A DNA stretch of 64,000 bases, taken from the IMG/VR virus record IMGVR_UViG_3300049629_001734, positions 1 to 64,000 of that record. One strand, 5' to 3'. Within the stretch, counting starts at the first letter, position 1. Every line of letters begins with the position of its first letter. Below the pieces are notes generated by a model. It had not been told where the DNA came from and made no database searches. It saw only the letters and a list, made by a program, of their open reading frames with translations. Source of the stretch: a virus. The position numbers were made by a program, and so were the translations under genes. This document shows positions 1 through 64,000 of the stretch, piece after piece.

Positions 1-879
1 ACGACCCATTGGGTAATCACCAGAAGCAGAAGCTCCTGTCCAGTTTGCTGAGAAACCAGGAATGTGATCTTCAAGTGCTGAAACAAGTTCAACAGTAACA
101 CCAGATGCAGTTACACCAGCGATGTTACGAATTTGAGCTGCGATAGTAGCAGTTGGGCCAAATGTGTTTTTTGCTTGATCATATACGTTTAGAGATGTGA
201 ATGCTGACAAATTAGCCGAACCAACAGCGTTTGTTTGTCTGTAGGCTCTGAACATTGGGTATCCATCGATACGTGAGAAACCTAAGAATTCAACAAGACC
301 TTCTTTATTGTCAGAAGCAGCAGGTATAGCTTGAGTCATAGCTGTAGAGTTGAATACATTATCAAAAATTCTACCACCGGATAGACCACCAGTTGTTTCT
401 GTGATGGCTGGGCTAGCACCTGCTAAAGAAGCTGTGATACCTGCTTTGATGGCATCCAAGTTTGAGGCATTAACCTTGAAAACTTGTGGTCTGCCTTCAT
501 TTTCTTCATCTACATCATCGTATCTGAAATCGATGAATAGAAGTTCAATTCTTGGGCCAGGGGTTGGTTTTACAGCTACAAGGTCAAGACCGATTGTTTG
601 AGCTGCGATTTTCATAGCAACTGGTAGTAGATTCTGAGCTACGTCACCCGAACCAGGAGTTGCGTTGATGGTTTGACCAGCGAAGCTGGCTGGGTTTGGA
701 GCTAATACGCTACCCATACCTTGAATACCTGCGTTTACGTAGGCATTTTCATTGATTGAGTGATATTCAGCATATTCTGACATCCAACCCAAACGTTCAC
801 TATCTGTGACACCCATGTTCTCTAGAACAGGAGACCACTTCTTAAGTGCTTTTTGTGAATCAATTCTTATGTGAGACAT
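1..879 (-). CDS. gp23: Major capsid protein, T4 gp23-like (3' end off the window)
   Basis: The visible 293 codons start at an ATG at 879 and run off the left edge, so the C-terminus is missing. The N-terminus reads MSHIRIDSQKALKKWSPVLE and is followed by GWMSEYAEYHSINENAY, then a region with RIELLFIDFRYDD, which I recognise as the gp23 family of HK97-fold capsid proteins of T4-like myoviruses. Many copies would assemble around the scaffold and be trimmed by the prohead protease encoded immediately upstream (954-3083), the same functional neighbourhood as genes 21-22-23 of T4. A TATATAAAAC box lies 16 bp ahead of the start with an A-tract between. The family call rests on sequence pattern and gene order, not on a database search. 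Confidence 0.85.
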   Translation of the reverse strand, partial: MSHIRIDSQKALKKWSPVLENMGVTDSERLGWMSEYAEYHSINENAYVNAGIQGMGSVLAPNPASFAGQTINATPGSGDVAQNLLPVAMKIAAQTIGLDLVAVKPTPGPRIELLFIDFRYDDVDEENEGRPQVFKVNASNLDAIKAGITASLAGASPAITETTGGLSGGRIFDNVFNSTAMTQAIPAASDNKEGLVEFLGFSRIDGYPMFRAYRQTNAVGSANLSAFTSLNVYDQAKNTFGPTATIAAQIRNIAGVTASGVTVELVSALEDHIPGFSANWTGASASGDYPMGR

Positions 880-895
880 TTTTTTATTTTTTTTT

Positions 896-905
896 GTTTT
901 ATATA
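896..905 (-). promoter_or_regulatory. Late-promoter-like TATATAAAAC box of the capsid gene
   Basis: On the minus strand TATATAAAAC lies 16 bp before the capsid ATG and is followed by an almost pure A-tract. The same box at similar spacing precedes many other genes here and resembles the T4 late promoter TATAAATA. No Shine-Dalgarno sequence is present. Confidence 0.5.
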
Positions 906-911
906 TTCCTT

Positions 912-946
912 AAAAAACCATACTTTTTACAGAGGTGGATTTTTTA
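912..946 (-). terminator. Weak hairpin downstream of the protease gene
   Basis: Just after the protease stop the minus strand reads AAAAATCCA, a 15-20 base loop, then TGGTTTTTT. The stem is imperfect, so this is only a candidate attenuator or terminator between the protease and capsid genes. Confidence 0.35.
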
Positions 947-953
947 TTGAATA

Positions 954-3083
954 TTAGATACTTTTGAATCTTTCTAGTATAGATCCGATTTCTTTTTCAC
1001 TTAGTCTATCTTCTTGAATAAGAGCTTCGTGAGAAACTAACTTCTTAGAAGTTTGTTCTTTTTTGAATTGTCTTGTGTTCCAGAAGTGTTCAACTTTAAG
1101 TTCAGAATCAAGTTCTGGATAAAGTTTAGCTTGTGAAATAATCGATTTCTTACTTGATTCATCGATCTTTGTCCAGATTGGCTTTATGTTATCAGGCATC
1201 AATCTGATTAGTCTTTCTTCTAAAGACTCGTTTTTGGCCGATAGAGCCTCGTTGATTAGTCTTAAAACCTCACCACCAGTAAAATAACTTCTTTCGTTTA
1301 CATAAAGTTTTACTGTTTCCTGCTCTTCATTTGTAAGATTGTGGAAACTATCTACTTGTGTTTTGTTAAGGAATTTTAAGAAATTCAAATCATTATTCTC
1401 AGAAACTTTTCTTTTTTTAGCTTCTAAAATCAGTTTATCTATTTGTTTTGATAATTTAGATTCATTGTAAACAGGGTTCTCTTCTTCTTCGAGTGGATCG
1501 GTTTCGATAGTATCTTCATCGTAACCACACTCCTCACAACCTTCTGTGTCCATATAGTATGCAGAAGTTGATTTTGGAAGATCTCCTTTCATTTTGCCAT
1601 ACATCGGAAGTTCTTCTTCTTCGTTTGGTTCGTCTGTTGGCATTTCATCCATAGCAACTACCTCTTCTTCTTCAAATCCGAAGTCTTCAAGTGTTGGAAT
1701 AATTTTACCACCTTTTGATTCATTGATTCTTGAACCATTTAATTTTTCTGAAATAAGTCCAGCATAAGAAATTGTCTTATCAACATTTTCAGCTAGATAC
1801 TCAGAATAAGCGATGTTATCATCTAGATGCTCGGCGATGTATTCAGAGTAAGCGATGTTACCATCAAGGTTCTCAGCGATATACTCAGAATAAGCAATAG
1901 AGTTATCTAGATTTTCAGCTAGATATTCAGAGTAAGCGATGTTTGTATCAAGGTTCTCAGCAATATACTCTGCGTATTTGATACTACTTTCTAGATTCTC
2001 AGCAATGTATTCTGAGTAGGAGATATTTCTATCCAAGTTCTCAGCTAGGTATTCTGAATAAGAAATATTTCTATCCAAATTCTCGGCTAAATATTTAGAG
2101 TAAGAGATATTTCTATCTACGTTCTCAGCTAGATACTCAGAGTAAGAAATGTTCTTGTCTAGATTTTCGGCTAGATATTCCGAATAGTTGATTGCTTTTT
2201 CTAGATTTTCGGCTAGGTAATCGTTGTGAGAAATGATTTTCTCAGTTTTTGTTCTCAAGTCTTTGTTTTCATTAACAACAACTTGAATTTTCTCAGCTAG
2301 ATAATCTAAATATTTAACTACTTGGCCGTTAGTCTTATTAAGTTCTTCATAATACTCAATAAGTTTTTCAACTTTCTTAGGTTCAACACTACCTTTGGTG
2401 ATAGCTGTTTTTACCTGTTGCTTTGTTGAAGCGATTTCATTAATTAGATAATTAGAATAGTCCGTGAGTTGTCTTTTTGTAACAAATTCATTTTTGTTCA
2501 TATTAAAAAGTTCATTTATTTTGGACTCGTTGGATACTTCGTATATCCTAAAGTTGCTTTTATTATTAAATCCTAGGGATTCATTGATCGAAGACATACG
2601 AGCTGATGCAAATCCAGGATCTGCTACGATATCGTAAGTAAATAGTTTCTTGAGTGTTACTGATCCGTCGGATTCAGTAATACCAGCTGCTCTTGAGGAA
2701 ACAAAGATTGGGCAACCATCATCAACAAGTGACTTAGCTTCTTTACCCCAATAAGTAGAAAGTAGTTTAATTCTACCATCAACTCTGTTTTCATTTTTGA
2801 GATATTTTGCCTCTAAAACAAGGTGTGAAGCTCTAGAAAGAGATGTATCAAAAACATCTGGGTGATCAAATTCGCCATAGACGACACCCATGTTTTGAAT
2901 TCTTTCTGTTAGTTCAGTTAAGGCCGGAACGAATTTATCGGCTGTGTATATCCTCTCATTTCTGTTCTTTTTATCGAACTCGGTGAAGATACCACCTAGA
3001 ACATAACTGTTTTTTTGTGATGTTGCACTCTCATTGACCTCTAAAGGATTAGTGTTGTTTTCAACAATTAATATTGGTTTCAT
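954..3083 (-). CDS. gp21: Prohead protease fused to a repeat-rich scaffold-like region (T4 gp21-like N-terminus)
   Basis: Residues ~1-170 look like the T4 gp21 prohead protease: a candidate catalytic His74 in GEFDHPD and Ser129/130 in FVSSRAAG match the H and VSSR-G motifs of gp21. T4 gp21 is about 212 residues, whereas this protein has 709. After the protease comes a long helical part in which residues ~290-444 are eleven tandem 14-residue repeats of the type AENLDRNISYSEYL. An acidic segment (~465-530) and a helical C-terminus follow. I infer that protease and internal scaffold, separate genes 21 and 22 in T4, are one polypeptide here. The gene sits between a homing-endonuclease-like gene and the capsid gene, with TATATAAAC 14 bp before the ATG. 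The sequence MKPILIVE at the N-terminus could itself be a processing site. Confidence 0.8.
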   Translation of the reverse strand: MKPILIVENNTNPLEVNESATSQKNSYVLGGIFTEFDKKNRNERIYTADKFVPALTELTERIQNMGVVYGEFDHPDVFDTSLSRASHLVLEAKYLKNENRVDGRIKLLSTYWGKEAKSLVDDGCPIFVSSRAAGITESDGSVTLKKLFTYDIVADPGFASARMSSINESLGFNNKSNFRIYEVSNESKINELFNMNKNEFVTKRQLTDYSNYLINEIASTKQQVKTAITKGSVEPKKVEKLIEYYEELNKTNGQVVKYLDYLAEKIQVVVNENKDLRTKTEKIISHNDYLAENLEKAINYSEYLAENLDKNISYSEYLAENVDRNISYSKYLAENLDRNISYSEYLAENLDRNISYSEYIAENLESSIKYAEYIAENLDTNIAYSEYLAENLDNSIAYSEYIAENLDGNIAYSEYIAEHLDDNIAYSEYLAENVDKTISYAGLISEKLNGSRINESKGGKIIPTLEDFGFEEEEVVAMDEMPTDEPNEEEELPMYGKMKGDLPKSTSAYYMDTEGCEECGYDEDTIETDPLEEEENPVYNESKLSKQIDKLILEAKKRKVSENNDLNFLKFLNKTQVDSFHNLTNEEQETVKLYVNERSYFTGGEVLRLINEALSAKNESLEERLIRLMPDNIKPIWTKIDESSKKSIISQAKLYPELDSELKVEHFWNTRQFKKEQTSKKLVSHEALIQEDRLSEKEIGSILERFKSI
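1750..2216 (-). repeat. Eleven tandem 42-bp coding repeats (14-residue helical unit)
   Basis: In-frame tandem repeats within the protease/scaffold gene encode A-E-N-L-D-x-x-I-x-Y-S-E-Y-L/I. DNA copies have diverged at third positions while the protein unit is kept, which suggests selection on the protein. A 14-residue period is four helical turns short of an exact heptad pair, consistent with a long helix or coiled coil. Confidence 0.85.
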
Positions 3084-3097
3084 GAAGGCTTTTTTTT

Positions 3098-3106
3098 GTT
3101 TATATA
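3098..3106 (-). promoter_or_regulatory. TATATAAAC box of the protease/scaffold gene
   Basis: TATATAAAC on the minus strand, followed by an A-tract, 14 bp upstream of the ATG at 3083. It is the same sequence as the boxes before the genes at 11309 and 27158. Confidence 0.5.
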
Positions 3107-3112
3107 TTAATT

Positions 3113-3145
3113 AAAAAATCCACTATTAAAGTAGGTGGATTTTTT
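3113..3145 (-). terminator. Terminator after the homing-endonuclease-like gene
   Basis: Stem AAAAAATCCAC and GTGGATTTTTT around an 11-base loop, ending in a T-run on either strand. It lies just past the stop of the gene at 3162-4868 and upstream of the protease promoter box, so it separates the two transcription units. Confidence 0.7.
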
Positions 3146-3161
3146 ATATAAACTCAAAAAC

Positions 3162-4868
3162 CTACTTATTCAAGATCCATTTTCTGTTACCACAATTCCA
3201 AACTCTTGAGTATCCAAGTTCTTGTGTTATTTGCTCTTCTGTTTTGTTTGGATCAGCTCCTTTTTTTACAAGTAAGTGTTTTCTATAGTTGAAACGATGT
3301 TTTCTAATACCATTAACAACATACCAATATCCGGGTTGTGATTGTCCTGAATAGTCAAAACCCAATGTTTCGTATAGTTCTCCCTGAGAAATCATATTAT
3401 CTGAGTAGGTTTGTATCTGTATCCAAGAATAGTTGTTTTTAAAGTGTTTTAGTAATTTTGAGGCACTTCCTGGACAACTAACATAATTTTTGTTACAAAA
3501 TCTAGTTAGTTCCCATATACCTTCACCACCTTTTCTAGAAATAGGTAATCTTATTTTGGAAAAACACATAAGTGATATTAGTTCGCCTTCATAATACAAT
3601 CCTAATCTTACAGAAGATTTACAATCTCCTTGTAAATGATTATCTTCTAAGAATTTTTTTGATTCTAGATAGAGAACTTCTCTTATCTGACATTTTCTAG
3701 CCCAAATACGAGTAGTTGGTCTTTTCAACTTGTTTAAAATGAAAGATTTCACGATATCTTGTTTGGTCAAATAATCATCTTCCCATATAGTATAAAGTTT
3801 TATTCCTAGTTTTTCACACACTTTCATTTTTTCTAGATGATAATCTTTGGACTTGAATCTAGATGAGTGCCAAAAAACTCCATTAAATTCAAATGCAATT
3901 TTAAGATCTGGTAGATAAAAATCAAGCTCTTTGGGATATATTACTGATTTATCATTCATAAGAACTTCGCCATCAAAATTTTCCTGAAATATTTTTAACA
4001 ATTCTTCTTGTTTTAGTGAGATAGTCTCACCTATAGGATGGCATATAGTGCATATAGGTGTTGAATTTTTTACTCTTGTATAGAACTGATAGGTTAAAAT
4101 ATTGAAATTCTTAAAACACTTATTACAACCAAAATGTAGCGAAGTAGTATCTGTATCTTTATCAAATCCAAGAAAAGTATAGTCTGATGGATTTATTTTT
4201 TCTTCAATTCTATCTCTATAGTTTTTGTAAAACTCGAAGATTGTTTTTTTATGAACTTCTGGATTAGACCAGGGGTGTTCTGTACCCCATCTTTCTATAG
4301 ACGTTTTTTTATAGGATTCTTTCCAGATCTGGATGTTTTCTTTGAAACTTTCAACTCTTTTATCTAATATATCTCTATTCTTTGATGGATTATCAACTCC
4401 CCAATTTTTGATAAGTGTTTCTTTTGATTTATTTTTAACCACATCACTAGACATAGGTGAATTACCGCCCCATTTGGTTTGATTAGTTTGTATTATCTTG
4501 TTCCGAATGGTCGGGGATTCACTTGGTGTTTTAGTTCCCCATTTTTCAAGTGAATTATTTATTTTTTTATTTTTTACATTAGGATCAGAAGAAATACATT
4601 TTGTAGAACAATATGAAATATATCCTAGAGTTGAATTTTTATATTTTGTAAAATTCTTACAATCATCTCTTTTACATTTTGGTTGAGTAGTAATTCCGTG
4701 ATATGATAAGTAAACCTTTTCTTTGAACGGTAAGTCATTCAATCCATTTTCTTTGCAAAAATTTAAGATAGCTAAATAATGATCCGGATAGTGATATTTG
4801 ACATAAGATTCTTTTGACATCTTACCTGAACTATCATTTTTTAATAAGTTGCCTAAATCTTCTAACAT
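3162..4868 (-). CDS. Homing-endonuclease-like protein (VSR/EDxHD-type nuclease with zinc motifs and repeated WG modules)
   Basis: 568 residues. The N-terminal part has paired cysteines (CKRDDC at 65-70, C87 and C91) and four copies of a module with WG and P about 6 residues on, then K/T (around 110, 133, 156 and 194), like DNA-binding modules of phage homing enzymes. Further zinc-type cysteines follow at 248/251 and 273/276. The nuclease core is ELDFYLPDLKIAFEFNG (314-330), H334 and a later CEKLGIKLYTIWEDDY, the pattern of VSR-like phage homing endonucleases (I-Bth0305I relatives). The C-terminus ending in SRVWNCGNRKW is also typical of these proteins. It is free-standing between protease and sheath genes, with its own promoter box and terminators on both sides, as expected for a mobile insertion. 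Target site unknown. Confidence 0.75.
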   Translation of the reverse strand: MLEDLGNLLKNDSSGKMSKESYVKYHYPDHYLAILNFCKENGLNDLPFKEKVYLSYHGITTQPKCKRDDCKNFTKYKNSTLGYISYCSTKCISSDPNVKNKKINNSLEKWGTKTPSESPTIRNKIIQTNQTKWGGNSPMSSDVVKNKSKETLIKNWGVDNPSKNRDILDKRVESFKENIQIWKESYKKTSIERWGTEHPWSNPEVHKKTIFEFYKNYRDRIEEKINPSDYTFLGFDKDTDTTSLHFGCNKCFKNFNILTYQFYTRVKNSTPICTICHPIGETISLKQEELLKIFQENFDGEVLMNDKSVIYPKELDFYLPDLKIAFEFNGVFWHSSRFKSKDYHLEKMKVCEKLGIKLYTIWEDDYLTKQDIVKSFILNKLKRPTTRIWARKCQIREVLYLESKKFLEDNHLQGDCKSSVRLGLYYEGELISLMCFSKIRLPISRKGGEGIWELTRFCNKNYVSCPGSASKLLKHFKNNYSWIQIQTYSDNMISQGELYETLGFDYSGQSQPGYWYVVNGIRKHRFNYRKHLLVKKGADPNKTEEQITQELGYSRVWNCGNRKWILNK

Positions 4869-4911
4869 ACCTTTCTACATATATATAAAATACTCCAAAA
4901 GTTTTTTGCAT

Positions 4912-4943
4912 AAAAAAACCAGACACTTTGGTCTGGTTTTTTT
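4912..4943 (-). terminator. Strong terminator after the tail sheath gene
   Basis: Perfect stem CCAGAC/GTCTGG (4919-4924 and 4931-4936) extended by A and T runs on the two sides, with a six-base loop. It lies just beyond the sheath stop codon and could work on both strands. Confidence 0.8.
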
Positions 4944-4958
4944 GTTTTGCACTTTTTG

Positions 4959-7900
4959 TTATGCTGTGATAAATCCACCACTTTGTATTGCCCCGGTTCT
5001 GAGAATTGTTACGTTGTTTACTATAACACCCATCGCCTTTATAGGTTCTACATAAGTATCCAATACACCAATCTGATTATCAATAATATCAGGTGTGTTG
5101 TTTTCTTCATCACATTTGTTAAAGTAGTTATACAAACCAGCTCTGTTGACATAGGTTTCGCAGATTACATCAGCTCTGAGTTTAATTTCAGCTCTAATTT
5201 CTGGAGTATTAAATTTCCATTGGAAATCAAGTAACATATCAGCTAGTTCTCTCTCAAGTTCAATAAGAACTTCTCTAACGTGAATATAAGATAGAGCAGA
5301 TACAAACTGAGTTTGTGCTGTATTTTCTGTTTCAATTACGAATCCTCTGTTTCTCTTGAATACAATAGGGTTCATTTTAGCTCCGTTCAAGTTTTCAATA
5401 TCTGTTAGTGAAAAGTCTATTTCTAGATTATTGATGCCAAGAACTCTACCGTTTGTAACACCTGCAACAACTGTCCAAGGAGTGATTGTTGAGTTTGTTG
5501 TAACAATTTTTCTCAAATAAGATCCTGCTACATACATAGCTGGTGGAATATCAATTATTCTACCATTATCATCAATTGTAACGTAAGGTGCAAAATATCC
5601 AACAGCTGATACACCTTTACCCTGTCCAAATGAATATAGGAAAGCAGCTGCTGTGTCTGGGTCTCCACCCTGAGCTATAAAGCTTGTCTGAAGAACACCT
5701 TCGCTATCTACGAAGCTTGGTGATACAGAAGTTCTGAAACTTCTCATCGATGGCATATTAATGATACCGAACGCGTCAAGTCTTTCTCCACAAATATCAA
5801 CTAATTGTTGTTTTGAATTTTCGATAAGACCAAGACCAAATGAGTCAACTACATATCTGAAGTCAAGAGCTTCTTTATTTGTAAGAGCTCTAAATAGTGG
5901 AGTCCCTTTAGCTACAAGATTCAAGATTTGGTTTTGACGAGTTTCTGTTCCATCCGGCATCGATGCTTCTCTAATTTGGAATCCTTCGAATGCAAGGCCC
6001 TTATAAGTGGTTACATAATTTTCGATTGAACTATATCTCTTGGTAATATAATCACCGTTCACAGTTGTTTTCTTAATTGCTGAATCACAAGTAAGCTCTG
6101 TGAGTGCGGTATTTCCACTCCATCTTCTTTTTGTTAAAATTCTAGTGAGTTTTCTTGGAACTTCACCAGTAGCCAATGAAGCAGTTGAATAATCAGCTTC
6201 AAGAAAATCTCCAATCTTAATCTCAGGATATCTAGTAGAATCCACTAAGATCTTATTTGTATTTTCAGTCCATCCTGTTGGAACTAGAATATCGACTGTT
6301 TGATCGAAGTTACCTCTCTTAGAATAGGGGAAAAAGTTTGTATTATAGTCTAAATTAGTAAGAGATTGTGTTCCAACTAAAGTTTCATCTGTAAATTTAC
6401 AGATAAGATTTTCATTAGAACTTGTATCTGAAGTATACATTTTCAGATAGTGTTTTGTATCAGCATCCCAAATATATTTAGCAACTCCACTCTCATTCGA
6501 CACAGATTTGTCTAGAACATAATATGATCCACTAGCCGCTGTAATTTCATAAATAGATGTATTGAGTGTTGAATCTGGTAGAACAAAAGAAAATCCTACT
6601 CCAACTTCAGATGGAACACTACCACCTGAAAATAATATCAAATCAAGATCTGAATCTAAAAACTGATAACTAATCGTTCCTGATAGAACATTAGGGTGAA
6701 AATAATCACCAGTATTGATAAATCCGTCGTAGTAGTTTCTAAAGAACGTTGACCACTCACCAACTGAACCCATATCTGTTGTCTCGGCTACTTCGGTCTT
6801 TGTTTCAAAACCATTTATACCTAATATCAACTCATTATCTACTCTATATAGAACAAGAACACCAGACTGCATCATTGAGGTTACTGCCTCTGGTAATACG
6901 AGTTGGAAAGATTTGTTTTGTGTTTGTGTATTGACTACATTTTGAACTTCAGTATTTTGTAAACTTAGTTTGTCAAAATCTGTATTCAATAAAATAGAAC
7001 CTTTATACTTATCGGTCGATTGTAAGAAACTTACAAGAGAATTGAAAGTTTTAATTCTTCTATAGTTCTCGTAATCAGATGTTGCGATTGTTCCAGTTGT
7101 TGATGGGAATAATACATTAAGTGTTTTAAGGTCTGAACCAGTCGCCGTGATATAGTAGTCTGAACTCGAACCATGTGAAAGCTCTCTGTAACCACTATGA
7201 CCTACCGTAACATTTGAATATGTTACGCTACTAAATGAACCAGACACAATATCATAAGTAGTATATCCTAGAACAATATCCGTAGCAGCTACTGTTGGTT
7301 TAGAAGAACCTCTTAAGGTCTTGAATTCACCACTTGAATTCAAGTAGAATACTTGTGAATAAGTTCCGTTGGATAGTGTCCCGGCACTTACTGTGTATGT
7401 GAAATTATCCGTTAGTGATATAGTTGAAGATCCTATAACTACAAATGAATCAACACCAACTTTATATTCGAAGTTGAAACTTGTGTCACCCATCAAACTG
7501 AAAGACCATGTATATCCACTAATTGTTCCTGCCACTAAATCATAGATGTATCCATCTGAGTAGAAAGCAGTTCTTTCTTCTCTTGTTGGTGCTACACGAA
7601 AATCTGCTGAGAAAGTTCCAGCTAGACCGATAACATTACCAGGAGAATCCAAAAACTTTTCAGAATATGAAAGTTTTTCAATAAGTGTTTCTTTGTAAGA
7701 AAGAAATTCTACTGAAGTAGCTGAGCTTCCTACTAAATTAGCACCGATTAAATCAACAAGTCCATTTGGATAATCTGTCTCGAATAGATCGTTGTCAAAA
7801 GTACAAAATAGACCCGATCTATCGGTATCGTTATTTATAATAGTTTCAATAAAGATATTTCTACCATTTGCATCCCTAAAGTATGGAACAAGTGATAGAC

Positions 7901-8678
7901 CTTCATAATAGGCTAAAAGATTGATATTTCTATCGTTTGCGAAATTTCTAAGTTCACTCTTTTTGATACCTTCTGTTGTAAAATACTGTGACCATCTCGG
8001 ATCAGAAGTTAATTCAACATAATTAGTCCAATCACCACCAATTACAACAACATCAACCATATAATCGGATGCGTAATCGTGCATATTTAAATATCTTGGC
8101 ATATTTTCTACATTACCATACCATTCGATCATTGTTCTGTCAAAACCTGTTAGGGAAGACTTCACAACAAAAACTGTTATTGTTCTATCTGAAAAGTTTG
8201 TAAATGAGAGAATTTGTTTAGTGTAGTCACCTTGATTTTGTTTTGTATAGAGGCCAAAAGATTGTTCATCTCTCTTCCAAAAACCAGTAGTATCAAAAAA
8301 TCTCCTGTAGGGAGCAGTTCTCTTGACCAAATTGGTATTATCCGTTGAGGTAGAAAGACTTCTATATCGTAGTAAATCTTCTGTATCTGAAGTCGATAAA
8401 AGATTAACCGCTGTTACTGGTGTTTGTTCAAGTAACTTGGTGATAGTTCTGTGAAAAAAAGATCCCTTTCTTTCTAAGTTTCTATCGATAGGACCAAAAA
8501 TCCTTTCTAGATCAGAGGTGTTCTGTATTAGAACAGCCGTATTTACTGGACCTTTTCTAGAAAATCCCACAACTAAAGTACTGAAAGTATCGATAATTGT
8601 TGGTGACTCGACTATTGACCTATCAATTTCTTCTAAAAAGACACCGGGTCTTTTATATTTTCCAATTTGAATTGCCAT
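4959..8678 (-). CDS. gp18: Giant tail sheath protein, T4 gp18-like
   Basis: The N-terminus (IGKYKRPGVFLEEIDRS, then TFSTLVVGFSRKGPVN and FGPIDRN) and the C-terminus (NLEIDFSLTDIENLN, FKRNRGFVIETENT, SYIHVREVLIELEREL, RAGLYNYFNKCDEEN) are typical of contractile tail sheath proteins. These polymerise around the tail tube and contract at infection. At 1239 residues the protein is nearly twice T4 gp18 (659). The conserved C-terminal domain starts near residue 920, so the extra length lies in the middle (roughly 130-900) and probably forms surface-exposed insertion domains. TATATATAG lies 21 bp before the ATG. Tube (gp19) and portal (gp20) genes, which neighbour the sheath gene in T4, are not in this window. 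Confidence 0.9.
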   Translation of the reverse strand: MAIQIGKYKRPGVFLEEIDRSIVESPTIIDTFSTLVVGFSRKGPVNTAVLIQNTSDLERIFGPIDRNLERKGSFFHRTITKLLEQTPVTAVNLLSTSDTEDLLRYRSLSTSTDNTNLVKRTAPYRRFFDTTGFWKRDEQSFGLYTKQNQGDYTKQILSFTNFSDRTITVFVVKSSLTGFDRTMIEWYGNVENMPRYLNMHDYASDYMVDVVVIGGDWTNYVELTSDPRWSQYFTTEGIKKSELRNFANDRNINLLAYYEGLSLVPYFRDANGRNIFIETIINNDTDRSGLFCTFDNDLFETDYPNGLVDLIGANLVGSSATSVEFLSYKETLIEKLSYSEKFLDSPGNVIGLAGTFSADFRVAPTREERTAFYSDGYIYDLVAGTISGYTWSFSLMGDTSFNFEYKVGVDSFVVIGSSTISLTDNFTYTVSAGTLSNGTYSQVFYLNSSGEFKTLRGSSKPTVAATDIVLGYTTYDIVSGSFSSVTYSNVTVGHSGYRELSHGSSSDYYITATGSDLKTLNVLFPSTTGTIATSDYENYRRIKTFNSLVSFLQSTDKYKGSILLNTDFDKLSLQNTEVQNVVNTQTQNKSFQLVLPEAVTSMMQSGVLVLYRVDNELILGINGFETKTEVAETTDMGSVGEWSTFFRNYYDGFINTGDYFHPNVLSGTISYQFLDSDLDLILFSGGSVPSEVGVGFSFVLPDSTLNTSIYEITAASGSYYVLDKSVSNESGVAKYIWDADTKHYLKMYTSDTSSNENLICKFTDETLVGTQSLTNLDYNTNFFPYSKRGNFDQTVDILVPTGWTENTNKILVDSTRYPEIKIGDFLEADYSTASLATGEVPRKLTRILTKRRWSGNTALTELTCDSAIKKTTVNGDYITKRYSSIENYVTTYKGLAFEGFQIREASMPDGTETRQNQILNLVAKGTPLFRALTNKEALDFRYVVDSFGLGLIENSKQQLVDICGERLDAFGIINMPSMRSFRTSVSPSFVDSEGVLQTSFIAQGGDPDTAAAFLYSFGQGKGVSAVGYFAPYVTIDDNGRIIDIPPAMYVAGSYLRKIVTTNSTITPWTVVAGVTNGRVLGINNLEIDFSLTDIENLNGAKMNPIVFKRNRGFVIETENTAQTQFVSALSYIHVREVLIELERELADMLLDFQWKFNTPEIRAEIKLRADVICETYVNRAGLYNYFNKCDEENNTPDIIDNQIGVLDTYVEPIKAMGVIVNNVTILRTGAIQSGGFITA

Positions 8679-8699
8679 ATTTTTTTATTTATTTTGATA

Positions 8700-8708
8700 C
8701 TATATATA
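8700..8708 (-). promoter_or_regulatory. TATATATAG box of the sheath gene
   Basis: On the minus strand TATATATAG lies 21 bp ahead of the sheath ATG. The identical 9-mer occurs at 30699-30707 (+) and 21740-21748 (-), each upstream of a start. Confidence 0.5.
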
Positions 8709-8715
8709 TTTATTT

Positions 8716-8738
8716 AAAAGTGATTTTTTACACTTTTT
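8716..8738 (-). terminator. Hairpin terminator after the endolysin gene
   Basis: AAAAGTG and CACTTTT pair around an eight-base A/T loop right at the endolysin stop codon. It separates this gene from the sheath promoter. Confidence 0.5.
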
Positions 8739-9591
8739 AGGATAGTAGAGCGAAATACTCTTTAAAATGTTTCAAACGATCCGCAAGACCGATTGTTCCA
8801 CCATTTACTCTTTTCGTTACCGCAGTTACTGTCGCTTCATCACTACCTTTATCACAAATAGCCCAGAGTTTGTTAGAGTCAAAGAAAAAAGCTGCTGATG
8901 CTAGAGGATATTTACTAGCTACAAGATCAGGATTGGCAACTGTATCTTCACCTATAAACTTAGCAAAATTAGTATAGTTCGATTTACCGGTGAGTTGGAT
9001 ATAACCACGACCTCTAAACTTATAACCTTCTTTTGTAGATTCGTCACCATTACCCATACGACCACCGTATACTTTAGATGCTATTTTTTCTGGATTTTTA
9101 GCGTAAGAATCAGCAGTGGTGCCAGGGAAATATTTTGGAAATATCTTTTTAAGACCATCAGCTGAGTAATTGAGATTTTCTTGGATGTGCTTGAATCCAC
9201 CAGATTCATGACCACACTGTGCTAGAAAATGAGCTAAACGAAGTGGTGTAGTAATATTGAATTTCTTAGCAGTGTCAGGTATTTGAGCTATTACGGCATC
9301 AGGAATATGACCTTTTAGTTTTTCAAGTTTGAACGTAGAATCTGTTGGAAATACGACATCTTCTTTGATTGGTTTTGCTGCGGCCGGTGCTGTAGGTGCA
9401 GTAGTTGCTGCTGGAAACATTTTCGCCCAAGTTCCATCACCAACAATACCATCTGCTGTAAGTCCGTTAGCTGCTTGCCACTCTTTTACTTTCTTTTCAG
9501 TTCCAGGACCGAATACTCCATCAGCAGCCAATCCTAATTTTTGTTGAAGTTTTTTTACTTCTTCACCTTTTGAATTTAATTTAATGACCAT
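8737..9591 (-). CDS. Endolysin: peptidoglycan-binding domain plus GH19 chitinase-like muramidase domain
   Basis: 284 residues in two domains. Residues ~4-58 are a PG_binding_1 repeat (SKGEEVKKLQQKLG, DGVFGPGTEKKVKEWQ, DGIVGDGTW), which anchors to peptidoglycan. An Ala/Thr/Pro linker leads to a glycoside hydrolase family 19 domain with the candidate catalytic Glu129 in CGHESGGF and the substrate-groove motif FRGRGYIQLTG (192-202). GH19 phage lysins cut the glycan strands of peptidoglycan at the end of infection. There is no signal peptide, so release would need a holin; a candidate is at 17388-17738. TATATATATCC lies 22 bp before the ATG. Confidence 0.9.
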   Translation of the reverse strand: MVIKLNSKGEEVKKLQQKLGLAADGVFGPGTEKKVKEWQAANGLTADGIVGDGTWAKMFPAATTAPTAPAAAKPIKEDVVFPTDSTFKLEKLKGHIPDAVIAQIPDTAKKFNITTPLRLAHFLAQCGHESGGFKHIQENLNYSADGLKKIFPKYFPGTTADSYAKNPEKIASKVYGGRMGNGDESTKEGYKFRGRGYIQLTGKSNYTNFAKFIGEDTVANPDLVASKYPLASAAFFFDSNKLWAICDKGSDEATVTAVTKRVNGGTIGLADRLKHFKEYFALLS

Positions 9592-9613
9592 AGTTTTTTA
9601 TTTTTTTTTTTTA

Positions 9614-9624
9614 GGATATATATA
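9614..9624 (-). promoter_or_regulatory. TATATATATCC box of the endolysin gene
   Basis: Minus-strand TATATATATCC followed by an A-tract 22 bp before the endolysin ATG, the same arrangement as the capsid and protease genes. Confidence 0.45.
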
Positions 9625-9637
9625 AAATCAAAAATTA

Positions 9638-10039
9638 TTATTTTTTCATGGCGTTTTCAAGTGACTGACGAAGAGCTGAAGAAAACTCAGTTCTCTCGAA
9701 AGGAAGTTTTTCATCTTGAAGTTGAAGTAAGGTTGAGGATACAGAAGTTTTGTTTGATCCTTCACCGATATACTCTTTGCCGTCGATAATAATTTTTGTT
9801 TTAACAATCGTTTTCTTTTGCTTGAACTCGAAAGGTCCGATACGAATACCTTTTGTTGGTGCTTCGATTGAAAGTATTTCTACGTTAATAGCTCTGCCGC
9901 TATCACATAAGGTATATCTATCGTTAGCAAGTTCCGTAACGATTTGTTTTGCTCCGTAGGTTAGTTTTGTATCTTGGACACCGTTCATGTGAGCGAGTGT
10001 TATAACACTCGCTATAAAGTAACAAATAATTGAATCCAT
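9638..10039 (-). CDS. Small exported or membrane-anchored protein, unknown
   Basis: 133 residues. The first 20 (SIICYFIASVITLAHMNG) are hydrophobic and look like a signal peptide or anchor; the rest alternates beta-type segments (IRIGPFEFKQKKTIVKTKII, DGKEYIGEG) and ends in a basic helix. I do not recognise a family. It lies between the endolysin and a run of genes for exported proteins on the same strand, so a periplasmic role in that group, or an accessory role in lysis, is possible. Confidence 0.6.
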   Translation of the reverse strand: MDSIICYFIASVITLAHMNGVQDTKLTYGAKQIVTELANDRYTLCDSGRAINVEILSIEAPTKGIRIGPFEFKQKKTIVKTKIIIDGKEYIGEGSNKTSVSSTLLQLQDEKLPFERTEFSSALRQSLENAMKK

Positions 10040-10100
10040 TTTTAATTTCTAGATTTTATCTTGAAATTTTTAATTTCAAGTATAGTTATATATCTAGAAA

Positions 10101-11270
10101 TTAATCTTGAATTTTAGAAGCAGTTGTTGTAGTTCTGTGTTTACCTTTTGAAACTATCCATATTAGTGAAGTATTCTCAAAGGTTCTAGTATGACTCAGA
10201 GGTCTTGTCAGGTAGTAATTTGGTAAAGTAGAGTTTTGTTCTATATCGAGTTTTTCGGCGTTGGAAAACACTAGATTTTGATTTAATGTTGAATTATTCC
10301 AAAATATATTCCAAGCAGATTTAATATCAAAATAATTTGTTGTAGAGTCTGAGGTTATATCACAAGTGTAAAAATCCCAACTTCTCATCTCTGATGGAAA
10401 AGTTTTCATAAAGAGTAAATAATTCAGTTCTGATTCTATTATTGTGTTAGAGTATTGTGAACTATTTATTGTAGCTCTGAACGTATAGTTTTGTGGATTA
10501 GAAAATGAAGAATTACCCTGCGTATTTGTAAGAATAGTTCCTTGTGGTATCCAAGTTGAACTCTGAACGAAAGGCGTAAAAAGGACGGAGGAGTTAGAGG
10601 TTCCGCTCCAATTTGAACCATTCCTTCCTGGTGTGGTGATTATTTGAGAGTTATCACTATTTGAAATACCCTGTAATGAAGATAGAGAAGCGCAACCAGG
10701 GTGCGAGAGTAGATTTATTCTTACAGTGTTGGTAGTTTCTGATAATACTATTTGAAAATCAGTAAAGAGAGTAGTAGTTGTTCTACAATTATAATATCCA
10801 ATGTGATAACTTACTATAAATCTTCTATTTGGTTGTGATCCGGTAGTTTGGTATCTAACAAAATATCCGGATATCGGAAAGAGATCCATAGCGTTTGCGT
10901 GTATTCCGTTTCTTACTGTATTATTTGGAGAACCACCAACGATATCACCACCCGTATTGGTAAATGAAATCCATCCGTTAGAGCAGATATTTACAGTTGT
11001 AAAATTAGTTCCCCAGTAATTGAAAGTAAAACCAATTGGTAGATTTGATATAGTCTGGTCATCACCGAGAGTAAGTGAAGTTCCTGATGTTGATTCATAA
11101 GCATATGGAACAGATCCTTGTGTGTATCCAGTCTGACCTGGAACAAAATGTTCAACCGTTACTGGAATTCCCTGTGGTATTCTACCATCAATAGTAGAAA
11201 TAGTAATAACTTGGCCAAATACAACACTTGATAAAAAGAGAAAATACGTAACAATTCTAAATATTTTCAT
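10101..11270 (-). CDS. Secreted beta-sandwich protein with Bacteroidetes-type signal peptide
   Basis: I chose the ATG at 11270 (389 residues) because it begins a clean signal peptide, MKIFRIVTYFLFLSSVVFGQ, cut before the Gln as usual in Bacteroidetes; a TTG further upstream at 11288 gives an unlikely N-terminus. The mature part has the pattern SLTLGDDQTISNLPIGF, FNYWGTNFTTVNICSNGWIS, found in secreted beta-sandwich proteins of Bacteroidetes. I see no T9SS sorting domain at the C-terminus. The start lies about 10 bp from a palindromic TATATATA shared with the divergent gene at 11309. A surface or adhesion role is inferred from the fold pattern and neighbours only. Confidence 0.7.
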   Translation of the reverse strand: MKIFRIVTYFLFLSSVVFGQVITISTIDGRIPQGIPVTVEHFVPGQTGYTQGSVPYAYESTSGTSLTLGDDQTISNLPIGFTFNYWGTNFTTVNICSNGWISFTNTGGDIVGGSPNNTVRNGIHANAMDLFPISGYFVRYQTTGSQPNRRFIVSYHIGYYNCRTTTTLFTDFQIVLSETTNTVRINLLSHPGCASLSSLQGISNSDNSQIITTPGRNGSNWSGTSNSSVLFTPFVQSSTWIPQGTILTNTQGNSSFSNPQNYTFRATINSSQYSNTIIESELNYLLFMKTFPSEMRSWDFYTCDITSDSTTNYFDIKSAWNIFWNNSTLNQNLVFSNAEKLDIEQNSTLPNYYLTRPLSHTRTFENTSLIWIVSKGKHRTTTTASKIQD

Positions 11271-11277
11271 TTTAATA

Positions 11278-11286
11278 TATATAAAC
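11278..11286 (+). promoter_or_regulatory. Divergent TATATAAAC promoter region
   Basis: TATATAAAC followed by an A-rich leader lies 22 bp upstream of the + strand gene at 11309. The overlapping palindromic ATATATAT also places a box next to the minus-strand start at 11270. Confidence 0.45.
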
Positions 11287-11308
11287 AAAAAAATAAAAGT
11301 CCAAAAAA

Positions 11309-11734
11309 ATGAAACTTATAAAAAAATTTGAAGAGTTTTCACCAGGTGAAAGTTGGGATAATCTTTCTAAAAAAAGGGGCAGAAAATTAGATCATTTAGT
11401 AGGTCAAACACTTAATTTTAATATCATAACTTATCGCACTGAGGATTTCACCAAAGACGAATTAGAATATAAAAGAAAAACTAACTATGTCGGCACTATA
11501 AAACAAGTTCTAGATTGGGATATTTACGAAGAGCCAAAACTTGTTATTGAGTTACCGGAAAGAACATACAAAATAGGATATAACAAAGCAAAAGATATCT
11601 TCTACATAAGTAGATACTATCTAGCTAATCAAATTTTAGGAAAACGAGATGTTGATAAAAATATTTTAGAAGAGTTTAAACAATTTTTCTATAGTCAACT
11701 TTTCGATCTTGACAAACAATACAGAGATCAATAA
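11309..11734 (+). CDS. Small protein with capsid-targeting-like N-terminus, unknown function
   Basis: 141 residues, the only + strand gene among minus-strand neighbours in this region. It begins MKLIKKFEEFSPGESW, matching the short F-x-x-F tag seen on several unrelated proteins here and comparable to the T4 internal protein start MKTYQEFIAE; cleavage after PGE is possible. The remainder, with a beta-rich middle (KTNYVGTIKQVLDW, PKLVIELPERTYKIGY) and a helical end, belongs to no family I recognise. It has its own TATATAAAC box. Its 3' end overlaps the convergent PA14 gene by 7 bp. Confidence 0.7.
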   Translation: MKLIKKFEEFSPGESWDNLSKKRGRKLDHLVGQTLNFNIITYRTEDFTKDELEYKRKTNYVGTIKQVLDWDIYEEPKLVIELPERTYKIGYNKAKDIFYISRYYLANQILGKRDVDKNILEEFKQFFYSQLFDLDKQYRDQ

Positions 11735-12882
11735 ACTAAATTCTGTTGATTAGTAAAACCCGGTGTTAGTAAATAAAAATTTGACACACCACCATTTGTA
11801 GGTGTAAAAGTGTAAGTAGATTGAATACCAGGTATCGTATTTCTTAGATCTCCAGTGCTAGAAATAAGAGTATTCCACTGAGTTTGTGTGAAAAGAAGTG
11901 TTCTTTTTTGATAGGATAATCCACCTATTCTTCTTGATGTTAAATAAATATCACCAATAGTTATACTATTATCACCCGTAATCTCGTATTTATGGAAATG
12001 GATAGAACGTAATGGTATTCTTTGTAAAACAATACTATCAATACCTAAAAAATCAGAACTTGTTAGATTTGACAAAGTTGTCGGTATAGTCACTTCTACA
12101 GACCATTCATCACCAATTAGTCCTGTTGAAGAAAGAGAATATTGACCAGAACTATTTGTTTGTGAAGTTGATTGTAAAGTCCAAGAGCCAGGTGATGAAG
12201 TTGGAATACCAATTTCCGAAGTTTGTAGAGAGTGAGTTGATTGACCGGGTCTTCTCCAAACAACACTAAGACCATCACCTCCGGCATACTCCTGCATTCT
12301 AGCTCGAAAGGTGTATTGAACACCACTTGTTAAGTTAATATTTCCATAAATTGGACCACTCATTCCGTGACCACCGTAATAACTAACTACAAAATTTCCA
12401 CCAATAAATAGATCAGATCCATCATCTGAGTTGATACCAAAAGAATATTGACCACTTGTTTGTGGTATAAATGTTCCAGTAACCTCAACTGAATAATACT
12501 CTCCGTTATTAGGGACTGTGGCTCCTGCGTTTCTGATTGTTGTGAAAGTCGTAAAATTTAGGCAAGTAGTAGTAGGTAGTGTTCCAGTCCATCTAAGTTG
12601 TGTATTTGAAAAACTAGTATTGAATAGTCGATCGAATTCAGATGTTACTGTAGGATATGCTCCGTATTGTGAGGTATTTCCATTTCCCAAGTGTGTTGAG
12701 TATATTTTCACGTTCATCGTATTAGATAAAACTATAGTAGGTGTTCTTCTGAACAACTTTGTGATAATATTCTGAACAGGAGCATCGCCTTCAGTTCTAA
12801 TAAAACCTGAATGTGTAAAACTTTGCCCTTGAGTCGATAGAGATAAAAAAATAAGTAGTAGTGGAAATATAACTTTTTTCAT
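11728..12882 (-). CDS. Secreted PA14-domain protein
   Basis: 384 residues with the signal peptide MKKVIFPLLLIFLSLSTQGQ. Residues ~115-220 are a PA14 domain: YYSVEVTGTFIPQTSGQYSF, NSDDGSDLFIGG, then LTSGVQYTFRARMQEYAGGDG and LSVVWRRPGQ. PA14 domains bind carbohydrate in adhesins, glycosidases and toxins. A second beta domain (~225-384) has a GDNSITIGDIYLTSRRIGG segment reminiscent of a dockerin-like calcium loop. The start overlaps the stop of the upstream outer-membrane-protein gene by 4 bp, so the two are translationally coupled in the export operon. No T9SS domain is visible at the C-terminus. A cell-surface glycan-binding role is inferred. Confidence 0.75.
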   Translation of the reverse strand: MKKVIFPLLLIFLSLSTQGQSFTHSGFIRTEGDAPVQNIITKLFRRTPTIVLSNTMNVKIYSTHLGNGNTSQYGAYPTVTSEFDRLFNTSFSNTQLRWTGTLPTTTCLNFTTFTTIRNAGATVPNNGEYYSVEVTGTFIPQTSGQYSFGINSDDGSDLFIGGNFVVSYYGGHGMSGPIYGNINLTSGVQYTFRARMQEYAGGDGLSVVWRRPGQSTHSLQTSEIGIPTSSPGSWTLQSTSQTNSSGQYSLSSTGLIGDEWSVEVTIPTTLSNLTSSDFLGIDSIVLQRIPLRSIHFHKYEITGDNSITIGDIYLTSRRIGGLSYQKRTLLFTQTQWNTLISSTGDLRNTIPGIQSTYTFTPTNGGVSNFYLLTPGFTNQQNLVY

Positions 12883-14378
12883 AATAGAATTTTAGTTCCT
12901 GTCAGGACTTGCCAGTTTAAAAATGACTGATTTACTTGATAAACACCAGAAAAACTAATAGTCCATTTAAACTTAGAAGTTACTTTCATATCTGTATTTA
13001 TCATAGGAATGAACAATAAACCACTCTGATACCACTGACCTTGGTAATAATAGGTGTAGGGTGAATAAACACCAAGACCTAAAAAATTAATTCCAAGAGA
13101 TCTACCACCCTTGAAATTAGTAAAACCACCACCCATCAATGCCCAGTTTCTAAAATCTTGATCTGATAATTTTCCGGTCGTGAAGGTAGTGCCTGCCATT
13201 AGTGTTACTTTATTAACTTTCTGAGCGTTGAGTAGTGAGGCTGTTAAAAACCAATCGTTGTTAAAATTAGTCATATAAGATGTCGAAAAAATACCCATAT
13301 AGTTTTTCATCTTCAAAGAACCATAACCGGACAAATTAAGAATATTCTGACCTGTCTGGTAGTTGATATTTAGACCTTTGATGAAGGTTTGTTCAGTATT
13401 TACATGTGTTAGTGATGTGTTGAAACGGAAGTTATCATTACCTGTTTTGGTGATATCAGAATCATTTCTAATAACAACTATATCACCTGTAGCAATGAGA
13501 GCACCAGAAGCAACACGTGATGAACCTCGAGATGATTTACCACCACCAGAAGATCCCCCACCATCACTACCTCCACTTTCACCACCACTAGAAACTTGTT
13601 GGTTTTGTTCTCCCAGTGCGGTTACGCCACCAGATTCGGAATTATTTTCTGTAGAACTACCGTTTTGAGTTGAACCACCTCGCTGATTTGACCCACCACC
13701 CCCTCCTGTGTTGTTACCGGGAGCAGAACCATTTCCGGTTCCACCAGTTCCACTACCTGATCCAGAACCACCACCAGAACCAGATCCACCAGTATTTGAA
13801 CCAGATCCACCAGTATTTGAACCAGATGCACCTGAGTTGTTTCCTGAACCATCACCAGCATTACCACCACTGCCACCTGAGTTGTTTCCCGAACCACCAC
13901 TAGATGATCCTGAAGAGTTTGAGTTAGATCCATTACCGTTTTGACCTGTAGTTCCTCCAGTTGTGCCGGATCCGATACCACCGACCGAATTTCCTATCGA
14001 GCTAGCCATCGATACAACAGAAGTAAGAGATGCTACATTGTTAGCAGATACACTTCCCAAAAAATTACTTAAATTCGTAGATGCTCCAGAAGCTGCTTGA
14101 CCTCTTTCTGAAGCACACGGATCAGTTCCTGGTGGGAGAGAACTTATAATTCCCTCTCTCCATCTCTCAAGTTCACCATTTTCCATTTCAGCCTGAGTGA
14201 AAGTTCTGAATCTTCCTAAAAAATTAATTGTTACAGAACCACCTATGGGTATTTGAATAGTTTCATTTCTTTGTAAACAACTATTATAATAAGTATAGGT
14301 GAAACTTTGAGCTTTTACACTCAAAATTCCACCTATACAAAGTGTTAAAATAAACGATAATAAAAATTTACCAACCAT
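12879..14378 (-). CDS. Outer-membrane barrel-like protein with a long Gly/Ser-rich linker
   Basis: 499 residues. The signal peptide ends LSVKAQ, followed by a small domain (~25-140), a Gly/Ser/Asn-rich low-complexity linker (~145-290) and a C-terminal region (~300-499) of amphipathic strands with many aromatics (MKNYMGIFSTSYMTNF, WFLTASLLNA, VYSPYTYYYQGQWYQSG). That pattern suggests an outer-membrane beta-barrel; the protein ends TGTKILL rather than in the classical C-terminal Phe. It overlaps the CsgG-like gene upstream by 11 bp and the PA14 gene downstream by 4 bp, so the three are probably co-translated. It could be a surface-display platform; no named family recognised. Confidence 0.65.
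   Translation of the reverse strand: MVGKFLLSFILTLCIGGILSVKAQSFTYTYYNSCLQRNETIQIPIGGSVTINFLGRFRTFTQAEMENGELERWREGIISSLPPGTDPCASERGQAASGASTNLSNFLGSVSANNVASLTSVVSMASSIGNSVGGIGSGTTGGTTGQNGNGSNSNSSGSSSGGSGNNSGGSGGNAGDGSGNNSGASGSNTGGSGSNTGGSGSGGGSGSGSGTGGTGNGSAPGNNTGGGGGSNQRGGSTQNGSSTENNSESGGVTALGEQNQQVSSGGESGGSDGGGSSGGGKSSRGSSRVASGALIATGDIVVIRNDSDITKTGNDNFRFNTSLTHVNTEQTFIKGLNINYQTGQNILNLSGYGSLKMKNYMGIFSTSYMTNFNNDWFLTASLLNAQKVNKVTLMAGTTFTTGKLSDQDFRNWALMGGGFTNFKGGRSLGINFLGLGVYSPYTYYYQGQWYQSGLLFIPMINTDMKVTSKFKWTISFSGVYQVNQSFLNWQVLTGTKILL
13720..13930 (-). repeat. Gly/Ser/Thr codon repeats in the linker
   Basis: Low-complexity coding repeats including a perfect 21-bp unit repeated in tandem (13780-13800 and 13801-13821). 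Length variation by slippage would change the linker between the two folded parts. Confidence 0.7.
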
Positions 14379-15060
14379 TTTGCTCCAGACGCTTTACTAG
14401 GTTCATTGTAGCAACCTCCAAAGCTTTCTGAGTAGCAATACCAACAGTTGATTGGTCAAATCCCATTTCTGGGTTCTTAAAGTAACCTTCACCGAATTGT
14501 GTAGATTGACCTTGACCAGAAGCAACGATATATTGTGAATTTTCTACATTAACTAAACGAATCTGAATACCCATAATAGTAGTATTGGTTTTCTTCAACT
14601 TACCTTTATCGTAGTTTTCTGAGTATGATACAGAAAAATCATAAATCTCTGCGTAAACGATATATTTTGGTAAGCGAATACCCTGCATTTTTAGTTTAGT
14701 TTTACCATCGTCAAGACCGTCGATTTTCTTTTCCCAGGCGTCGAGCATTTGATTGACTACGGCGTCTTTTTCTTCGGTAAATTCAAAACGATTGGTATAT
14801 AATAGATTTTCTACAATACGGTTAGATACACCAAGACCTAGTCTTTTTTCCCTAAGTTCAGGAAAAGTTTCCCAGAGTTCTTTGTTGACATTCAATTTTG
14901 AAAGCTGCACGGTTTGTTTTTTACCCGTGTAGGTTGAGATAGATTCTAGTGTTCTATCAGTTTTTTCAAAATCCGCTTGATATTGTGTGGTCGAAATACT
15001 AGATTTACAACCAACTACCATCAAGAAACTTAGTGAGAGAATCGATAACCAGTTTTTCAT
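14368..15060 (-). CDS. CsgG-like outer-membrane lipoprotein
   Basis: 230 residues with a lipoprotein signal ending in lipobox VVGC (Cys18). The mature domain follows the CsgG/HfaB pattern: LGLGVSNRIVENLLYTNRFE, then KYIVYAEIYDFSVSY, GIQIRLVNVENSQYIVASGQ and a C-terminal helix VGIATQKALEVATMNLV. CsgG forms a nonameric outer-membrane pore that exports curli subunits; relatives serve in other surface assemblies. Here it sits between a single-span membrane protein (4-bp overlap) and an outer-membrane barrel-like protein (11-bp overlap) in an operon of exported proteins. I see no CsgA-type amyloid repeats nearby, so its substrate is unknown and pore formation is an inference. It is somewhat shorter than E. 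coli CsgG (277). Confidence 0.7.
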   Translation of the reverse strand: MKNWLSILSLSFLMVVGCKSSISTTQYQADFEKTDRTLESISTYTGKKQTVQLSKLNVNKELWETFPELREKRLGLGVSNRIVENLLYTNRFEFTEEKDAVVNQMLDAWEKKIDGLDDGKTKLKMQGIRLPKYIVYAEIYDFSVSYSENYDKGKLKKTNTTIMGIQIRLVNVENSQYIVASGQGQSTQFGEGYFKNPEMGFDQSTVGIATQKALEVATMNLVKRLEQNGW

Positions 15061-15461
15061 TCTTCTCCCTCCTGTTCTTGTTGTTTTTGTCTGAGTCTTT
15101 TCATTCTCTCGGCTGGTGTTTCTTTCTTTTCCTCAGCAGGCGCAGCGGCTGGCTGAGCCTGTGGTTGAGATGCTGGCGCTACTTCTCTGATAGTTTCTTT
15201 CTCTCTGATGACGGTCGTTCCACCACCTCCAGAGTTACTCGATGCGTTGTTTTGGTTGTTGTTTTCCAAGTTGAGATTTATAACCGGAGCAGCCGCTGGT
15301 GCTACTTGTTCAGTTTTTGTCTCTTCACTGTCGTTTCCACCACCTCCGAAGAGAGTAGTAGAAATCCATACACCACCACCTGTTACCACAGTTGCTAGTG
15401 TGCCTACGATGGTCTTTTTCAATCCACCCCAGGTTCCGTCATTTTCGGTTTCTTCTGCCAT
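15057..15461 (-). CDS. Single-span membrane protein with Pro/Ala/Gln-rich tail
   Basis: 134 residues. A hydrophobic segment at about 15-38 (KKTIVGTLATVVTGGGVWIS) is followed by an Asn/Gly linker, a Pro/Ala/Gln-rich stretch and a charged helix (ERMKRLRQKQQEQEGEE). No cleavable signal peptide, so it is likely anchored in the inner membrane. Its stop overlaps the start of the CsgG-like lipoprotein by 4 bp. A TonB- or spanin-like bridging job is conceivable from the shape, but I do not recognise the family. Confidence 0.6.
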   Translation of the reverse strand: MAEETENDGTWGGLKKTIVGTLATVVTGGGVWISTTLFGGGGNDSEETKTEQVAPAAAPVINLNLENNNQNNASSNSGGGGTTVIREKETIREVAPASQPQAQPAAAPAEEKKETPAERMKRLRQKQQEQEGEE

Positions 15462-15480
15462 AGTTTTTTTTTGTTTTTTT

Positions 15481-17382
15481 TTATTTTTTAATAAACTTAT
15501 ATATTTTTTGTTTTGTTCCTGTAGTTAATCTAACAAAATATAAGCCTGGCTTAAGAGTATTTGTTTCAATTCTTCTAGTGACGGTCTGATCTTGTGCTAC
15601 AAACTGTGTTTCAGCGCTGTGTAGTTTTCCAGATAGATCGTAGATTTCTGAAGTTAGATTGTCTGGTGTTGTTTGAAAATAATCTACATACATTTCATCT
15701 ACAACTGGGTTTGGATACACTCTGAAACCATTTACAAGTTGATCTACAAGATCTCTAGCTCTTCTACCGTTTACGATTGTAGCATCGGTTGGTGAAGGAA
15801 TGATATTCAAATCTTGTGCTTTATCACTACCAGCTGCTTTATTGATTATTTGTATAGGTGATTCTTCCCAGTTATTGTTTAGGATTTCAAATTTGAAGTT
15901 AAACATCTGAGTTGGATTAGTGATTAGAGAAGGTGACATTTTTGATTCGTGACCACCCCATAGAATTTCACCTGTTTTCGATGAGATAAATGAGTTCCAA
16001 GCACTTGCCTCTTGTCCTACATTAACACCTACAAATTTAAAGATTTGAGGATTGTATTTTAGACCGATTTGAGAAGCACCTACTTTGTTACCATGTGTAA
16101 TAAGTGTTACATTAACATCAACGGTATTATCACCAGAAATAGTAAGTTTAGGTATTCTAAACTGAACTGAATCTTTGATGTTTTGGTAGATCATACCTTG
16201 ATCAAGAACATAAGATGTTCCAGATGTGCCGGTGTTAAGTCTTTGTATTTGAAAAGAAACGTTATTAAGACCCGTTCCAGTAACGTCACCAAGAACATAT
16301 CCAAGATAAGTCATTGAGCTCATACCATTAAGTAAGAGATCTACGAGAGTTGTTCCGATGATCGAGGTTTGAAAAGTGTTAGGGTTTGTTATTATTGCAT
16401 CAAATTCTGCCTGAGTATAATATCTAACATTGTATTCGTTAGCAACAACTGGTGACCAAGTCGTTCTTCCGGTAGCTAGACGATTAAATATAAGATACGC
16501 GTCAGAAACCGAAATTGAACCACTTCTGTTTACGTCAGCTTGTTGAAACTCATAAGATTGTGCTGTGTCAGCATAAATACTCATATCAGAAAGACGATAA
16601 GCATCTGTGATATTGATAGCTGAGTTATCAGAAAGTGTATCTAAATTTGATACTAATTTCACGTCATAGAAAGAAGTATCGTAAGGTATTTTGATACCAG
16701 CAATACCAAAGGTGTTGGTAGTGAATCTTTGACCTCTTTGATAAGCTTGTGCTGACTTTAGTTTATAGTCAAAGGCAAATGGCATTCCACTTGCAGGAGT
16801 TCCATCAACATTTAATACCGATACTGGTATTAAAAGAGTATCCATCTGAAATCTACCACCAAGATTGTAAGTTCCTAGTGTGTTATCAATACCACTTGTA
16901 GTTGTAGCGATATTGTTGTAGGTTGGTGTTCCAGTGACTCTAAGTGAGTCTACAGATGAAGGATTGAAACCAACATTATGTGGAAGTAAAACCTCGAATA
17001 CTGCGCCATCTGGCCAATCAAAAACAGCCGAAGATCCGGTGTAGATGGCTGTTGCATTTACCCAACCTGGTTGTGAATAATAAGAACCATATTTGGTGGA
17101 TATCGATGTTGTTGTAGGCCCCCATTTAACAATTGGTTGTTTGAATGAAGCCTGTGGATAAAAAAATCTAACCTGAAAACCAGCATAGTTTGTAAGGGTT
17201 GGATTGTGATAGTGAAGATAAACTTTAGTAGTATCTTGAAGAATACTACCAAGTGTAAACACAGTGTCGATAATAAAGTGTGGAGAAGATGAGTTTGGTG
17301 ATATCAAAACTTCATTTCTACCATTTTGGCCGAACGCATTGAGCGTTATTAGGGCAAAAAGCCCTACAAGAAACTTTTTCAT
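15481..17382 (-). CDS. Secreted protein with T9SS type A sorting domain, dockerin-like and cohesin-like regions
   Basis: 633 residues. Signal peptide MKKFLVGLFALITLNAFGQ. A beta-rich N-terminal part is followed by a dockerin-like calcium-loop pair (~260-305, with ADVNRSGSISVSDAYLI), a cohesin-like segment (~410-510, GASQIGLKYNPQIFKFVGV), and a C-terminal ~75-residue T9SS type A sorting domain: RVYPNPVVDEMYVDY, SEIYDLSGKL, LKPGLYFVRLTTG, KIYKFIKK. In Bacteroidetes this tail routes proteins through the type IX system and leaves them attached to the cell surface or released. The protein should therefore use the host machinery. It follows the holin-like gene by 5 bp. A cell-derived capture or a phage-specific surface protein are both possible; as virion protein it would be very unusual. 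Confidence 0.8.
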   Translation of the reverse strand: MKKFLVGLFALITLNAFGQNGRNEVLISPNSSSPHFIIDTVFTLGSILQDTTKVYLHYHNPTLTNYAGFQVRFFYPQASFKQPIVKWGPTTTSISTKYGSYYSQPGWVNATAIYTGSSAVFDWPDGAVFEVLLPHNVGFNPSSVDSLRVTGTPTYNNIATTTSGIDNTLGTYNLGGRFQMDTLLIPVSVLNVDGTPASGMPFAFDYKLKSAQAYQRGQRFTTNTFGIAGIKIPYDTSFYDVKLVSNLDTLSDNSAINITDAYRLSDMSIYADTAQSYEFQQADVNRSGSISVSDAYLIFNRLATGRTTWSPVVANEYNVRYYTQAEFDAIITNPNTFQTSIIGTTLVDLLLNGMSSMTYLGYVLGDVTGTGLNNVSFQIQRLNTGTSGTSYVLDQGMIYQNIKDSVQFRIPKLTISGDNTVDVNVTLITHGNKVGASQIGLKYNPQIFKFVGVNVGQEASAWNSFISSKTGEILWGGHESKMSPSLITNPTQMFNFKFEILNNNWEESPIQIINKAAGSDKAQDLNIIPSPTDATIVNGRRARDLVDQLVNGFRVYPNPVVDEMYVDYFQTTPDNLTSEIYDLSGKLHSAETQFVAQDQTVTRRIETNTLKPGLYFVRLTTGTKQKIYKFIKK

Positions 17383-17387
17383 GGCTA

Positions 17388-17738
17388 TTATTCTTCAGTA
17401 TTTCCAGATGAGAGAGACACTCCGTCTTCTTCATCCATCTTTTGAACAAGCATTTTATCTCTGTCTTCATTTGAGAACCAGAAATCAATTACTTTGTTCA
17501 AATTACCTACGAACGCACCTAAAAGAATAAGTAAAAGTTCTTTCCAGGCTTCAGCAATTGTAGCTTTGAATAGTACGGCCATTACTATACCAAAGATTAT
17601 AAAGAAAAATGTTGATAGAATAATCAAAGTGATTTTCCATCTGTTAGACTGCATAGTTTGCAGCATGAAGTTAAACCGTTCATCCGGCTCAACTTTTTGA
17701 TACTCCGTGTTGTAGAGTAGTTTTGTAAGTAGTCCCAT
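17388..17738 (-). CDS. Two-span membrane protein, holin candidate
   Basis: 116 residues with hydrophobic helices at about 35-60 (ITLIILSTFFFIIFGIVMAV) and 67-88 (ELLLILLGAFVGNLNKVIDF), both ends polar and a highly acidic C-terminus. The second helix followed by FWFSNEDRDKM resembles the end of a group of phage holins in which a glycine-rich helix leads to a short F-x-F-S-x-S/N motif and charged tail. It would open the inner membrane for the endolysin. It heads the export operon rather than lying next to the endolysin, so it could instead belong to the export set. TATATAAAAA lies about 20 bp before its ATG. Confidence 0.5.
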   Translation of the reverse strand: MGLLTKLLYNTEYQKVEPDERFNFMLQTMQSNRWKITLIILSTFFFIIFGIVMAVLFKATIAEAWKELLLILLGAFVGNLNKVIDFWFSNEDRDKMLVQKMDEEDGVSLSSGNTEE

Positions 17739-17806
17739 AACTTATTTTTTTTTATTTTTATATATTAAAACAAAAAAATGGGTTTTTTTACGAAAAACTC
17801 GGTTTT

Positions 17807-18361
17807 TTACTTGAAATTATCTATTTGTAATCTAAGATCAGATAATTTTTTTTTAGAATCCGTAATTAATTTTTGATGTTTAGTTTCTTCTTCTGAAATT
17901 CTTCTTTTCAGAAGATTTATTTCCGAATCTTTTTTTGAAACCTGATCAGATATAAGTTTTGACTGAGCCGCCAAATCTTCAGCTTGTTGAGGTAGGGTAG
18001 TTTCTTTTTTTCCTTTATCTTGAGCTTCTTTTTGAGATTGAGATTTGAAAGTTTCTAAATCTTTAACTTTCCTTTTAAGATCAAGAATAGATGCATAACT
18101 AGAAAAAAGTGGATTGATATATGATATTTCTTGTTGTTGTGTATCTTTAATATACTTTCCTAGTTTTAGCCTATTTATCAAATCTCTTTTATCTAAATAA
18201 GTGTTATAAATTGTTTCAAGTCCTGGTTTTTGACTCTCAAATTCTTTTATTTGTTCTTCTAGAGTATTATAGTGGTTCTTTTTATCTACTAGATTTACAT
18301 TTTCATCAGGTTGAATAGTATATTTTTCAAGAAAACTTCTAAAACTTTGGAGTATTTTCAT
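17807..18361 (-). CDS. Coiled-coil protein with capsid-targeting-like N-terminus
   Basis: 184 residues. Starts MKILQSFRSFLEKYT, fitting the shared F-x-x-F-x-E tag with possible cleavage after FLE. The rest is strongly helical, with heptad-like patterns from ~30-60 and ~90-184 (ILDLKRKVKDLETFK, KDSEINLLKRRISEEETKHQ). It lies 2 bp downstream of the 861-residue gene on the same strand and is probably co-expressed. Function unknown; an internal head or core component is a reasonable guess from the tag. Confidence 0.65.
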   Translation of the reverse strand: MKILQSFRSFLEKYTIQPDENVNLVDKKNHYNTLEEQIKEFESQKPGLETIYNTYLDKRDLINRLKLGKYIKDTQQQEISYINPLFSSYASILDLKRKVKDLETFKSQSQKEAQDKGKKETTLPQQAEDLAAQSKLISDQVSKKDSEINLLKRRISEEETKHQKLITDSKKKLSDLRLQIDNFK

Positions 18362-18363
18362 TG

Positions 18364-20949
18364 TTATATTTCAATTACATCCAATCTGCCAGTATTTGAT
18401 GGATTTGAATCATCAGTAATCTCTAACATAAAACTCTTAAAACTTTTACCCGTGGATTCTACTTCTCTTTCATAGAAATTTTGGTAAGTTTCTAAATCTA
18501 TTGTTGATAATCTTTGATTTGGTGCACTTAAGAATTTATTATTTTGATCATAAAGTGCTGATAGTTGAATATTAGCCTCTCCTTCTTTACCATCTCCTTC
18601 GGGATCTTTTCTTCCAGAATAAAGTTGTGGATTTATTTTAACTTTTTGATAATGAACAGATCTAAAAGGAGATTCATTTATATCACAATAGAATATCCAA
18701 ATTATACCATTTTTTTCGTACAAATATCCATAGTATATGTTAGGGTCAAGTTGTGTAACATCACTCCAATCTGTGTATCCAGTATAACTCGATCTATTAT
18801 CTTCATAAAATTTATTTGCAGATAATGGAGTCTTAAAAGTTATTTTGACAGGATAAAACTTTATCGACACACCACCTGATTTTGTTTCAACTTTATCTAC
18901 TAATGATGTATCAAGAAAATTAACATAAATAGGAACATTACTTCCTGATTTATTTTGTAGAATATTACCGTAAGAAGTATTTTGTATTTCTGATTCCTCT
19001 TGTTGTGATATAGGATCTTTAGTAGTTGGGATGCACCACATGAATCTTTGTGTTGTTAGCGATGGTTTTACGTTCCAATATAAAAAATTTTGATTTGTAT
19101 CACTGTTTTTACTCTTGTCGGCGGAATATCTCAAATCGGGTAATTTTTCTTGAATTTCTTGTCCAAAATATTTACGAGTGGCTTCGTCTATTAAATCTTC
19201 ACCTCTACATTTTGATGGGGTTGCTAAATCTTGAAGTAAGTTGAACAATACTGGTCCCATCTTGCCCTTCCCTTGAATTTTTGGTGTTGATGAGTCCTGA
19301 TTTTCCAATAATAATTTCCATTTGTATGAATCATTGAATTTATCCTCTGCTCCTGGATAATCAAAGTTTATATTTGCAAATATCTTCCTTAATTTTTGGT
19401 CTTGAAGTAGTCGATTTACGAAAGTCTGAAACTTTCTATAGACGATCTTTTTTGCCCAAGGTCCGAAATCAGGAATTACAGCTTCTCCACCCGCATCTTT
19501 TAGTGTAGAACTAGCGTCTCTACCTTTAGATGGACCACCTCCCAATTTTTCATATTCTTGAAAAGTTTTCATCGAAACTCTACCACCTGGTCTACCCGAA
19601 GGTATATAATCTGTTGCAAATAATCTATATGCTACTGTTAATAAGTTAAATAGTCTTACCATAGCATCCGAAGCTATTTGATAGTCGAGTGTGAATGTTC
19701 CAGCGGAAAGTTGATTCTCTAGTTCTTCTAGTTCTCTTTCATCATCTCTAGTAAGTCTGAAAGCTGTTAAATTTTTCTCATTTACCATAGAATATTCATA
19801 ATGAAAATTCTCATTGATGCCTGCTTTTGGGAAATAACTTTTCCAAATATTAGCAATTGTTTCCGGTTTTAGTGTTGTTGTTGAGGTTGTTATTGTTGGC
19901 GTTGGAACTGGTGTTGTAGTAGTTGATGTTGTAATACTCTGTGTTGTAGTTGATGTATTTGTTTGCGTTACAGTTGAAGTATTTGTTTGAGTTACAGTTG
20001 AGGTATTTGTTTGAGTTACAGTTGAGGTATTTGTTTGCGTTACAGCTGGTGTAGAAGTATTGGTTTGTGTAACAACTGGTGTTGTTTTTATATTTTTTTT
20101 ATTATATGAAGTAGAACCAAAACCTATTTTTCCCCTACCGTAATCCGTATTTTTAATACCTATTTGAGATTTTGTTTTTATTTCTTCTAATAATAATCTA
20201 TATTCTTCAAATTCAGAAAATTTACGGAAAATTCCTTTATTTAGTGATTCATTTTTTACAGAAATTTCTTTTCTCAATACTTCGTCTGAATCAGACACAA
20301 CAGTTCTCTCTTTCCACTGTTGTTTTCTAGCATTATCGCCTCCTAGATCTCTAGTTGGATTACATTTTTTCCATCTAAATCTTCTAAGTTCGATAGCGAA
20401 ATCCGAGTGAATATCTCTCAAATCATTCAATTCTTCTCTTTTGAAAAGTTTTTTTAGTTCTTCTAAAGTTTCTAATTCTAGTAATAAATCACCAATTAGT
20501 GAGCCTGGTGGTAGGTCTTTCCATTTATCTGTTATATCTTTATTGGAAATAAATTTAGCATCTGATGAATCGATGCCAATTAATAATTTTAGCTTTGTGT
20601 CATCTGTGCCCGTGCCATCACAATCTACGTCTTCTTTCCAATCAGGTAGAGCATCATTTGTTGTTAAGCAAACATCTTTTATTTTAGCAACGTGATTTTT
20701 TATTCTTAGTCGATACAACTTTACTCTCAAATCTTTATTCATACTTTCTCTGAGAATCTCATAGATAGTATTTTCTATTTCTTGTAAAACCCCATCCATC
20801 CTCATAGAATCATATTGAAGTTTTAATTTTCTCAAAGTTGAGTTTATTAGCCTTCCAAATAAAGAACCACCCCAAGTTACTTCATTTTTGAATACTTCAT
20901 TCATTTTATCTTTTTGTAAAAAAGTATCTCTTTTAAGAATATATCTCAT
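18364..20949 (-). CDS. Large uncharacterised protein with Thr/Ser/Gln repeat linker
   Basis: 861 residues, no signal peptide. The N-terminal ~270 residues are helical and charged. Residues ~295-360 are a low-complexity linker with tandem 8-residue units TNTSTVTQ, then a second helical domain and a beta-rich C-terminus (VSIKFYPVKITFKTPLS, NIYYGYLYEKNGIIWIFYCD). M16 (MNEVFKNEV) is an alternative start. I do not recognise the family. The phage-like linker and following tagged coiled-coil gene suggest a virion or internal protein; that is inference. Confidence 0.55.
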   Translation of the reverse strand: MRYILKRDTFLQKDKMNEVFKNEVTWGGSLFGRLINSTLRKLKLQYDSMRMDGVLQEIENTIYEILRESMNKDLRVKLYRLRIKNHVAKIKDVCLTTNDALPDWKEDVDCDGTGTDDTKLKLLIGIDSSDAKFISNKDITDKWKDLPPGSLIGDLLLELETLEELKKLFKREELNDLRDIHSDFAIELRRFRWKKCNPTRDLGGDNARKQQWKERTVVSDSDEVLRKEISVKNESLNKGIFRKFSEFEEYRLLLEEIKTKSQIGIKNTDYGRGKIGFGSTSYNKKNIKTTPVVTQTNTSTPAVTQTNTSTVTQTNTSTVTQTNTSTVTQTNTSTTTQSITTSTTTTPVPTPTITTSTTTLKPETIANIWKSYFPKAGINENFHYEYSMVNEKNLTAFRLTRDDERELEELENQLSAGTFTLDYQIASDAMVRLFNLLTVAYRLFATDYIPSGRPGGRVSMKTFQEYEKLGGGPSKGRDASSTLKDAGGEAVIPDFGPWAKKIVYRKFQTFVNRLLQDQKLRKIFANINFDYPGAEDKFNDSYKWKLLLENQDSSTPKIQGKGKMGPVLFNLLQDLATPSKCRGEDLIDEATRKYFGQEIQEKLPDLRYSADKSKNSDTNQNFLYWNVKPSLTTQRFMWCIPTTKDPISQQEESEIQNTSYGNILQNKSGSNVPIYVNFLDTSLVDKVETKSGGVSIKFYPVKITFKTPLSANKFYEDNRSSYTGYTDWSDVTQLDPNIYYGYLYEKNGIIWIFYCDINESPFRSVHYQKVKINPQLYSGRKDPEGDGKEGEANIQLSALYDQNNKFLSAPNQRLSTIDLETYQNFYEREVESTGKSFKSFMLEITDDSNPSNTGRLDVIEI
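19951..20070 (-). repeat. 24-bp tandem coding repeats (TNTSTVTQ)
   Basis: About five copies of a 24-bp unit within the linker of the 861-residue protein. Copies are nearly identical at DNA level, so the array is probably recently expanded. Confidence 0.75.
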
Positions 20950-20975
20950 AATAATATTAAATTTGTTCTATATAT

Positions 20976-21413
20976 TTATTTAAGCATCTCGTTTTTCAGT
21001 GCGAACTCATAGATATCCAAAAAATTAACCTCTTTAAGAAATCCACTTCTTACATCTGAGAGTGTTTTTGCTTTTTTTGAGATTTTTACAATTTTATCTG
21101 ACCACTTTTCTGAAAATTTAGAGGAGAATCTACCCCAATTACCTCGATAATGCTCTGGTTGTCTCCATTCTTTGTGACCACCTGTTAGCCAATAAAGTGA
21201 TTTTACGGGGTTTATATTTCTATCAAAAACAATTTTTGTAGACCATATCGGATCATCTTTTCTTATCTTTGTCATCATTATAGCCACTGCTTCACAAAAA
21301 TCTATTGTTATTTCATTTCCAATCTCGAAGAAAAATTGACCGTTGGCCTCTTTTTCGATAAGAACTACTTTAGTAGTTTTTAGGTTTTCTTTGCTCTCTA
21401 AATTCTTTTTCAT
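20976..21413 (-). CDS. Hypothetical protein
   Basis: 145 residues, charged, no membrane segment. Notable segments are NGQFFFEIGNEITIDFCEAV and a Trp/Gly/His-rich stretch GGHKEWRQPEHYRGNWGRFS around 75-95. It lies between the 861-residue gene and a small MORN-like gene on the same strand. Function not recognised. Confidence 0.55.
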   Translation of the reverse strand: MKKNLESKENLKTTKVVLIEKEANGQFFFEIGNEITIDFCEAVAIMMTKIRKDDPIWSTKIVFDRNINPVKSLYWLTGGHKEWRQPEHYRGNWGRFSSKFSEKWSDKIVKISKKAKTLSDVRSGFLKEVNFLDIYEFALKNEMLK

Positions 21414-21442
21414 ATCCGTAAATTATTTTTTTTTTTAAGTGT

Positions 21443-21727
21443 TTATTCTCGAACACCACTTATGAACTTCCCATAAAATTGACCACCTTCGATAATACCA
21501 TTATGAAAAGTTCCCCAGAACTTTCCACCTTTCAAAATACCATAATACCAGTCACCTGAATAGAAAAATCCATCCCACCATATAAGAGTTCCCTTTTTTA
21601 TTTCTATTTTGGCCATCTCTATTTCCGAGTCTATTAGCCAGTGAAAACCTTCAGATTTCAGGATTTCATCAATACGATCCTGATCAGTTATTATCGAAGT
21701 AGCGAATTTTAGTTGTGAATACCTCAT
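21443..21727 (-). CDS. Small protein with MORN-like repeats
   Basis: 94 residues. Residues ~47-92 hold a run of G-x-W/F-x-x-G units (WWDGFFYSGDWYYG, GGKFWGTFHNG, EGGQFYGKFISG) that resemble MORN or related beta-hairpin repeats. The N-terminal half is helical. TATATATAG lies 12 bp before its ATG, within a divergent promoter region shared with the gene at 21773. Role unknown. Confidence 0.55.
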   Translation of the reverse strand: MRYSQLKFATSIITDQDRIDEILKSEGFHWLIDSEIEMAKIEIKKGTLIWWDGFFYSGDWYYGILKGGKFWGTFHNGIIEGGQFYGKFISGVRE

Positions 21728-21739
21728 AGATCAGATACT

Positions 21740-21764
21740 CTATATATAAAAAATAATATATAAC
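21740..21764. promoter_or_regulatory. Divergent pair of TATATA boxes
   Basis: The minus strand carries TATATATAG (21740-21748) 12 bp before the gene ending at 21443. The plus strand carries TATATAAC (21757-21764) 8 bp before the ATG at 21773. Confidence 0.45.
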
Positions 21765-21772
21765 TTCAAGAT

Positions 21773-22612
21773 ATGAAATCACACTTTTTCGATATAGATT
21801 GTTTATTGAAGGTTAATCAAAAAGCCTGGATTGTTGATAAGCTTAAACCAAACAAGCCTATCATGAAAATTTCACCCGAAGATTTCAATTTATTTGAATC
21901 GGGTATCTACCAAAAAATGGGTCATAAAATAGATTTTAATGGAAAAAATTTCTATTTAGACACCGATACCTACAACCGTCTTCGTGTAAAAATAAAAAAA
22001 TCAGGTGTTAATCTGGGAAATTTAGGTATTTCTCTACAAGAGTTCTTGAATCCAGATATTATTAATGAACTCGAATATAAAATAAACTATCAAATACTAG
22101 AACCTCTGAAAAATTCACCGGATGATATTTATATTATACTATCAAAACAAACTAGAAACTCATACAAAAAAATGCTTGAAAAAATAAAAGAAGCCTTTAG
22201 AGAGTTCGGTGTAAATATAAAGAGGTATTATTTTGTTGCGGAAACTTTTTATTCTCAAAACAGAGATGATGTGAAATATGCTAAACTTAAATTATTAGCC
22301 GAACATCTCACGGGTCACAAAATCGAAGAGGATAAATTTGTTGATAAAGAAGTTGAAGAATATCGTGTAGTGAACTATTGGGATAACTCAATAGAAACTC
22401 AAAAATATGGTAGTTATATTAATGATGTTATCAGACATTGTTTAAGGGGTTCGACTCCATCTATACAAGAAGTTATCAAAGAAAATCTTATTCAACTTCC
22501 TTGTAAGTTTATTACTCATCAAGTATTTGATAATGGTGTAAATCCAGTCTTAACTCGGGAAAATGATATTATACTTCAGAAGTTCATAAAAACTTTCGAG
22601 TCTTTCAAATAA
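21773..22612 (+). CDS. HAD-like (haloacid dehalogenase superfamily) protein
   Basis: 279 residues. The start MKSHFFDIDCLL holds a D-x-D as in HAD motif I (D7, D9); motif II could be the Ser of YIILSKQTR (~118) and a later K...DN (VVNYWDN near 205) could be motif IV. HAD phosphatases act through the first Asp. Motifs are weaker than in classic members, so catalytic activity is uncertain. Similar HAD-type proteins are common in large T4-like phages, where substrates are mostly unknown. Its 3' end overlaps the convergent GNAT-like gene by 8 bp. Confidence 0.55.
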   Translation: MKSHFFDIDCLLKVNQKAWIVDKLKPNKPIMKISPEDFNLFESGIYQKMGHKIDFNGKNFYLDTDTYNRLRVKIKKSGVNLGNLGISLQEFLNPDIINELEYKINYQILEPLKNSPDDIYIILSKQTRNSYKKMLEKIKEAFREFGVNIKRYYFVAETFYSQNRDDVKYAKLKLLAEHLTGHKIEEDKFVDKEVEEYRVVNYWDNSIETQKYGSYINDVIRHCLRGSTPSIQEVIKENLIQLPCKFITHQVFDNGVNPVLTRENDIILQKFIKTFESFK

Positions 22613-23039
22613 TTTTGTTACTATCTAAAAGTATTACACCTCTAGATTTTGCACTCTCTATAATATGTGGTCTTATTTTTTTCCAACCTTCTTTTGAATA
22701 ATATCCGGTTACAAGAGTAACCTCATTTTTTTTAGACCAATCTAAAATTTCATCGATAATGCTCCTTGCTAATCCCCTTGATTCATATCCTAAACGAGTA
22801 GAAATAAAAGTTATTTTCCAGGGATTTGGATGTCTAAAAGAAGATGTTTTTTGTGAAAAATCATAATCTTTGGATAGATGAGCTACACAAACTGGATTTG
22901 AATCCTTTTCAATTACAAAAAAAATTACCGAATTCTCTGGATATAAAAACTTATCAAGTGAAGTAAAAAATTTGAATTGACCAGAAAAGCAATCCATTTT
23001 CCAGAAATAATTTGATGCTTCCGAAGAGTTCAGTTTCAT
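22605..23039 (-). CDS. GNAT-family acetyltransferase-like protein
   Basis: 144 residues. The segment WKITFISTRLGYESRGLARS (~85-105) followed by IIDEILDWSKKNEVTLVTGY resembles the core of GNAT acetyltransferases, with RGLAR in the acetyl-CoA loop position. Such an enzyme would transfer acetyl from acetyl-CoA to an amine; the substrate cannot be read from sequence. Its ATG overlaps the stop of the upstream 203-residue gene by 4 bp. The fold call is moderate. Confidence 0.5.
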   Translation of the reverse strand: MKLNSSEASNYFWKMDCFSGQFKFFTSLDKFLYPENSVIFFVIEKDSNPVCVAHLSKDYDFSQKTSSFRHPNPWKITFISTRLGYESRGLARSIIDEILDWSKKNEVTLVTGYYSKEGWKKIRPHIIESAKSRGVILLDSNKII

Positions 23040-23647
23040 TCCTTATTCTTGAGATATTTATCAATCATATCGTTTAGTGAGCGATTATCCATAAGTCCAG
23101 TAGTTGAACCGCCTTGGTCATCTCCATCGGAAATTAGTTCTTCTCCTGTTGAAATTTCATTCAATCCAAAATCTTTACGCATATCTTTGTAAAATTTCTC
23201 AAGTTCAGTTCTTTGCGATTGAGAGAATTTAGTATTTTCCCTAATTTGTGAAATAGATTGATTGATAACTTCATGCATTCTAGCTGAATTATCACCGTTA
23301 TCTACTTGTTTAAGTTGAGTTAGAAAATTACGCCTTGCCATTCTCTGTAAAAAAAGAGCCTCTGCGTAAATATTGGCATCTTCCTTTAGTTTATTGATAA
23401 CATAGGGATGCTTTCTAATTGAAGGATTATCACCCAGGTAAAGATCCACCAAACTCTCTAGTATTTCAATAGATTGTTCACTTGTTTCATCAATATCTTT
23501 GTCATAATCATAGATCTGAATGGTTCCAAGATCGGGTAAATCATCTCTGGTTGCTAGATATTTACCTATTTCAATCTCTTTACTCTCGTTTTGTAATCTT
23601 GCGTATTCCTCTTGAAGTTGAGACATTTTTTGCTCTTTTTTATCCAT
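23036..23647 (-). CDS. Helical acidic protein, candidate small terminase subunit
   Basis: 203 residues, mostly helical, starting with a coiled-coil-like stretch (MSQLQEEYARLQNESKEIE). The middle (HPYVINKLKEDANIYAEALF) and C-terminus (LNDMIDKYLKNKE) are helical too. It is divergent from, and adjacent to, the large terminase gene, and small terminases of T4-like phages are helical proteins of this size located next to gp17. There is no obvious DNA-binding motif, so position and composition are the only support. Confidence 0.4.
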   Translation of the reverse strand: MDKKEQKMSQLQEEYARLQNESKEIEIGKYLATRDDLPDLGTIQIYDYDKDIDETSEQSIEILESLVDLYLGDNPSIRKHPYVINKLKEDANIYAEALFLQRMARRNFLTQLKQVDNGDNSARMHEVINQSISQIRENTKFSQSQRTELEKFYKDMRKDFGLNEISTGEELISDGDDQGGSTTGLMDNRSLNDMIDKYLKNKE

Positions 23648-23669
23648 TTACTTAAAAAACCGTTTTTTT

Positions 23670-23680
23670 TATATATATTA
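23670..23680 (+). promoter_or_regulatory. TATATATATTA box of the large terminase gene
   Basis: A T-run followed by TATATATATTA and an A-rich leader ends 20 bp upstream of the terminase ATG. Confidence 0.45.
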
Positions 23681-23700
23681 TTAAAAACATACTGGTTCAT

Positions 23701-25845
23701 ATGGCAGTAGCAAAAAAAGAAGAAGTTGTTAAGCAGATAGTATTCACAACCAAAATGGTTGAGAATGTTACCAAAAATATAAACGACGGTGTAGTCGTAA
23801 AAAGATTTCAAAACCCTTGGTTTCAAAACGAAATCGGTGTAAGAAGAAGTGGAGTTGTATTCAATAGAACAGAAGAAGAACTTCAAGAATACATTAAATG
23901 TAAACTTGATATTAAATATTTTGCACAAAAATATTGTAAAATAAAAACAGAAGATGGAACGATAACACATATCGAGCTTCGTGATTACCAAAAAGAAATC
24001 TTAGATCTATTCTCAAAAAATAGATTTTCTATACTTTGTTCGAGTAGACAAATAGGAAAAACCGTAAACACCGCGATCACGATATTACATTTTCTACTTT
24101 TCAACAACGATAAAAACGCGATGATCGTAGCAAACGTAGCTGCTACAACAATTGAAATCGTAGATAAGATTAAGGCTATTTATGTTCTTCTACCTTTCTT
24201 TCTGAAGGCTGGTATAAAAAACTGGAATCAACGAAGTATTGTATTTGATAATGGTTGTAGAATAAAAACTGCGGCTAGGTCTAAAACACCAGCTATTGGT
24301 TTTACGATTGACCTACTTTATATGGACGAATTTGCGCATATTCCCTCGAATATCATCGAACCCTACTACACGGCTGCCTATCCAACGGTATCTGCTATAC
24401 AGAACTCAAAAATTATTATTACTTCAACCCCGAACGGTATGAACCTGTTCTATAAACTTTTAACAGCTGCTGAAAGACCTGAGGGAGATCCACTCAAGAA
24501 CAACTACAAAGCTATGAGAGTTTATTGGTATCAAGTTCCTGGTAGGTTCGTGACTTACTACCGATTGAATCCATTTAAAATGAGAGATTTTGATCTTACC
24601 AAAGAAATGGTCTTCAATATAGCTCGTGAAGAGTTTGAAGATTCTACAAAAGTTCTACTTAAATACAATCCAGATTTCGAGAAAGATGTTGTTCATGTTT
24701 ATAACAACGATATTATTACGGAGGATGTATCTAAAGGATTTAGATTCTTAACACCATCGGGTAAAGAAATACACATTTCACAGATAGCTGAAGTTTCAAC
24801 TTGGAAAGAAGAAGCTATCAAAGATATTGGTGGAGAAGATGCATTTAATCAAGAGTTTGGATTGAGATTTATTAACTCTTCAAGATCCCTACTTTCAGAG
24901 AGTGTAATAGAGGGTCTTATAAAGGCTAAGAAAAACTATCAGTGGCAAGAGATTGATAAGATGGAGACTTTGCTTAATTTTTCCTATCAAGATCTTAAAT
25001 GGATCGATGATCCTGATATTTTTTCTCAAGAAAGAAGAAAGTTAGTTAAAGGTGTAATATCAATCGATATATCTGAAGGTTTAGGTCAAGATTATTCTGT
25101 TATGAATATATTTAAGATCTCACCGAAATCACTAGACACGGTAGAAGCTTTCAGCGTTGATTATAAAAATTTATCTGATTTCTTTTGTCTAGAACAAATA
25201 GGTTTATTTAGAAGTAATGTTATTTCAGTAAAGCAACTAGCTGAACTTTTCTATGTTTTAGCTTTTGAGTTTTTTGATCCCGATAACTTTAAGGTTGTTC
25301 TAGAAATTAATACCTACGGAAATGAGTTTTTAGCTCATCTACCACATGTGTTTGATGGTAACAACAATTACGGTAGTAATATTTTCTTTAGATATAAGCA
25401 TAAATCCGACGCTATAGAAGAAAAAGTCGGTCTTAAACTAGGTGAAAACAAAAATCTTTTAGTGAAAGATTATCAAGATAACATGAATAAGAAAAATATT
25501 ATCATCAATAACGAAGATAATATTAGAGAAATAACTACTTTTGTTAAGCACACAACAGCTCACGGCAACACTCGTTACGCCGCAGATATTGGAAATGATG
25601 ATATAGTTATGACCGTAGTAAACTCATCGTCGGTTTTCCAAAAACATCCGTTCAGAGAAATTGTTGAAGATGCTGCTCCTGTCATAGCTGGAACCGAGTT
25701 ATACAAACATTTTCAGGCAATATTAGGAAATCAAGTTGATGAAAACTCAATCAACTACTCGTCGATTATTAGAGAGCAGAAGTTCAGAAAGGATAGACTA
25801 AAGAAGATGTCAAGTTACGAAAAAAGTCCTTGGGCTAGAGATTAA
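23701..25845 (+). CDS. terL: Large terminase subunit, T4 gp17-like
   Basis: 714 residues. The ATPase domain has Walker A SSRQIGKT (~115-122), Walker B LLYMDEFAH (~203-211) and the coupling motif IIITSTPNG. The nuclease domain starts near residue 450 with VISIDISEGLGQDYS, where the Asp is the expected RNase H-fold metal ligand. This motor packages DNA into the prohead and cuts the concatemer. Length is above T4 gp17 (610). The 3' end shares its TTAA with the stop of the convergent clpS-like gene. Confidence 0.95.
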   Translation: MAVAKKEEVVKQIVFTTKMVENVTKNINDGVVVKRFQNPWFQNEIGVRRSGVVFNRTEEELQEYIKCKLDIKYFAQKYCKIKTEDGTITHIELRDYQKEILDLFSKNRFSILCSSRQIGKTVNTAITILHFLLFNNDKNAMIVANVAATTIEIVDKIKAIYVLLPFFLKAGIKNWNQRSIVFDNGCRIKTAARSKTPAIGFTIDLLYMDEFAHIPSNIIEPYYTAAYPTVSAIQNSKIIITSTPNGMNLFYKLLTAAERPEGDPLKNNYKAMRVYWYQVPGRFVTYYRLNPFKMRDFDLTKEMVFNIAREEFEDSTKVLLKYNPDFEKDVVHVYNNDIITEDVSKGFRFLTPSGKEIHISQIAEVSTWKEEAIKDIGGEDAFNQEFGLRFINSSRSLLSESVIEGLIKAKKNYQWQEIDKMETLLNFSYQDLKWIDDPDIFSQERRKLVKGVISIDISEGLGQDYSVMNIFKISPKSLDTVEAFSVDYKNLSDFFCLEQIGLFRSNVISVKQLAELFYVLAFEFFDPDNFKVVLEINTYGNEFLAHLPHVFDGNNNYGSNIFFRYKHKSDAIEEKVGLKLGENKNLLVKDYQDNMNKKNIIINNEDNIREITTFVKHTTAHGNTRYAADIGNDDIVMTVVNSSSVFQKHPFREIVEDAAPVIAGTELYKHFQAILGNQVDENSINYSSIIREQKFRKDRLKKMSSYEKSPWARD

Positions 25846-26126
25846 ACAGATTCGATTGTTACTGAGAGACCGTTCAGCTTCAAGGCTTCGTAGGGTTTTT
25901 CAACTTCTGATTTCGATCCACGTTTTACATCACAAATGCCACGAAAATGAACAATATGAGCACATTGATTAGCTTGATCATAATCATGATCACAAAACTC
26001 TATCAAGCAGTTTATAACATGTTGAAAACTATTATGGTCATCGTTATGAAGATAAAGAATATATCCTGAAGAATAGATCTGATCTAGTTTTTCTTCGGTT
26101 TTATCTCTGGTGATTGTTTTAGACAT
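25842..26126 (-). CDS. clpS: ClpS-family adaptor protein of Bacteroidetes type
   Basis: 94 residues, nearly all ClpS domain: YILYLHNDDHNSFQHVINCL, YDQANQCAHIVHFRG, then a C-terminal LKLNGLSVTIE. The binding-pocket residues are kept: N28-D29-D30 (E. coli NDD) and H60 (E. coli H66). ClpS delivers N-end-rule substrates, proteins with an N-terminal Leu, Phe, Trp or Tyr, to the ClpAP or ClpCP protease. The spacing and Q-A-x-Q-C-A motif match Bacteroidetes ClpS, so the gene was probably captured from a host. It may redirect host proteolysis during infection. No Clp ATPase is encoded in this window. It lies head-on against terL. Confidence 0.85.
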   Translation of the reverse strand: MSKTITRDKTEEKLDQIYSSGYILYLHNDDHNSFQHVINCLIEFCDHDYDQANQCAHIVHFRGICDVKRGSKSEVEKPYEALKLNGLSVTIESV

Positions 26127-26176
26127 AGTGATTAATTTTTTTGTAAAGATAATGGATTTTTTTTATATATAAAAAT

Positions 26177-26614
26177 ATGAACGAACAAGATAACTCAAAA
26201 AAAGAAGCTCTCTGGAAGATTCATCTTATCTATCTACTTATTATTATTCTTTTAGGTGGATGGATAGTTTATACTCAAATCAAATCAGAAGAAACCAATC
26301 CAGAAAATAAAAAACTACACGAGGAGATTCAAAAACTCGAAGATCAAAGAGATTCACTTAGAACTGAAAGAGAAGGATTAAGGTCTAGAATACTAGGTAT
26401 TGAATCTGATATCGAAAAGAAAGAACTCGAAATCAAAATAGTTAAGCAAAAAGTAGCTTCTCTTGAGGGAAAATTGACTTCGGCGACAACAGATTTAAAA
26501 AACTCCGATAAAAAAGTTTCTCAAGTAAGATCTGAAATTCAAAACCTTGAAAAAAATATACCTCTTAAAGAAGGAGATGATCTTCTAAACTCATTAAAAG
26601 ATAAATACAAATGA
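26177..26614 (+). CDS. Single-span coiled-coil protein, candidate inner-membrane spanin
   Basis: 145 residues: a short cytoplasmic N-terminus, one membrane helix (IHLIYLLIIILLGGWIVYTQ, ~16-36) and a periplasmic coiled coil to about residue 130 (KLHEEIQKLEDQRDSLRTER). This N-in, C-out form with a long coiled coil is that of an i-spanin such as lambda Rz. Its stop overlaps the next start (ATGA), and that gene also encodes a coiled coil with a signal peptide, as in Rz/Rz1-type pairs. TATATATA ends only about 8 bp before the ATG, so the transcript may have almost no leader. Confidence 0.5.
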   Translation: MNEQDNSKKEALWKIHLIYLLIIILLGGWIVYTQIKSEETNPENKKLHEEIQKLEDQRDSLRTEREGLRSRILGIESDIEKKELEIKIVKQKVASLEGKLTSATTDLKNSDKKVSQVRSEIQNLEKNIPLKEGDDLLNSLKDKYK

Positions 26615-27108
26615 AAAAAATATTATTAACCCTACTTACAACTTTTTTATTTTTCTCCCTCTCTGGCGCACAAACAACTGAAGAGAGTTTTCCACAACTT
26701 TACAAGCAAAATGGTAGTGTTGTGGGTATTGTTTTTAGTGTAAAACAAGCTCAACAGATTGATAGAGATAGAGAACTATTAGAACTACTAAAAACACTGA
26801 CCTCGGAGCTAGAAACCAACAAAGTAGCTAGTCTAGAAGTTATAAATGTTCAAAAGCAAACAATAGAAGCAAAAAATGATCAAATAAAAATCCTTGAGGA
26901 TGAGATACTTGATTATAAACTGGATATCAAAACAAGAGATTCTTTAGAAAATAATCTACAGACTGATGTTAAGTATTGTGATGAACAATCAAAGAAAAAA
27001 GACCAGATTATATCAAATAAAGATAAAGAAATTACTAAACTAAAAGGTCATAGATTACTTCTTGGTGGAACTACTTTATTATTTTTAGTTGTATCAATAA
27101 TTTTCTAA
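26611..27108 (+). CDS. Periplasmic coiled-coil protein with signal peptide and C-terminal membrane helix, candidate spanin partner
   Basis: 165 residues: signal peptide ending SLSGAQ (~21), a central coiled coil (LELLKTLTSELETNKVASLE through QSKKKDQIISNKDKEITKLK) and a C-terminal membrane span (LLLGGTTLLFLVVSIIF). No lipobox, so it is not a classical o-spanin lipoprotein. It is translationally coupled to the preceding coiled-coil protein. A role in disrupting the outer membrane at lysis is the simplest reading, but a structural or envelope role is not excluded. Confidence 0.45.
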   Translation: MKKILLTLLTTFLFFSLSGAQTTEESFPQLYKQNGSVVGIVFSVKQAQQIDRDRELLELLKTLTSELETNKVASLEVINVQKQTIEAKNDQIKILEDEILDYKLDIKTRDSLENNLQTDVKYCDEQSKKKDQIISNKDKEITKLKGHRLLLGGTTLLFLVVSIIF

Positions 27109-27129
27109 AAAAGTGATTTTTAAAAATAA

Positions 27130-27138
27130 TATATAAAC
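27130..27138 (+). promoter_or_regulatory. TATATAAAC box before the gene at 27158
   Basis: TATATAAAC followed by an A-tract, 19 bp upstream of the ATG; identical to the boxes at 3098-3106 (-) and 11278-11286 (+). Confidence 0.5.
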
Positions 27139-27157
27139 AAAAAAAAACGAACAATTT

Positions 27158-27793
27158 ATGAAAAGTTATGTAGCTAGATTTGATTCTTACCAAAAACAAA
27201 AAAGAAGAGAAGATATCATCAAAGAATCGGTTCTTCAAGTAAATGATATTTACAAGGTGAGAACCATGGTTGATATTCCACAGAGTCTTATCAACGCTTA
27301 TGTTAAAAAAGTAAAAGATGTTACTGGTAACAATCTTAGACAATTTTTCGGTGATGTTGATATCGCTGAAGAAATAATCAAGCATATCAATCTTAATTAT
27401 TTAGATGCTGATAAAATTCCAGCAAATGCTTTGATGGGTGGTCCATCACAAACACAAACACAGACACAAGGACAAGCTCAAGGACAAGCCCAGACACAAG
27501 CACAACCACAAGCCCAGCCACAAGCACAACCACAAGGACAATCCCAGCCACAAGGTCAAGCTCAGGGACAAGTCGAGCCACAAGGTCAAGCTCAGGGACG
27601 ACCACAAGCCGAGCCACAAGCTCAACCACAAGCACAACCAGAAGATGAAGGACAATCACAGGGTCAAGTTCAAGTTCAAACCCAAGTTCAAGGACAAGGC
27701 GAGCCTGAAGATGAAGATTTTGAAGATCTAGAAGATGAAGAAACTGGTGAAGATGAAGAAGAGAGAGAAGAAGATACGGAAGAACTTCCTTAA
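27158..27793 (+). CDS. Protein with Gln/Pro-rich repeats and acidic tail
   Basis: 211 residues. A folded N-terminal part (~1-95; VNDIYKVRTMVDIPQSLINA) resembles the start of the gene at 32508 (IDKVYRIYTVINLPKEEM), so the two may be paralogues. Residues ~100-180 are tandem QGQAQ/PQAQ repeats and the last ~30 are nearly all acidic (EDEDFEDLEDEE). Such a tail often marks DNA mimicry or binding of basic proteins, but no family is recognised. Confidence 0.6.
   Translation: MKSYVARFDSYQKQKRREDIIKESVLQVNDIYKVRTMVDIPQSLINAYVKKVKDVTGNNLRQFFGDVDIAEEIIKHINLNYLDADKIPANALMGGPSQTQTQTQGQAQGQAQTQAQPQAQPQAQPQGQSQPQGQAQGQVEPQGQAQGRPQAEPQAQPQAQPEDEGQSQGQVQVQTQVQGQGEPEDEDFEDLEDEETGEDEEEREEDTEELP
27455..27700 (+). 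repeat. Gln/Pro/Ala codon repeats
   Basis: Degenerate 6- to 30-bp repeats such as CCACAAGCCCAGCCACAAGC encode the Gln/Pro-rich linker. They are in frame and confined to the gene. Confidence 0.75.
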
Positions 27794-27810
27794 CATATAA
27801 AAAAAAATAG

Positions 27811-27844
27811 AAAATGACCTCACTTTTTCAAGTGGGGTTTTTTT
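27811..27844 (+). terminator. Terminator after the Gln/Pro-rich protein gene
   Basis: Stem CCTCACTT/AAGTGGGG (one G-T pair) with loop TTTC or similar, followed by seven T. It lies 18 bp after the stop. Confidence 0.75.
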
Positions 27845-27873
27845 CTGCCTCAAATATTTCAATATATAGAATT

Positions 27874-28485
27874 ATGATGATAAAAACCTTCGAAAAGTTC
27901 AGGCACCAGGAGATACTCATTATTGTGGATGTTCAGAAAAGTTTCCGTAAATTTTTTACAGAGATGTATCTGAACGAGTTGAAAAAATACTGCAAAGAGT
28001 TTGATAAGGTCTATTATATTTTTGATAATCATGTTGATGGTAAAAATGTTGATCAAGATTATCTCTATGATAGAAATGTTCAGGTCGAAGGTCATCCGGA
28101 TCTCTATGAGTTTCCTAATATGGAAGATATGATTGAAAAAAGATATAATTATGATGTTGATGTTGAATTTTTCAAAGATGTTCTCACTCACAAAACTTAT
28201 CAAGAGATTAAAAAATTAGAATCAAGAAAAAAATTGAAACGTGGAGATTTTTTCAGAACAAAAGAAAATACGATACTCGTCTATATCGGAAATAATCATC
28301 AGTGGTTTCACTGCCCGAAGAAACTCTACGAAGTTTTAGTAGAGAACACAGAAAATACCATTACAATTGTGGGTGGTAGTGATAAAGAGTGCCTAGAAGA
28401 TGTTTTTATCACTGCCTCTGCACTTGGCGTTGAGATGAAAAGAAATTGGAAATATATCTACTCGGGATCTCATTGTCCTTTATAA
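27874..28485 (+). CDS. Isochorismatase/nicotinamidase-like hydrolase with capsid-targeting-like N-terminus
   Basis: I chose the double ATG at 27874/27877; an in-frame upstream start at 27814 would lie inside the terminator hairpin. From the second Met the protein begins MIKTFEKFRHQEILIIVDVQ. The first ten residues match the recurring tag. IIVDVQKSF holds the catalytic Asp of the isochorismatase-like fold, and IVGGSDKECLEDVFITASAL the candidate nucleophilic Cys in its usual GG-x-x-x-x-C-V/L place. Family members hydrolyse isochorismate, nicotinamide or related amides. Substrate unknown; with a packaging tag it could be delivered into the host with the DNA. Confidence 0.6.
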   Translation: MMIKTFEKFRHQEILIIVDVQKSFRKFFTEMYLNELKKYCKEFDKVYYIFDNHVDGKNVDQDYLYDRNVQVEGHPDLYEFPNMEDMIEKRYNYDVDVEFFKDVLTHKTYQEIKKLESRKKLKRGDFFRTKENTILVYIGNNHQWFHCPKKLYEVLVENTENTITIVGGSDKECLEDVFITASALGVEMKRNWKYIYSGSHCPL

Positions 28486-28498
28486 ATAAGTATTGAAG

Positions 28499-28882
28499 AT
28501 GAGAAATATACTCGATTTTTACATACTTTATCCGGGTCATCCAAGATACGAAAGTGCTAATTTAATTGAAGACGATCTTATACGTATCATTATTCAAAAA
28601 TATGAGATGATTATTTTTACTATTAAAGGAGATGTTCTTGGTGATCCAAATTTTGGAGCTTCCCTAGAAAGTCTTCTTCATACCACTCTATTATCAGGAA
28701 TTGCGGTAGAAGAGAGTATCAAGGCTCAAATAGACACTTATATACCAGAGCTACAGGGAAGAAAATACACATTAAGAGTTGAATTTATTCAAGATAATAC
28801 CGACTTCAGAGAAGTTATGGTAATTTATTTTCAAATCGCTGACTATGATGTCTATTCCATATTCGGCGAGAGTTCTATGTAA
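28499..28882 (+). CDS. gp25: Baseplate wedge protein, T4 gp25-like
   Basis: 127 residues from the ATG at 28499 (a TTG two codons earlier is possible). The motif GDVLGDPNFGASLESLLHTT corresponds to the ER-x-x-P-x-FG-x-x-L motif of the gp25/GPW family, and the flanking strands fit. gp25 is the conserved core wedge protein of contractile baseplates, binding the sheath base. Its end overlaps the convergent clamp-loader gene by 8 bp. Confidence 0.8.
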   Translation: MRNILDFYILYPGHPRYESANLIEDDLIRIIIQKYEMIIFTIKGDVLGDPNFGASLESLLHTTLLSGIAVEESIKAQIDTYIPELQGRKYTLRVEFIQDNTDFREVMVIYFQIADYDVYSIFGESSM

Positions 28883-29858
28883 GGCTGATTTCTCTCATAC
28901 GACCTATGAACGCAACTGCTACTACTAGAGGATCAGAGGAAGTTTGTAAAAATCTCTGAGATTCACTCAAAATCCAATTGTATTTGAATAATTTTTCAGA
29001 ATCTACTTTTTTGTTTTCTAGATGCCAAAGTATAAAGCTCTTACCCCATAAATCTAAAAATTCTACTACACGATCAGAACCAAATTTATCTGATATAAAA
29101 AAATATATCTTTTCATAATCTATATTTTTGTCATAAATAAGAGAATAGCACTCTCTGATCAAATCATTTGAAATACTTATACCTGAAAAATTAGATTGAC
29201 CAGAATTTTTATAATACTCAAGTTCAACTAGTATAGATCTGAAATCTGGGAATTTTTTTTTGATGAGAGAGACCAAATCTTCTTTGGACATCGACAGATT
29301 TTCACTAGGTAAGATTTGATCGTTGATCTTTCTGAACATTTCTATTTTTAGTGCTCTCTCCTCATCAATACTTTGACACTCAAGATTAATTTGTATGAAA
29401 CGACTTCGAATACCTTCAGATATTTTACTAAGATGATTTGTAGATAGTATAAACCGAACATTCTTGGTAGAGTAATCTTCTATGTATGCTTTAAGAGCGT
29501 CTTGATATTGAATTGAAGTTCTATCGAATTCATCTAAAAAAACATACTTAATCAGATTGGTCTCTGATTGTTCTATATCAAAGTCGAGAAATACTTTAGA
29601 GCAGAACTCGTCTATTTTTCCTCTCAAAATATCTATAGAAGTATAGAAAGAAGAGTTTATCTCGATGTGTGGTGAATTTTTAGAGTATTTACCAATAAGA
29701 ATTCTTGCAAGAGAAGTTTTACCTATGCCGTAATGTCCATGTAGAATAACATTTTGGGTGAGGCCAGATGAAAAATAATCTCTGACTCTTTTTGGTAATA
29801 GAAGATCTTCGAACTTTTTAGGTCTCCACTTATCAGAAATAAGAAGTTGTCTGTCCAT
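28875..29858 (-). CDS. gp44: Sliding-clamp loader large subunit, T4 gp44-like AAA+ ATPase
   Basis: I prefer the ATG at 29858 (327 residues, starting MDRQLLISDKWRPKKFEDLL), matching the start of clamp loaders; a TTG at 29897 would add 13 residues. Walker A is GHYGIGKTS, Walker B YVFLDEFDR, sensor 1 FILSTNH and the SRF motif with the arginine finger SEGIRSRF. The complex loads the ring clamp onto DNA for replication; in T4 the gp45 clamp is also needed for late transcription with gp55, and a gp55-like gene is 2.3 kb away. Clamp and gp62 genes are not visible in this window. Confidence 0.85.
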   Translation of the reverse strand: MDRQLLISDKWRPKKFEDLLLPKRVRDYFSSGLTQNVILHGHYGIGKTSLARILIGKYSKNSPHIEINSSFYTSIDILRGKIDEFCSKVFLDFDIEQSETNLIKYVFLDEFDRTSIQYQDALKAYIEDYSTKNVRFILSTNHLSKISEGIRSRFIQINLECQSIDEERALKIEMFRKINDQILPSENLSMSKEDLVSLIKKKFPDFRSILVELEYYKNSGQSNFSGISISNDLIRECYSLIYDKNIDYEKIYFFISDKFGSDRVVEFLDLWGKSFILWHLENKKVDSEKLFKYNWILSESQRFLQTSSDPLVVAVAFIGRMREISLT

Positions 29859-29928
29859 TGGGTTGATTATATGTGGAGGATTTCCGATTGTTTTCAAGAA
29901 AGATTAAAAAACAAATATATACAAAAAT

Positions 29929-30663
29929 ATGATAGGAAACAAATTTAATTTTGATGATGTCTATTTCAGGGATTTGACTATTTGTCTTTTAGACTTATTA
30001 CAAGGTAAGTTGAAATGGATAAATAGGTTTTCTGAAGGAGATAGACAAGTTGAAGTTCCTATGTATTATTCTCTAACAGGTGATGAAAGATACCTACTTG
30101 ATTCTTTTTCCGATGACGTAGTTTCTAACAATCGTCTTGTTGAGATAAATACCGATATTATCCCACGAGGTCATATAACACTCAAGTCTTGGAACATCAA
30201 ATCTGATGATTTCACGAATCCAAACGTTTGGCTTAAAACCATAGTTGAAAATGAAAGTGAAATAAAAACGATGCTTTCAAAAGTTAGAGCTATACCAATA
30301 CAAGCTAGTTACGACCTTTCAATAAAAGTTAAAAGTGAAATAGACGTATTCAAATGTTCTCAAGCAATTATGAACACTCTGTGGTTGTATCGATATATGT
30401 ATTTTGAGTATAATTATATGAACATCGATGCGGTGGTTATAGTTCCAGATACAGAACAAGTAACCATTTCTAGAGAAAAGAATTTAACTTCAGATAATAC
30501 AATAAAAATTGATGTATCACTTGAGGTTCACTCTTACTACCCAGCTTTTATGGAAAATTTAGAAGATTATAACTCTGCAGCTCTTTCACAATGGCGAGGT
30601 AATCTATATACAACAAAAAGTAGATCTGGTAAATCAACCAACGATTTGGTCCAAAAAATATAA
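29929..30663 (+). CDS. Putative virion structural protein
   Basis: 244 residues, beta-rich, no signal peptide. Segments include RQVEVPMYYSLTGDERYLLD and RGHITLKSWNIKSDDFTNP, ending QWRGNLYTTKSR. I have the impression of a conserved structural protein of T4-like phages, but cannot name it. It follows gp25-like and clamp-loader genes and leads into an A/T-rich promoter region. An ATATATA box lies about 7-13 bp before its ATG. Confidence 0.5.
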   Translation: MIGNKFNFDDVYFRDLTICLLDLLQGKLKWINRFSEGDRQVEVPMYYSLTGDERYLLDSFSDDVVSNNRLVEINTDIIPRGHITLKSWNIKSDDFTNPNVWLKTIVENESEIKTMLSKVRAIPIQASYDLSIKVKSEIDVFKCSQAIMNTLWLYRYMYFEYNYMNIDAVVIVPDTEQVTISREKNLTSDNTIKIDVSLEVHSYYPAFMENLEDYNSAALSQWRGNLYTTKSRSGKSTNDLVQKI

Positions 30664-30698
30664 TTTAAAAAAAGGTAAAAAACACACTTTTTAAATAA

Positions 30699-30707
30699 TA
30701 TATATAG
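30699..30707 (+). promoter_or_regulatory. TATATATAG box before the gene at 30734
   Basis: TATATATAG followed by an A-rich leader, 26 bp before the ATG; the same 9-mer as before the sheath gene. Confidence 0.5.
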
Positions 30708-30733
30708 TTTAAAAAAAATAAACATTTTTTAAT

Positions 30734-32017
30734 ATGAAGAACTTGAAATTAGAATTATTTAACTTTGTAAGAAGTTTAAATTTAGATCAGGAAGAAATCT
30801 CGACCATAGTAAATTCACATATGGGTGCTATAGGTAGAGTATCTGAAAAGCAGGTAATTTCCTCCTTGAACGAATCATTGAAAATTCATACCTATGATAG
30901 ATCAGTAAAGAATTTACTCGAATCACTCAATGATGACGTGGCAAATCATAGCCTTATTTATGAACTAAAGCACCTCTATAATGTTCTTAATTCTAAGAAT
31001 CAAGGTGAGCTTTATAGACAACCTATTAATGTTGTTCTTGAAGTTATCAACATGGAGTCTGATCAAGATAGATTAGGAAAAATTGTAAATGAGCTAGCTA
31101 TTTATGACTGGGTTCCTGAAATTAAACTATTTGTTCATAATCTTACTAAATCTCCTGAGCAAAGATCAAATCTTCTATCAGGGGGTAGTTCAGAAAGTGT
31201 CTATACTATAGTTGAGCAAGTAGAAGGTGGTTATTGTGCATTTATCAACGGCAGTTGGTTCCTTCTAACCGAGAGTGGCGTTGAAAAGACCCTTCTTGAA
31301 AACTGGGTTAAAAATGATGAAGATCTTAGAACTCTTAGAAACATCGAAACTGGTCTAAGGTATTCAATGATTCATGAAGATAGAATTAATTTCAGAATCT
31401 CTGAAAACTTAACTATCGGTCTTTCTGTAGCTAACGAAGGACTTATCTATATCAATGATGATAAGATGAACAAAGAAACTACACTAGAGACCTTATTTCA
31501 ATCACCTATTATTCCTATTGCTAACAAAAACTTCTATCCCATTCTATTAGAAACACAGAAGAATATCGATAAGTTCGTTGAACTTGATGTAGTTAAAAGA
31601 GTAACTAATTTAGTTAATCCATATTTAGAATGCTTTGTATTCAATTACAAAGCAGGCAACTATGTTTATCGTTGCGATCAAAGATACGGCAATTCATTCT
31701 ATAAATACGACACGGCACTTGAGCTTGTAAATGAAATCAAAAATGAATTAAATAGCGATCTTACCTATTTCTTTGAGAATAAGTTAGATAAAGAAATTGT
31801 AAAAAATAGAAGATTAGAAGATAAAGAAAGAGAAATAACTCTAAAATTAGAAGACGTAAATATAAATCTATCAAAAATCAATAATTCACTAAGAGTTACC
31901 GGAGAGTCAAAAATTCTTTTAGAGGCTCGTCAAAATCTTACAAAAAGAAAAGAACATTTAGAAGAAGAGTTGATGGCAGTCAAAGAAGTAAAGAGTTCAA
32001 ATAAGTATAAAATGTAA
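30734..32017 (+). CDS. Uncharacterised structural-like protein with C-terminal coiled coil
   Basis: 427 residues. Helical N-terminus (MKNLKLELFNFVRSLNLDQE, NESLKIHTYDRSVKNLLESL), a mixed middle domain with a Gly/aromatic hairpin (QVEGGYCAFINGSWFLLTES), and a coiled coil from about 345 (LEDKEREITLKLEDVNINLS). It has its own promoter box and a terminator, so it is a single transcription unit and perhaps abundant, like a structural or core protein. Family not recognised. Confidence 0.55.
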   Translation: MKNLKLELFNFVRSLNLDQEEISTIVNSHMGAIGRVSEKQVISSLNESLKIHTYDRSVKNLLESLNDDVANHSLIYELKHLYNVLNSKNQGELYRQPINVVLEVINMESDQDRLGKIVNELAIYDWVPEIKLFVHNLTKSPEQRSNLLSGGSSESVYTIVEQVEGGYCAFINGSWFLLTESGVEKTLLENWVKNDEDLRTLRNIETGLRYSMIHEDRINFRISENLTIGLSVANEGLIYINDDKMNKETTLETLFQSPIIPIANKNFYPILLETQKNIDKFVELDVVKRVTNLVNPYLECFVFNYKAGNYVYRCDQRYGNSFYKYDTALELVNEIKNELNSDLTYFFENKLDKEIVKNRRLEDKEREITLKLEDVNINLSKINNSLRVTGESKILLEARQNLTKRKEHLEEELMAVKEVKSSNKYKM

Positions 32018-32038
32018 AAAAAAAGTTCGGGAAGATGT

Positions 32039-32067
32039 AAAAACCTCTATATAACATAGGGGTTTTT
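32039..32067 (+). terminator. Terminator after the gene at 30734
   Basis: AAAAACCTCTAT pairs with ATAGGGGTTTTT (one G-T pair) around a five-base loop, ending in a T-run, 21 bp after the stop. Confidence 0.75.
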
Positions 32068-32154
32068 ACTTTTTAAACAAAAATTGAAAACTTTTAACAA
32101 ATTATACAATAAAAAAAATTAAAACCTGTGTATCTTCATAATAAAGATCTTTAC

Positions 32155-32493
32155 ATGGAGATAATTGTCTCCAAAGCAACTGGAAAACTCACCAATAAAT
32201 CTAAACTTATGCTAGAAATTCTAGCAAAAAGAACGATTAAAAAAATGAGATATAGAAGTAACGATGATAAACTTGACTGCTATCAGTCGGGAATTCTGGA
32301 TATGTTCTCTAACTGGTATAATTTCAATGAAGAAAAATCAGATAATGCCTTTGCTTACTTTACCGAAATATTTAAAAGAGGTATTGCTCGTGGTTACAAC
32401 GATTTATACAAGAAAAAAGGAGATAATGATCATCAAATAAGACTTATTTCTATAGAATCATCAAACGATGGACAAGGATTACATTCTATTTAA
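32155..32493 (+). CDS. gp55: Late-transcription sigma factor, T4 gp55-like
   Basis: 112 residues from the ATG at 32155 (MEIIVSKATGKLT); a GTG at 32128 is less likely. The segment KMRYRSNDDKLDCYQSGILD, WYNFNEEKSDNAFAYFTEIF, KRGIARGYNDLYKKKG matches the region-2-like core of T4 gp55 (there a segment with FDETKYKNPHAYITQACF), with the alternation of acidic turn, N/P-x-A-Y and basic helix. gp55 directs host RNA polymerase to late promoters with the simple box TATAAATA. Shorter than T4 gp55 (185). The recurrent TATATA boxes in this window would be its natural targets. Confidence 0.65.
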   Translation: MEIIVSKATGKLTNKSKLMLEILAKRTIKKMRYRSNDDKLDCYQSGILDMFSNWYNFNEEKSDNAFAYFTEIFKRGIARGYNDLYKKKGDNDHQIRLISIESSNDGQGLHSI

Positions 32494-32507
32494 GAAAAAA
32501 TATTACT

Positions 32508-32945
32508 ATGAATAAAGTATCACTTCGTAAAAAAATACAACTTTATCTTACTTATAGAAAAACTTTGGAAAAAAACAGAGAAGATCTATTTCAAAATTTC
32601 ACTAGTCGTATCGATAAAGTTTATAGGATTTATACGGTAATAAATTTGCCTAAAGAAGAAATGGAAGAACCCTATAATTTCAGAAAAAGAGATTTAGATA
32701 TTTTTGCAGAAAAATACATTCGAGAATATTCACAAAATATGGGTAAATATCTCAATAATTTAGGATTGAATGAACTTTATGATATTTATGAAGTAAAAAA
32801 AGTAGATAAATTTTCGTATTTAATTGTTATAGGATTCAGATTATTCAACACAGATAAACTAGCAAAGAATTTTTGGTTGAAAGTATTACCCTGGAGTCTC
32901 GGAACATTGATTTTAGGCTCTATAATTTTGAAACTTCTTCTATAG
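32508..32945 (+). CDS. Tail-anchored membrane protein, unknown
   Basis: 145 residues. A soluble N-terminal part resembling that of the gene at 27158 (DKVYRIYTVINLP against NDIYKVRTMVDIP) is followed by a C-terminal membrane helix (LPWSLGTLILGSIILKLLL). It follows the sigma gene by 14 bp. Function unknown. Confidence 0.5.
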   Translation: MNKVSLRKKIQLYLTYRKTLEKNREDLFQNFTSRIDKVYRIYTVINLPKEEMEEPYNFRKRDLDIFAEKYIREYSQNMGKYLNNLGLNELYDIYEVKKVDKFSYLIVIGFRLFNTDKLAKNFWLKVLPWSLGTLILGSIILKLLL

Positions 32946-32974
32946 GGTTTATATAAGTTACAAACAATTTAAAA

Positions 32975-33430
32975 ATGTCAAAATATTATAATCTTTCACA
33001 AGACTCAATTAACCTATTCAATCAGATTTTTGATACCAAAGCATTTCCATTAGGAATAAACTTTGCTTTTATTGGTCACGAAGAGCAAAAAGAACTTATT
33101 AAAATCTCAAAAGTTCCCGATCAGTATAACTTTCTACTTCAAAATGAACTTCTTGTTTGTATGAACGAAGAGCTTATCTCTAAGTTTGATGAAGAAAGTG
33201 TTACTATTCTTATAGAACAAGAACTTGATAAAATAAGTATCAATCTAGATACTGGTAAAATTAAGTTTGTAAAACCTAATCTCTCTACTTTCACTTCTCT
33301 TATCTCGAAATATGGTCTTGAAAAAGTAGGAAGAGCTAATCAAATTGAAGATTTATACAACGAACAACAACTCGATTCTGAACAAGGATTTGTAGAACAA
33401 AAAAAATCACACTATGGAAAACGAAAATAA
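32975..33430 (+). CDS. Conserved phage protein, possibly degenerate metallopeptidase-like
   Basis: 151 residues. The sequence YYNLSQDSINLFNQIFDTKA, FAFIGHEEQKELIKISKVPD, ELLVCMNEELISKFDEES looks like a protein family I have seen in T4-like phages. A possible peptidase motif position reads LIEQELDKIS, lacking the paired His of an HE-x-x-H zinc site, so if it is related to phage metallopeptidases it is inactive. The last codons overlap the start of the next gene by 17 bp. Confidence 0.45.
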   Translation: MSKYYNLSQDSINLFNQIFDTKAFPLGINFAFIGHEEQKELIKISKVPDQYNFLLQNELLVCMNEELISKFDEESVTILIEQELDKISINLDTGKIKFVKPNLSTFTSLISKYGLEKVGRANQIEDLYNEQQLDSEQGFVEQKKSHYGKRK

Positions 33431-34082
33431 AAAACTAATTGAAACCGCTACGGTAAAGCCAAAACTTACAATATTCGAAAACGAAATCGAATATAGACTT
33501 CTTGATCTAGAGGATGAAGTTCAAATGGATAGACTCATAAGTCAAATAGAAGACTATATGAAAAACAACAACGGATATGGTGAAAGTGATAACACGAAAG
33601 ATATTCTTTATGCTGACGCACAAGGATTATGGAACGAATACGCTAAAATCTTGAGAGATGTAAAATTTACTTTTTATATTAATAGAAAGCAGTATCAATT
33701 TTTGACTGAACTTCTTCGTGATAAACTTGAATATGACGTTAATACAATATTTATAGCTATTGAACTGACCGATATGCTTGGAACTTGGGTCTCTGAAGGC
33801 ACTAACAAAGATGATACTTCAGTAAAAGGGTACCAGGCTAATGCTACCGAAATGACCTATATGTATCACCTTATCGCAAAACATAAAGTAAAAGGTCTCG
33901 GATATTCTACCTATATTTTTGCTGATATTTTAAGGAGAATTGGTGAAATCTCTAAGATTATCAACTATTATGATAATCACGCTAAGCAACTCTCTACAGA
34001 TATACAAAAATGGGTTGCTTCTTTTGAAGATCCAGAAACAGGTGATGATGTAGCACCACCAGAAGGTCAAGAAACAAAATAA
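33414..34082 (+). CDS. Uncharacterised helical protein
   Basis: 222 residues, acidic, helical (EYRLLDLEDEVQMDRLISQI, TFYINRKQYQFLTELLRDKL, FADILRRIGEISKIINYYDN), with a Pro/Glu tail. It overlaps the previous gene by 17 bp and ends before a strong terminator, closing the 32.1-34.1 kb operon. Family not recognised. Confidence 0.5.
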   Translation: MENENKKLIETATVKPKLTIFENEIEYRLLDLEDEVQMDRLISQIEDYMKNNNGYGESDNTKDILYADAQGLWNEYAKILRDVKFTFYINRKQYQFLTELLRDKLEYDVNTIFIAIELTDMLGTWVSEGTNKDDTSVKGYQANATEMTYMYHLIAKHKVKGLGYSTYIFADILRRIGEISKIINYYDNHAKQLSTDIQKWVASFEDPETGDDVAPPEGQETK

Positions 34083-34107
34083 AATCCCAACAGATTTTAT
34101 CTATCCG

Positions 34108-34140
34108 AAAAAAAAACACACCTTAGGGTGTGTTTTTTTT
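34108..34140. terminator. Bidirectional terminator between convergent genes
   Basis: Perfect ACACACC/GGTGTGT stem with a four-base loop and long A and T flanks. It serves the + gene ending at 34082 and the - gene ending at 34144. Confidence 0.85.
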
Positions 34141-34143
34141 TGA

Positions 34144-35871
34144 TCAAATACAGTAGTAAGAGGACATAATCGACCCATTTGTATTGATCTGTAGAGGTCT
34201 TTTTGTCCCTACACCACCAACTGTAAGTGCTATCCACTTTCCACCACCATTTGTAGGTGTGGTAAGTGCGGCATCATCATAGATAATATCTCCATTAATT
34301 AAAAACGCTAATGATTTAGTGCTATAATAAGCTCTGACTGTTTGATAAGTTGAACAAGCACCAGCTGCGTTTATAGCATCCGGAGTAGTTCTACCTAAGA
34401 ATGTAAATAAGGTTGGAGTTGGTGTGGGTGTTCTTGTTGGAGTAACAGTTGGTGTTTTGGTTACTGTAGGAGTTGGGGTTTTAGTTGATGTTATTGTGGG
34501 TGTAGGTGTAGGACTCATAACAGGATTTTCATTCTGTGGCAAACCCCAAACGAGTTTAATGGATTTACTTTGTGAGTACAAATTGGAAAGATTAACAGAA
34601 ATCTGAGAGAAAGTTCCAGAGAATTTTATTATACCTGTAGCCATGTTAGCACCACTTAAAATATAACTAGATTCTGATACTAATGAAGATTTTAGTTCTG
34701 GACAATCGTTACAATCACAACACATAGAATAAGTTGAGCTAAATTGTAAATATTCCGTATTCGTAATACCTGATTGGGAGAAACCTAGATGATAGATAGC
34801 TAAAACAGGATCAGATACGGGAGAATTGAAGACAAAACTATGTGTTCCATTACAAACCATCCTGAATCCACCTGTTCTTTCAGGATTTCTAATATCACAA
34901 CTCATGTAATTGTAGGCACTCGAATAAGTATTTCCACCACAAGAGAACGTAGCACAAGATCCAGCACCAATTTCGCAGTTGTGGCCAGCTATATCTATTG
35001 GATAAATTGTTCTACTTGGTGTTGTGCACAAACCAGATACGTTATTCTCTACCGTGTTTATGAATTGAGAAACTAAATTGTAAAGACTAGAAGATGATGT
35101 TGGTGAACTATAGAAATTTGCTGTTCTAGGAACAGGATCTACAAAACTACCACCGTTGGGTTGAGACCAGTCAAGACCATTCAAGTAAGACCATAAATAA
35201 ACTCCATCACCTTGTGTACATTCAGGACAACCAGGTGTTGCGCTAGGTGTCTGTGTTAATGTAGGTGTCAGGCTCGGTGTTAAAGTTGATGTGATTGATG
35301 GAGTAGGTGTGTTGGTGGGTGTCGCTTCTGGTGATGCACCGGGTGATCTTGTTATACTAGGTGTTACTGTTATTGTGGGTGTTAATGTAGGTGTAACTGT
35401 TGAGGTTGAACTTGGTGTGGATGTAGGTGTGTCAGTTGGTATTGGACTCTCAGTTGATGATGGTGTAGAAGTATTCGTTGGTGTTGGATCTGGGGATATA
35501 CCGGGAGTTTTAGTTAAAGTTGGTGTTGGTGTCGGGGTAGAAGTGACAGTGGATGTTACAGTTAGTGTTGGTGATACAGCAGGCAAAGAAGTGTGCGATG
35601 GAGATGGTGTAATAGAAGGTGTCAAAGTTATAGTAGGTGATGGTGTTGGTGTTAGAATATAGTTAGATACTAAAACTGTATAATCACAACCATCACAGGT
35701 AAAAATATAAGTTCCATTTAACTCATCCGATCCTCGGCCGTATAAAATAGGATCAAAAGTCCAAGGAAAACTAAAAGTAGAACTAATATTTAAGACACCT
35801 CCACCACTGGGAAAAATAAGTTGTAATGTGCAGTTTTTAAGCGGACAAGCCTCAAAAGTTACTGTAGCCAT
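34144..35871 (-). CDS. Tail adhesin-like protein with Thr/Pro-rich stalks
   Basis: 575 residues. An N-terminal ~75-residue module (KNCTLQLIFPSGGG, FPWTFDPILYGRGSDELNGT, FTCDGCDYTVLV) is shared with the genes at 42669 and 46451. Two stalks of PTPT-type repeats (~75-215 and ~450-485) flank a Cys-rich globular domain (~215-445, CCDCNDCPE). The C-terminal cap (IIYDDAALTTPTNGGGKWIA) resembles that of the 43337 protein. No signal peptide. The build fits a tail fibre or receptor-binding appendage whose N-terminal module docks to a common site. The receptor is unknown. Confidence 0.65.
   Translation of the reverse strand: MATVTFEACPLKNCTLQLIFPSGGGVLNISSTFSFPWTFDPILYGRGSDELNGTYIFTCDGCDYTVLVSNYILTPTPSPTITLTPSITPSPSHTSLPAVSPTLTVTSTVTSTPTPTPTLTKTPGISPDPTPTNTSTPSSTESPIPTDTPTSTPSSTSTVTPTLTPTITVTPSITRSPGASPEATPTNTPTPSITSTLTPSLTPTLTQTPSATPGCPECTQGDGVYLWSYLNGLDWSQPNGGSFVDPVPRTANFYSSPTSSSSLYNLVSQFINTVENNVSGLCTTPSRTIYPIDIAGHNCEIGAGSCATFSCGGNTYSSAYNYMSCDIRNPERTGGFRMVCNGTHSFVFNSPVSDPVLAIYHLGFSQSGITNTEYLQFSSTYSMCCDCNDCPELKSSLVSESSYILSGANMATGIIKFSGTFSQISVNLSNLYSQSKSIKLVWGLPQNENPVMSPTPTPTITSTKTPTPTVTKTPTVTPTRTPTPTPTLFTFLGRTTPDAINAAGACSTYQTVRAYYSTKSLAFLINGDIIYDDAALTTPTNGGGKWIALTVGGVGTKRPLQINTNGSIMSSYYCI
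35215..35665 (-). repeat. Thr/Pro stalk repeats
   Basis: Tandem codons for T-P-T/S with periodic GASPEATPT-like interruptions within the adhesin gene; a second shorter array is at 34430-34520. Confidence 0.75.
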
Positions 35872-35915
35872 ATTAAACTATATATTCTAAAACAGAGCTA
35901 TCACACAAACAAAAT

Positions 35916-36182
35916 TCATGAAAGTTTTATAAGTTTTATTTTTAGATCTCCTGAACCTTTGATTACTCGATGATAGACACCTTTTGGTATAAAAATTTTA
36001 CCGGATATTATTTTAGGAAGTTCATTATCCATTTGTATCATCCAATCTGTTCCAGATAATGACTCAATTATTCTATCTTCTCGATCTCTATGCCAAACAT
36101 AATCACCAGAATCAACATCTTGATCGAAAGTTCTTAGGAAGATATTTTCACCTATCGTTTTTTCTTTGAAAGGTAAATTCAT
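35916..36182 (-). CDS. Small cupin-like protein
   Basis: 88 residues. DVDSGDYVWHRDREDRII holds a cupin-like H-x-D and IFIPKGVYHRVIKGSGDL the second cupin strand with its His. Together these give a short cupin barrel. Nearly identical small proteins occur in many tailed phages without known function. It may bind a metal or small ligand. Confidence 0.65.
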   Translation of the reverse strand: MNLPFKEKTIGENIFLRTFDQDVDSGDYVWHRDREDRIIESLSGTDWMIQMDNELPKIISGKIFIPKGVYHRVIKGSGDLKIKLIKLS

Positions 36183-36208
36183 AAATTTTTTTTTTAATAT
36201 TTTTTATT

Positions 36209-36790
36209 TTACCAGAACCCCGGATATGACTTACCCCAAAGAGAGGAGAATCTGTTAGCACGACATGCCCAGTAACCAGGTGTCATTTTATCCTTTTTTT
36301 CACGACAATTATGTCTTTTCGAAAATCTAGCTCTTGCTTTCGGATCACTAACTTTAGCATTTAGACCACCTTTTACATCACCAAAATGAACTACTTTCAC
36401 ATTTCCAGTCTTGGGGTTTTTAACATAAACTTTATACTTTTTAGGTCCTGAACTTCTCATAGGTTTTCCAAGACTTACTTTTTTTCCTTTATATTCAGCT
36501 TCTGTAATAAACTCATCACAAAGTATCGGAAAATCAAGTGGCACCATTTCCCCTTCGAACTTTGCCCAAAGACCTAGATCACTCTCTTCAAAAAGAACTC
36601 GATCAGCATCACTCAATAATTCTTGATGATTTCTTGATTCTCTTATCAACTCGAAAAATGAAGTAGATCCAGGTCTAAATATATTTTCCAAAACTGATAT
36701 CTTATTTTCTAAGTGATAAACTAGATTATTACTTGGCTTCTTATCGATGAAGTCCTCGAATTTTAATATATTCTCGTAAATATTTTCCAT
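36209..36790 (-). CDS. Phage protein with C-terminal basic Cys/His/Trp motif and F-x-x-F tag
   Basis: 193 residues. It begins MENIYENILKFEDFID, an extended version of the shared tag. The C-terminal ~90 residues (KYKVYVKNPKTGNVKVVHFG, SDPKARARFSKRHNCREKKD, TPGYWACRANRFSSLWG) match a motif I associate with proteins of T4-like marine phages, in which RHNC and GYW-x-CR may bind a metal or DNA. Role unknown; packaging into the head is an inference from the tag. Confidence 0.6.
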   Translation of the reverse strand: MENIYENILKFEDFIDKKPSNNLVYHLENKISVLENIFRPGSTSFFELIRESRNHQELLSDADRVLFEESDLGLWAKFEGEMVPLDFPILCDEFITEAEYKGKKVSLGKPMRSSGPKKYKVYVKNPKTGNVKVVHFGDVKGGLNAKVSDPKARARFSKRHNCREKKDKMTPGYWACRANRFSSLWGKSYPGFW

Positions 36791-36820
36791 AACTTTATCC
36801 AGGGGTATTTTTTGTTAGTT

Positions 36821-36832
36821 TATATATATATC
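36821..36832 (+). promoter_or_regulatory. TATATATATATC box before the 1918-residue gene
   Basis: A pure TA run lies 19 bp upstream of the GTG start at 36852. There is no ATG nearer by. Confidence 0.4.
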
Positions 36833-36851
36833 TAAATTTGAAACTCAGAAA

Positions 36852-39800
36852 GTGATAGAAGAAAAACTTATTTTCTTTGATAAAGAAGGTAACCAGATTA
36901 ATACCAAATGGAATGACGAATCCCAAGTGTGGGAGGCTGATTTAATATTTTCTGAAAACTCTTCAGACACCTTTAGAACTTATGGTCTTTATTCATTTGA
37001 AAAAATTGATGCCTTTAATTATCTCTCAGATAAGATGGTGCTTGAAAAATGGCAACTTTTCAATGAAAGAGGATTTGATTACTATGGATCTTCTACTCAA
37101 AGTTACAAAGTATCAAAAATAGAACCAGAGAATAGAGATAACACATTCTATTCTAAATGGATCTATGGTCCTAATTTTGAAAGAAATTTTCCAAAAGGTT
37201 CCTATTTGAGATTTGAAAGTAATATTTTTAATCTAGGAGATACCAATACAATTTATCAAATTATCGATACTAAGAAAGATGCGGTGATGATTATATCAAC
37301 ACAAAGTAATTCTAGTTTTTATACAAATTGGTCTGGTTCTTATTCAAATTCAAATACTTACCTAGGTGTTACAGTTTCTGGGGTAAATTTTCTTTCGGTT
37401 GGGGATTATAGATATTCTGATGGTTCAACCAAATTATCAAGTTGGTCAGAACAATATTTCGATAAAAGAGTTTTTAACGGCAGAAAACTAACCGTTGTTA
37501 ATTCTACAGAAAACGACGGCATCTATACTATATTAAATAAAGATCTTAAAGATAGTGAATATACTGAATATTACTTTTTTGAAGACTCAGTAGATACAGA
37601 TGATAATATCATAGCTCGACTAACACTTCTTACAAGACTTCCTATTGTTTACCAGGGAAATATAGGTCTGAGTGGTAGTAATATATTTTTTTCGAATAGT
37701 ATAGGAGATTTTCTAAAGCCAGGGAGCGTATTCTACATACCTGAATCTTCTTTGAATACTTCAACACTTCAAGTTGATAATATCTTAAATTTCAATCAGA
37801 TTCTAACAGGTAGACTTTTTGATCAACGTGATTTGGTTGTTTATAATGGAAAAATTTATCAGTGTATTCAATCTTATACACATAGTATAAACTCACCAGT
37901 ATATCCATCAGATACTCTCTATTGGTCAGATTCACCAGATTATCTACCACTTACCTCAACAGTAACTACAGAAAATTTATCCAATGCTACTATTCAATTA
38001 AATAATAATGTTTTGATATTTGAGGGTGGAACTTATTCACCAGCAAATATTACTAATACCCAAAACATAGCAAAATTTGTAGATAAGTTTGAAGATGAAT
38101 TTCTTAAGTTCGGTCTTATTTTAACATTTGATGGTAGAAAACTACTCGTAAAACCACAATATTCATCGAAATACTTTGATATAAAATTCTATAAGAATAG
38201 TTACCTTACCGAAATCACCTCGAGTGAAATCACATACAATAGAAATTTAGAGATCACTGAAAAACTAGTTCTAGAGAAAAATAGAGATTTTTCCCAAATT
38301 TTCAATTATAATATTTACCTTTCAGATATAGATGATTTTGGTATCGAAATTACTGTAAACTCACAGATTTATCATCAAGATACTGTTTGGGCTTATAATG
38401 GAGTGAGTGTAGATATTGAAAAAACAATAAATCTTACTCTTAAAGCTTGGAGAGATAAACATTTTGCCGAGCTTTCTAAGCTAGGTGTGGTTATTACTCT
38501 ATCAAGTAAATGGGGAACATCCTACTACAACATTATAAATCTATCTAGTTTTTATCCAAATGTCGAGTTAAGATTCTCAGTTAGGGTAGGAACTACAGCA
38601 AAATATGATATTCTCTACTATGTTGGTGAGTTTTCACGCGTAGGGCCAAGATTAGGGTTAGTGCTTAACGGTCAAGAATTTACTGTAACATCAGCAACAT
38701 CTAATTCTGGATACTTAGTGAAAGAGACCATCGATAGTTTAATTACAACTTGGCAAGCTTATTTGAATCAATTGGGAGTGTTCATAACAAGAGTTAATGA
38801 TACTACTATAGAGGTCAATACTCAAGATATTACTAAAATTAGATCCCTTACATTTAATACCTATTTAAACCTTTTGCCTGGTGATTCTGCTGAAAATTAT
38901 ATTATCAAAGCAACCGGTAATTTAGGAAATCTTATCACATCAAACGCACTCATTTTGGGTAATTATCTAGGTGTGACTACTAGCAATGTCCAGGATTTTT
39001 ACGATGTGAATTTTTCTTTGGGTATGCCAGTATCTTTACTCAATTCTACTTTTACCTATAATAATCGTGATTATAACATCATAAACTTATTCAGAATGTT
39101 TATGAATCTGAGTTATGAAGGTCCTTTCTGGTCTTCCCCCTGCAGAGATACGGATAATATTATAGTTAGTTATCCGGATGGATTTACCTATACTTATTGT
39201 CAGCCCTATTCAAATGTTATCGGTGCTGAATTTAGTATAGGCGCTTGGACTAGTTCTTTTTTTACTGGAACTTTTAGTCAAATTTCAAGTTATTTTTTAT
39301 CTTCACAAAATATTCTTTCAGGTGCTGTTGATGTGATATACACACCTATTTCACAAAAATATTATGTTTTAAGTAATAGTCTTGAATCATTTGATGCTGT
39401 CTCTAAATATCGTCTAAAAAATATTAATTTAACAGGTAATTCTGGGTCAAGATTCCTAAGAAATAACAGTTACAACGGATATCTTTATGTAGCAACACAG
39501 TTTCTCATTTATAAAATAAATCCGTTCTCAGATGAAATTGTTTCAACTTTTTCAGTTCAAGAACCATATGATCTTGAAGTAAATGAAGTAAATGGTGATA
39601 TTTATCTTACACTTACTTATGAAAATGATTTTCTTATTTATGACAAAAATCACACACTTTTAAAGAATCACGATCTTTTACAAAATGGTAGAAGAATTGA
39701 AATAAATCCAGTAGAGAAAAAAGTATACGCAACAACACAAACCAACAAACTTGTCGAGATAGATACACAAACAAGAGAAGTTTCAGCTTCTTATTCAATT

Positions 39801-42608
39801 ACTAATTTGGGAAGAGATATATTTTATCACCCACCTTCTTCTACAATTATTGGTCTTGCTAATAATACAATCTATACACTCAAGAGTGGGACAGTTTCAA
39901 CAAGTTATCCTATCACTTTGGATACTACTGGAAATGCCTTTTTCTCCTACAATACAGACAGATCAATTTCAATTCTCATGGATCCAGCAGGAAAATTATA
40001 TGGATTCGATGATGAACTAAATAATGTATATTCGAGTAACTTTGCTAGTAACGGTCGTATTTCAACTAATCCAGTAGATCAAAACTTTTATGTTGGTCTG
40101 ACCAATAAAGCTACTGTTATAAATTCACTTACCGGTCTTACTAGATACTCACTTACTACATCTGCAAATCTTACAACAAATACACACAATCCCCAAAGAA
40201 GAAGTATTTTATTTTTACAACCCTCTTTGAATAAATTAGTTGAGGTGAGTGTTCAAATTGTTATAGCTCAATCATCTATTATTCAGAATTTCGAAGAGAT
40301 TGCTGATGAATATTTTGGAGCTCTTTCACAAGACTACATACCTGAGAGTACATATTGGGTAAGAGGCAGAGAATTTATAAGAAAACCAAGAGAAAAATTT
40401 GATTTTGAAGCTCCATATCCTACACAATTCATCTGGAAATGGAAAGATGTTGTAAATACTGATTTTTTTCTTTTTGATTTTTCTGGAAATTTACTCGAAA
40501 CCACTGGTTCCTATTCATATACAGGTCCGAAACCATTGACTGAAATTGTTCTTAACAAAAAACCAAATAGATATCTAGATAGAGTAAAAGATCCCAAATA
40601 TCAACAAACTATATTTGATGATATTTATTATAGTTTACCCTATAAAAACTCAAATACCGACCTAAGTTTTTTACCACAATCACAAGAAATTTTTATTGGT
40701 TTCAATACAAAAATTGAAGGTGTTAGTCTAAACACACTACAACTTTTCAAAAGAGATGTAGCTACTTTTTCTGTTATACCTACTCTATCAAATAATAATA
40801 TAATTCATTTAAAATTAGATACACGTGATGAAAAGATCATAGGTAAAATTTCTCTCGATTCAAATTCACTAGAAAATTTTCTAGAAGATTCGAATGATGT
40901 GCCAAGAGGTTTCATAATAGGACAAATCATACAAATTAATTTAGTAGATGTAACAAATCTAAAAAATCAATATATTTCTTATAACAACGGATTAAAAGTA
41001 AAAATATTAGAAATATACCCCAAAGAAATTGTAGTCGATTTTCTAGAGGATGCCTTTATACCGGAATCAAACATAGTTTATGATTATCCAGAGAATGGTT
41101 CGAATACTTTTTTGAAAACAACAATTTTTGTTGTTGATAAGTTATTGGCTAAATTTAATTTTCTAGCACAAACAGAAATAGAAGATCCACGTTTTGAGGT
41201 TGAAATTTCAAACACCGGAAAAGATCTATCAACTGAAATTGCTTGGATATTCAAACAATATGATATAAATGAACAGGGTATAGACTGGAATTTTTTGAAT
41301 CCAAAAAGAAAAGAATTTCTCTATACTAGAGATGAAATATTCAATTATGTAGGTAGTTATAAAGCTATTATTAATAGTATAAATTATTTTGGATATAATG
41401 ATCTTATCCTCAATGAATACTATAGAAATATTGATCCTGAATCTCAAAATTTTGGTAAACTATTCAAAGTTGAAATACCAGATATTTTTGATAATACAAT
41501 AAAGGGTTGGAATGAAAGAGATTTTCTAAAATTCAATCTACCCAATCCTAAGTTTACATCTACGAAATTATTCAATCTAGCCTATAAAATAACTGATAGA
41601 GAAGGGAATTATGTAATTCACTATTCTGTAATAGAAGCTCTTGTAAAATTACACGGATTAAAATTATGGCTTTCAAAAAATGTTATACCGATTACACATC
41701 GTATTTTAGATATTACCGGAGAAGCTAGTTTTGTTGGAACTAATACAGTTACACATAGAAATTATGATGTTAAAATCATTAAAATTTCAGAAGATTTTTC
41801 ACCAATAGATTTTAAAATTAATGAAGCTTACCTACTACCCATAACAAGTGGTTCTTATGTATTCAATGTAGCAGTTGATTTCTTTACTAAATTGACCTTG
41901 GAAGATCCTTTTAGTGTAGAAATACGAACCTATCAAACATTCAAAGAATGGGAACCGTTCAAATCTTATACGATAGGTGATAAGGTTAGATATTTTGATA
42001 AGTTATATGAATCTGTTAAGAATAACAACAAAATTAATAATCCGAGAAAGTATGAAAATACATCAAATTGGAATGAACTTACGAACTATACGCCTGGACA
42101 GATTACGATTTATGATAATTTAGCCTATATTTATGTTGGAACACAGAGCTTGTTCGATTATTCGACCTTTTCACAAAGTCCTGTAGTAGATACAAACAAA
42201 TGGACAAATATTTCTTATTGGAAAAAAATCGGACTAGAACCTGTTCAATCTATTAATCAATATAAAAACACACTAGATACTTTCAATTTTACTGTTGATA
42301 CAACGGTTGATCCTTTTATTACTCTAAAAACAATATCTGAAAATGGTAGAGGCGGATATTATATTGTTAAGAAAAACTATGAAATAAGATGGCTTGACGA
42401 TAAAACACAACCAGTTCTTATTCTAGCCGAAGATCCACTACCTGATAGAACTTTATATACAACCACTACGACTTCTACAACAACAACTTGTCCAGATAAT
42501 TGTATCAACTATCAGTTCTGTGAAGATATTAACTTTACCTGGTATTTCTGTAGGAATGATGATTTTTCATATTGTGTGGATGATTTTACCTATTCAACAA
42601 CATCTTAA
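36852..42608 (+). CDS. Very large tail/baseplate protein with beta-propeller and carbohydrate-binding-like modules
   Basis: 1918 residues from a GTG start. The N-terminal ~800 residues are beta-rich; a ChtBD3-like module lies near 330-360 (QRDLVVYNGKIYQCIQSYTH). Residues ~840-1140 form a YVTN/NHL-like beta-propeller of repeated blades (GYLYVATQFLIYKINPFSDE, KKVYATTQTNKLVEIDTQTR, FYVGLTNKATVINSLTG). After more mixed domains, two further W-x-x-x-x-x-Y-x-x-G-D-x-V-x-Y modules follow near 1700-1780. The C-terminus is [13 protein letters not shown] and a Cys-rich DFTYS segment that recurs in the 43337 protein. It opens the tail-fibre operon, so a baseplate arm or fibre base is likely. It is not placed in a named family. 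Confidence 0.65.
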   Translation: MIEEKLIFFDKEGNQINTKWNDESQVWEADLIFSENSSDTFRTYGLYSFEKIDAFNYLSDKMVLEKWQLFNERGFDYYGSSTQSYKVSKIEPENRDNTFYSKWIYGPNFERNFPKGSYLRFESNIFNLGDTNTIYQIIDTKKDAVMIISTQSNSSFYTNWSGSYSNSNTYLGVTVSGVNFLSVGDYRYSDGSTKLSSWSEQYFDKRVFNGRKLTVVNSTENDGIYTILNKDLKDSEYTEYYFFEDSVDTDDNIIARLTLLTRLPIVYQGNIGLSGSNIFFSNSIGDFLKPGSVFYIPESSLNTSTLQVDNILNFNQILTGRLFDQRDLVVYNGKIYQCIQSYTHSINSPVYPSDTLYWSDSPDYLPLTSTVTTENLSNATIQLNNNVLIFEGGTYSPANITNTQNIAKFVDKFEDEFLKFGLILTFDGRKLLVKPQYSSKYFDIKFYKNSYLTEITSSEITYNRNLEITEKLVLEKNRDFSQIFNYNIYLSDIDDFGIEITVNSQIYHQDTVWAYNGVSVDIEKTINLTLKAWRDKHFAELSKLGVVITLSSKWGTSYYNIINLSSFYPNVELRFSVRVGTTAKYDILYYVGEFSRVGPRLGLVLNGQEFTVTSATSNSGYLVKETIDSLITTWQAYLNQLGVFITRVNDTTIEVNTQDITKIRSLTFNTYLNLLPGDSAENYIIKATGNLGNLITSNALILGNYLGVTTSNVQDFYDVNFSLGMPVSLLNSTFTYNNRDYNIINLFRMFMNLSYEGPFWSSPCRDTDNIIVSYPDGFTYTYCQPYSNVIGAEFSIGAWTSSFFTGTFSQISSYFLSSQNILSGAVDVIYTPISQKYYVLSNSLESFDAVSKYRLKNINLTGNSGSRFLRNNSYNGYLYVATQFLIYKINPFSDEIVSTFSVQEPYDLEVNEVNGDIYLTLTYENDFLIYDKNHTLLKNHDLLQNGRRIEINPVEKKVYATTQTNKLVEIDTQTREVSASYSITNLGRDIFYHPPSSTIIGLANNTIYTLKSGTVSTSYPITLDTTGNAFFSYNTDRSISILMDPAGKLYGFDDELNNVYSSNFASNGRISTNPVDQNFYVGLTNKATVINSLTGLTRYSLTTSANLTTNTHNPQRRSILFLQPSLNKLVEVSVQIVIAQSSIIQNFEEIADEYFGALSQDYIPESTYWVRGREFIRKPREKFDFEAPYPTQFIWKWKDVVNTDFFLFDFSGNLLETTGSYSYTGPKPLTEIVLNKKPNRYLDRVKDPKYQQTIFDDIYYSLPYKNSNTDLSFLPQSQEIFIGFNTKIEGVSLNTLQLFKRDVATFSVIPTLSNNNIIHLKLDTRDEKIIGKISLDSNSLENFLEDSNDVPRGFIIGQIIQINLVDVTNLKNQYISYNNGLKVKILEIYPKEIVVDFLEDAFIPESNIVYDYPENGSNTFLKTTIFVVDKLLAKFNFLAQTEIEDPRFEVEISNTGKDLSTEIAWIFKQYDINEQGIDWNFLNPKRKEFLYTRDEIFNYVGSYKAIINSINYFGYNDLILNEYYRNIDPESQNFGKLFKVEIPDIFDNTIKGWNERDFLKFNLPNPKFTSTKLFNLAYKITDREGNYVIHYSVIEALVKLHGLKLWLSKNVIPITHRILDITGEASFVGTNTVTHRNYDVKIIKISEDFSPIDFKINEAYLLPITSGSYVFNVAVDFFTKLTLEDPFSVEIRTYQTFKEWEPFKSYTIGDKVRYFDKLYESVKNNNKINNPRKYENTSNWNELTNYTPGQITIYDNLAYIYVGTQSLFDYSTFSQSPVVDTNKWTNISYWKKIGLEPVQSINQYKNTLDTFNFTVDTTVDPFITLKTISENGRGGYYIVKKNYEIRWLDDKTQPVLILAEDPLPDRTLYTTTTTSTTTTCPDNCINYQFCEDINFTWYFCRNDDFSYCVDDFTYSTTS

Positions 42609-42641
42609 AAAAAAATATAGAGTTAGGATATAGAAAAATTT

Positions 42642-42650
42642 TATATATAA
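42642..42650 (+). promoter_or_regulatory. TATATATAA box before the gene at 42669
   Basis: TATATATAA 18 bp upstream of the ATG, in the 60-bp gap after the 1918-residue gene. Confidence 0.45.
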
Positions 42651-42668
42651 TCAAAAAGTGTTAAATAA

Positions 42669-43313
42669 ATGGCAATAGTAACTTGGAATACAGCAAATCA
42701 AAATAATTGCACACTTACCTATACATCCAATTTAGGTGGTTCGATAACTGCTACAGCTGGTAATCCGTCCTTCCCTTGGGTATTCAATCCGACAGATTAT
42801 GGTCTAACTTCAAATGATATTTATGGCACTTATAGCTTTAATTGTAGTGGTTGTATTTATACTAGATTTTTAAATACACCTTCTACAACTACTACTACTA
42901 CTTCTACAACCACAGTAGCTCCAGCTAGCTCTACCCCAACACCAACTGTTACCAAAACACCAACAATTACACCCACACCAACTATCACTGGAACACCGGG
43001 AACATCGCCATCGAATACACCAACAGAAACACCAACAGAAACACCGACACCTAGTGTCACCGGAACTCCAAATGCTTCACCTAGCCAAACACCAACAGAA
43101 ACACCAACAGAAACACCGACACCTAGTGTCACCGGAACTCCAAATGCTTCACCTAGCCAAACACCAACTGAAACACCAACAGAAACTCCAACACCAACAG
43201 TGACAGAAACACCTACATCAACACCAACCCAAACCGTAACTATGACACCTAGTCAAACACCAACTACATCAGCCACAACATTATGTGCACCAGTCAGATT
43301 AACACTACTATAA
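42669..43313 (+). CDS. Short stalk protein with the shared N-terminal docking module
   Basis: 214 residues. The N-terminal ~75 residues ([51 protein letters not shown]) are the module also found at 34144 and 46451. The rest is a TTTT run followed by [15 protein letters not shown] repeats and a short hydrophobic end (CAPVRLTLL). There is no terminal head domain, so it may be a shortened paralogue or a spacer subunit. No signal peptide. Confidence 0.65.
43017..43160 (+). repeat. Perfect 72-bp tandem duplication in the stalk
   Basis: Two adjacent 72-bp copies (43017-43088 and 43089-43160) appear identical, including silent positions, so the duplication is recent. It adds 24 residues in frame. 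Confidence 0.9.
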
Positions 43314-43336
43314 AATTAATAATATAAAATACATGA

Positions 43337-46300
43337 ATGGCAACATTCTCAGCGATAGAAAACTATTATGGAATCACCTCGAGTGCTAATGTCAATATAT
43401 TTGGCGGTAAGTATATCGATTGCTCTATATGTAATGCCTTCATATCAGATTCTAAACTTCAAAATTGTTCATTAGATAATGATTTTGTTGAAAGAACAAT
43501 AGTCATAGATACCAAGTTTACTGAATCGATTGTTAAAGATTCAGATATTGAATCTAGCAATTCCATTATTGTAAAAACAGTTGATATTTGGACTTTTTTA
43601 CCAAGTGCAACATCAAGTGATTTAGATAATGCGACTGGTGTTCTAAAGATTTATGTGAATGATTTTGATATTGAAAAGTTTAATATTTTCGATTCTATTT
43701 ATACAACTAACTTAAATAAGAAGAACCTTATTCAAAATCTTAATTTAGATCAAATTATAGAACTACCCTATGAAACAAGATGGGTGTTCAATAACTTTTT
43801 GAATGATGATATATCGAATGATTTGATATCTGTTACATTCAAAAAATCTGATGAAAATAAATATAAGACTATTGTTATAAATGAATTAGATATTTATAAT
43901 AGTTTTACATATTTAAATGATCTATTAGACGAGAACAACAAACCCTACGGTTCAATTGATATTGAAATTGGAAACTATTTAGCTAATAGCTATTTTGGTT
44001 TAAGACACTATATTGATTTTCATATTGACGTATATTCTAGACCAATACTTATTTCGGCTACTGTTTCTTTTGTGCCTTTACTTGATGTAGATACTTCAAT
44101 AAGTTTAAATTTAGTAATTAAAAATAGTTCACTTATTGACGTAAGTTTACCAAGTACATATTTTATAGCTAAGCAAAATAACTCAACATTCAAAGTAACA
44201 AATACTCTTCGTAACTTCATTTTGGATACCTCAACATATTCAATTAGTTATTCAATATCTAGTGATACGAGGGTTAGTTGGGTTCCACGTTTTCATGTAA
44301 GGCTCATACCTGGGGATCCTCTCTGTGAATGTTGTACATCGACTACAACACTACCGGTTTGTGCAACAGATTTATTTACTTACTCTATTATACTTGGATG
44401 TGCTCTAGATGATTTTACATATTCTTTTGTTTTACCAACACCTACACCGACAATTACATCAACGAACACACCTACAACTACTCCAACTGAAACACCTATT
44501 ACTTCTGCTTCGTCTACTCCAACGGAAACACCTACACCAACAGTAACAAAAACACCATCCACATCACCGTCACAAACACCAACGAATACACCTACATTAT
44601 CAGTAACACCTACTATAACACAAACTATTTCTGAGACACCAACACTCACACCAACAAATACTCAAACACCAACGAATACACCTACATTATCGGTAACACC
44701 TACTGTAACACAAACTATTTCTGAGACACCAACAAATACACCTACATTATCGGTAACACCTACTATAACACAAACTATTTCGGAAACACCTACAGAAACT
44801 CCTACCAATACACCAACTGTTACTATAACAAAAACACCAGGACTTTCTGATACACCTACACCAACTATAACTGATACTCCAACTCAAACCCCCACGAATA
44901 CACCAACACTAACCTCTACTCCAACTCTCACTCCTACAAAGAGTTTAACACCAACCCCTACTCAAACACCAACTCTCACACCTACAAGTAGTTTAACACA
45001 GACCCCTACAAATACACCAACACTTACACAAACACCAACTCTCACACCTACAAGTAGTTTAACACAGACCCCTACAAATACACCAACACTTACACAAACA
45101 CCAACTACCACCTCATCATTGACCCCGACACCAACTGTTACTGAAACTCCAACCGAAACACCAACCGAAACACCAACACCTACACCAACACCGATAGATG
45201 AACAGCAACAATCAGTCTATTTTTACGGGAATCAGGGATACGGTTCTGGAGAAGGTTCTTATCTATCGTTCTCAAACACAACATTTATGAGCTTAACTGG
45301 ATCTTTAATGGACGGAACACCAACCGTAGTTCCGAAATTTACATTATCTATGTGGATCGAACCAGATTGGACACCGGGGTTAGGATATCCAGCCTATCTA
45401 TTCGAATTGAGAACACAGGAATATCCGATAGCTTATGGGATCACAGGAAGTCAAATGAGAATTTATTATGATGCAGAGACCGGGTATAATGCAGTGCAGA
45501 TGAGCTTAGAGTATTTTATAGATGGAAAGTCTGCATCTACATATATGAATTGGATACTTTCTACTGGTAGTAACGCCGATATAACAGGTATCTACGCTAC
45601 TGGCCAATCATCTTGGAATTCATCGACTAGTCCTACATTTTCTATGCTCACTTTTGTTATGGATGGTGATCAGACTGGAATTACAAATCAGTTCAGAATG
45701 TTCTGGAATGGATTTACTCTTTCTGGAACGGGTAGTGCGACACCGGGGTTTGTTGCCGAAGAATCTGTGTATAGTTTTTACTCATCCAATAGATCAAGTT
45801 ACATACCGGCAACCATGAGTGGCGTATTAGGTGCTTACTTTTGGCCAAGAGCTTTCTGGGCTGATAACCTATTCTTCTACTGGAATTCTCTTTCTCAACA
45901 GCAGATTAGAGACCAATTGTGGAACACTTCTCAACCACTTTGTAACTATTCAAATCTATTCACTGGATCCTTATATTGGAACTTTAATTCCAACATGAAT
46001 CCATACAGATCGGTTGGTAACCAACTAACTCTATCACCGGTGGGTGTAATACTTGATGCACCTACAATCTCAACAACTCATTCGGTTTCGTGTGTTACTC
46101 AGCTGTTGGATAATGTTTGGACTAATGTTTATGATAATTACTTTGGATGTGCTAACTATGTCAGAGGTGTCTATTGTGATGGATCTGGAGATCAATCATG
46201 TATGTCGTCACCCGATACTTACTATACAGACTATAACATTGGTTCAGAAGATAGGTTCTATCTAGGAATGACTTTCTATTCTGATGCTGCACTTTCTACA

Positions 46301-46429
46301 CCTGTATCACTAGGGGGCACTTGGTATTTTGCCTTCACTCTTAGTGTTGCTCCTGGTAGTGGAACTCTTTATGAAATGAATAATTACAATCTTTCTGCCA
46401 CATATAGTTTGGGCGAAAGTTGTGTATAG
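43337..46429 (+). CDS. Tail fibre/adhesin with Thr/Pro stalk and LamG-like head
   Basis: 1030 residues. The N-terminus has a parallel-helix-like segment ([20 protein letters not shown]) and beta domains to ~330. A Cys-rich DFTYS linker like that ending the 1918-residue protein leads to a long PTPT stalk (~370-620). The distal head (~630-900) resembles a LamG/concanavalin A lectin fold ([36 protein letters not shown]), and the final ~100 residues form a cap ([20 protein letters not shown]) like that of the 34144 protein. The most probable role is receptor binding by the tail tip, with a glycan as candidate ligand. It follows the short stalk gene by 23 bp. Confidence 0.7.
44431..45200 (+). repeat. 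Thr/Pro stalk array with 60-bp and 66-bp higher-order repeats
   Basis: Nested repeats: three nearly identical 60-bp copies (44581-44640, 44671-44730, 44731-44790) and two 66-bp copies (44971-45036, 45037-45102). All are in frame, so recombination would change stalk length without breaking the gene. Confidence 0.85.
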
Positions 46430-46450
46430 TAAATATATAACCTAAAAAAA

Positions 46451-47254
46451 ATGGCAAGAACCAGATTTAACTCACCAAACATAGGAAATTGTTCTCTTGT
46501 CTACTACTCAGATCTTGGATCTACTCTAAGTGTAAGTGGGCCAATATATTTTCCCTGGTCATTTGATCCCACACTCTATGGTTTGACTGCCACAGATTTG
46601 AACGGCACTTATAGTTTTCTTTGTAATGGTTGTGCTTATGTAGTTTCTGTGACAGAGTATAGTCCAGCATTGACACCGACACCTACAAAAACTTTAACAC
46701 CAACACCAACACTTACACAGACACCTACTATAACATCCACAGTAACTGTAACACAGACCTCAACACAAACGAATACTATAACACCTACAGAAACACCAAC
46801 TGTGACTCCAACACCAACTATTACTTCAACACCAACAATCACAAATTCCTCAACACCGACCCCTTCAATTACACCAACTCTTGAAACTTCATCAACACCA
46901 ACACCCACCGTAACTAACACACCTACTGAAACACCAACAAATACACCTAGCTCTACTATTACAAATACACCAACAATCACACCTACACCAACACTTACAC
47001 CTACTATATCTTTGACTCCTACCCTAACACCAACACCAACTTGTCCTGCTTGCTACGAATACGAAATAAGTCAAGTTGGAAAAGCTAGTGGTGGTGAATA
47101 TTCTATGATCTTATGTAGCGGAACACTGACTTCGGTAACAGTTAGTTTAGGTAATACATTCTCTACTGGCTGCCTAAAAGAAGGAACAATTACACTTACC
47201 TCTGGTGTTCAGGGTGATATAACACAAGGTGTTAATTGTGGATCGGCTTGCTAA
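46451..47254 (+). CDS. Stalk protein with shared docking module and small Cys-containing tip
   Basis: 267 residues. Docking module at the N-terminus (GNCSLVYYSDLGSTLSVSGP, FPWSFDPTLYGLTATDLNGT, FLCNGCAYVVSV), then PTPT repeats (~77-195), then a compact C-terminal domain of ~65 residues with four or five Cys (CPACYEYEISQVGKASGGEY, FSTGCLKEGTITL, VNCGSAC). It is the third member of the docking-module family and lies 21 bp after the large fibre gene. Its end shares CTAA with the convergent nucleotidyltransferase gene. Confidence 0.65.
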   Translation: MARTRFNSPNIGNCSLVYYSDLGSTLSVSGPIYFPWSFDPTLYGLTATDLNGTYSFLCNGCAYVVSVTEYSPALTPTPTKTLTPTPTLTQTPTITSTVTVTQTSTQTNTITPTETPTVTPTPTITSTPTITNSSTPTPSITPTLETSSTPTPTVTNTPTETPTNTPSSTITNTPTITPTPTLTPTISLTPTLTPTPTCPACYEYEISQVGKASGGEYSMILCSGTLTSVTVSLGNTFSTGCLKEGTITLTSGVQGDITQGVNCGSAC

Positions 47255-47985
47255 TCCAAGCTATACATATAATCGTAAGCTTTTGATTTAATCTCTAGAA
47301 GTTTTCCGATATATCCATTTCTACGAAGAAGCTTAAAGACTAAATTTTCAATTGAAAATTCTCCTGATTTTTCAAGTGATGATTTTCTAGCATCTTTAAT
47401 TTTTTTCCAAATCTTTCTGAATCTTTGAGATATCTCTTCGTAATCCTTTGTTCTTTCGAGATCGAATCCTAACTCATCAATATCGTTCATTATTTTAGAA
47501 GCTTTTGTTTTGATGAGCTCTTCATCTGGCTTAAAATTTGATAAACTTGGTTTAATAATCCATTTATTTTTAAGTATTGAAAATTGACCTGATGGTGTTC
47601 CCTTGTGAGATACATCTTGAATAAAACTCTCCACGTTGTAACCTTTTATTTTAATATCATGCTTTTCGTTCCAAATTTTACGAACTGAATCCATATACTT
47701 CTCAACAAGTTCATATTCTTTGTTGACATCTAAAAAATCAATAACAATGTGCAGATCAATATCAGAATATTTAGACCAGTTGTAGTTTGCTAAACTGCCT
47801 GTAAAAACAATATCTTCAATTTCAATACTCATTTCTAGACTATCAATAATATCAGTGGCTATTTTAATAAGATTGCCTCTAACTTCGGTATCGAGTTCCA
47901 TTTTATCGTTCCAGAATTTCTTATTGAGCTCTTTTTGAAGATAGAAAGATTTTATAGGTGTAAATTTTTTAGTTCTGCTTATCAT
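47251..47985 (-). CDS. Nucleotidyltransferase of the pol-beta superfamily
   Basis: 244 residues. FTGSLANYNWSKYSDIDLHI carries the superfamily signature G63-S64 and D75-x-D77, the metal ligands. A helical C-terminal part (RKIWNEKHDIKIKGYNVESF onwards) follows. Such enzymes attach nucleotides to proteins, RNA or small molecules, and include MNT-type antitoxins and drug-modifying enzymes. It stands alone on the minus strand with its own promoter box, and no HEPN-type partner is visible, so a toxin-antitoxin role is not supported. Target unknown. Confidence 0.7.
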   Translation of the reverse strand: MISRTKKFTPIKSFYLQKELNKKFWNDKMELDTEVRGNLIKIATDIIDSLEMSIEIEDIVFTGSLANYNWSKYSDIDLHIVIDFLDVNKEYELVEKYMDSVRKIWNEKHDIKIKGYNVESFIQDVSHKGTPSGQFSILKNKWIIKPSLSNFKPDEELIKTKASKIMNDIDELGFDLERTKDYEEISQRFRKIWKKIKDARKSSLEKSGEFSIENLVFKLLRRNGYIGKLLEIKSKAYDYMYSLD

Positions 47986-48007
47986 AAATTGTGATATAAA
48001 TTTTTAA

Positions 48008-48018
48008 TATATATTAAA
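48008..48018 (+). promoter_or_regulatory. TATATATTAAA box before the tagged gene trio
   Basis: TATATATTAAA lies about 9 bp before the ATG at 48028 and probably serves the three co-directional genes to 52808. Confidence 0.4.
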
Positions 48019-48027
48019 TCTTAAACT

Positions 48028-49566
48028 ATGATAATCACTAAACTTGAAAATTTTATTGGCGAATCTATTCTACAAGCTTCCAGTGAGTTGAAATCTTTAC
48101 TTACTAATCTTGACGATCGGATATCGAAGGTATTACTGAGCCTAATTGGTAAAGATGTAAAAACAAATTATAATTTCTTAAACTTAAGTGACGAAGCTGG
48201 TAAATTTACTTTTACAAGTGATTCTCAAGCTAGTAGAAAACTCTCTAAAGGTGTAACTGAAGAAGAAATATTCTCTACTGGCAGTAAATCTTATGTAGGA
48301 AGAATAGTTCACTCAATACTAGAAGACAACGGTATTGAACATACTATGCAAGAAATCGAAATATTCACCAATAAATTCAAAGCAGCCGTAGAGTTGGGAA
48401 GATTTCGTGATAGAATAAAAGTAGTTAGTGGTGATGATATAGCTTTTTGGTATTCAGAAAATAACTACAATGAGAGAACAAGAAAAGGTATGGGTCAACT
48501 TGGAAAATCTTGTATGAGAAGTAGCAGAATCTCGAAATTTTTCAAGATTTATACGATGAATCCAGATACGGTTAGAATGGTCATTATTTTAGATGATGCT
48601 GAAAAACTCTCAGCTAGAGCACTACTTTGGAACTATTCAGGTAAATTTTATCTAGATAGAATTTACTTTACAGAAGATTCAGAGCAAGAGTTGATGAAAA
48701 AATGGCTTGAAAAATATTATTTACTAAGACCGTTAGATAAACTTTCTCTTTCGGATGATGTTGTTATTAAAAATACTGAAAACCCAGATGGAACATTTAA
48801 TAAGTATCCTTATATGGATACTTTTAAATTTTACAACCCAAAAAAGAAAACTCTTCGTGTTTTAGAACCATCAGACAAAAGTGGTTGGATTCAGATTTCA
48901 GATACTGGTGGTGGATTTGAGTATTTAGATAGAATATGGTGTGAGAATGAACAGGAGTGGTATCCAGAAGACAAGTGTGTTTATTCACAATATGATGATA
49001 TTTACATACATAGAGATAACGCGGTTTATTCTAAGTATTACTCGGATTACCTATATCGACCAGATGCTGTTTTTTCCGAAACGCAAAATAGTTGGCTTAA
49101 AGAAGGAAACTCTATTACCTTTTACACAGATTTCAATCAAAATGGAAAGGACGTCGTTGATAGAGATGAAATTATGGGTATTTGTTTTCCTAAACTAATA
49201 GAAGTTAAAAAAACTTACAAGGTTGTGTGGTTTAGTGATAAACTTTTCGATTCTGGTGAAAATAGTAGAACGCTAGTTGAGGATTACTACGATCTCCTAG
49301 TAAAATATTTTCCTCCAGAAGATGTCGAAATAAAATCAGAAGGTGAAAATAGGTATACCTTAAGTTCTCGTGAATATCCAAACTTTCTGGTGGTCGAAAA
49401 AAGGATATTGCTTGCTAATTTTTCATATCCAACATTACAGAAATTTTTTTGGGAAAAATTCAAATTAGTTGTTGATTATCATCTTGAAAAATATTGGTTT
49501 GAACAGGGCCTTAAAAGATACTGGAAAGAGATAAAGGCTAAAAAAAATATTCAAGTAGAGTGGTAA
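48028..49566 (+). CDS. Tagged internal-protein candidate with GKSCMR domain and W/Y repeat tail (paralogue A)
   Basis: 512 residues. The N-terminus MIITKLENFIGESILQ fits the capsid-targeting tag with a cleavage site IGE/S, like the gp21 consensus L/I-x-E. The domain at ~130-240 has GMGQLGKSCMRS, FKIYTMNPDTVRMVIILDD and RALLWNYSGKFYLDRIYF. A C-terminal part has repeats such as DNAVYSKYYSDYLYRPDAVF. It is clearly paralogous to the protein at 51300-52808 (shared LGKSCMR, NP, PYMD-x-FK-x-YNPK). The function of the GKSCMR domain is unknown to me; a resemblance to PcfJ-type HC motifs is only impressionistic. The stop overlaps the next start by 7 bp. Confidence 0.7.
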   Translation: MIITKLENFIGESILQASSELKSLLTNLDDRISKVLLSLIGKDVKTNYNFLNLSDEAGKFTFTSDSQASRKLSKGVTEEEIFSTGSKSYVGRIVHSILEDNGIEHTMQEIEIFTNKFKAAVELGRFRDRIKVVSGDDIAFWYSENNYNERTRKGMGQLGKSCMRSSRISKFFKIYTMNPDTVRMVIILDDAEKLSARALLWNYSGKFYLDRIYFTEDSEQELMKKWLEKYYLLRPLDKLSLSDDVVIKNTENPDGTFNKYPYMDTFKFYNPKKKTLRVLEPSDKSGWIQISDTGGGFEYLDRIWCENEQEWYPEDKCVYSQYDDIYIHRDNAVYSKYYSDYLYRPDAVFSETQNSWLKEGNSITFYTDFNQNGKDVVDRDEIMGICFPKLIEVKKTYKVVWFSDKLFDSGENSRTLVEDYYDLLVKYFPPEDVEIKSEGENRYTLSSREYPNFLVVEKRILLANFSYPTLQKFFWEKFKLVVDYHLEKYWFEQGLKRYWKEIKAKKNIQVEW

Positions 49567-51287
49567 TCAAAGATTTCAGGCAGTTTCTTATCAGGGAAAA
49601 CTTAGATGCTGCTAGAAAGTTTTTAGATAAAACTATTTATAAAGAGGATGAACCTGCACAAAAATTGTTTCGTAAAACTTTTGACAGGATTATCAAAAGA
49701 TTAGGATCGAAAGTTGGATGGTCATTACTTTTTACCCGATTTTATTTTCAAGAAGGTATCGAATTGTCTAGACTTTTTAGAGATGAGAATACACCTGAAA
49801 TCGGAGCTCTTTACGATAGACTTTCAGGTATAAATCCGGGCGATCTACCTCGTCAATTGGATGAATATCCAAAGCTTGAAAATGGATTCGAAATACTTTC
49901 TGATGATATTAGAGATTTAGAAGAGAGGGCGAGTGTGAAAGATTTCATACAAAACTTACCAGGTCAATTTGTTGTAACAAATAAATATTCATCTAAACTT
50001 GGTCAAACTATACCTTCTATGAAAGAGGAGTTTAGAAGAATGTCGCCAGAAAAAAAAAGAGAAGTTATTCAACTTGCGATAGCTATTCGTCAATCAGGAG
50101 AGGCTAAATACAAAGCTTTCATACAAAAAGTTAAAAGATATGGATCCCTATCAGAACTTATAACAGCAGGTAAAAAATATTTACTTGCTCTAAATCTTGA
50201 ACAGGAAGAAAACTATCTAGAAAAGATAAGTTCACTTCCTGAGAAATTTGTAGAAGTTCTTTTCGATAGATTTTCTATCTATATTGTAAAAGTAGATAGT
50301 TTTTTTGTAAATCAAAGATTACACGGTATGACTTCACATTGTATAGCAAAAGATATTGGACACTGGAATACCTATTATCTACCTGAAAATACACAATACT
50401 ATATTACAAACTTTAATCTTGATTCGTCAGATCCTCTATCAGTTATAGGAGCGACGGTTTATCCCAATGGGAAATTCAAGACTATTCACTCTAAATTCGA
50501 TAAAAAGATGAGTACAGACGAACTTATTTCGTATCTTGATGGATTAGAAAAAGAATTTAGAATTGATATCGATTTACTAAAATTTCTAAAACCGATAACA
50601 TATCCAGAAATATTAGTTCGAGAAAAAAGAAAAGAGGCAAATATAAAAATTAAAAAAACAGGACTTTCTTTAGTAGAGATCCAAAAATTACTAGAGGATG
50701 GAGCAGATCCAAATGGAACTTTTGGAGAACCTCTCAAAAATGCCATAAACGAAAATAACATAGAAAAAGTTGAATATCTTTTACAAAACGGAGCGGATCC
50801 CAATATCTTAGAAAGAGAACTATCTTTCGGAAATGTTTTTAGTATAAAATCAAAAGAGATTTTTTTCTTACTTATTCGTTATGGATTAAAGAACACATCT
50901 ACTAAAACTTTATTTAGAATATACGATGATTTTTCTAAAGAGGGTCTACAATATTTAGTTAGAGAACTAGGTATAGAATCTATAAATCGGTTTGATGCTC
51001 ATTTATTGAGAAAGTCGGTTGTTCGTAAAGAAGTAGATTCTGTTAGGTGGCTGCTCCAAAAAGGAGCTAATCCTACCGTTAGAGGTGGCGAGCCTATACA
51101 TCTAGCTATTGATGAATATAAAAAAATCGAGAAGATTTCACCTGAACAAGCTAAAAAAGTTCTAGATATTATTGGTTTATTATACAATAGTCTTGAGACG
51201 AGTGAAATAGGTAGAAAAATTATTCAGGGTGTTAGTAAAAGTCCAGATAGATTGGAGATATTGAATAAATCTAGAAAAAAATATTAA
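49560..51287 (+). CDS. Tagged ankyrin-repeat protein
   Basis: 575 residues from a GTG overlapping the previous stop. It begins MVIKDFRQFLIREN, a capsid-targeting-like tag with possible cleavage after IRE. The middle contains RLHGMTSHCIAKDIGHWNTY and IGATVYPNGKFKTIHSK, which may be a diverged version of the SCMR domain of its neighbours. Residues ~375-560 are ankyrin repeats (LVEIQKLLEDGADPN, NNIEKVEYLLQNGADPN, EVDSVRWLLQKGANPTVRGG). Ankyrin repeats bind proteins; in a phage with a packaging tag they could hit a host target on entry. No catalytic domain recognised. Confidence 0.7.
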   Translation: MVIKDFRQFLIRENLDAARKFLDKTIYKEDEPAQKLFRKTFDRIIKRLGSKVGWSLLFTRFYFQEGIELSRLFRDENTPEIGALYDRLSGINPGDLPRQLDEYPKLENGFEILSDDIRDLEERASVKDFIQNLPGQFVVTNKYSSKLGQTIPSMKEEFRRMSPEKKREVIQLAIAIRQSGEAKYKAFIQKVKRYGSLSELITAGKKYLLALNLEQEENYLEKISSLPEKFVEVLFDRFSIYIVKVDSFFVNQRLHGMTSHCIAKDIGHWNTYYLPENTQYYITNFNLDSSDPLSVIGATVYPNGKFKTIHSKFDKKMSTDELISYLDGLEKEFRIDIDLLKFLKPITYPEILVREKRKEANIKIKKTGLSLVEIQKLLEDGADPNGTFGEPLKNAINENNIEKVEYLLQNGADPNILERELSFGNVFSIKSKEIFFLLIRYGLKNTSTKTLFRIYDDFSKEGLQYLVRELGIESINRFDAHLLRKSVVRKEVDSVRWLLQKGANPTVRGGEPIHLAIDEYKKIEKISPEQAKKVLDIIGLLYNSLETSEIGRKIIQGVSKSPDRLEILNKSRKKY

Positions 51288-51299
51288 TAAATAGATATT

Positions 51300-52808
51300 A
51301 TGAAGATAAAAGGTTGGCAAGATTTCATACTAGAAAGTGTTCTACATAGTTCTGATAAGTTTTTAGATTATCTTAGAAGGATTGACAATAAGATAGCTAG
51401 AGAATTGATAAATCTTCTAGGAAAGGATATTAAAACAAAGTATAACTTCTTGAATGTTGCAGATAGTGAGGGTGATATTTTTTTCTGGCCAGATTCTAAA
51501 GTTCAGAAAGATAGTTCAACACTTTCAACTAGACCCTCTAAAGGATCACTTGGAAGAGTTATAGGCGGAATACTTAGAGATAATCAGATTGAGTTTACCT
51601 CTAAAGAACTCGAAGATTTTGTAAGAAGATTCGGAGCTCTATGGCTAGCCGAAAACGTTGACCCCAATAGATATCAAATAGTTGAAGGTGATGATATTCG
51701 TAAATGGTATTTAGAATCTAACTACTCAGAAGAAACCAAATCAGGGGTGGGGACTTTGGGAAAATCTTGTATGAGATACAAACATTGTAGTAAGTTTTTG
51801 GATATTTATGTTCTCAATCCAAAGGTAGTAAAGATGTTGATTCTTTTAGACCAGAAGGGTGAGCTAAGAATGAGAATGCTCGTTTGGGATTTAGATGATG
51901 AGTATTACTGCGATAGATGTTACTATACAAGAGAATCAGAACAAGGTGCAGCTATTCAATGGCTTGAAAAAAACCTAGACAAACCTCTTATAACCGATTT
52001 GGATTCAGAATATGAATACTACATAAAATTAGAAAAATCTACTCTATCTGGCGGTGAATTTACACATTACCCCTATATGGATAGTTTCAAGTATTATAAT
52101 CCAAAAGAAATGGAGCTATCGACTGAAGAACCTGAAACTGAAAGAAAAGATTGGTATTTAATCAATCAAACGGATGGTGGCTGTGAACGACTAGGTATCG
52201 TCTATTGTGTTTATGAAGACGGAGAGTATCCCGAAGAGGATTGTGTTTGGAGTGAACCAACCGGCACTTGGCTCTTACGAACCAATGCCGTAGAATCCAC
52301 TTACCACCAGGGATGGTTACACAAACCAGCTAGCGTGTGGTCTGAAAAACTCGGAAGTTGGATAGTGAAAGCTGTCTCAAAAGAAGCTTGGATTGATCTA
52401 AAAAAGACTAAAAAAAGTTGGTTACCTACTAATTTAACTTCTAGTTTTATAAGTGGTGGTCGTCTAGAGTATTGGGATTCAGACCTAAAAAAGCAAGATG
52501 AAAAACCAGAAAAGGTTATATTGGACTGGTTACTCGAAAAATATCCAGTAAGTGAGCTAAAAATAAGTAAGCGGGAAAAAGATCAACTTATGGATTCTCA
52601 AATTTACTACAAAAACTTTCCCGTTCTTGAGTTCATTTCTAAGATTGGTATAGTTGGTGGTACTGTTTTTTCAGATGAAATTACGAGAGAAATTATCCAA
52701 ACTTTTTTCTCTGGTGAAGAAGATAGTTCTAATTATGAGATGGGTCAAATAATGCACAGTGCTAGATTTAATTATACAAAGATGATCCAAAAACACTTTG
52801 AAAAATAA
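51300..52808 (+). CDS. Tagged internal-protein candidate with GKSCMR domain and W/Y repeat tail (paralogue B)
   Basis: 502 residues. Starts MKIKGWQDFILESVLHSS, the best match to the T4 tag, with cleavage predicted after ILE. It parallels the 48028 protein from end to end: INLLGKDIKTKYNFLNV, GVGTLGKSCMRYKHCSKFLD, LVWDLDDEYYCDRCYY, FTHYPYMDSFKYYNPKEMEL. The C-terminal half has repeats of about 13-15 residues around W/Y and AV-x-S (CVWSEPTGTWLLRTNAVEST, GWLHKPASVWSEKLGSWI). Divergence between the two copies is high, so the duplication is old. Function unknown. Confidence 0.7.
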   Translation: MKIKGWQDFILESVLHSSDKFLDYLRRIDNKIARELINLLGKDIKTKYNFLNVADSEGDIFFWPDSKVQKDSSTLSTRPSKGSLGRVIGGILRDNQIEFTSKELEDFVRRFGALWLAENVDPNRYQIVEGDDIRKWYLESNYSEETKSGVGTLGKSCMRYKHCSKFLDIYVLNPKVVKMLILLDQKGELRMRMLVWDLDDEYYCDRCYYTRESEQGAAIQWLEKNLDKPLITDLDSEYEYYIKLEKSTLSGGEFTHYPYMDSFKYYNPKEMELSTEEPETERKDWYLINQTDGGCERLGIVYCVYEDGEYPEEDCVWSEPTGTWLLRTNAVESTYHQGWLHKPASVWSEKLGSWIVKAVSKEAWIDLKKTKKSWLPTNLTSSFISGGRLEYWDSDLKKQDEKPEKVILDWLLEKYPVSELKISKREKDQLMDSQIYYKNFPVLEFISKIGIVGGTVFSDEITREIIQTFFSGEEDSSNYEMGQIMHSARFNYTKMIQKHFEK

Positions 52809-52818
52809 AACTAAGCTG

Positions 52819-54423
52819 TTATACAGATTTACTTACAAGTAATTTTTCTTTAACAAAATATAAATAATCTATTTGTGTGTTTAAGAAACAATCTATGGCG
52901 TGCTTTGGTGTTTCTACAATTGGTTCTTGGTTATTGAAAGAAGTGTTTAAAATCATCGGAACTCCTGTTTTTTCAAAAAACATCCTTATAAGATCATAGT
53001 AATATCCATTATCTTGTGAAGTTACTGTTTGAAGACGCGCAGTATTGTCGTTATGTAAAATAGCAGGTACAAATTGTCTTTTTTCTTCTCTCACAGGAAC
53101 TGCAAAGCTCATGTAGGGACTGTCTATATCAAATTCAAACCAATTTGGCACCTCTTCTCTCAATACCGAGGGAGCGAATGGTCGGTAACTTTTCCTGTGT
53201 TTAACTTTTAAATTGATAAGATCTTTCATATATGCAAATCTTGGATCTGCTATAATACTTCGATTACCAAGAGCTCTTTTTCCTGATTCACTGCCTTCGT
53301 TGAATAGAGAAATTATTTTTGAACCTGTCAATAAATCTACTATCTTATCAACATCTATATTCTGAGTAATAGTTAGATTTTCATAGTTTGTAAGAGTATC
53401 TAAGACTTGTGATGAAGTATAAGTTTTTCCCAAATAAGAGGTATGATGCTCTTGAACTCTTGGATTATCTAAAATATGATACCAAGTATATTTAGCAGCT
53501 CCTATTGATAGTCCACTATCATTTGGTGCCTGATCACAAAATACGTTATATCCCTTTTCGATTAATATTTTAGATATTTTACCAAGTGCTACACAATTTA
53601 GAGAAACACCACCAGAAAAACAAATATTTTTAATTTGTTTGGTGTCCGGCGTAGTGTCTAGATGGGAAAATACAAAATGTATCATCAACTCTTCTGTTGT
53701 GTATTGTAGAGCGGCTGCTATATGAAATCTATTCTCGTCTGATTTTTGGATCTCTTCTCTAAAAAAAGTTATGAGTTCGGTATATTTCATATTGGAAGAT
53801 TCTTGCCAAGCCCAAAGATTTTCAAATCTTAGTTCATTTATTTTAGATAAATATTTTGAATGATCACCAAATGATGCCATAGCCATTAATGTTCCTGATT
53901 CATCCCCTTTGGGCGAACAGGCAAATCCCATATCTAATACAGATTGTAGAAAGAATGTCCATATAGATCCTATATTGAAAGTATGTCCACGATATACTGG
54001 ATATATTTTATTTTCATTTCCAAGAAAAACACAATTTGTGGCGAGATACCAATCGTTTTCAAAGCCGCCACCATCAAATGTGAATATTATAGATTTTTCG
54101 AAGTTAGAGTTATAAAAAACAGATGATGCGTGACAAGTATGATGTCCTACATAATCAATTTTTTTTCCTGTCTCGGTGAATATTTCTTCACCTATATCTG
54201 TGTGCCAACCCCATACACTAACAAACTGATCAAAATCTTCTATCTTGAAATCCTTAAAGATCAAATTCTTGATTGTATCTGAAAAGGGTGGTTTATTGTT
54301 AAAAAGGCCATCGTGTTTTATCCTAGTAAATCTTTCTAGTTCATTATGTAGAACTATTTTACCATTTTCTATTACACAATAAGATGCGTCATGTGGGGTA
54401 GAGGCATAAGATAATATTCTCAT
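52819..54423 (-). CDS. NodU/CmcH-family carbamoyltransferase
   Basis: 534 residues, normal length for the family. The N-terminal Kae1-like domain has HDAS (11-14), VGHHTCHASSVFYNS with the metal His residues (94, 95, 98) and FTFDGGG (114-120). CFSGGVSLNCVALGKI follows, and the C-terminal YrdC-like domain has GKRALGNRSIIADPRF and FNNQEPIVETPKHAIDCFL. These enzymes move a carbamoyl group from carbamoyl phosphate to a hydroxyl. Phage and virome members can carbamoylate 5-hydroxymethylcytosine in DNA; no hydroxymethylase is visible in this window, so DNA modification is a hypothesis, as is modification of a surface glycan. TATATAAT lies close to the start. Confidence 0.9.
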   Translation of the reverse strand: MRILSYASTPHDASYCVIENGKIVLHNELERFTRIKHDGLFNNKPPFSDTIKNLIFKDFKIEDFDQFVSVWGWHTDIGEEIFTETGKKIDYVGHHTCHASSVFYNSNFEKSIIFTFDGGGFENDWYLATNCVFLGNENKIYPVYRGHTFNIGSIWTFFLQSVLDMGFACSPKGDESGTLMAMASFGDHSKYLSKINELRFENLWAWQESSNMKYTELITFFREEIQKSDENRFHIAAALQYTTEELMIHFVFSHLDTTPDTKQIKNICFSGGVSLNCVALGKISKILIEKGYNVFCDQAPNDSGLSIGAAKYTWYHILDNPRVQEHHTSYLGKTYTSSQVLDTLTNYENLTITQNIDVDKIVDLLTGSKIISLFNEGSESGKRALGNRSIIADPRFAYMKDLINLKVKHRKSYRPFAPSVLREEVPNWFEFDIDSPYMSFAVPVREEKRQFVPAILHNDNTARLQTVTSQDNGYYYDLIRMFFEKTGVPMILNTSFNNQEPIVETPKHAIDCFLNTQIDYLYFVKEKLLVSKSV

Positions 54424-54489
54424 TCAATATTATATATCCTATATTGTAGTTGTTTAACAACCAAATGAAATATTTTAATAAAATGAGTT

Positions 54490-55050
54490 ATGAATACACC
54501 ATTTTCAAATATTACTTTTCCGTCTAGGAAATCTATCTTAGAAAACAACAAAACACCAAATCTTGACTCTAGTGGATATGTCCAGAAGCTAGTTGAAGAC
54601 GCACAAAAAATAGATCTTGATAAAGTTGATTTTTCCAACGAGGGAAATTTCAAACCTCGTTCTAAAATTGTAGAGAAACAAAAAGAATATTTTTGGGTAA
54701 GAATTTATCTAGAACACGAAGTTAATCTTAAACAAGAAGATAAAATCATTATTAAAGATTTACTCTACGATGAAGAGCTTGAAGTAGAGTTTATGTTCTG
54801 GGGAAAAAAGTATAAAAAAGGTTCAGATGGAAGAGAACTTACCGAGTTTGATCCAGAAGACGATAAGAAATGCGCAGTTTTAATGATTGATTCTATACGT
54901 ATCAATACTAAATCTGATGATATTCCCTATATAAGAACTCTCTTTCCCTTAAGTAGATGGTTTAGACCCAATTATATTAAAAGAGAAGATCTTCAGTTTA
55001 TACCAAAGAAAACTGGTGTTCCGATTGAGTATTATTCAGTAGATTTTTAA
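54490..55050 (+). CDS. Hypothetical protein next to the DNA polymerase
   Basis: 186 residues, charged and partly disordered at the start. A beta-rich core (YFWVRIYLEHEVNLKQEDKI, ELEVEFMFWGKKYKKGSDGR) and an aromatic end (FPLSRWFRPNYIKREDLQFI) are visible. It lies 35 bp before gene 43A-like and may be co-transcribed. No family recognised. Confidence 0.55.
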   Translation: MNTPFSNITFPSRKSILENNKTPNLDSSGYVQKLVEDAQKIDLDKVDFSNEGNFKPRSKIVEKQKEYFWVRIYLEHEVNLKQEDKIIIKDLLYDEELEVEFMFWGKKYKKGSDGRELTEFDPEDDKKCAVLMIDSIRINTKSDDIPYIRTLFPLSRWFRPNYIKREDLQFIPKKTGVPIEYYSVDF

Positions 55051-55085
55051 GTGAAACTAAATAGTGTTTTTTTCTATAAATCTCT

Positions 55086-56582
55086 ATGTTAGTCGATGCT
55101 GTTTATATTTCACCAAAAAAGAAACTACTGGTTTCATACGTAGATAAAACCGGTAATATCAAATTTAAAAACTATAACTGGACCAATCCAAAAAGATATA
55201 TTACATGTGATAGTGGAGATCCAGATAAACATCCAAAATACAAATCTTGGGATGGTAAGTGTGCTAAGTTAGTAGATACCGATAATCCTGATAGATACGC
55301 TATTTACGAGTATCTAGATGCTCTTCCCGAAGCTGAAAGAGATATTCTTTTTGAGTATAATCTACCTAAAATTTACTTCATTGATATCGAAACCGAGATC
55401 GTAGATGGTTTTCCAACAGCCGAAGATACACCTACACAAGTTCTCTCAATTTCTATTGTTTATGACGATAAAATTATATTACTTGGTCTAAAAGATCTCT
55501 CGATTGAATCTCAAGAAAAAATCATTTCAGATACCAACGAATATTTCAAAGATTTCAAAGCAGATTATAAACTTAAATACTTGAAATACGACGATGAGTT
55601 CGATCTATTGAACTCTTTTTTCAACAAGATGGTTCCACAAATGCCCCTTCTAACGGGTTGGAACTTCCTTGATTACGACTGGAAATATCTAGTTAATCGT
55701 TCTAGAAAACTTAAAAAGATTATTAACGGTGTTGAATATACAATCGATCCGAATGTATCGTCACCAACCAAAAGAATGAGTAAAATCTGGATGAAAGAGA
55801 TTGATATTCCCCAACATCGTATGGTGTTTGACTATATGCAACTCTACGAGATTTGTGATACTTCAATCAAAGTTAAAGAATCATCTTCTTTGGATTTTGT
55901 AGCTAATAAACTGACTGGAACTCAGAAGATTAAATATTCAGGTTCGTTACAAAAACTTTATGAAGATGACTTTGAGCTATTCATGTATTACAACGCAGTT
56001 GACTCGGTGCTAGTTCAAAAGATACACGATGTCAAAAATTACATCTCTATTATTTTCGCTATATCGTGCCTTGCTAAAATAAAGATTGTTGATGTTATTT
56101 CTCAAATGAATAACTCTCTAGCTTCTCTTGCTATTACTGAAGGTGTGTTGAGATGTAGATTCAGAGAAGAAGAGAATATGGTATTATTCAAAGAAGAGAA
56201 AAAAGGAGCCGACGCAGAAGGATTGAGTGGTGGTTGGGTTAAAGATCCGGTTGTAGGTATGAATAAGTGGTGTGCTATTTATGATTTTGCATCACTTTAT
56301 CCTACGACCCAGCGTCAGTTCTACATAGCTCCTGAGACTTGTCTTGGTAAAAAAGATAAAGCTCGGCCTACACACACCGAGAGTGGTATTGAGATCCAAA
56401 GTGACAAACATGTACTATGCGTGAATGATGTTATTTTTGAGAAAAGAGATTCACCAACACTAAGAATGCTGAAAGATGTTTATTCTGATAGAAAAAAGAA
56501 TAAAAAGATAATGCTTCAAAGAAAAGAAGAGCTTAAAGAAGTTCAAGAAAAAATAAAAAAATTAGAAGCTAGTCTTCTGTAA
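55086..56582 (+). CDS. gp43A: N-terminal half of a split family B DNA polymerase (T4 gp43A-like)
   Basis: 498 residues. The 3'-5' exonuclease is intact: Exo I YFIDIETE with D100 and E102, Exo II LLTGWNFLDYDWKYLVNRS, Exo III MYYNAVDSVL. Polymerase motif A is present, IYDFASLYPTTQRQF with D400, close to T4 D408. The protein then stops after the first finger helix (KKIMLQRKEELKEVQEK), without motif B (K-x-x-x-N-S-x-Y-G) or motif C (D-T-D-S). T4 gp43 has 898 residues. Some Aeromonas T4-like phages split gene 43 in the fingers into 43A and 43B, and the break here is alike. No 43B is seen in this window, so it must be elsewhere. Confidence 0.85.
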   Translation: MLVDAVYISPKKKLLVSYVDKTGNIKFKNYNWTNPKRYITCDSGDPDKHPKYKSWDGKCAKLVDTDNPDRYAIYEYLDALPEAERDILFEYNLPKIYFIDIETEIVDGFPTAEDTPTQVLSISIVYDDKIILLGLKDLSIESQEKIISDTNEYFKDFKADYKLKYLKYDDEFDLLNSFFNKMVPQMPLLTGWNFLDYDWKYLVNRSRKLKKIINGVEYTIDPNVSSPTKRMSKIWMKEIDIPQHRMVFDYMQLYEICDTSIKVKESSSLDFVANKLTGTQKIKYSGSLQKLYEDDFELFMYYNAVDSVLVQKIHDVKNYISIIFAISCLAKIKIVDVISQMNNSLASLAITEGVLRCRFREEENMVLFKEEKKGADAEGLSGGWVKDPVVGMNKWCAIYDFASLYPTTQRQFYIAPETCLGKKDKARPTHTESGIEIQSDKHVLCVNDVIFEKRDSPTLRMLKDVYSDRKKNKKIMLQRKEELKEVQEKIKKLEASLL

Positions 56583-56591
56583 AAACCAAAA

Positions 56592-58244
56592 ATGTCACTA
56601 TACAAAGATGTAAATAGATTCAAACCAAGGCAAGAGCAAGTAGATTGCCTTGAGCATATGAAAGTTGTTTTAGATGAAAATCCAAAAACAAAGTTTTTTC
56701 TACTGAACCTTCCGGTCGGAACTGGTAAATCACATCTAGCGATGATGTTTTCAGATTACTATACCAGAAAGATAAATAAAACTGCGAAAATCGATATCGT
56801 AACAGCTTCGAAAATCCTACAAGATCAATACGAGGATGAGTATGTAAGTATTTGTAATCTCAAAGGTAAAGAAAACTATAACTGTCAGCAGTATAGCTGC
56901 TCGTGTATGCAGGGTAAAGAGTTTGGAAAACTTAATAAATCTCCCTGTGATATGTGCCCCTATGACGAAGCTAGAAACGGTTGGATTGGTGGTAAAATTT
57001 CTCTTACTAACTTCTACCTCTATCTTATTTATACAATTTATAATGAAAAACTACTCGATCTGAGAAGTCCAAATGTTTTAATCGTAGATGAAGCTCATGA
57101 ACTTGATTCGGTGATATCTGATTTTATTTCTATTAAAATTACAGAAAACACAATCAAAAAGTTGAAGTTTCCAGATGAAAGAGGTATTATCAATAAACTC
57201 AAACGTGTTACGAATATCGCCACCTACATTAACTTTCTAAAAGAGTTTGTTATTGATATTTCAGAGAATATAGCTGAGCTTCAAAAAACGATGGGTGAAT
57301 CACCAAGAAGTGCGAAAGCCGACAGACGTGAAAATAGAATAGGAAAAATCACTGGTAGTAAAAACCCTGATATGAAGCTCATGAATATCTTGAATGATCT
57401 GACAAGCTATATCACCAAGATTGAACTTTTTCTAAAAGAATGGGAAGCCACACCAGACAATTGGGTATTAGAAACTAACTGGAACGAAAAGACACGTCAA
57501 AAAGAACTCTCACTTGAACCTATCTGGTCACAAGAATACTTGAATAAATATCTTTGGTCTAAGTATGATCTAGTTATTTTAATGTCTGGAACTATTATTG
57601 ATAAGGAACTTTTTTGTGATATCAATGGTATCAATCCAAAAGAGGCTATTTATTACTCTATACCTTCCCCTTTTGATGCTCAGAATAGAAAGATTTTCTA
57701 TTTACCGATGGGGAAAATGTCTTGGGAGAAAAAAGAAGAAACTTTCAAGAACTATGTCGAGGTCTTACCGAAAATCTTGAAAAAATATTCCGGTAAAAAA
57801 GGTATTATCCATACGAACTCGTTTGAGCTTTCTGGTTGGATAAAAGAGGCGGTATCGGATGATAGACTACTTTTTCATGATAGTGATAATAAAAATGAAA
57901 TTTTACAACATCACTACCAAACCGACAAGCCTTCGGTGATTGTTTCACCATCGATGTCCACAGGTGTTTCTTTTGATCATGATAGAGCTAGATTTCAGGT
58001 GATTGCTAAGATTCCCTACCCAAGTCTTGGTTCTCAGAAAAATAAAATGAGAAAGCAGCAAAATCCAAACTATTACGCCTGGAAAACTTGCTGTGGTATT
58101 ATACAAATGTGTGGAAGAGCTGTTCGTTCACATACAGACTTCGCTGATACGATTATTATTGATTCGTCTTTTGGTGATGTTTTGAGGTATTCATCTAAGT
58201 ATTTACCTCAATGGTTTTTGAGTTCAGTTCAGAGTAAAGGTTAG
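56592..58244 (+). CDS. DinG/XPD-like Fe-S superfamily 2 helicase
   Basis: 550 residues. Walker A NLPVGTGKSH (39-48), a cysteine cluster between motifs I and II (NCQQYSCSCMQGKEFG, SPCDMCPYD) suited to a 4Fe-4S cluster, DEAH box VLIVDEAHELD (D166), an ILMSGTIID motif and motif VI IIQMCGRAVRS (~503-513). This is the plan of the XPD/DinG family, 5'-3' DNA helicases in repair and replication. It lies 9 bp after the split polymerase gene and may act with it. It overlaps the convergent small gene by 4 bp (TTAG). Confidence 0.85.
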   Translation: MSLYKDVNRFKPRQEQVDCLEHMKVVLDENPKTKFFLLNLPVGTGKSHLAMMFSDYYTRKINKTAKIDIVTASKILQDQYEDEYVSICNLKGKENYNCQQYSCSCMQGKEFGKLNKSPCDMCPYDEARNGWIGGKISLTNFYLYLIYTIYNEKLLDLRSPNVLIVDEAHELDSVISDFISIKITENTIKKLKFPDERGIINKLKRVTNIATYINFLKEFVIDISENIAELQKTMGESPRSAKADRRENRIGKITGSKNPDMKLMNILNDLTSYITKIELFLKEWEATPDNWVLETNWNEKTRQKELSLEPIWSQEYLNKYLWSKYDLVILMSGTIIDKELFCDINGINPKEAIYYSIPSPFDAQNRKIFYLPMGKMSWEKKEETFKNYVEVLPKILKKYSGKKGIIHTNSFELSGWIKEAVSDDRLLFHDSDNKNEILQHHYQTDKPSVIVSPSMSTGVSFDHDRARFQVIAKIPYPSLGSQKNKMRKQQNPNYYAWKTCCGIIQMCGRAVRSHTDFADTIIIDSSFGDVLRYSSKYLPQWFLSSVQSKG

Positions 58245-58546
58245 TCTTGTGGCTTAGAGGCAAGAAGTTGTCTTCTTCTGGCAGCTCCTGCTTTTTGTCT
58301 AATCATCTTCATTATTTCTTCACGAGACTTTCTTTTGGGAGTTCTAGTCATAGAATTTCTCTCGGATCTTGATTCACCAAGTGGTGAGATACCCTCTGGC
58401 ATATCATCATCACCTTCGATAGTATCTTCTCCTTCGAGATCAAACTCAGTAATCTTTTCTTTACCCTTTAACATAGGTGAGTCTTGCTCTATATTTTGAA
58501 TTTCCTGCTCTGGTTCGTAATTTTCGAAAGTCTTTAAAAATTTCAT
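58241..58546 (-). CDS. Small acidic/basic protein with capsid-targeting-like N-terminus
   Basis: 101 residues beginning MKFLKTFENYEPEQE. After the tag comes an acidic middle (FDLEGEDTIEGDDDMPEG) and a strongly basic C-terminus (KRKSREEIMKMIRQKAGAAR). Small basic proteins with a head-targeting tag are what T4 internal proteins look like, so an internal DNA-associated protein is a reasonable guess. TATATA lies about 20 bp ahead. Confidence 0.65.
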   Translation of the reverse strand: MKFLKTFENYEPEQEIQNIEQDSPMLKGKEKITEFDLEGEDTIEGDDDMPEGISPLGESRSERNSMTRTPKRKSREEIMKMIRQKAGAARRRQLLASKPQD

Positions 58547-58751
58547 GTTGTGTTTTTTTTCTTGTATATATAAAATTTATTTTCTGGAAAAAATCAACTT
58601 TTTGATACAAAATATTTGAATATTCTCTGGGTGAGTCTTATACGAGCTTGTGAAAGAAATTCATCAATTGTATCGATTATGAAAATATATATTTGAGAAA
58701 TTATTTTGTATAGAGAGATAAAATGGGTATATTTGCATATAAATAGACTAT
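58547..58751. promoter_or_regulatory. Divergent intergenic region with a perfect T4-late-like TATAAATA
   Basis: The longest gene-free stretch of the window (205 bp). It holds TATATATA near 58565 for the minus-strand gene, and on the plus strand TATAAATA at 58738-58745, identical to the T4 late consensus, 6 bp before the ATG at 58752, which implies a near-leaderless transcript. No convincing gene is seen in it. Confidence 0.5.
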
Positions 58752-61205
58752 ATGAAGAAACTATTATCCTGGGCACTTAACGAGAAAGATGTTGAGAATT
58801 TTTGGAGAGCTCAACTTATGAAACTTTTTCCAGGTGGAAAAATGACCTCACCGTTCAATACAGACGGATATTTAGAGGATGACGGTGGTAAAGTCACTGT
58901 CTTGTTCGAAGCTAAATACGAACAAAATCTTAGCGATAAGTTGTCCCAGGTTTCTGTTTTATCTCAGACCTTATTCTACTTGAAAAAGTTTGAAAAAAAT
59001 GGTCAAAGACTACCCAGAGTAGTTTTTATTGCTGATAGAAATGAAGCTTTCGCTCTACATACAAATTGTCTTGCAAAATATCTAGATTTTCCACTAGACT
59101 GGAACTCGGCAGCTTCGTCTAGTTCCAGATTGAATCCAGAGTTGATTTCTAAAATGTTAGAAGATGATACTATTTTACCTTTCGTTTTTAATGTAGTCGA
59201 AGGTTTCAATTTTGTAGCTATTCAAAAAAAGATATTGAGTCTATCTCACGATGTAAAAAGATTAATAAAGATCACTGAGCACAACATCACTTCAGTGTTT
59301 GAATATTTTCAGAAAAATGTCTTAGTCAAGAATAAATTATCAGTCAATGAAACCGCTAATTTGTTTATTAACTTGATTATCAATCCTGAAGATAATTATC
59401 TACATCCAGTAAAAAGGCATACTCTAGTAACTAAATCGTTTGGTCCTATACAGATCAACGGTGAGAAGTTAATGGCATTTTTAGAGCACTTTGATGGTAA
59501 TCAATATTGTATGGAAGAAAAAGAAAAACTTACTTCTATTGTTGATAGGCTTATCGAAGATGAAACAAGAAGAAGAAAAGGTGAGTTCTTCACACCTACA
59601 GTTTGGGTAGATGAAGCACACAAGATGATCTCTGAAGCTTTTGGTGATAACTGGAAAGACGAGTATGTTGTGTGGGATCCCGCTTCGGGAACACTTAACT
59701 TGACCCGGGATTATCATTTTAGGGAGTTATACTGCTCAACTATTGAGGCGTCGGATTTACAAACAGCCGATCAGATGGGATATAATCCAGAGGCAGTCAA
59801 GTTTCAGTATGATTTTCTTAATGATGGTATAGTTGATGGTAATATTGATATTGAAGGTGATACAAAATTACCAGAGGGTTTGAAAAGAGCTCTGTTAGAG
59901 GGTAAGAAGATGATTGTTTTGATGAATCCACCTTATGGAACTGCTAATAATGCCGGAACCACAGAAGGTGATCATAAATCAGGCATCGCCATGACCGAAC
60001 TGAATAAGATGATGAAAGTTGAAAAATGGGGCGCTTCGTCTCAACAACTATATGCGCAATTTCTGTTTAGATTGACTAAGTATCACAATCTGAAAATTTG
60101 TCTTTTTTCTCCACCACTTTTTATGAGTGGAAGTTCTTATAAAGAATTCAGAAAAAAGTATTTTGATTTTTATGGATTTGATAGAGGATTTCTTATGAAT
60201 GCAGGTGAATTTGATGGAACATCTGATTGGGGGTTGTCTTTCACAATTTGGTCAGATGTGAACAATGACAGAACTGATTTTGAGCTAAGTGTTGGAAGTT
60301 CTAATGAACTTGGTGATGTTGAGTTTTTTACAAATAAACTTATCTATAACTTAGATAATAAATTAGAAGCCTCGAAATGGGTTAGGTCGCCATTGAAAGG
60401 ATTGAAAACTTTTGATGTTCCAAATTTTTCTAGTGGATTAAAACTCAAAAATTCTGGTATATGTAAAGTTATCAAAAATAATCTAGGTTATTCATACAGT
60501 GATAATAATAATATTGCTAAAAATAATCAGAGTGTTGGGTTATATAGTCTGTCCAACGCTGCTGCTCATGGATTTTCTATCAATGAATCTAATTTTATAA
60601 TTTCATCCTGTCTATTCACTTCTAGAAGACTTATTTCTGGAAAACAAGCCACGTGGATAAATTGGTGTGACGAATATATGGCACCAGATGAATCACATCC
60701 ACTTTGGGAACAATTTAGTTTAGATTCTATTGTCTATTCTCTATTTGAATCCAAATCAAACCAATCCTCCCTTCGTCAAATAGATTACAAAGACAAAAAG
60801 TGGGACATCAAGAATGAATTTTTCTGGATGTCTAAATCTGATATGTTAAAACTAGCATCGGATCATTCTTATGATGAACTCTATCGTGACGCCAGAACAA
60901 CTGAAGAAAGACACGTCTATAATCTTCTTCATAATGAGGGTATATACTCTCGTCTTTCACCTGACGCTCGTGAGGTTCTTGATATGGCAACAGAACTTGT
61001 TAAAAAGTCATTCCCTATGAGAAAACCACTCAATGAACAACATCCAGAGTATCACTTAAATACTTGGGACGCAGGTTGGTACCAAATCAAACTTATACTC
61101 AAAAAGTTCTATCCCGCTGAACTTATCGAATTCGGTAGAAAATACAGAGCCTTTGAGGACAGAATGAGACCACTCGTGTATGAGGTTGGATTTTTGAGGA
61201 AATAA
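58752..61205 (+). CDS. PD-(D/E)xK nuclease fused to an N6-adenine DNA methyltransferase (type IIG-like)
   Basis: 817 residues. The N-terminal ~120 have a nuclease pattern: D38 in NTDGYLEDDGG, then VTVLFEAKYEQ with E53-x-K55. The middle holds gamma-class methyltransferase motifs: RRKGEFFTPTVWVDEAH, motif I VVWDPASGTLNLTRDY (~305-320), and catalytic motif IV LMNPPYGT (N392-P-P-Y395). A C-terminal region of ~350 residues may recognise DNA. A single-chain restriction-modification enzyme is the natural reading. Motif I usually reads D-P-A-C-G-T-G-N-L-T; here the second Gly is Leu, so activity needs care. It is followed 82 bp later by a GHKL ATPase gene on the same strand. Confidence 0.8.
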   Translation: MKKLLSWALNEKDVENFWRAQLMKLFPGGKMTSPFNTDGYLEDDGGKVTVLFEAKYEQNLSDKLSQVSVLSQTLFYLKKFEKNGQRLPRVVFIADRNEAFALHTNCLAKYLDFPLDWNSAASSSSRLNPELISKMLEDDTILPFVFNVVEGFNFVAIQKKILSLSHDVKRLIKITEHNITSVFEYFQKNVLVKNKLSVNETANLFINLIINPEDNYLHPVKRHTLVTKSFGPIQINGEKLMAFLEHFDGNQYCMEEKEKLTSIVDRLIEDETRRRKGEFFTPTVWVDEAHKMISEAFGDNWKDEYVVWDPASGTLNLTRDYHFRELYCSTIEASDLQTADQMGYNPEAVKFQYDFLNDGIVDGNIDIEGDTKLPEGLKRALLEGKKMIVLMNPPYGTANNAGTTEGDHKSGIAMTELNKMMKVEKWGASSQQLYAQFLFRLTKYHNLKICLFSPPLFMSGSSYKEFRKKYFDFYGFDRGFLMNAGEFDGTSDWGLSFTIWSDVNNDRTDFELSVGSSNELGDVEFFTNKLIYNLDNKLEASKWVRSPLKGLKTFDVPNFSSGLKLKNSGICKVIKNNLGYSYSDNNNIAKNNQSVGLYSLSNAAAHGFSINESNFIISSCLFTSRRLISGKQATWINWCDEYMAPDESHPLWEQFSLDSIVYSLFESKSNQSSLRQIDYKDKKWDIKNEFFWMSKSDMLKLASDHSYDELYRDARTTEERHVYNLLHNEGIYSRLSPDAREVLDMATELVKKSFPMRKPLNEQHPEYHLNTWDAGWYQIKLILKKFYPAELIEFGRKYRAFEDRMRPLVYEVGFLRK

Positions 61206-61287
61206 TACTATATAATTAAACAACATAATTTCAAATTATATAAATGATAACCTTGATACAGCTTCAGGGTAAAAAAAAAATCATAGT

Positions 61288-62898
61288 ATGAATAATAATC
61301 AATTAGATCATTACGAACAACCAGATGTTGAATTAAAAGATTTTTCAACAAATCAACAAAAACACAAAATCATCTTTACACCTAGATCTTTACAAGATAT
61401 GGTGAAAGGTTCAGGATTTACATTTAATCAATCTATAGCAGAATTTATCGATAATTCTTTAGATGCTGGCTCTACAAAAATAGAAATAAGTGCTAGGCGT
61501 CAAAAAAATGATTATTTTTCTATAGAAATAAAAGATAATGGAAGTGGTATGTCTGATGATATACTAGAAAAATTTACACAAATAGGTTATGGAAACCCGG
61601 AAAATTACTCTACTACACAAATTTCTAATTATGGTTTAGGTGCGAAATTTGCTATAATCAACATTTGTAAAGAAGGCCCGGTCGTTATTGAAAGTGTATC
61701 TAATGGAAATAAAATAAAATTGAATTTTTATACAGATATACAAGAACCTTATGTTTCAATTGAAAAAAAGGAAATTACTAACGAGGCTAATTATACAAAA
61801 TTATACATACCTAATCTTGAGGTTAATGGTGCTAAAATTTCTAAAAATCAACTTGATTCTCTAAAAAAATTTATAGGCGCCACCTATTTTCCACACATAG
61901 AACGCGGAAATCCTTTGAAAATTGAATTTTCCGTAGATAGAGAAGAACCAGTTAGTATAGATTTCACAGATCCCATTTATAGAAATTTAACAGAAAGGGA
62001 CGGAGTAGAGAAAAATGATGAACAATGTATGATAGATGGATACCTAATCTCAGTAAGAGGAAGGTGGTTCAATAAAATGCTATTTTCTACAGATAATTTC
62101 AATTTACACGACAGTAAACAAGGTGGAACTGGTTTTGCTGCAGCTAGAAGTGGGATTTATTGGAGACTCAACGGAAGATATATCAAAATGGGTGATGGGG
62201 ATTTTATGAGTAGAGATTCTTTTCAACAAAAACTTAATCATTTAAGAATAGAGGTGGATTTAGATAGAGTTTTTATTGAAACTTTTGGTATAGGGTTCAA
62301 TAAATCTAAAATTTCAATTGATCGAAACAATGAAAAATTGAAAGATTTTTTCAATTTAATAAACGATATCATTAAATGGGCTGAGAAAAAATACATAGAT
62401 CAAAATAAACAAAATACCTCACAAGATCCAGAAATTACAGAAGAAAGAGACAATATAAATAGAGATCTTTCTGCTATTAGAAGACAAATAGGTCATGAAA
62501 ATTATAATGAGCTTTTACCAGAACTCTCAAAAGCTAAAGTCTTAACAGAAAAAGAAAAAACCGAGAAAACCAAAAATAGACCTGATGGATTGCAATATAA
62601 AAAATCTAACCTTCAGTTTAGGTATGTCAACAATGGAAAGTTTGATAGAGCTTTTGGTTACGGTAAAGAAAACGGTCAATTGGTCGTAGATCTAAATTTG
62701 GATCATCCATTTGTTGAAAATTATATAAAAGCAGATAGATCGTCGAAAAAAGCTTTTGATATGATGCTTTTATCCTTCATAGAGGGATTACTTGATACTA
62801 GACGTGAATTCAACTCTGATGTAGATTTTGCTAATTGGGAAGATTACATGGTAGACAACTTCAGTCGTAGAATGTCCAGGTACTTTACACACTATTGA
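61288..62898 (+). CDS. MORC/MutL-like GHKL ATPase
   Basis: 536 residues. N-terminal Bergerat ATP-binding fold: SIAEFIDNSLDAGST with E52 and N56, DNGSGM (83-88) and NYGLGAKFA (114-122). A transducer-like domain follows (SVRGRWFNKMLFSTDNFNLH), then a helical region (NINRDLSAIRRQIGHENYNE) and a C-terminal domain. ATP-driven dimerisation around DNA is the rule for MutL and MORC proteins. Prokaryotic MORC-like GHKL proteins are known in restriction-modification gene clusters. Here it follows the nuclease-methyltransferase gene, which supports a joint job. I see no Hsp90 or histidine-kinase partner domain. Confidence 0.85.
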   Translation: MNNNQLDHYEQPDVELKDFSTNQQKHKIIFTPRSLQDMVKGSGFTFNQSIAEFIDNSLDAGSTKIEISARRQKNDYFSIEIKDNGSGMSDDILEKFTQIGYGNPENYSTTQISNYGLGAKFAIINICKEGPVVIESVSNGNKIKLNFYTDIQEPYVSIEKKEITNEANYTKLYIPNLEVNGAKISKNQLDSLKKFIGATYFPHIERGNPLKIEFSVDREEPVSIDFTDPIYRNLTERDGVEKNDEQCMIDGYLISVRGRWFNKMLFSTDNFNLHDSKQGGTGFAAARSGIYWRLNGRYIKMGDGDFMSRDSFQQKLNHLRIEVDLDRVFIETFGIGFNKSKISIDRNNEKLKDFFNLINDIIKWAEKKYIDQNKQNTSQDPEITEERDNINRDLSAIRRQIGHENYNELLPELSKAKVLTEKEKTEKTKNRPDGLQYKKSNLQFRYVNNGKFDRAFGYGKENGQLVVDLNLDHPFVENYIKADRSSKKAFDMMLLSFIEGLLDTRREFNSDVDFANWEDYMVDNFSRRMSRYFTHY

Positions 62899-63060
62899 AA
62901 GAACTTAAATTTTTCAATTTTTATTCCACTTTTTTTATTTTTATTCGTATTATTGTCTAATAAAATACAAAGAACTCTATCTGATAACGAATCAATATGT
63001 CCATTCAAAGTATTTTTACAAAAAACTCGTGCTGGACGAAGAAAAAAATAATTTATTAAA

Positions 63061-63705
63061 ATGATAAGAACTTTTCATCAATTTATTCGACAAACATGTT
63101 GGAAATCAGATGACAAATATGCTATAATAGGAACAATTCATCCACATAGAGTAGATGATTTTGATCTGAACTTTTTTTATGGAAATAAGGGTTTTCTCTG
63201 GAGCATACTCGGACAAGCTTTTCCAAATCTAGATTTTACAACCGTAGAATCTATAAAAAGAATACTATCGAGAAATCGTATTTGGATTACAGATATGATT
63301 GAAGAATGTAGTAGGCCACATGAGAGAGAAACCAGAGATAGTCATCTATATGATTTGAAATTGAATACTAAACTTATAGAAGAAGGTCTTCGGGGATCAC
63401 AAATTGATACTATATTTCTAACTTCAAGATTTGAAAGGAATAACGCTGCTGAATTGTTTATAAGAGCTTTTGGTTTAGATCTTTTATCATGGAACGAAGA
63501 ATTATCACAGTTCATTATACCTTCTTCTAAATTTGGTAGAGAAATCAGAGCAGTAGTTCTCTTCTCACCGTCTGGTCGTGCGAATCTTGGTATTTCTAGA
63601 TCAAAATCATATCTAGCCAGTAAAGATAGATACGGTCAAGAAAAGAATCCAGTGGCTTTATTCAAGATTGATTTTTATAGAGATAAATTCGCATTCTTAG
63701 TATAA
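63061..63705 (+). CDS. Uracil-DNA-glycosylase-superfamily-like protein with N-terminal tag
   Basis: 214 residues. Starts MIRTFHQFIRQTCW, close to the shared tag but without a clear cleavage Glu. The next part has AIIGTIHPHRVDDFDLNFFY and YGNKGFLWSILGQAFP, the pattern of a mug/UDG-like fold with its FYGN-x-x-N/G-x-F/L-W motif. RNRIWITDMIEEC and TIFLTSRFERNNAAELF follow. Members remove damaged or deaminated bases or, when catalytic residues are lost, only bind DNA. The usual catalytic G-x-D-P-G motif is not obvious, so activity is uncertain. About 160 bp of gene-free AT-rich sequence precede it. Confidence 0.55.
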   Translation: MIRTFHQFIRQTCWKSDDKYAIIGTIHPHRVDDFDLNFFYGNKGFLWSILGQAFPNLDFTTVESIKRILSRNRIWITDMIEECSRPHERETRDSHLYDLKLNTKLIEEGLRGSQIDTIFLTSRFERNNAAELFIRAFGLDLLSWNEELSQFIIPSSKFGREIRAVVLFSPSGRANLGISRSKSYLASKDRYGQEKNPVALFKIDFYRDKFAFLV

Positions 63706-63726
63706 ATATTTTTATATATACCCAAG

Positions 63727-64000
63727 ATGACAAACAACTTTAGAGTCTTAAAATGGAAAGATCATTCGCAAAGTATCGATCTAGCTCAAGATTTTCTAGA
63801 AAATATCAAATCTTCTCTATTTGAGGCGAAAACCGAAAACGATGAAAATGAAATAAAAAAGTTTCTCGAAAAAGTTAAAGCGGACCTTTCTCTAAACTTT
63901 GCCTTTGCCTCTACTTTTGGAACCGGTGTTGGATTTGCTCTACCTATTGTTAAAGATCTTATAGAAAATGGGAATCTTCAAATCGAAGCTTCTTCAGAAA
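63727..64000 (+). CDS. Truncated gene with membrane-like segment (3' end off the window)
   Basis: The first 91 codons start MTNNFRVLKWKDHSQSIDLA and include a helical charged part (ENEIKKFLEKVKADLSLNFA) and a possible membrane segment (FAFASTFGTGVGFALPIV). TATATATAC lies a few bp before the ATG. Nothing more can be said without the rest. Confidence 0.55.
   Translation, partial: MTNNFRVLKWKDHSQSIDLAQDFLENIKSSLFEAKTENDENEIKKFLEKVKADLSLNFAFASTFGTGVGFALPIVKDLIENGNLQIEASSE

What the first reader, a model, noticed from the sequence alone, without database searches (positions are those of the whole stretch)
58752..62898. Phage-borne nuclease-methyltransferase plus MORC-like GHKL ATPase: possible restriction or anti-rival system
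A type IIG-like protein (E53-x-K55 nuclease, NPPY methyltransferase) is followed on the same strand by a GHKL ATPase with complete N, G1 and G2 motifs. Prokaryotic MORC-like ATPases are known in restriction-modification clusters. In a phage this pair could protect its own DNA while cutting the host or rival phages. The promoter carries a perfect TATAAATA.
Basis: partly seen in the sequence, partly recalled or inferred. Interest (0 to 1): 0.75.

Follow-up and report, generated by a model that had tools for sequence, protein, structure and literature searches.

The report
Phage-borne restriction-modification enzyme plus MORC ATPase
A fragment of a very large bacterial virus carries an extra block of genes encoding a one-protein cut-and-protect DNA enzyme, of a type bacteria normally use against viruses, and a MORC-like ATPase; the enzyme belongs to a widespread, previously uncatalogued family whose cutting and methylating parts are intact in every full-length viral copy examined, so such viruses probably use it against host or rival DNA.

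Summary
The 817-aa protein (58752-61205) is type IIG-like: N-terminal PD-(D/E)XK nuclease, gamma-class N6-adenine methyltransferase, C-terminal target-recognition domain (TRD). It matches no Pfam, NCBIfam, PHROG or PADLOC model, yet has relatives in about 100 viral contigs (up to 673 kb) and in bacteria and plasmids, where it is annotated 'hypothetical'. Nuclease residues D38, E53, K55 and methyltransferase residues N392, P394, Y395 are invariant in all 57 full-length phage members. Related phages swap only the TRD inside otherwise ~91-94% identical genes, a restriction-modification (R-M) hallmark. The best-matching solved structures are type IIG or related enzymes (DrdV, BpuSI, MmeI). The 536-aa ATPase (61288-62898) is a MORC-like GHKL-S5 ATPase. 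The two genes plus a 214-aa ORF fill a site that lacks all three in 38 related huge-phage loci, so they are accessory cargo. But the specific pair occurs nowhere else: 0 of 36 enzyme-bearing phage records carry the ATPase and 0 of 28 ATPase-bearing records carry the enzyme. A functional partnership is therefore only plausible. TATAAATA is not enriched; a Bacteroidota-type promoter fits better. Activity and target are untested.

The parts
58752..61205 (+). Type IIG-like R-M enzyme, 817 aa (called MT here)
   Evidence: ORF; family alignment; model pLDDT 81; Foldseek to DrdV/BpuSI/MmeI
58863..58916 (+). PD-(D/E)XK nuclease core of MT: D38 ... E53-A-K55 (Q72 follows at 58965-58967)
   Evidence: invariant in 57/57 distinct full-length phage members and present in 33/34 bacterial members
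59580..59699 (+). MTase motif X (GEFFTP 277-282) to motif I (D309-P-A-S-G313-T-L-N316)
59925..59936 (+). MTase motif IV NPPY 392-395
   Evidence: N392, P394, Y395 invariant in 57/57 phage members
59940..60671 (+). Target recognition domain (TRD), about residues 397-640
   Evidence: region swapped between otherwise ~91-94% identical relatives; natural split point near residue 500
60672..61202 (+). Conserved C-terminal part of MT (contains IKNEFFWM 686-693)
61288..62898 (+). MORC-like GHKL-S5 ATPase, 536 aa
   Evidence: HATPase_c_3 1.2e-19; profile best PDB hit MORC2 6e-14; fold SMCHD1/MORC3/MORC2/MutL
61441..61647 (+). ATPase motifs: N-box E52..D55-N56, G1 D83-x-G85-x-G87, G2 G116-x-G118-x-K120
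62152..62184 (+). S5-domain MORC-type signature GIYWRLNGRYI (partial match to GhXhhpXXRhl)
62695..62712 (+). C-terminal NxxHPF motif shared with phage MORCs and several R-M-island MORCs
63061..63705 (+). 214-aa ORF, third gene of the accessory block, function unknown (faint uracil-DNA-glycosylase-like pattern)
   Evidence: weak hit 2l3f E 0.53; absent from all related sites
58547..63726 (.). Accessory segment, about 5.2 kb, inserted between conserved replication genes
   Evidence: in LR745206 and LR756502 the same interval is about 100 bp; none of 38 syntenic loci has MT, ATPase or 214-aa ORF
58705..58735 (+). Bacteroidota-type promoter-like element TTTG-N19-TATATTTG upstream of MT
56592..58244 (+). 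Left conserved flank: DinG-like helicase (58% identical in a 635-kb phage)
63727..64000 (+). Right conserved flank: start of 257-aa ORF (continues beyond the window to 64497), followed by DnaB-like helicase

Best explanation
The 817-aa protein is a single-chain type IIG-like restriction-modification enzyme. It most likely methylates adenine in its recognition sequence in the phage's own replicating DNA (N6-adenine; motif unknown) and cuts DNA lacking that mark with its N-terminal PD-(D/E)XK domain. Virions made in the previous cell carry the mark, so after infection the enzyme can attack unmarked DNA of the host and of competing phages or plasmids while sparing its own, and it also protects phage DNA against host restriction enzymes that share sites. 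The TRD sets the sequence and is exchanged between phage lineages. The gene came in as accessory cargo, inside one replication-gene interval, together with a MORC-like ATPase and a 214-aa ORF. Shown: genes, motifs and their invariance, architecture, TRD exchange, an all-phage clade, accessory insertion. Inferred: catalytic activity, N6-adenine product, direction of attack, and any role of the ATPase in the same reaction (perhaps clamping or remodelling DNA at sites, by analogy with MORC and MutL).
For: R~M~TRD order with intact catalytic residues in all 57 distinct full-length phage members and nuclease residues in 33/34 bacterial ones. DNA-level TRD swap: L041/L010 94.3% identical up to nt 1191, then one 129-bp piece at 72% and otherwise no alignment until nt 1908, then 94.7% onward past the gene end; L014/L039 90.7% to nt 1302, then 84.6% from nt 1720. 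Foldseek PDB: best hits DrdV 4.7e-7 and BpuSI 7.0e-7, then MmeI 4.6e-5 and BsaXI 1.5e-4. Natural split into R-M and TRD polypeptides at residue ~500, as in two-gene type IIG systems. Lone gene by context on bacterial plasmids. A 25-member all-phage clade, SH-aLRT 99. Absent from 38 orthologous sites and from 34 related records. Precedent: marseillevirus R-M degrades rival virus DNA, chlorovirus R-M contributes to host DNA degradation (PMC7253447).
Against: No activity data. Recognition sequence unknown. Foldseek TM-scores are low (~0.2), because domain arrangement differs or is poorly modelled. No match to curated type IIG models; the only curated hint is a sub-cut-off Eco57I hit in relative L002. 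Five phage relatives appear to lack the nuclease domain (L265, L292, L294, L311, L313), so modification alone suffices in some phages. The record is an 82-kb fragment, so other partners cannot be excluded.
Confidence: 0.72

Rival explanations
1. The methylase and the MORC ATPase (and perhaps the 214-aa ORF) form one multi-gene restriction or anti-rival system in which the ATPase acts on DNA at sites found by the type IIG-like enzyme.
For: Adjacent, same strand, 82 bp gap with no terminator-like site; same lineage-specific insertion. Prokaryotic MORCs mainly belong to R-M operons (PMC2292703), and relatives here include dcm/Vsr/helicase/Z1 islands. The closest viral MORC, L136, directly follows a D12 adenine MTase, itself preceded by a 285-aa ORF; L154 directly follows a beta-class MTase.
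Against: The exact pair is seen nowhere else: 0/36 and 0/28 records, and none in the flanks of 78 enzyme loci. Bacterial and plasmid homologues of MT look like lone genes by context. Type IIG enzymes need no ATPase. An MTase-like gene lies within 3 kb of only 4/26 viral MORCs, weakly above background.
Confidence: 0.25
2. The protein now serves only as a protective methyltransferase against host restriction; the nuclease is vestigial.
For: Many phages carry several orphan MTases; other MTase classes lie near MT relatives; five relatives appear to lack the nuclease domain.
Against: D38/E53/K55/Q72 are invariant across 57 divergent phage members down to ~31% identity, not expected of a vestigial domain.
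Confidence: 0.15
3. The ATPase is an independent phage DNA-replication or recombination factor (MutL/MORC-like) that happens to lie next to MT.
For: Stand-alone ~500-aa viral MORCs without R-M genes nearby are common; in L104 one lies between gp32-like and RecA-like genes.
Against: In this phage it lies in the same accessory interval as MT, and most related records lack it.
Confidence: 0.4

Closest known systems
Type IIG restriction-modification enzymes (BpuSI, DrdV, MmeI/IIL, Eco57I)
   Same: single chain, N-terminal PD-(D/E)XK, gamma-class N6-adenine MTase with motif X first, C-terminal TRD, TRD diversification (definition PMC3874165; fold hits)
   Different: no recognisable sequence match to PDB chains or curated families; phage-borne clade; distinctive conserved C-terminus IKNEFFWM; activity unmeasured
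BcgI/BsaXI-type (RM plus separate S)
   Same: several phage relatives are naturally split into R-M and TRD ORFs at residue ~500; BsaXI is among the fold hits
   Different: the window protein is unsplit; only one TRD-like region seen; double-sided cutting untested
Prokaryotic MORC / paraMORC ATPases in R-M operons (Iyer 2008); MzaB
   Same: GHKL plus S5, NxxHP[FY] C-terminal motif in several relatives, MzaB hit 4.6e-11 over the ATPase domain
   Different: S5 signature only partly matched, no adjacent Z1 or dcm gene found, MzaB score 42 against a cut-off of 850
Virus-encoded R-M of chloroviruses and marseilleviruses
   Same: virus protects its DNA and can cut unmarked rival or host DNA (PMC7253447)
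   Different: separate MTase and REase genes in marseilleviruses; eukaryotic hosts
T4 rIIA-type phage GHKL proteins
   Same: phage-borne GHKL ATPase with divergent C-terminus (PMC7824862)
   Different: no rIIA-named PHROG matched; best matches are MORC/MutL

Membership tests
Type IIG R-M enzyme | N-terminal PD-(D/E)XK nuclease fused to the MTase | tested here: met
   D38..E53-x-K55..Q72 invariant in 57/57 phage members; strand-helix pattern in the model
Type IIG R-M enzyme | gamma-class N6-adenine MTase, motif order X-I-...-IV (NPPY) | tested here: met
   GEFFTP 277-282, D309..G313, NPPY 392-395
Type IIG R-M enzyme | C-terminal TRD that diversifies independently of catalytic parts | tested here: met
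   swapped block, about residues 398-636 in L041/L010
Type IIG R-M enzyme | overall fold like solved type IIG enzymes | tested here: met
   DrdV 4.7e-7, BpuSI 7.0e-7, MmeI 4.6e-5, prob 1.00, but TM ~0.2
Type IIG R-M enzyme | match to a curated family model (Eco57I, N6_Mtase etc.) | tested here: not met
   no hit for the window protein; relative L002 hits Eco57I below cut-off. A library criterion, not a mechanistic one
Type IIG R-M enzyme | cleavage at a fixed distance from the site; m6A modification | not testable with these tools
   needs biochemistry or long-read methylation calling
Prokaryotic MORC ATPase | four GHKL ATP-binding motifs plus S5 domain | tested here: met
   N, G1, G2 motifs and conserved K339, the fourth motif not examined separately; fold hits SMCHD1, MORC3, MORC2, MutL (model pLDDT 68)
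Prokaryotic MORC ATPase | S5 signature GhXhhpXXRhl | tested here: inconclusive
   GIYWRLNGRYI: R at an 'h' position and L at the 'p' position do not fit
Prokaryotic MORC ATPase | R-M operon context with SFII helicase | tested here: inconclusive
   adjacent to an R-M-like enzyme; a DinG-like SFII helicase lies upstream, but it is a core replication-block gene of this phage clade
MzaB (MZA system) | full-length MzaB score and Z1/AIPR partners | tested here: not met
   42 bits against cut-off 850; no such partner among the neighbouring proteins scanned
rIIA family | match to an rIIA profile | tested here: not met
   PHROG hits are 6203, 857, 10912, 6918, none named rIIA

The most novel reading that the evidence does not exclude
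Huge phages carry a dedicated, long-lived lineage of complete type IIG restriction-modification enzymes that they retarget by TRD exchange, and in this lineage a MORC ATPase and a third protein have been recruited to make it an ATP-dependent anti-rival or host-takeover system.
Probability: 0.2. Interest if true: 0.8.

Novelty: new variant of a known kind. Interest (0 to 1): 0.6.

Why it matters
Restriction-modification is normally the host's weapon. A phage clade in which cutting and protecting residues are both intact in every full-length member examined, with recognition domains being exchanged, suggests large phages deploy R-M themselves. It makes the question of what phages use R-M for directly testable, provides a source of new-specificity enzymes missed by annotation libraries, and adds a phage setting for MORC ATPases, whose prokaryotic role has largely been inferred from gene neighbourhoods.

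Tried and rejected
Conserved MT-ATPase operon: searched both ways, not found. TATAAATA promoter: not enriched. rIIA homology: no hit. INPHARED relatives of MT, ATPase or 214-aa ORF: none. Peptide-pattern searches with the ATPase alone in viral and genome collections: nothing; an alignment of remote plasmid relatives was needed. PDB sequence hits for MT: none, even with a profile. 214-aa ORF as a DNA glycosylase: only a 0.53 E-value hit, left as a lead. L044 'ATPase' in an MT-bearing phage proved to be a histidine kinase.
Full report
OBSERVATION. The window is bases 1-64000 of an 82,487-base virus record. ORF 58752-61205 (817 aa, here MT) and ORF 61288-62898 (536 aa) are on the + strand, 82 bp apart, followed by a 214-aa ORF at 63061-63705. 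No terminator-like site was found between the two genes.

WHAT MT IS. MT has no significant match in Pfam, NCBIfam, PHROGs or PADLOC, nor in phage records or PDB sequences. It does have relatives: 41 IMG/VR loci at 38-65% identity in the best segment, 105 confirmed stretches with a profile-derived search, in contigs up to 673 kb, 39 genome loci from Bacteroidota, Bacillota, Saccharibacteria and others, and 14 plasmids, where the genes are 'hypothetical protein' or unannotated. In the alignment D38, E53, K55, Q72 (nuclease), G277/F279 (motif X), D309/G313 (motif I), D354 and N392-x-P394-Y395 (motif IV) are invariant or nearly so. In 57 distinct full-length phage members the nuclease residues and N392, P394, Y395 are invariant, while D309 and G313 are each present in 56. 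Of 34 bacterial members, 33 keep D38, E53, K55 and Q72.

TRD. Identity between close relatives collapses only between about residue 361 and 640. At DNA level L041 and L010 are 94% identical on both sides of a divergent block nt 1192-1907 of the gene, where only a 129-bp piece at 72% aligns, and L014/L039 behave alike. This is the pattern of specificity exchange. Several phage members are split into two ORFs at residue ~500, between MTase and TRD, and in one (L027) a GIY-YIG ORF lies between the halves.

STRUCTURE. An AlphaFold2 model (pLDDT 81) finds type IIG and related R-M enzymes first in the PDB: DrdV, BpuSI, MmeI, BsaXI. TM-scores are low (about 0.2) over the whole multidomain chain, so the support is for architecture, not fine detail. 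The best viral match is an 'N-6 DNA methylase' of a siphovirus (E 5.7e-22, TM 0.44-0.47).

PHYLOGENY. In a tree of 62 members 25 phage proteins, including the window's, form one clade (SH-aLRT 99), while three other phage members fall among bacterial ones. The gene has therefore been kept in phages for a long time and has also moved between phages and bacteria.

THE ATPASE. Profile comparison puts MORC2 first (6e-14), before MutL (about 1e-6) and Hsp90. The model (pLDDT 68) matches SMCHD1, MORC3, MORC2 and MutL, and also Hsp90 and topoisomerase ATPase domains. The S5 signature of MORCs (PMC2292703) is only partly met by GIYWRLNGRYI; a C-terminal NxxHPF motif is shared with phage MORCs and several R-M-island MORCs. 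Remote plasmid relatives include two in R-M islands (dcm, Z1, PD-(D/E)XK, helicase). Around the viral MORC loci, 116 neighbouring proteins include SNF2-type helicases (9), cytosine methylases (8) and Vsr (4).

ACCESSORY INSERTION. The flanking genes (PolB part, DinG-like helicase, 257-aa ORF, DnaB-like helicase, and in LR756502 ribonucleotide reductase) are syntenic with 635- and 642-kb phages LR745206 and LR756502, in which about 100 bp replace the 5.2 kb that holds MT, the ATPase and the 214-aa ORF. In 38 loci with both flanking genes none of the three is present (some loci are near-identical phages from different samples). In 34 related records MT is absent, with a positive control ringing, and one record has a partial GHKL match. 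The records are fragments, so absence is per fragment.

LINKAGE. Among 36 MT-bearing phage records none has a HATPase_c_3 hit above cut-off, none of 78 loci in a second, overlapping set has the ATPase in its flanks, and none of 28 viral MORC records has MT (that search had no positive control, but the same query rang). So the exact pair is unique so far. Viral MORCs do sometimes follow other DNA methyltransferases: L136 (D12 class) and L154 (beta class, 548-kb contig); 4 of 26 have an MTase-like ORF within 3 kb. I regard partnership as plausible, not shown.

PROMOTER. TATAAATA is at chance level. TTTG-N19-TATATTTG at 58705-58735 resembles the Bacteroidota promoter form (recalled from general knowledge) and is over-represented upstream of ORFs in this window, which hints at a Bacteroidota host.

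MECHANISM. By definition type IIG enzymes are gamma-MTases with an N-terminal cleavage domain (PMC3874165). A phage that carries one and is itself methylated can cut unmarked DNA. Precedents are eukaryotic giant viruses: marseillevirus R-M can degrade DNA of rival viruses lacking the system, chlorovirus R-M contributes to host DNA degradation (PMC7253447). Which of these applies here is undecided.

Noticed in passing
L013:13511-17125 (+): A Cas12a-like protein (PADLOC E 4e-192) lies about 1 kb downstream of an MT relative in a 116-kb viral contig.
   Followed up: partly
L044 (viral record G002): An MT-bearing viral contig also encodes a PAS histidine kinase followed by a response-regulator-like ORF.
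   Followed up: no
window 52819-54423 (-): Carbamoyltransferase (Pfam Carbam_trans_C E 7e-60), a possible nucleotide- or base-modification gene.
   Followed up: no
window 49560-51287 (+): ORF of 575 aa with ankyrin repeats.
   Followed up: no
window 55086-56582 (+): B-family DNA polymerase represented here only by an N-terminal part (exonuclease plus start of the polymerase domain, 498 aa); ORFs of similar length occur in two related huge phages.
   Followed up: partly
L027:2255-3301 (-): GIY-YIG ORF between the two halves of a split MT gene.
   Followed up: partly
L262: A full-length MT followed by a 381-aa ORF matching only the nuclease end of the family profile.
   Followed up: no
L002:7779-9437 (+): A DUF262/GmrSD-like ORF (by eye) lies upstream of the window enzyme's sister copy.
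   Followed up: no
G000 81365-82486 (-), beyond the window: Collagen-like GSSGSSGTSG repeat protein running off the record end.
   Followed up: no
window 63061-63705 (+): The 214-aa ORF has a faint uracil-DNA-glycosylase-like pattern; PDB 2l3f E 0.53 only. Brig1, a defence protein, belongs to that superfamily (PMC11078745).
   Followed up: partly
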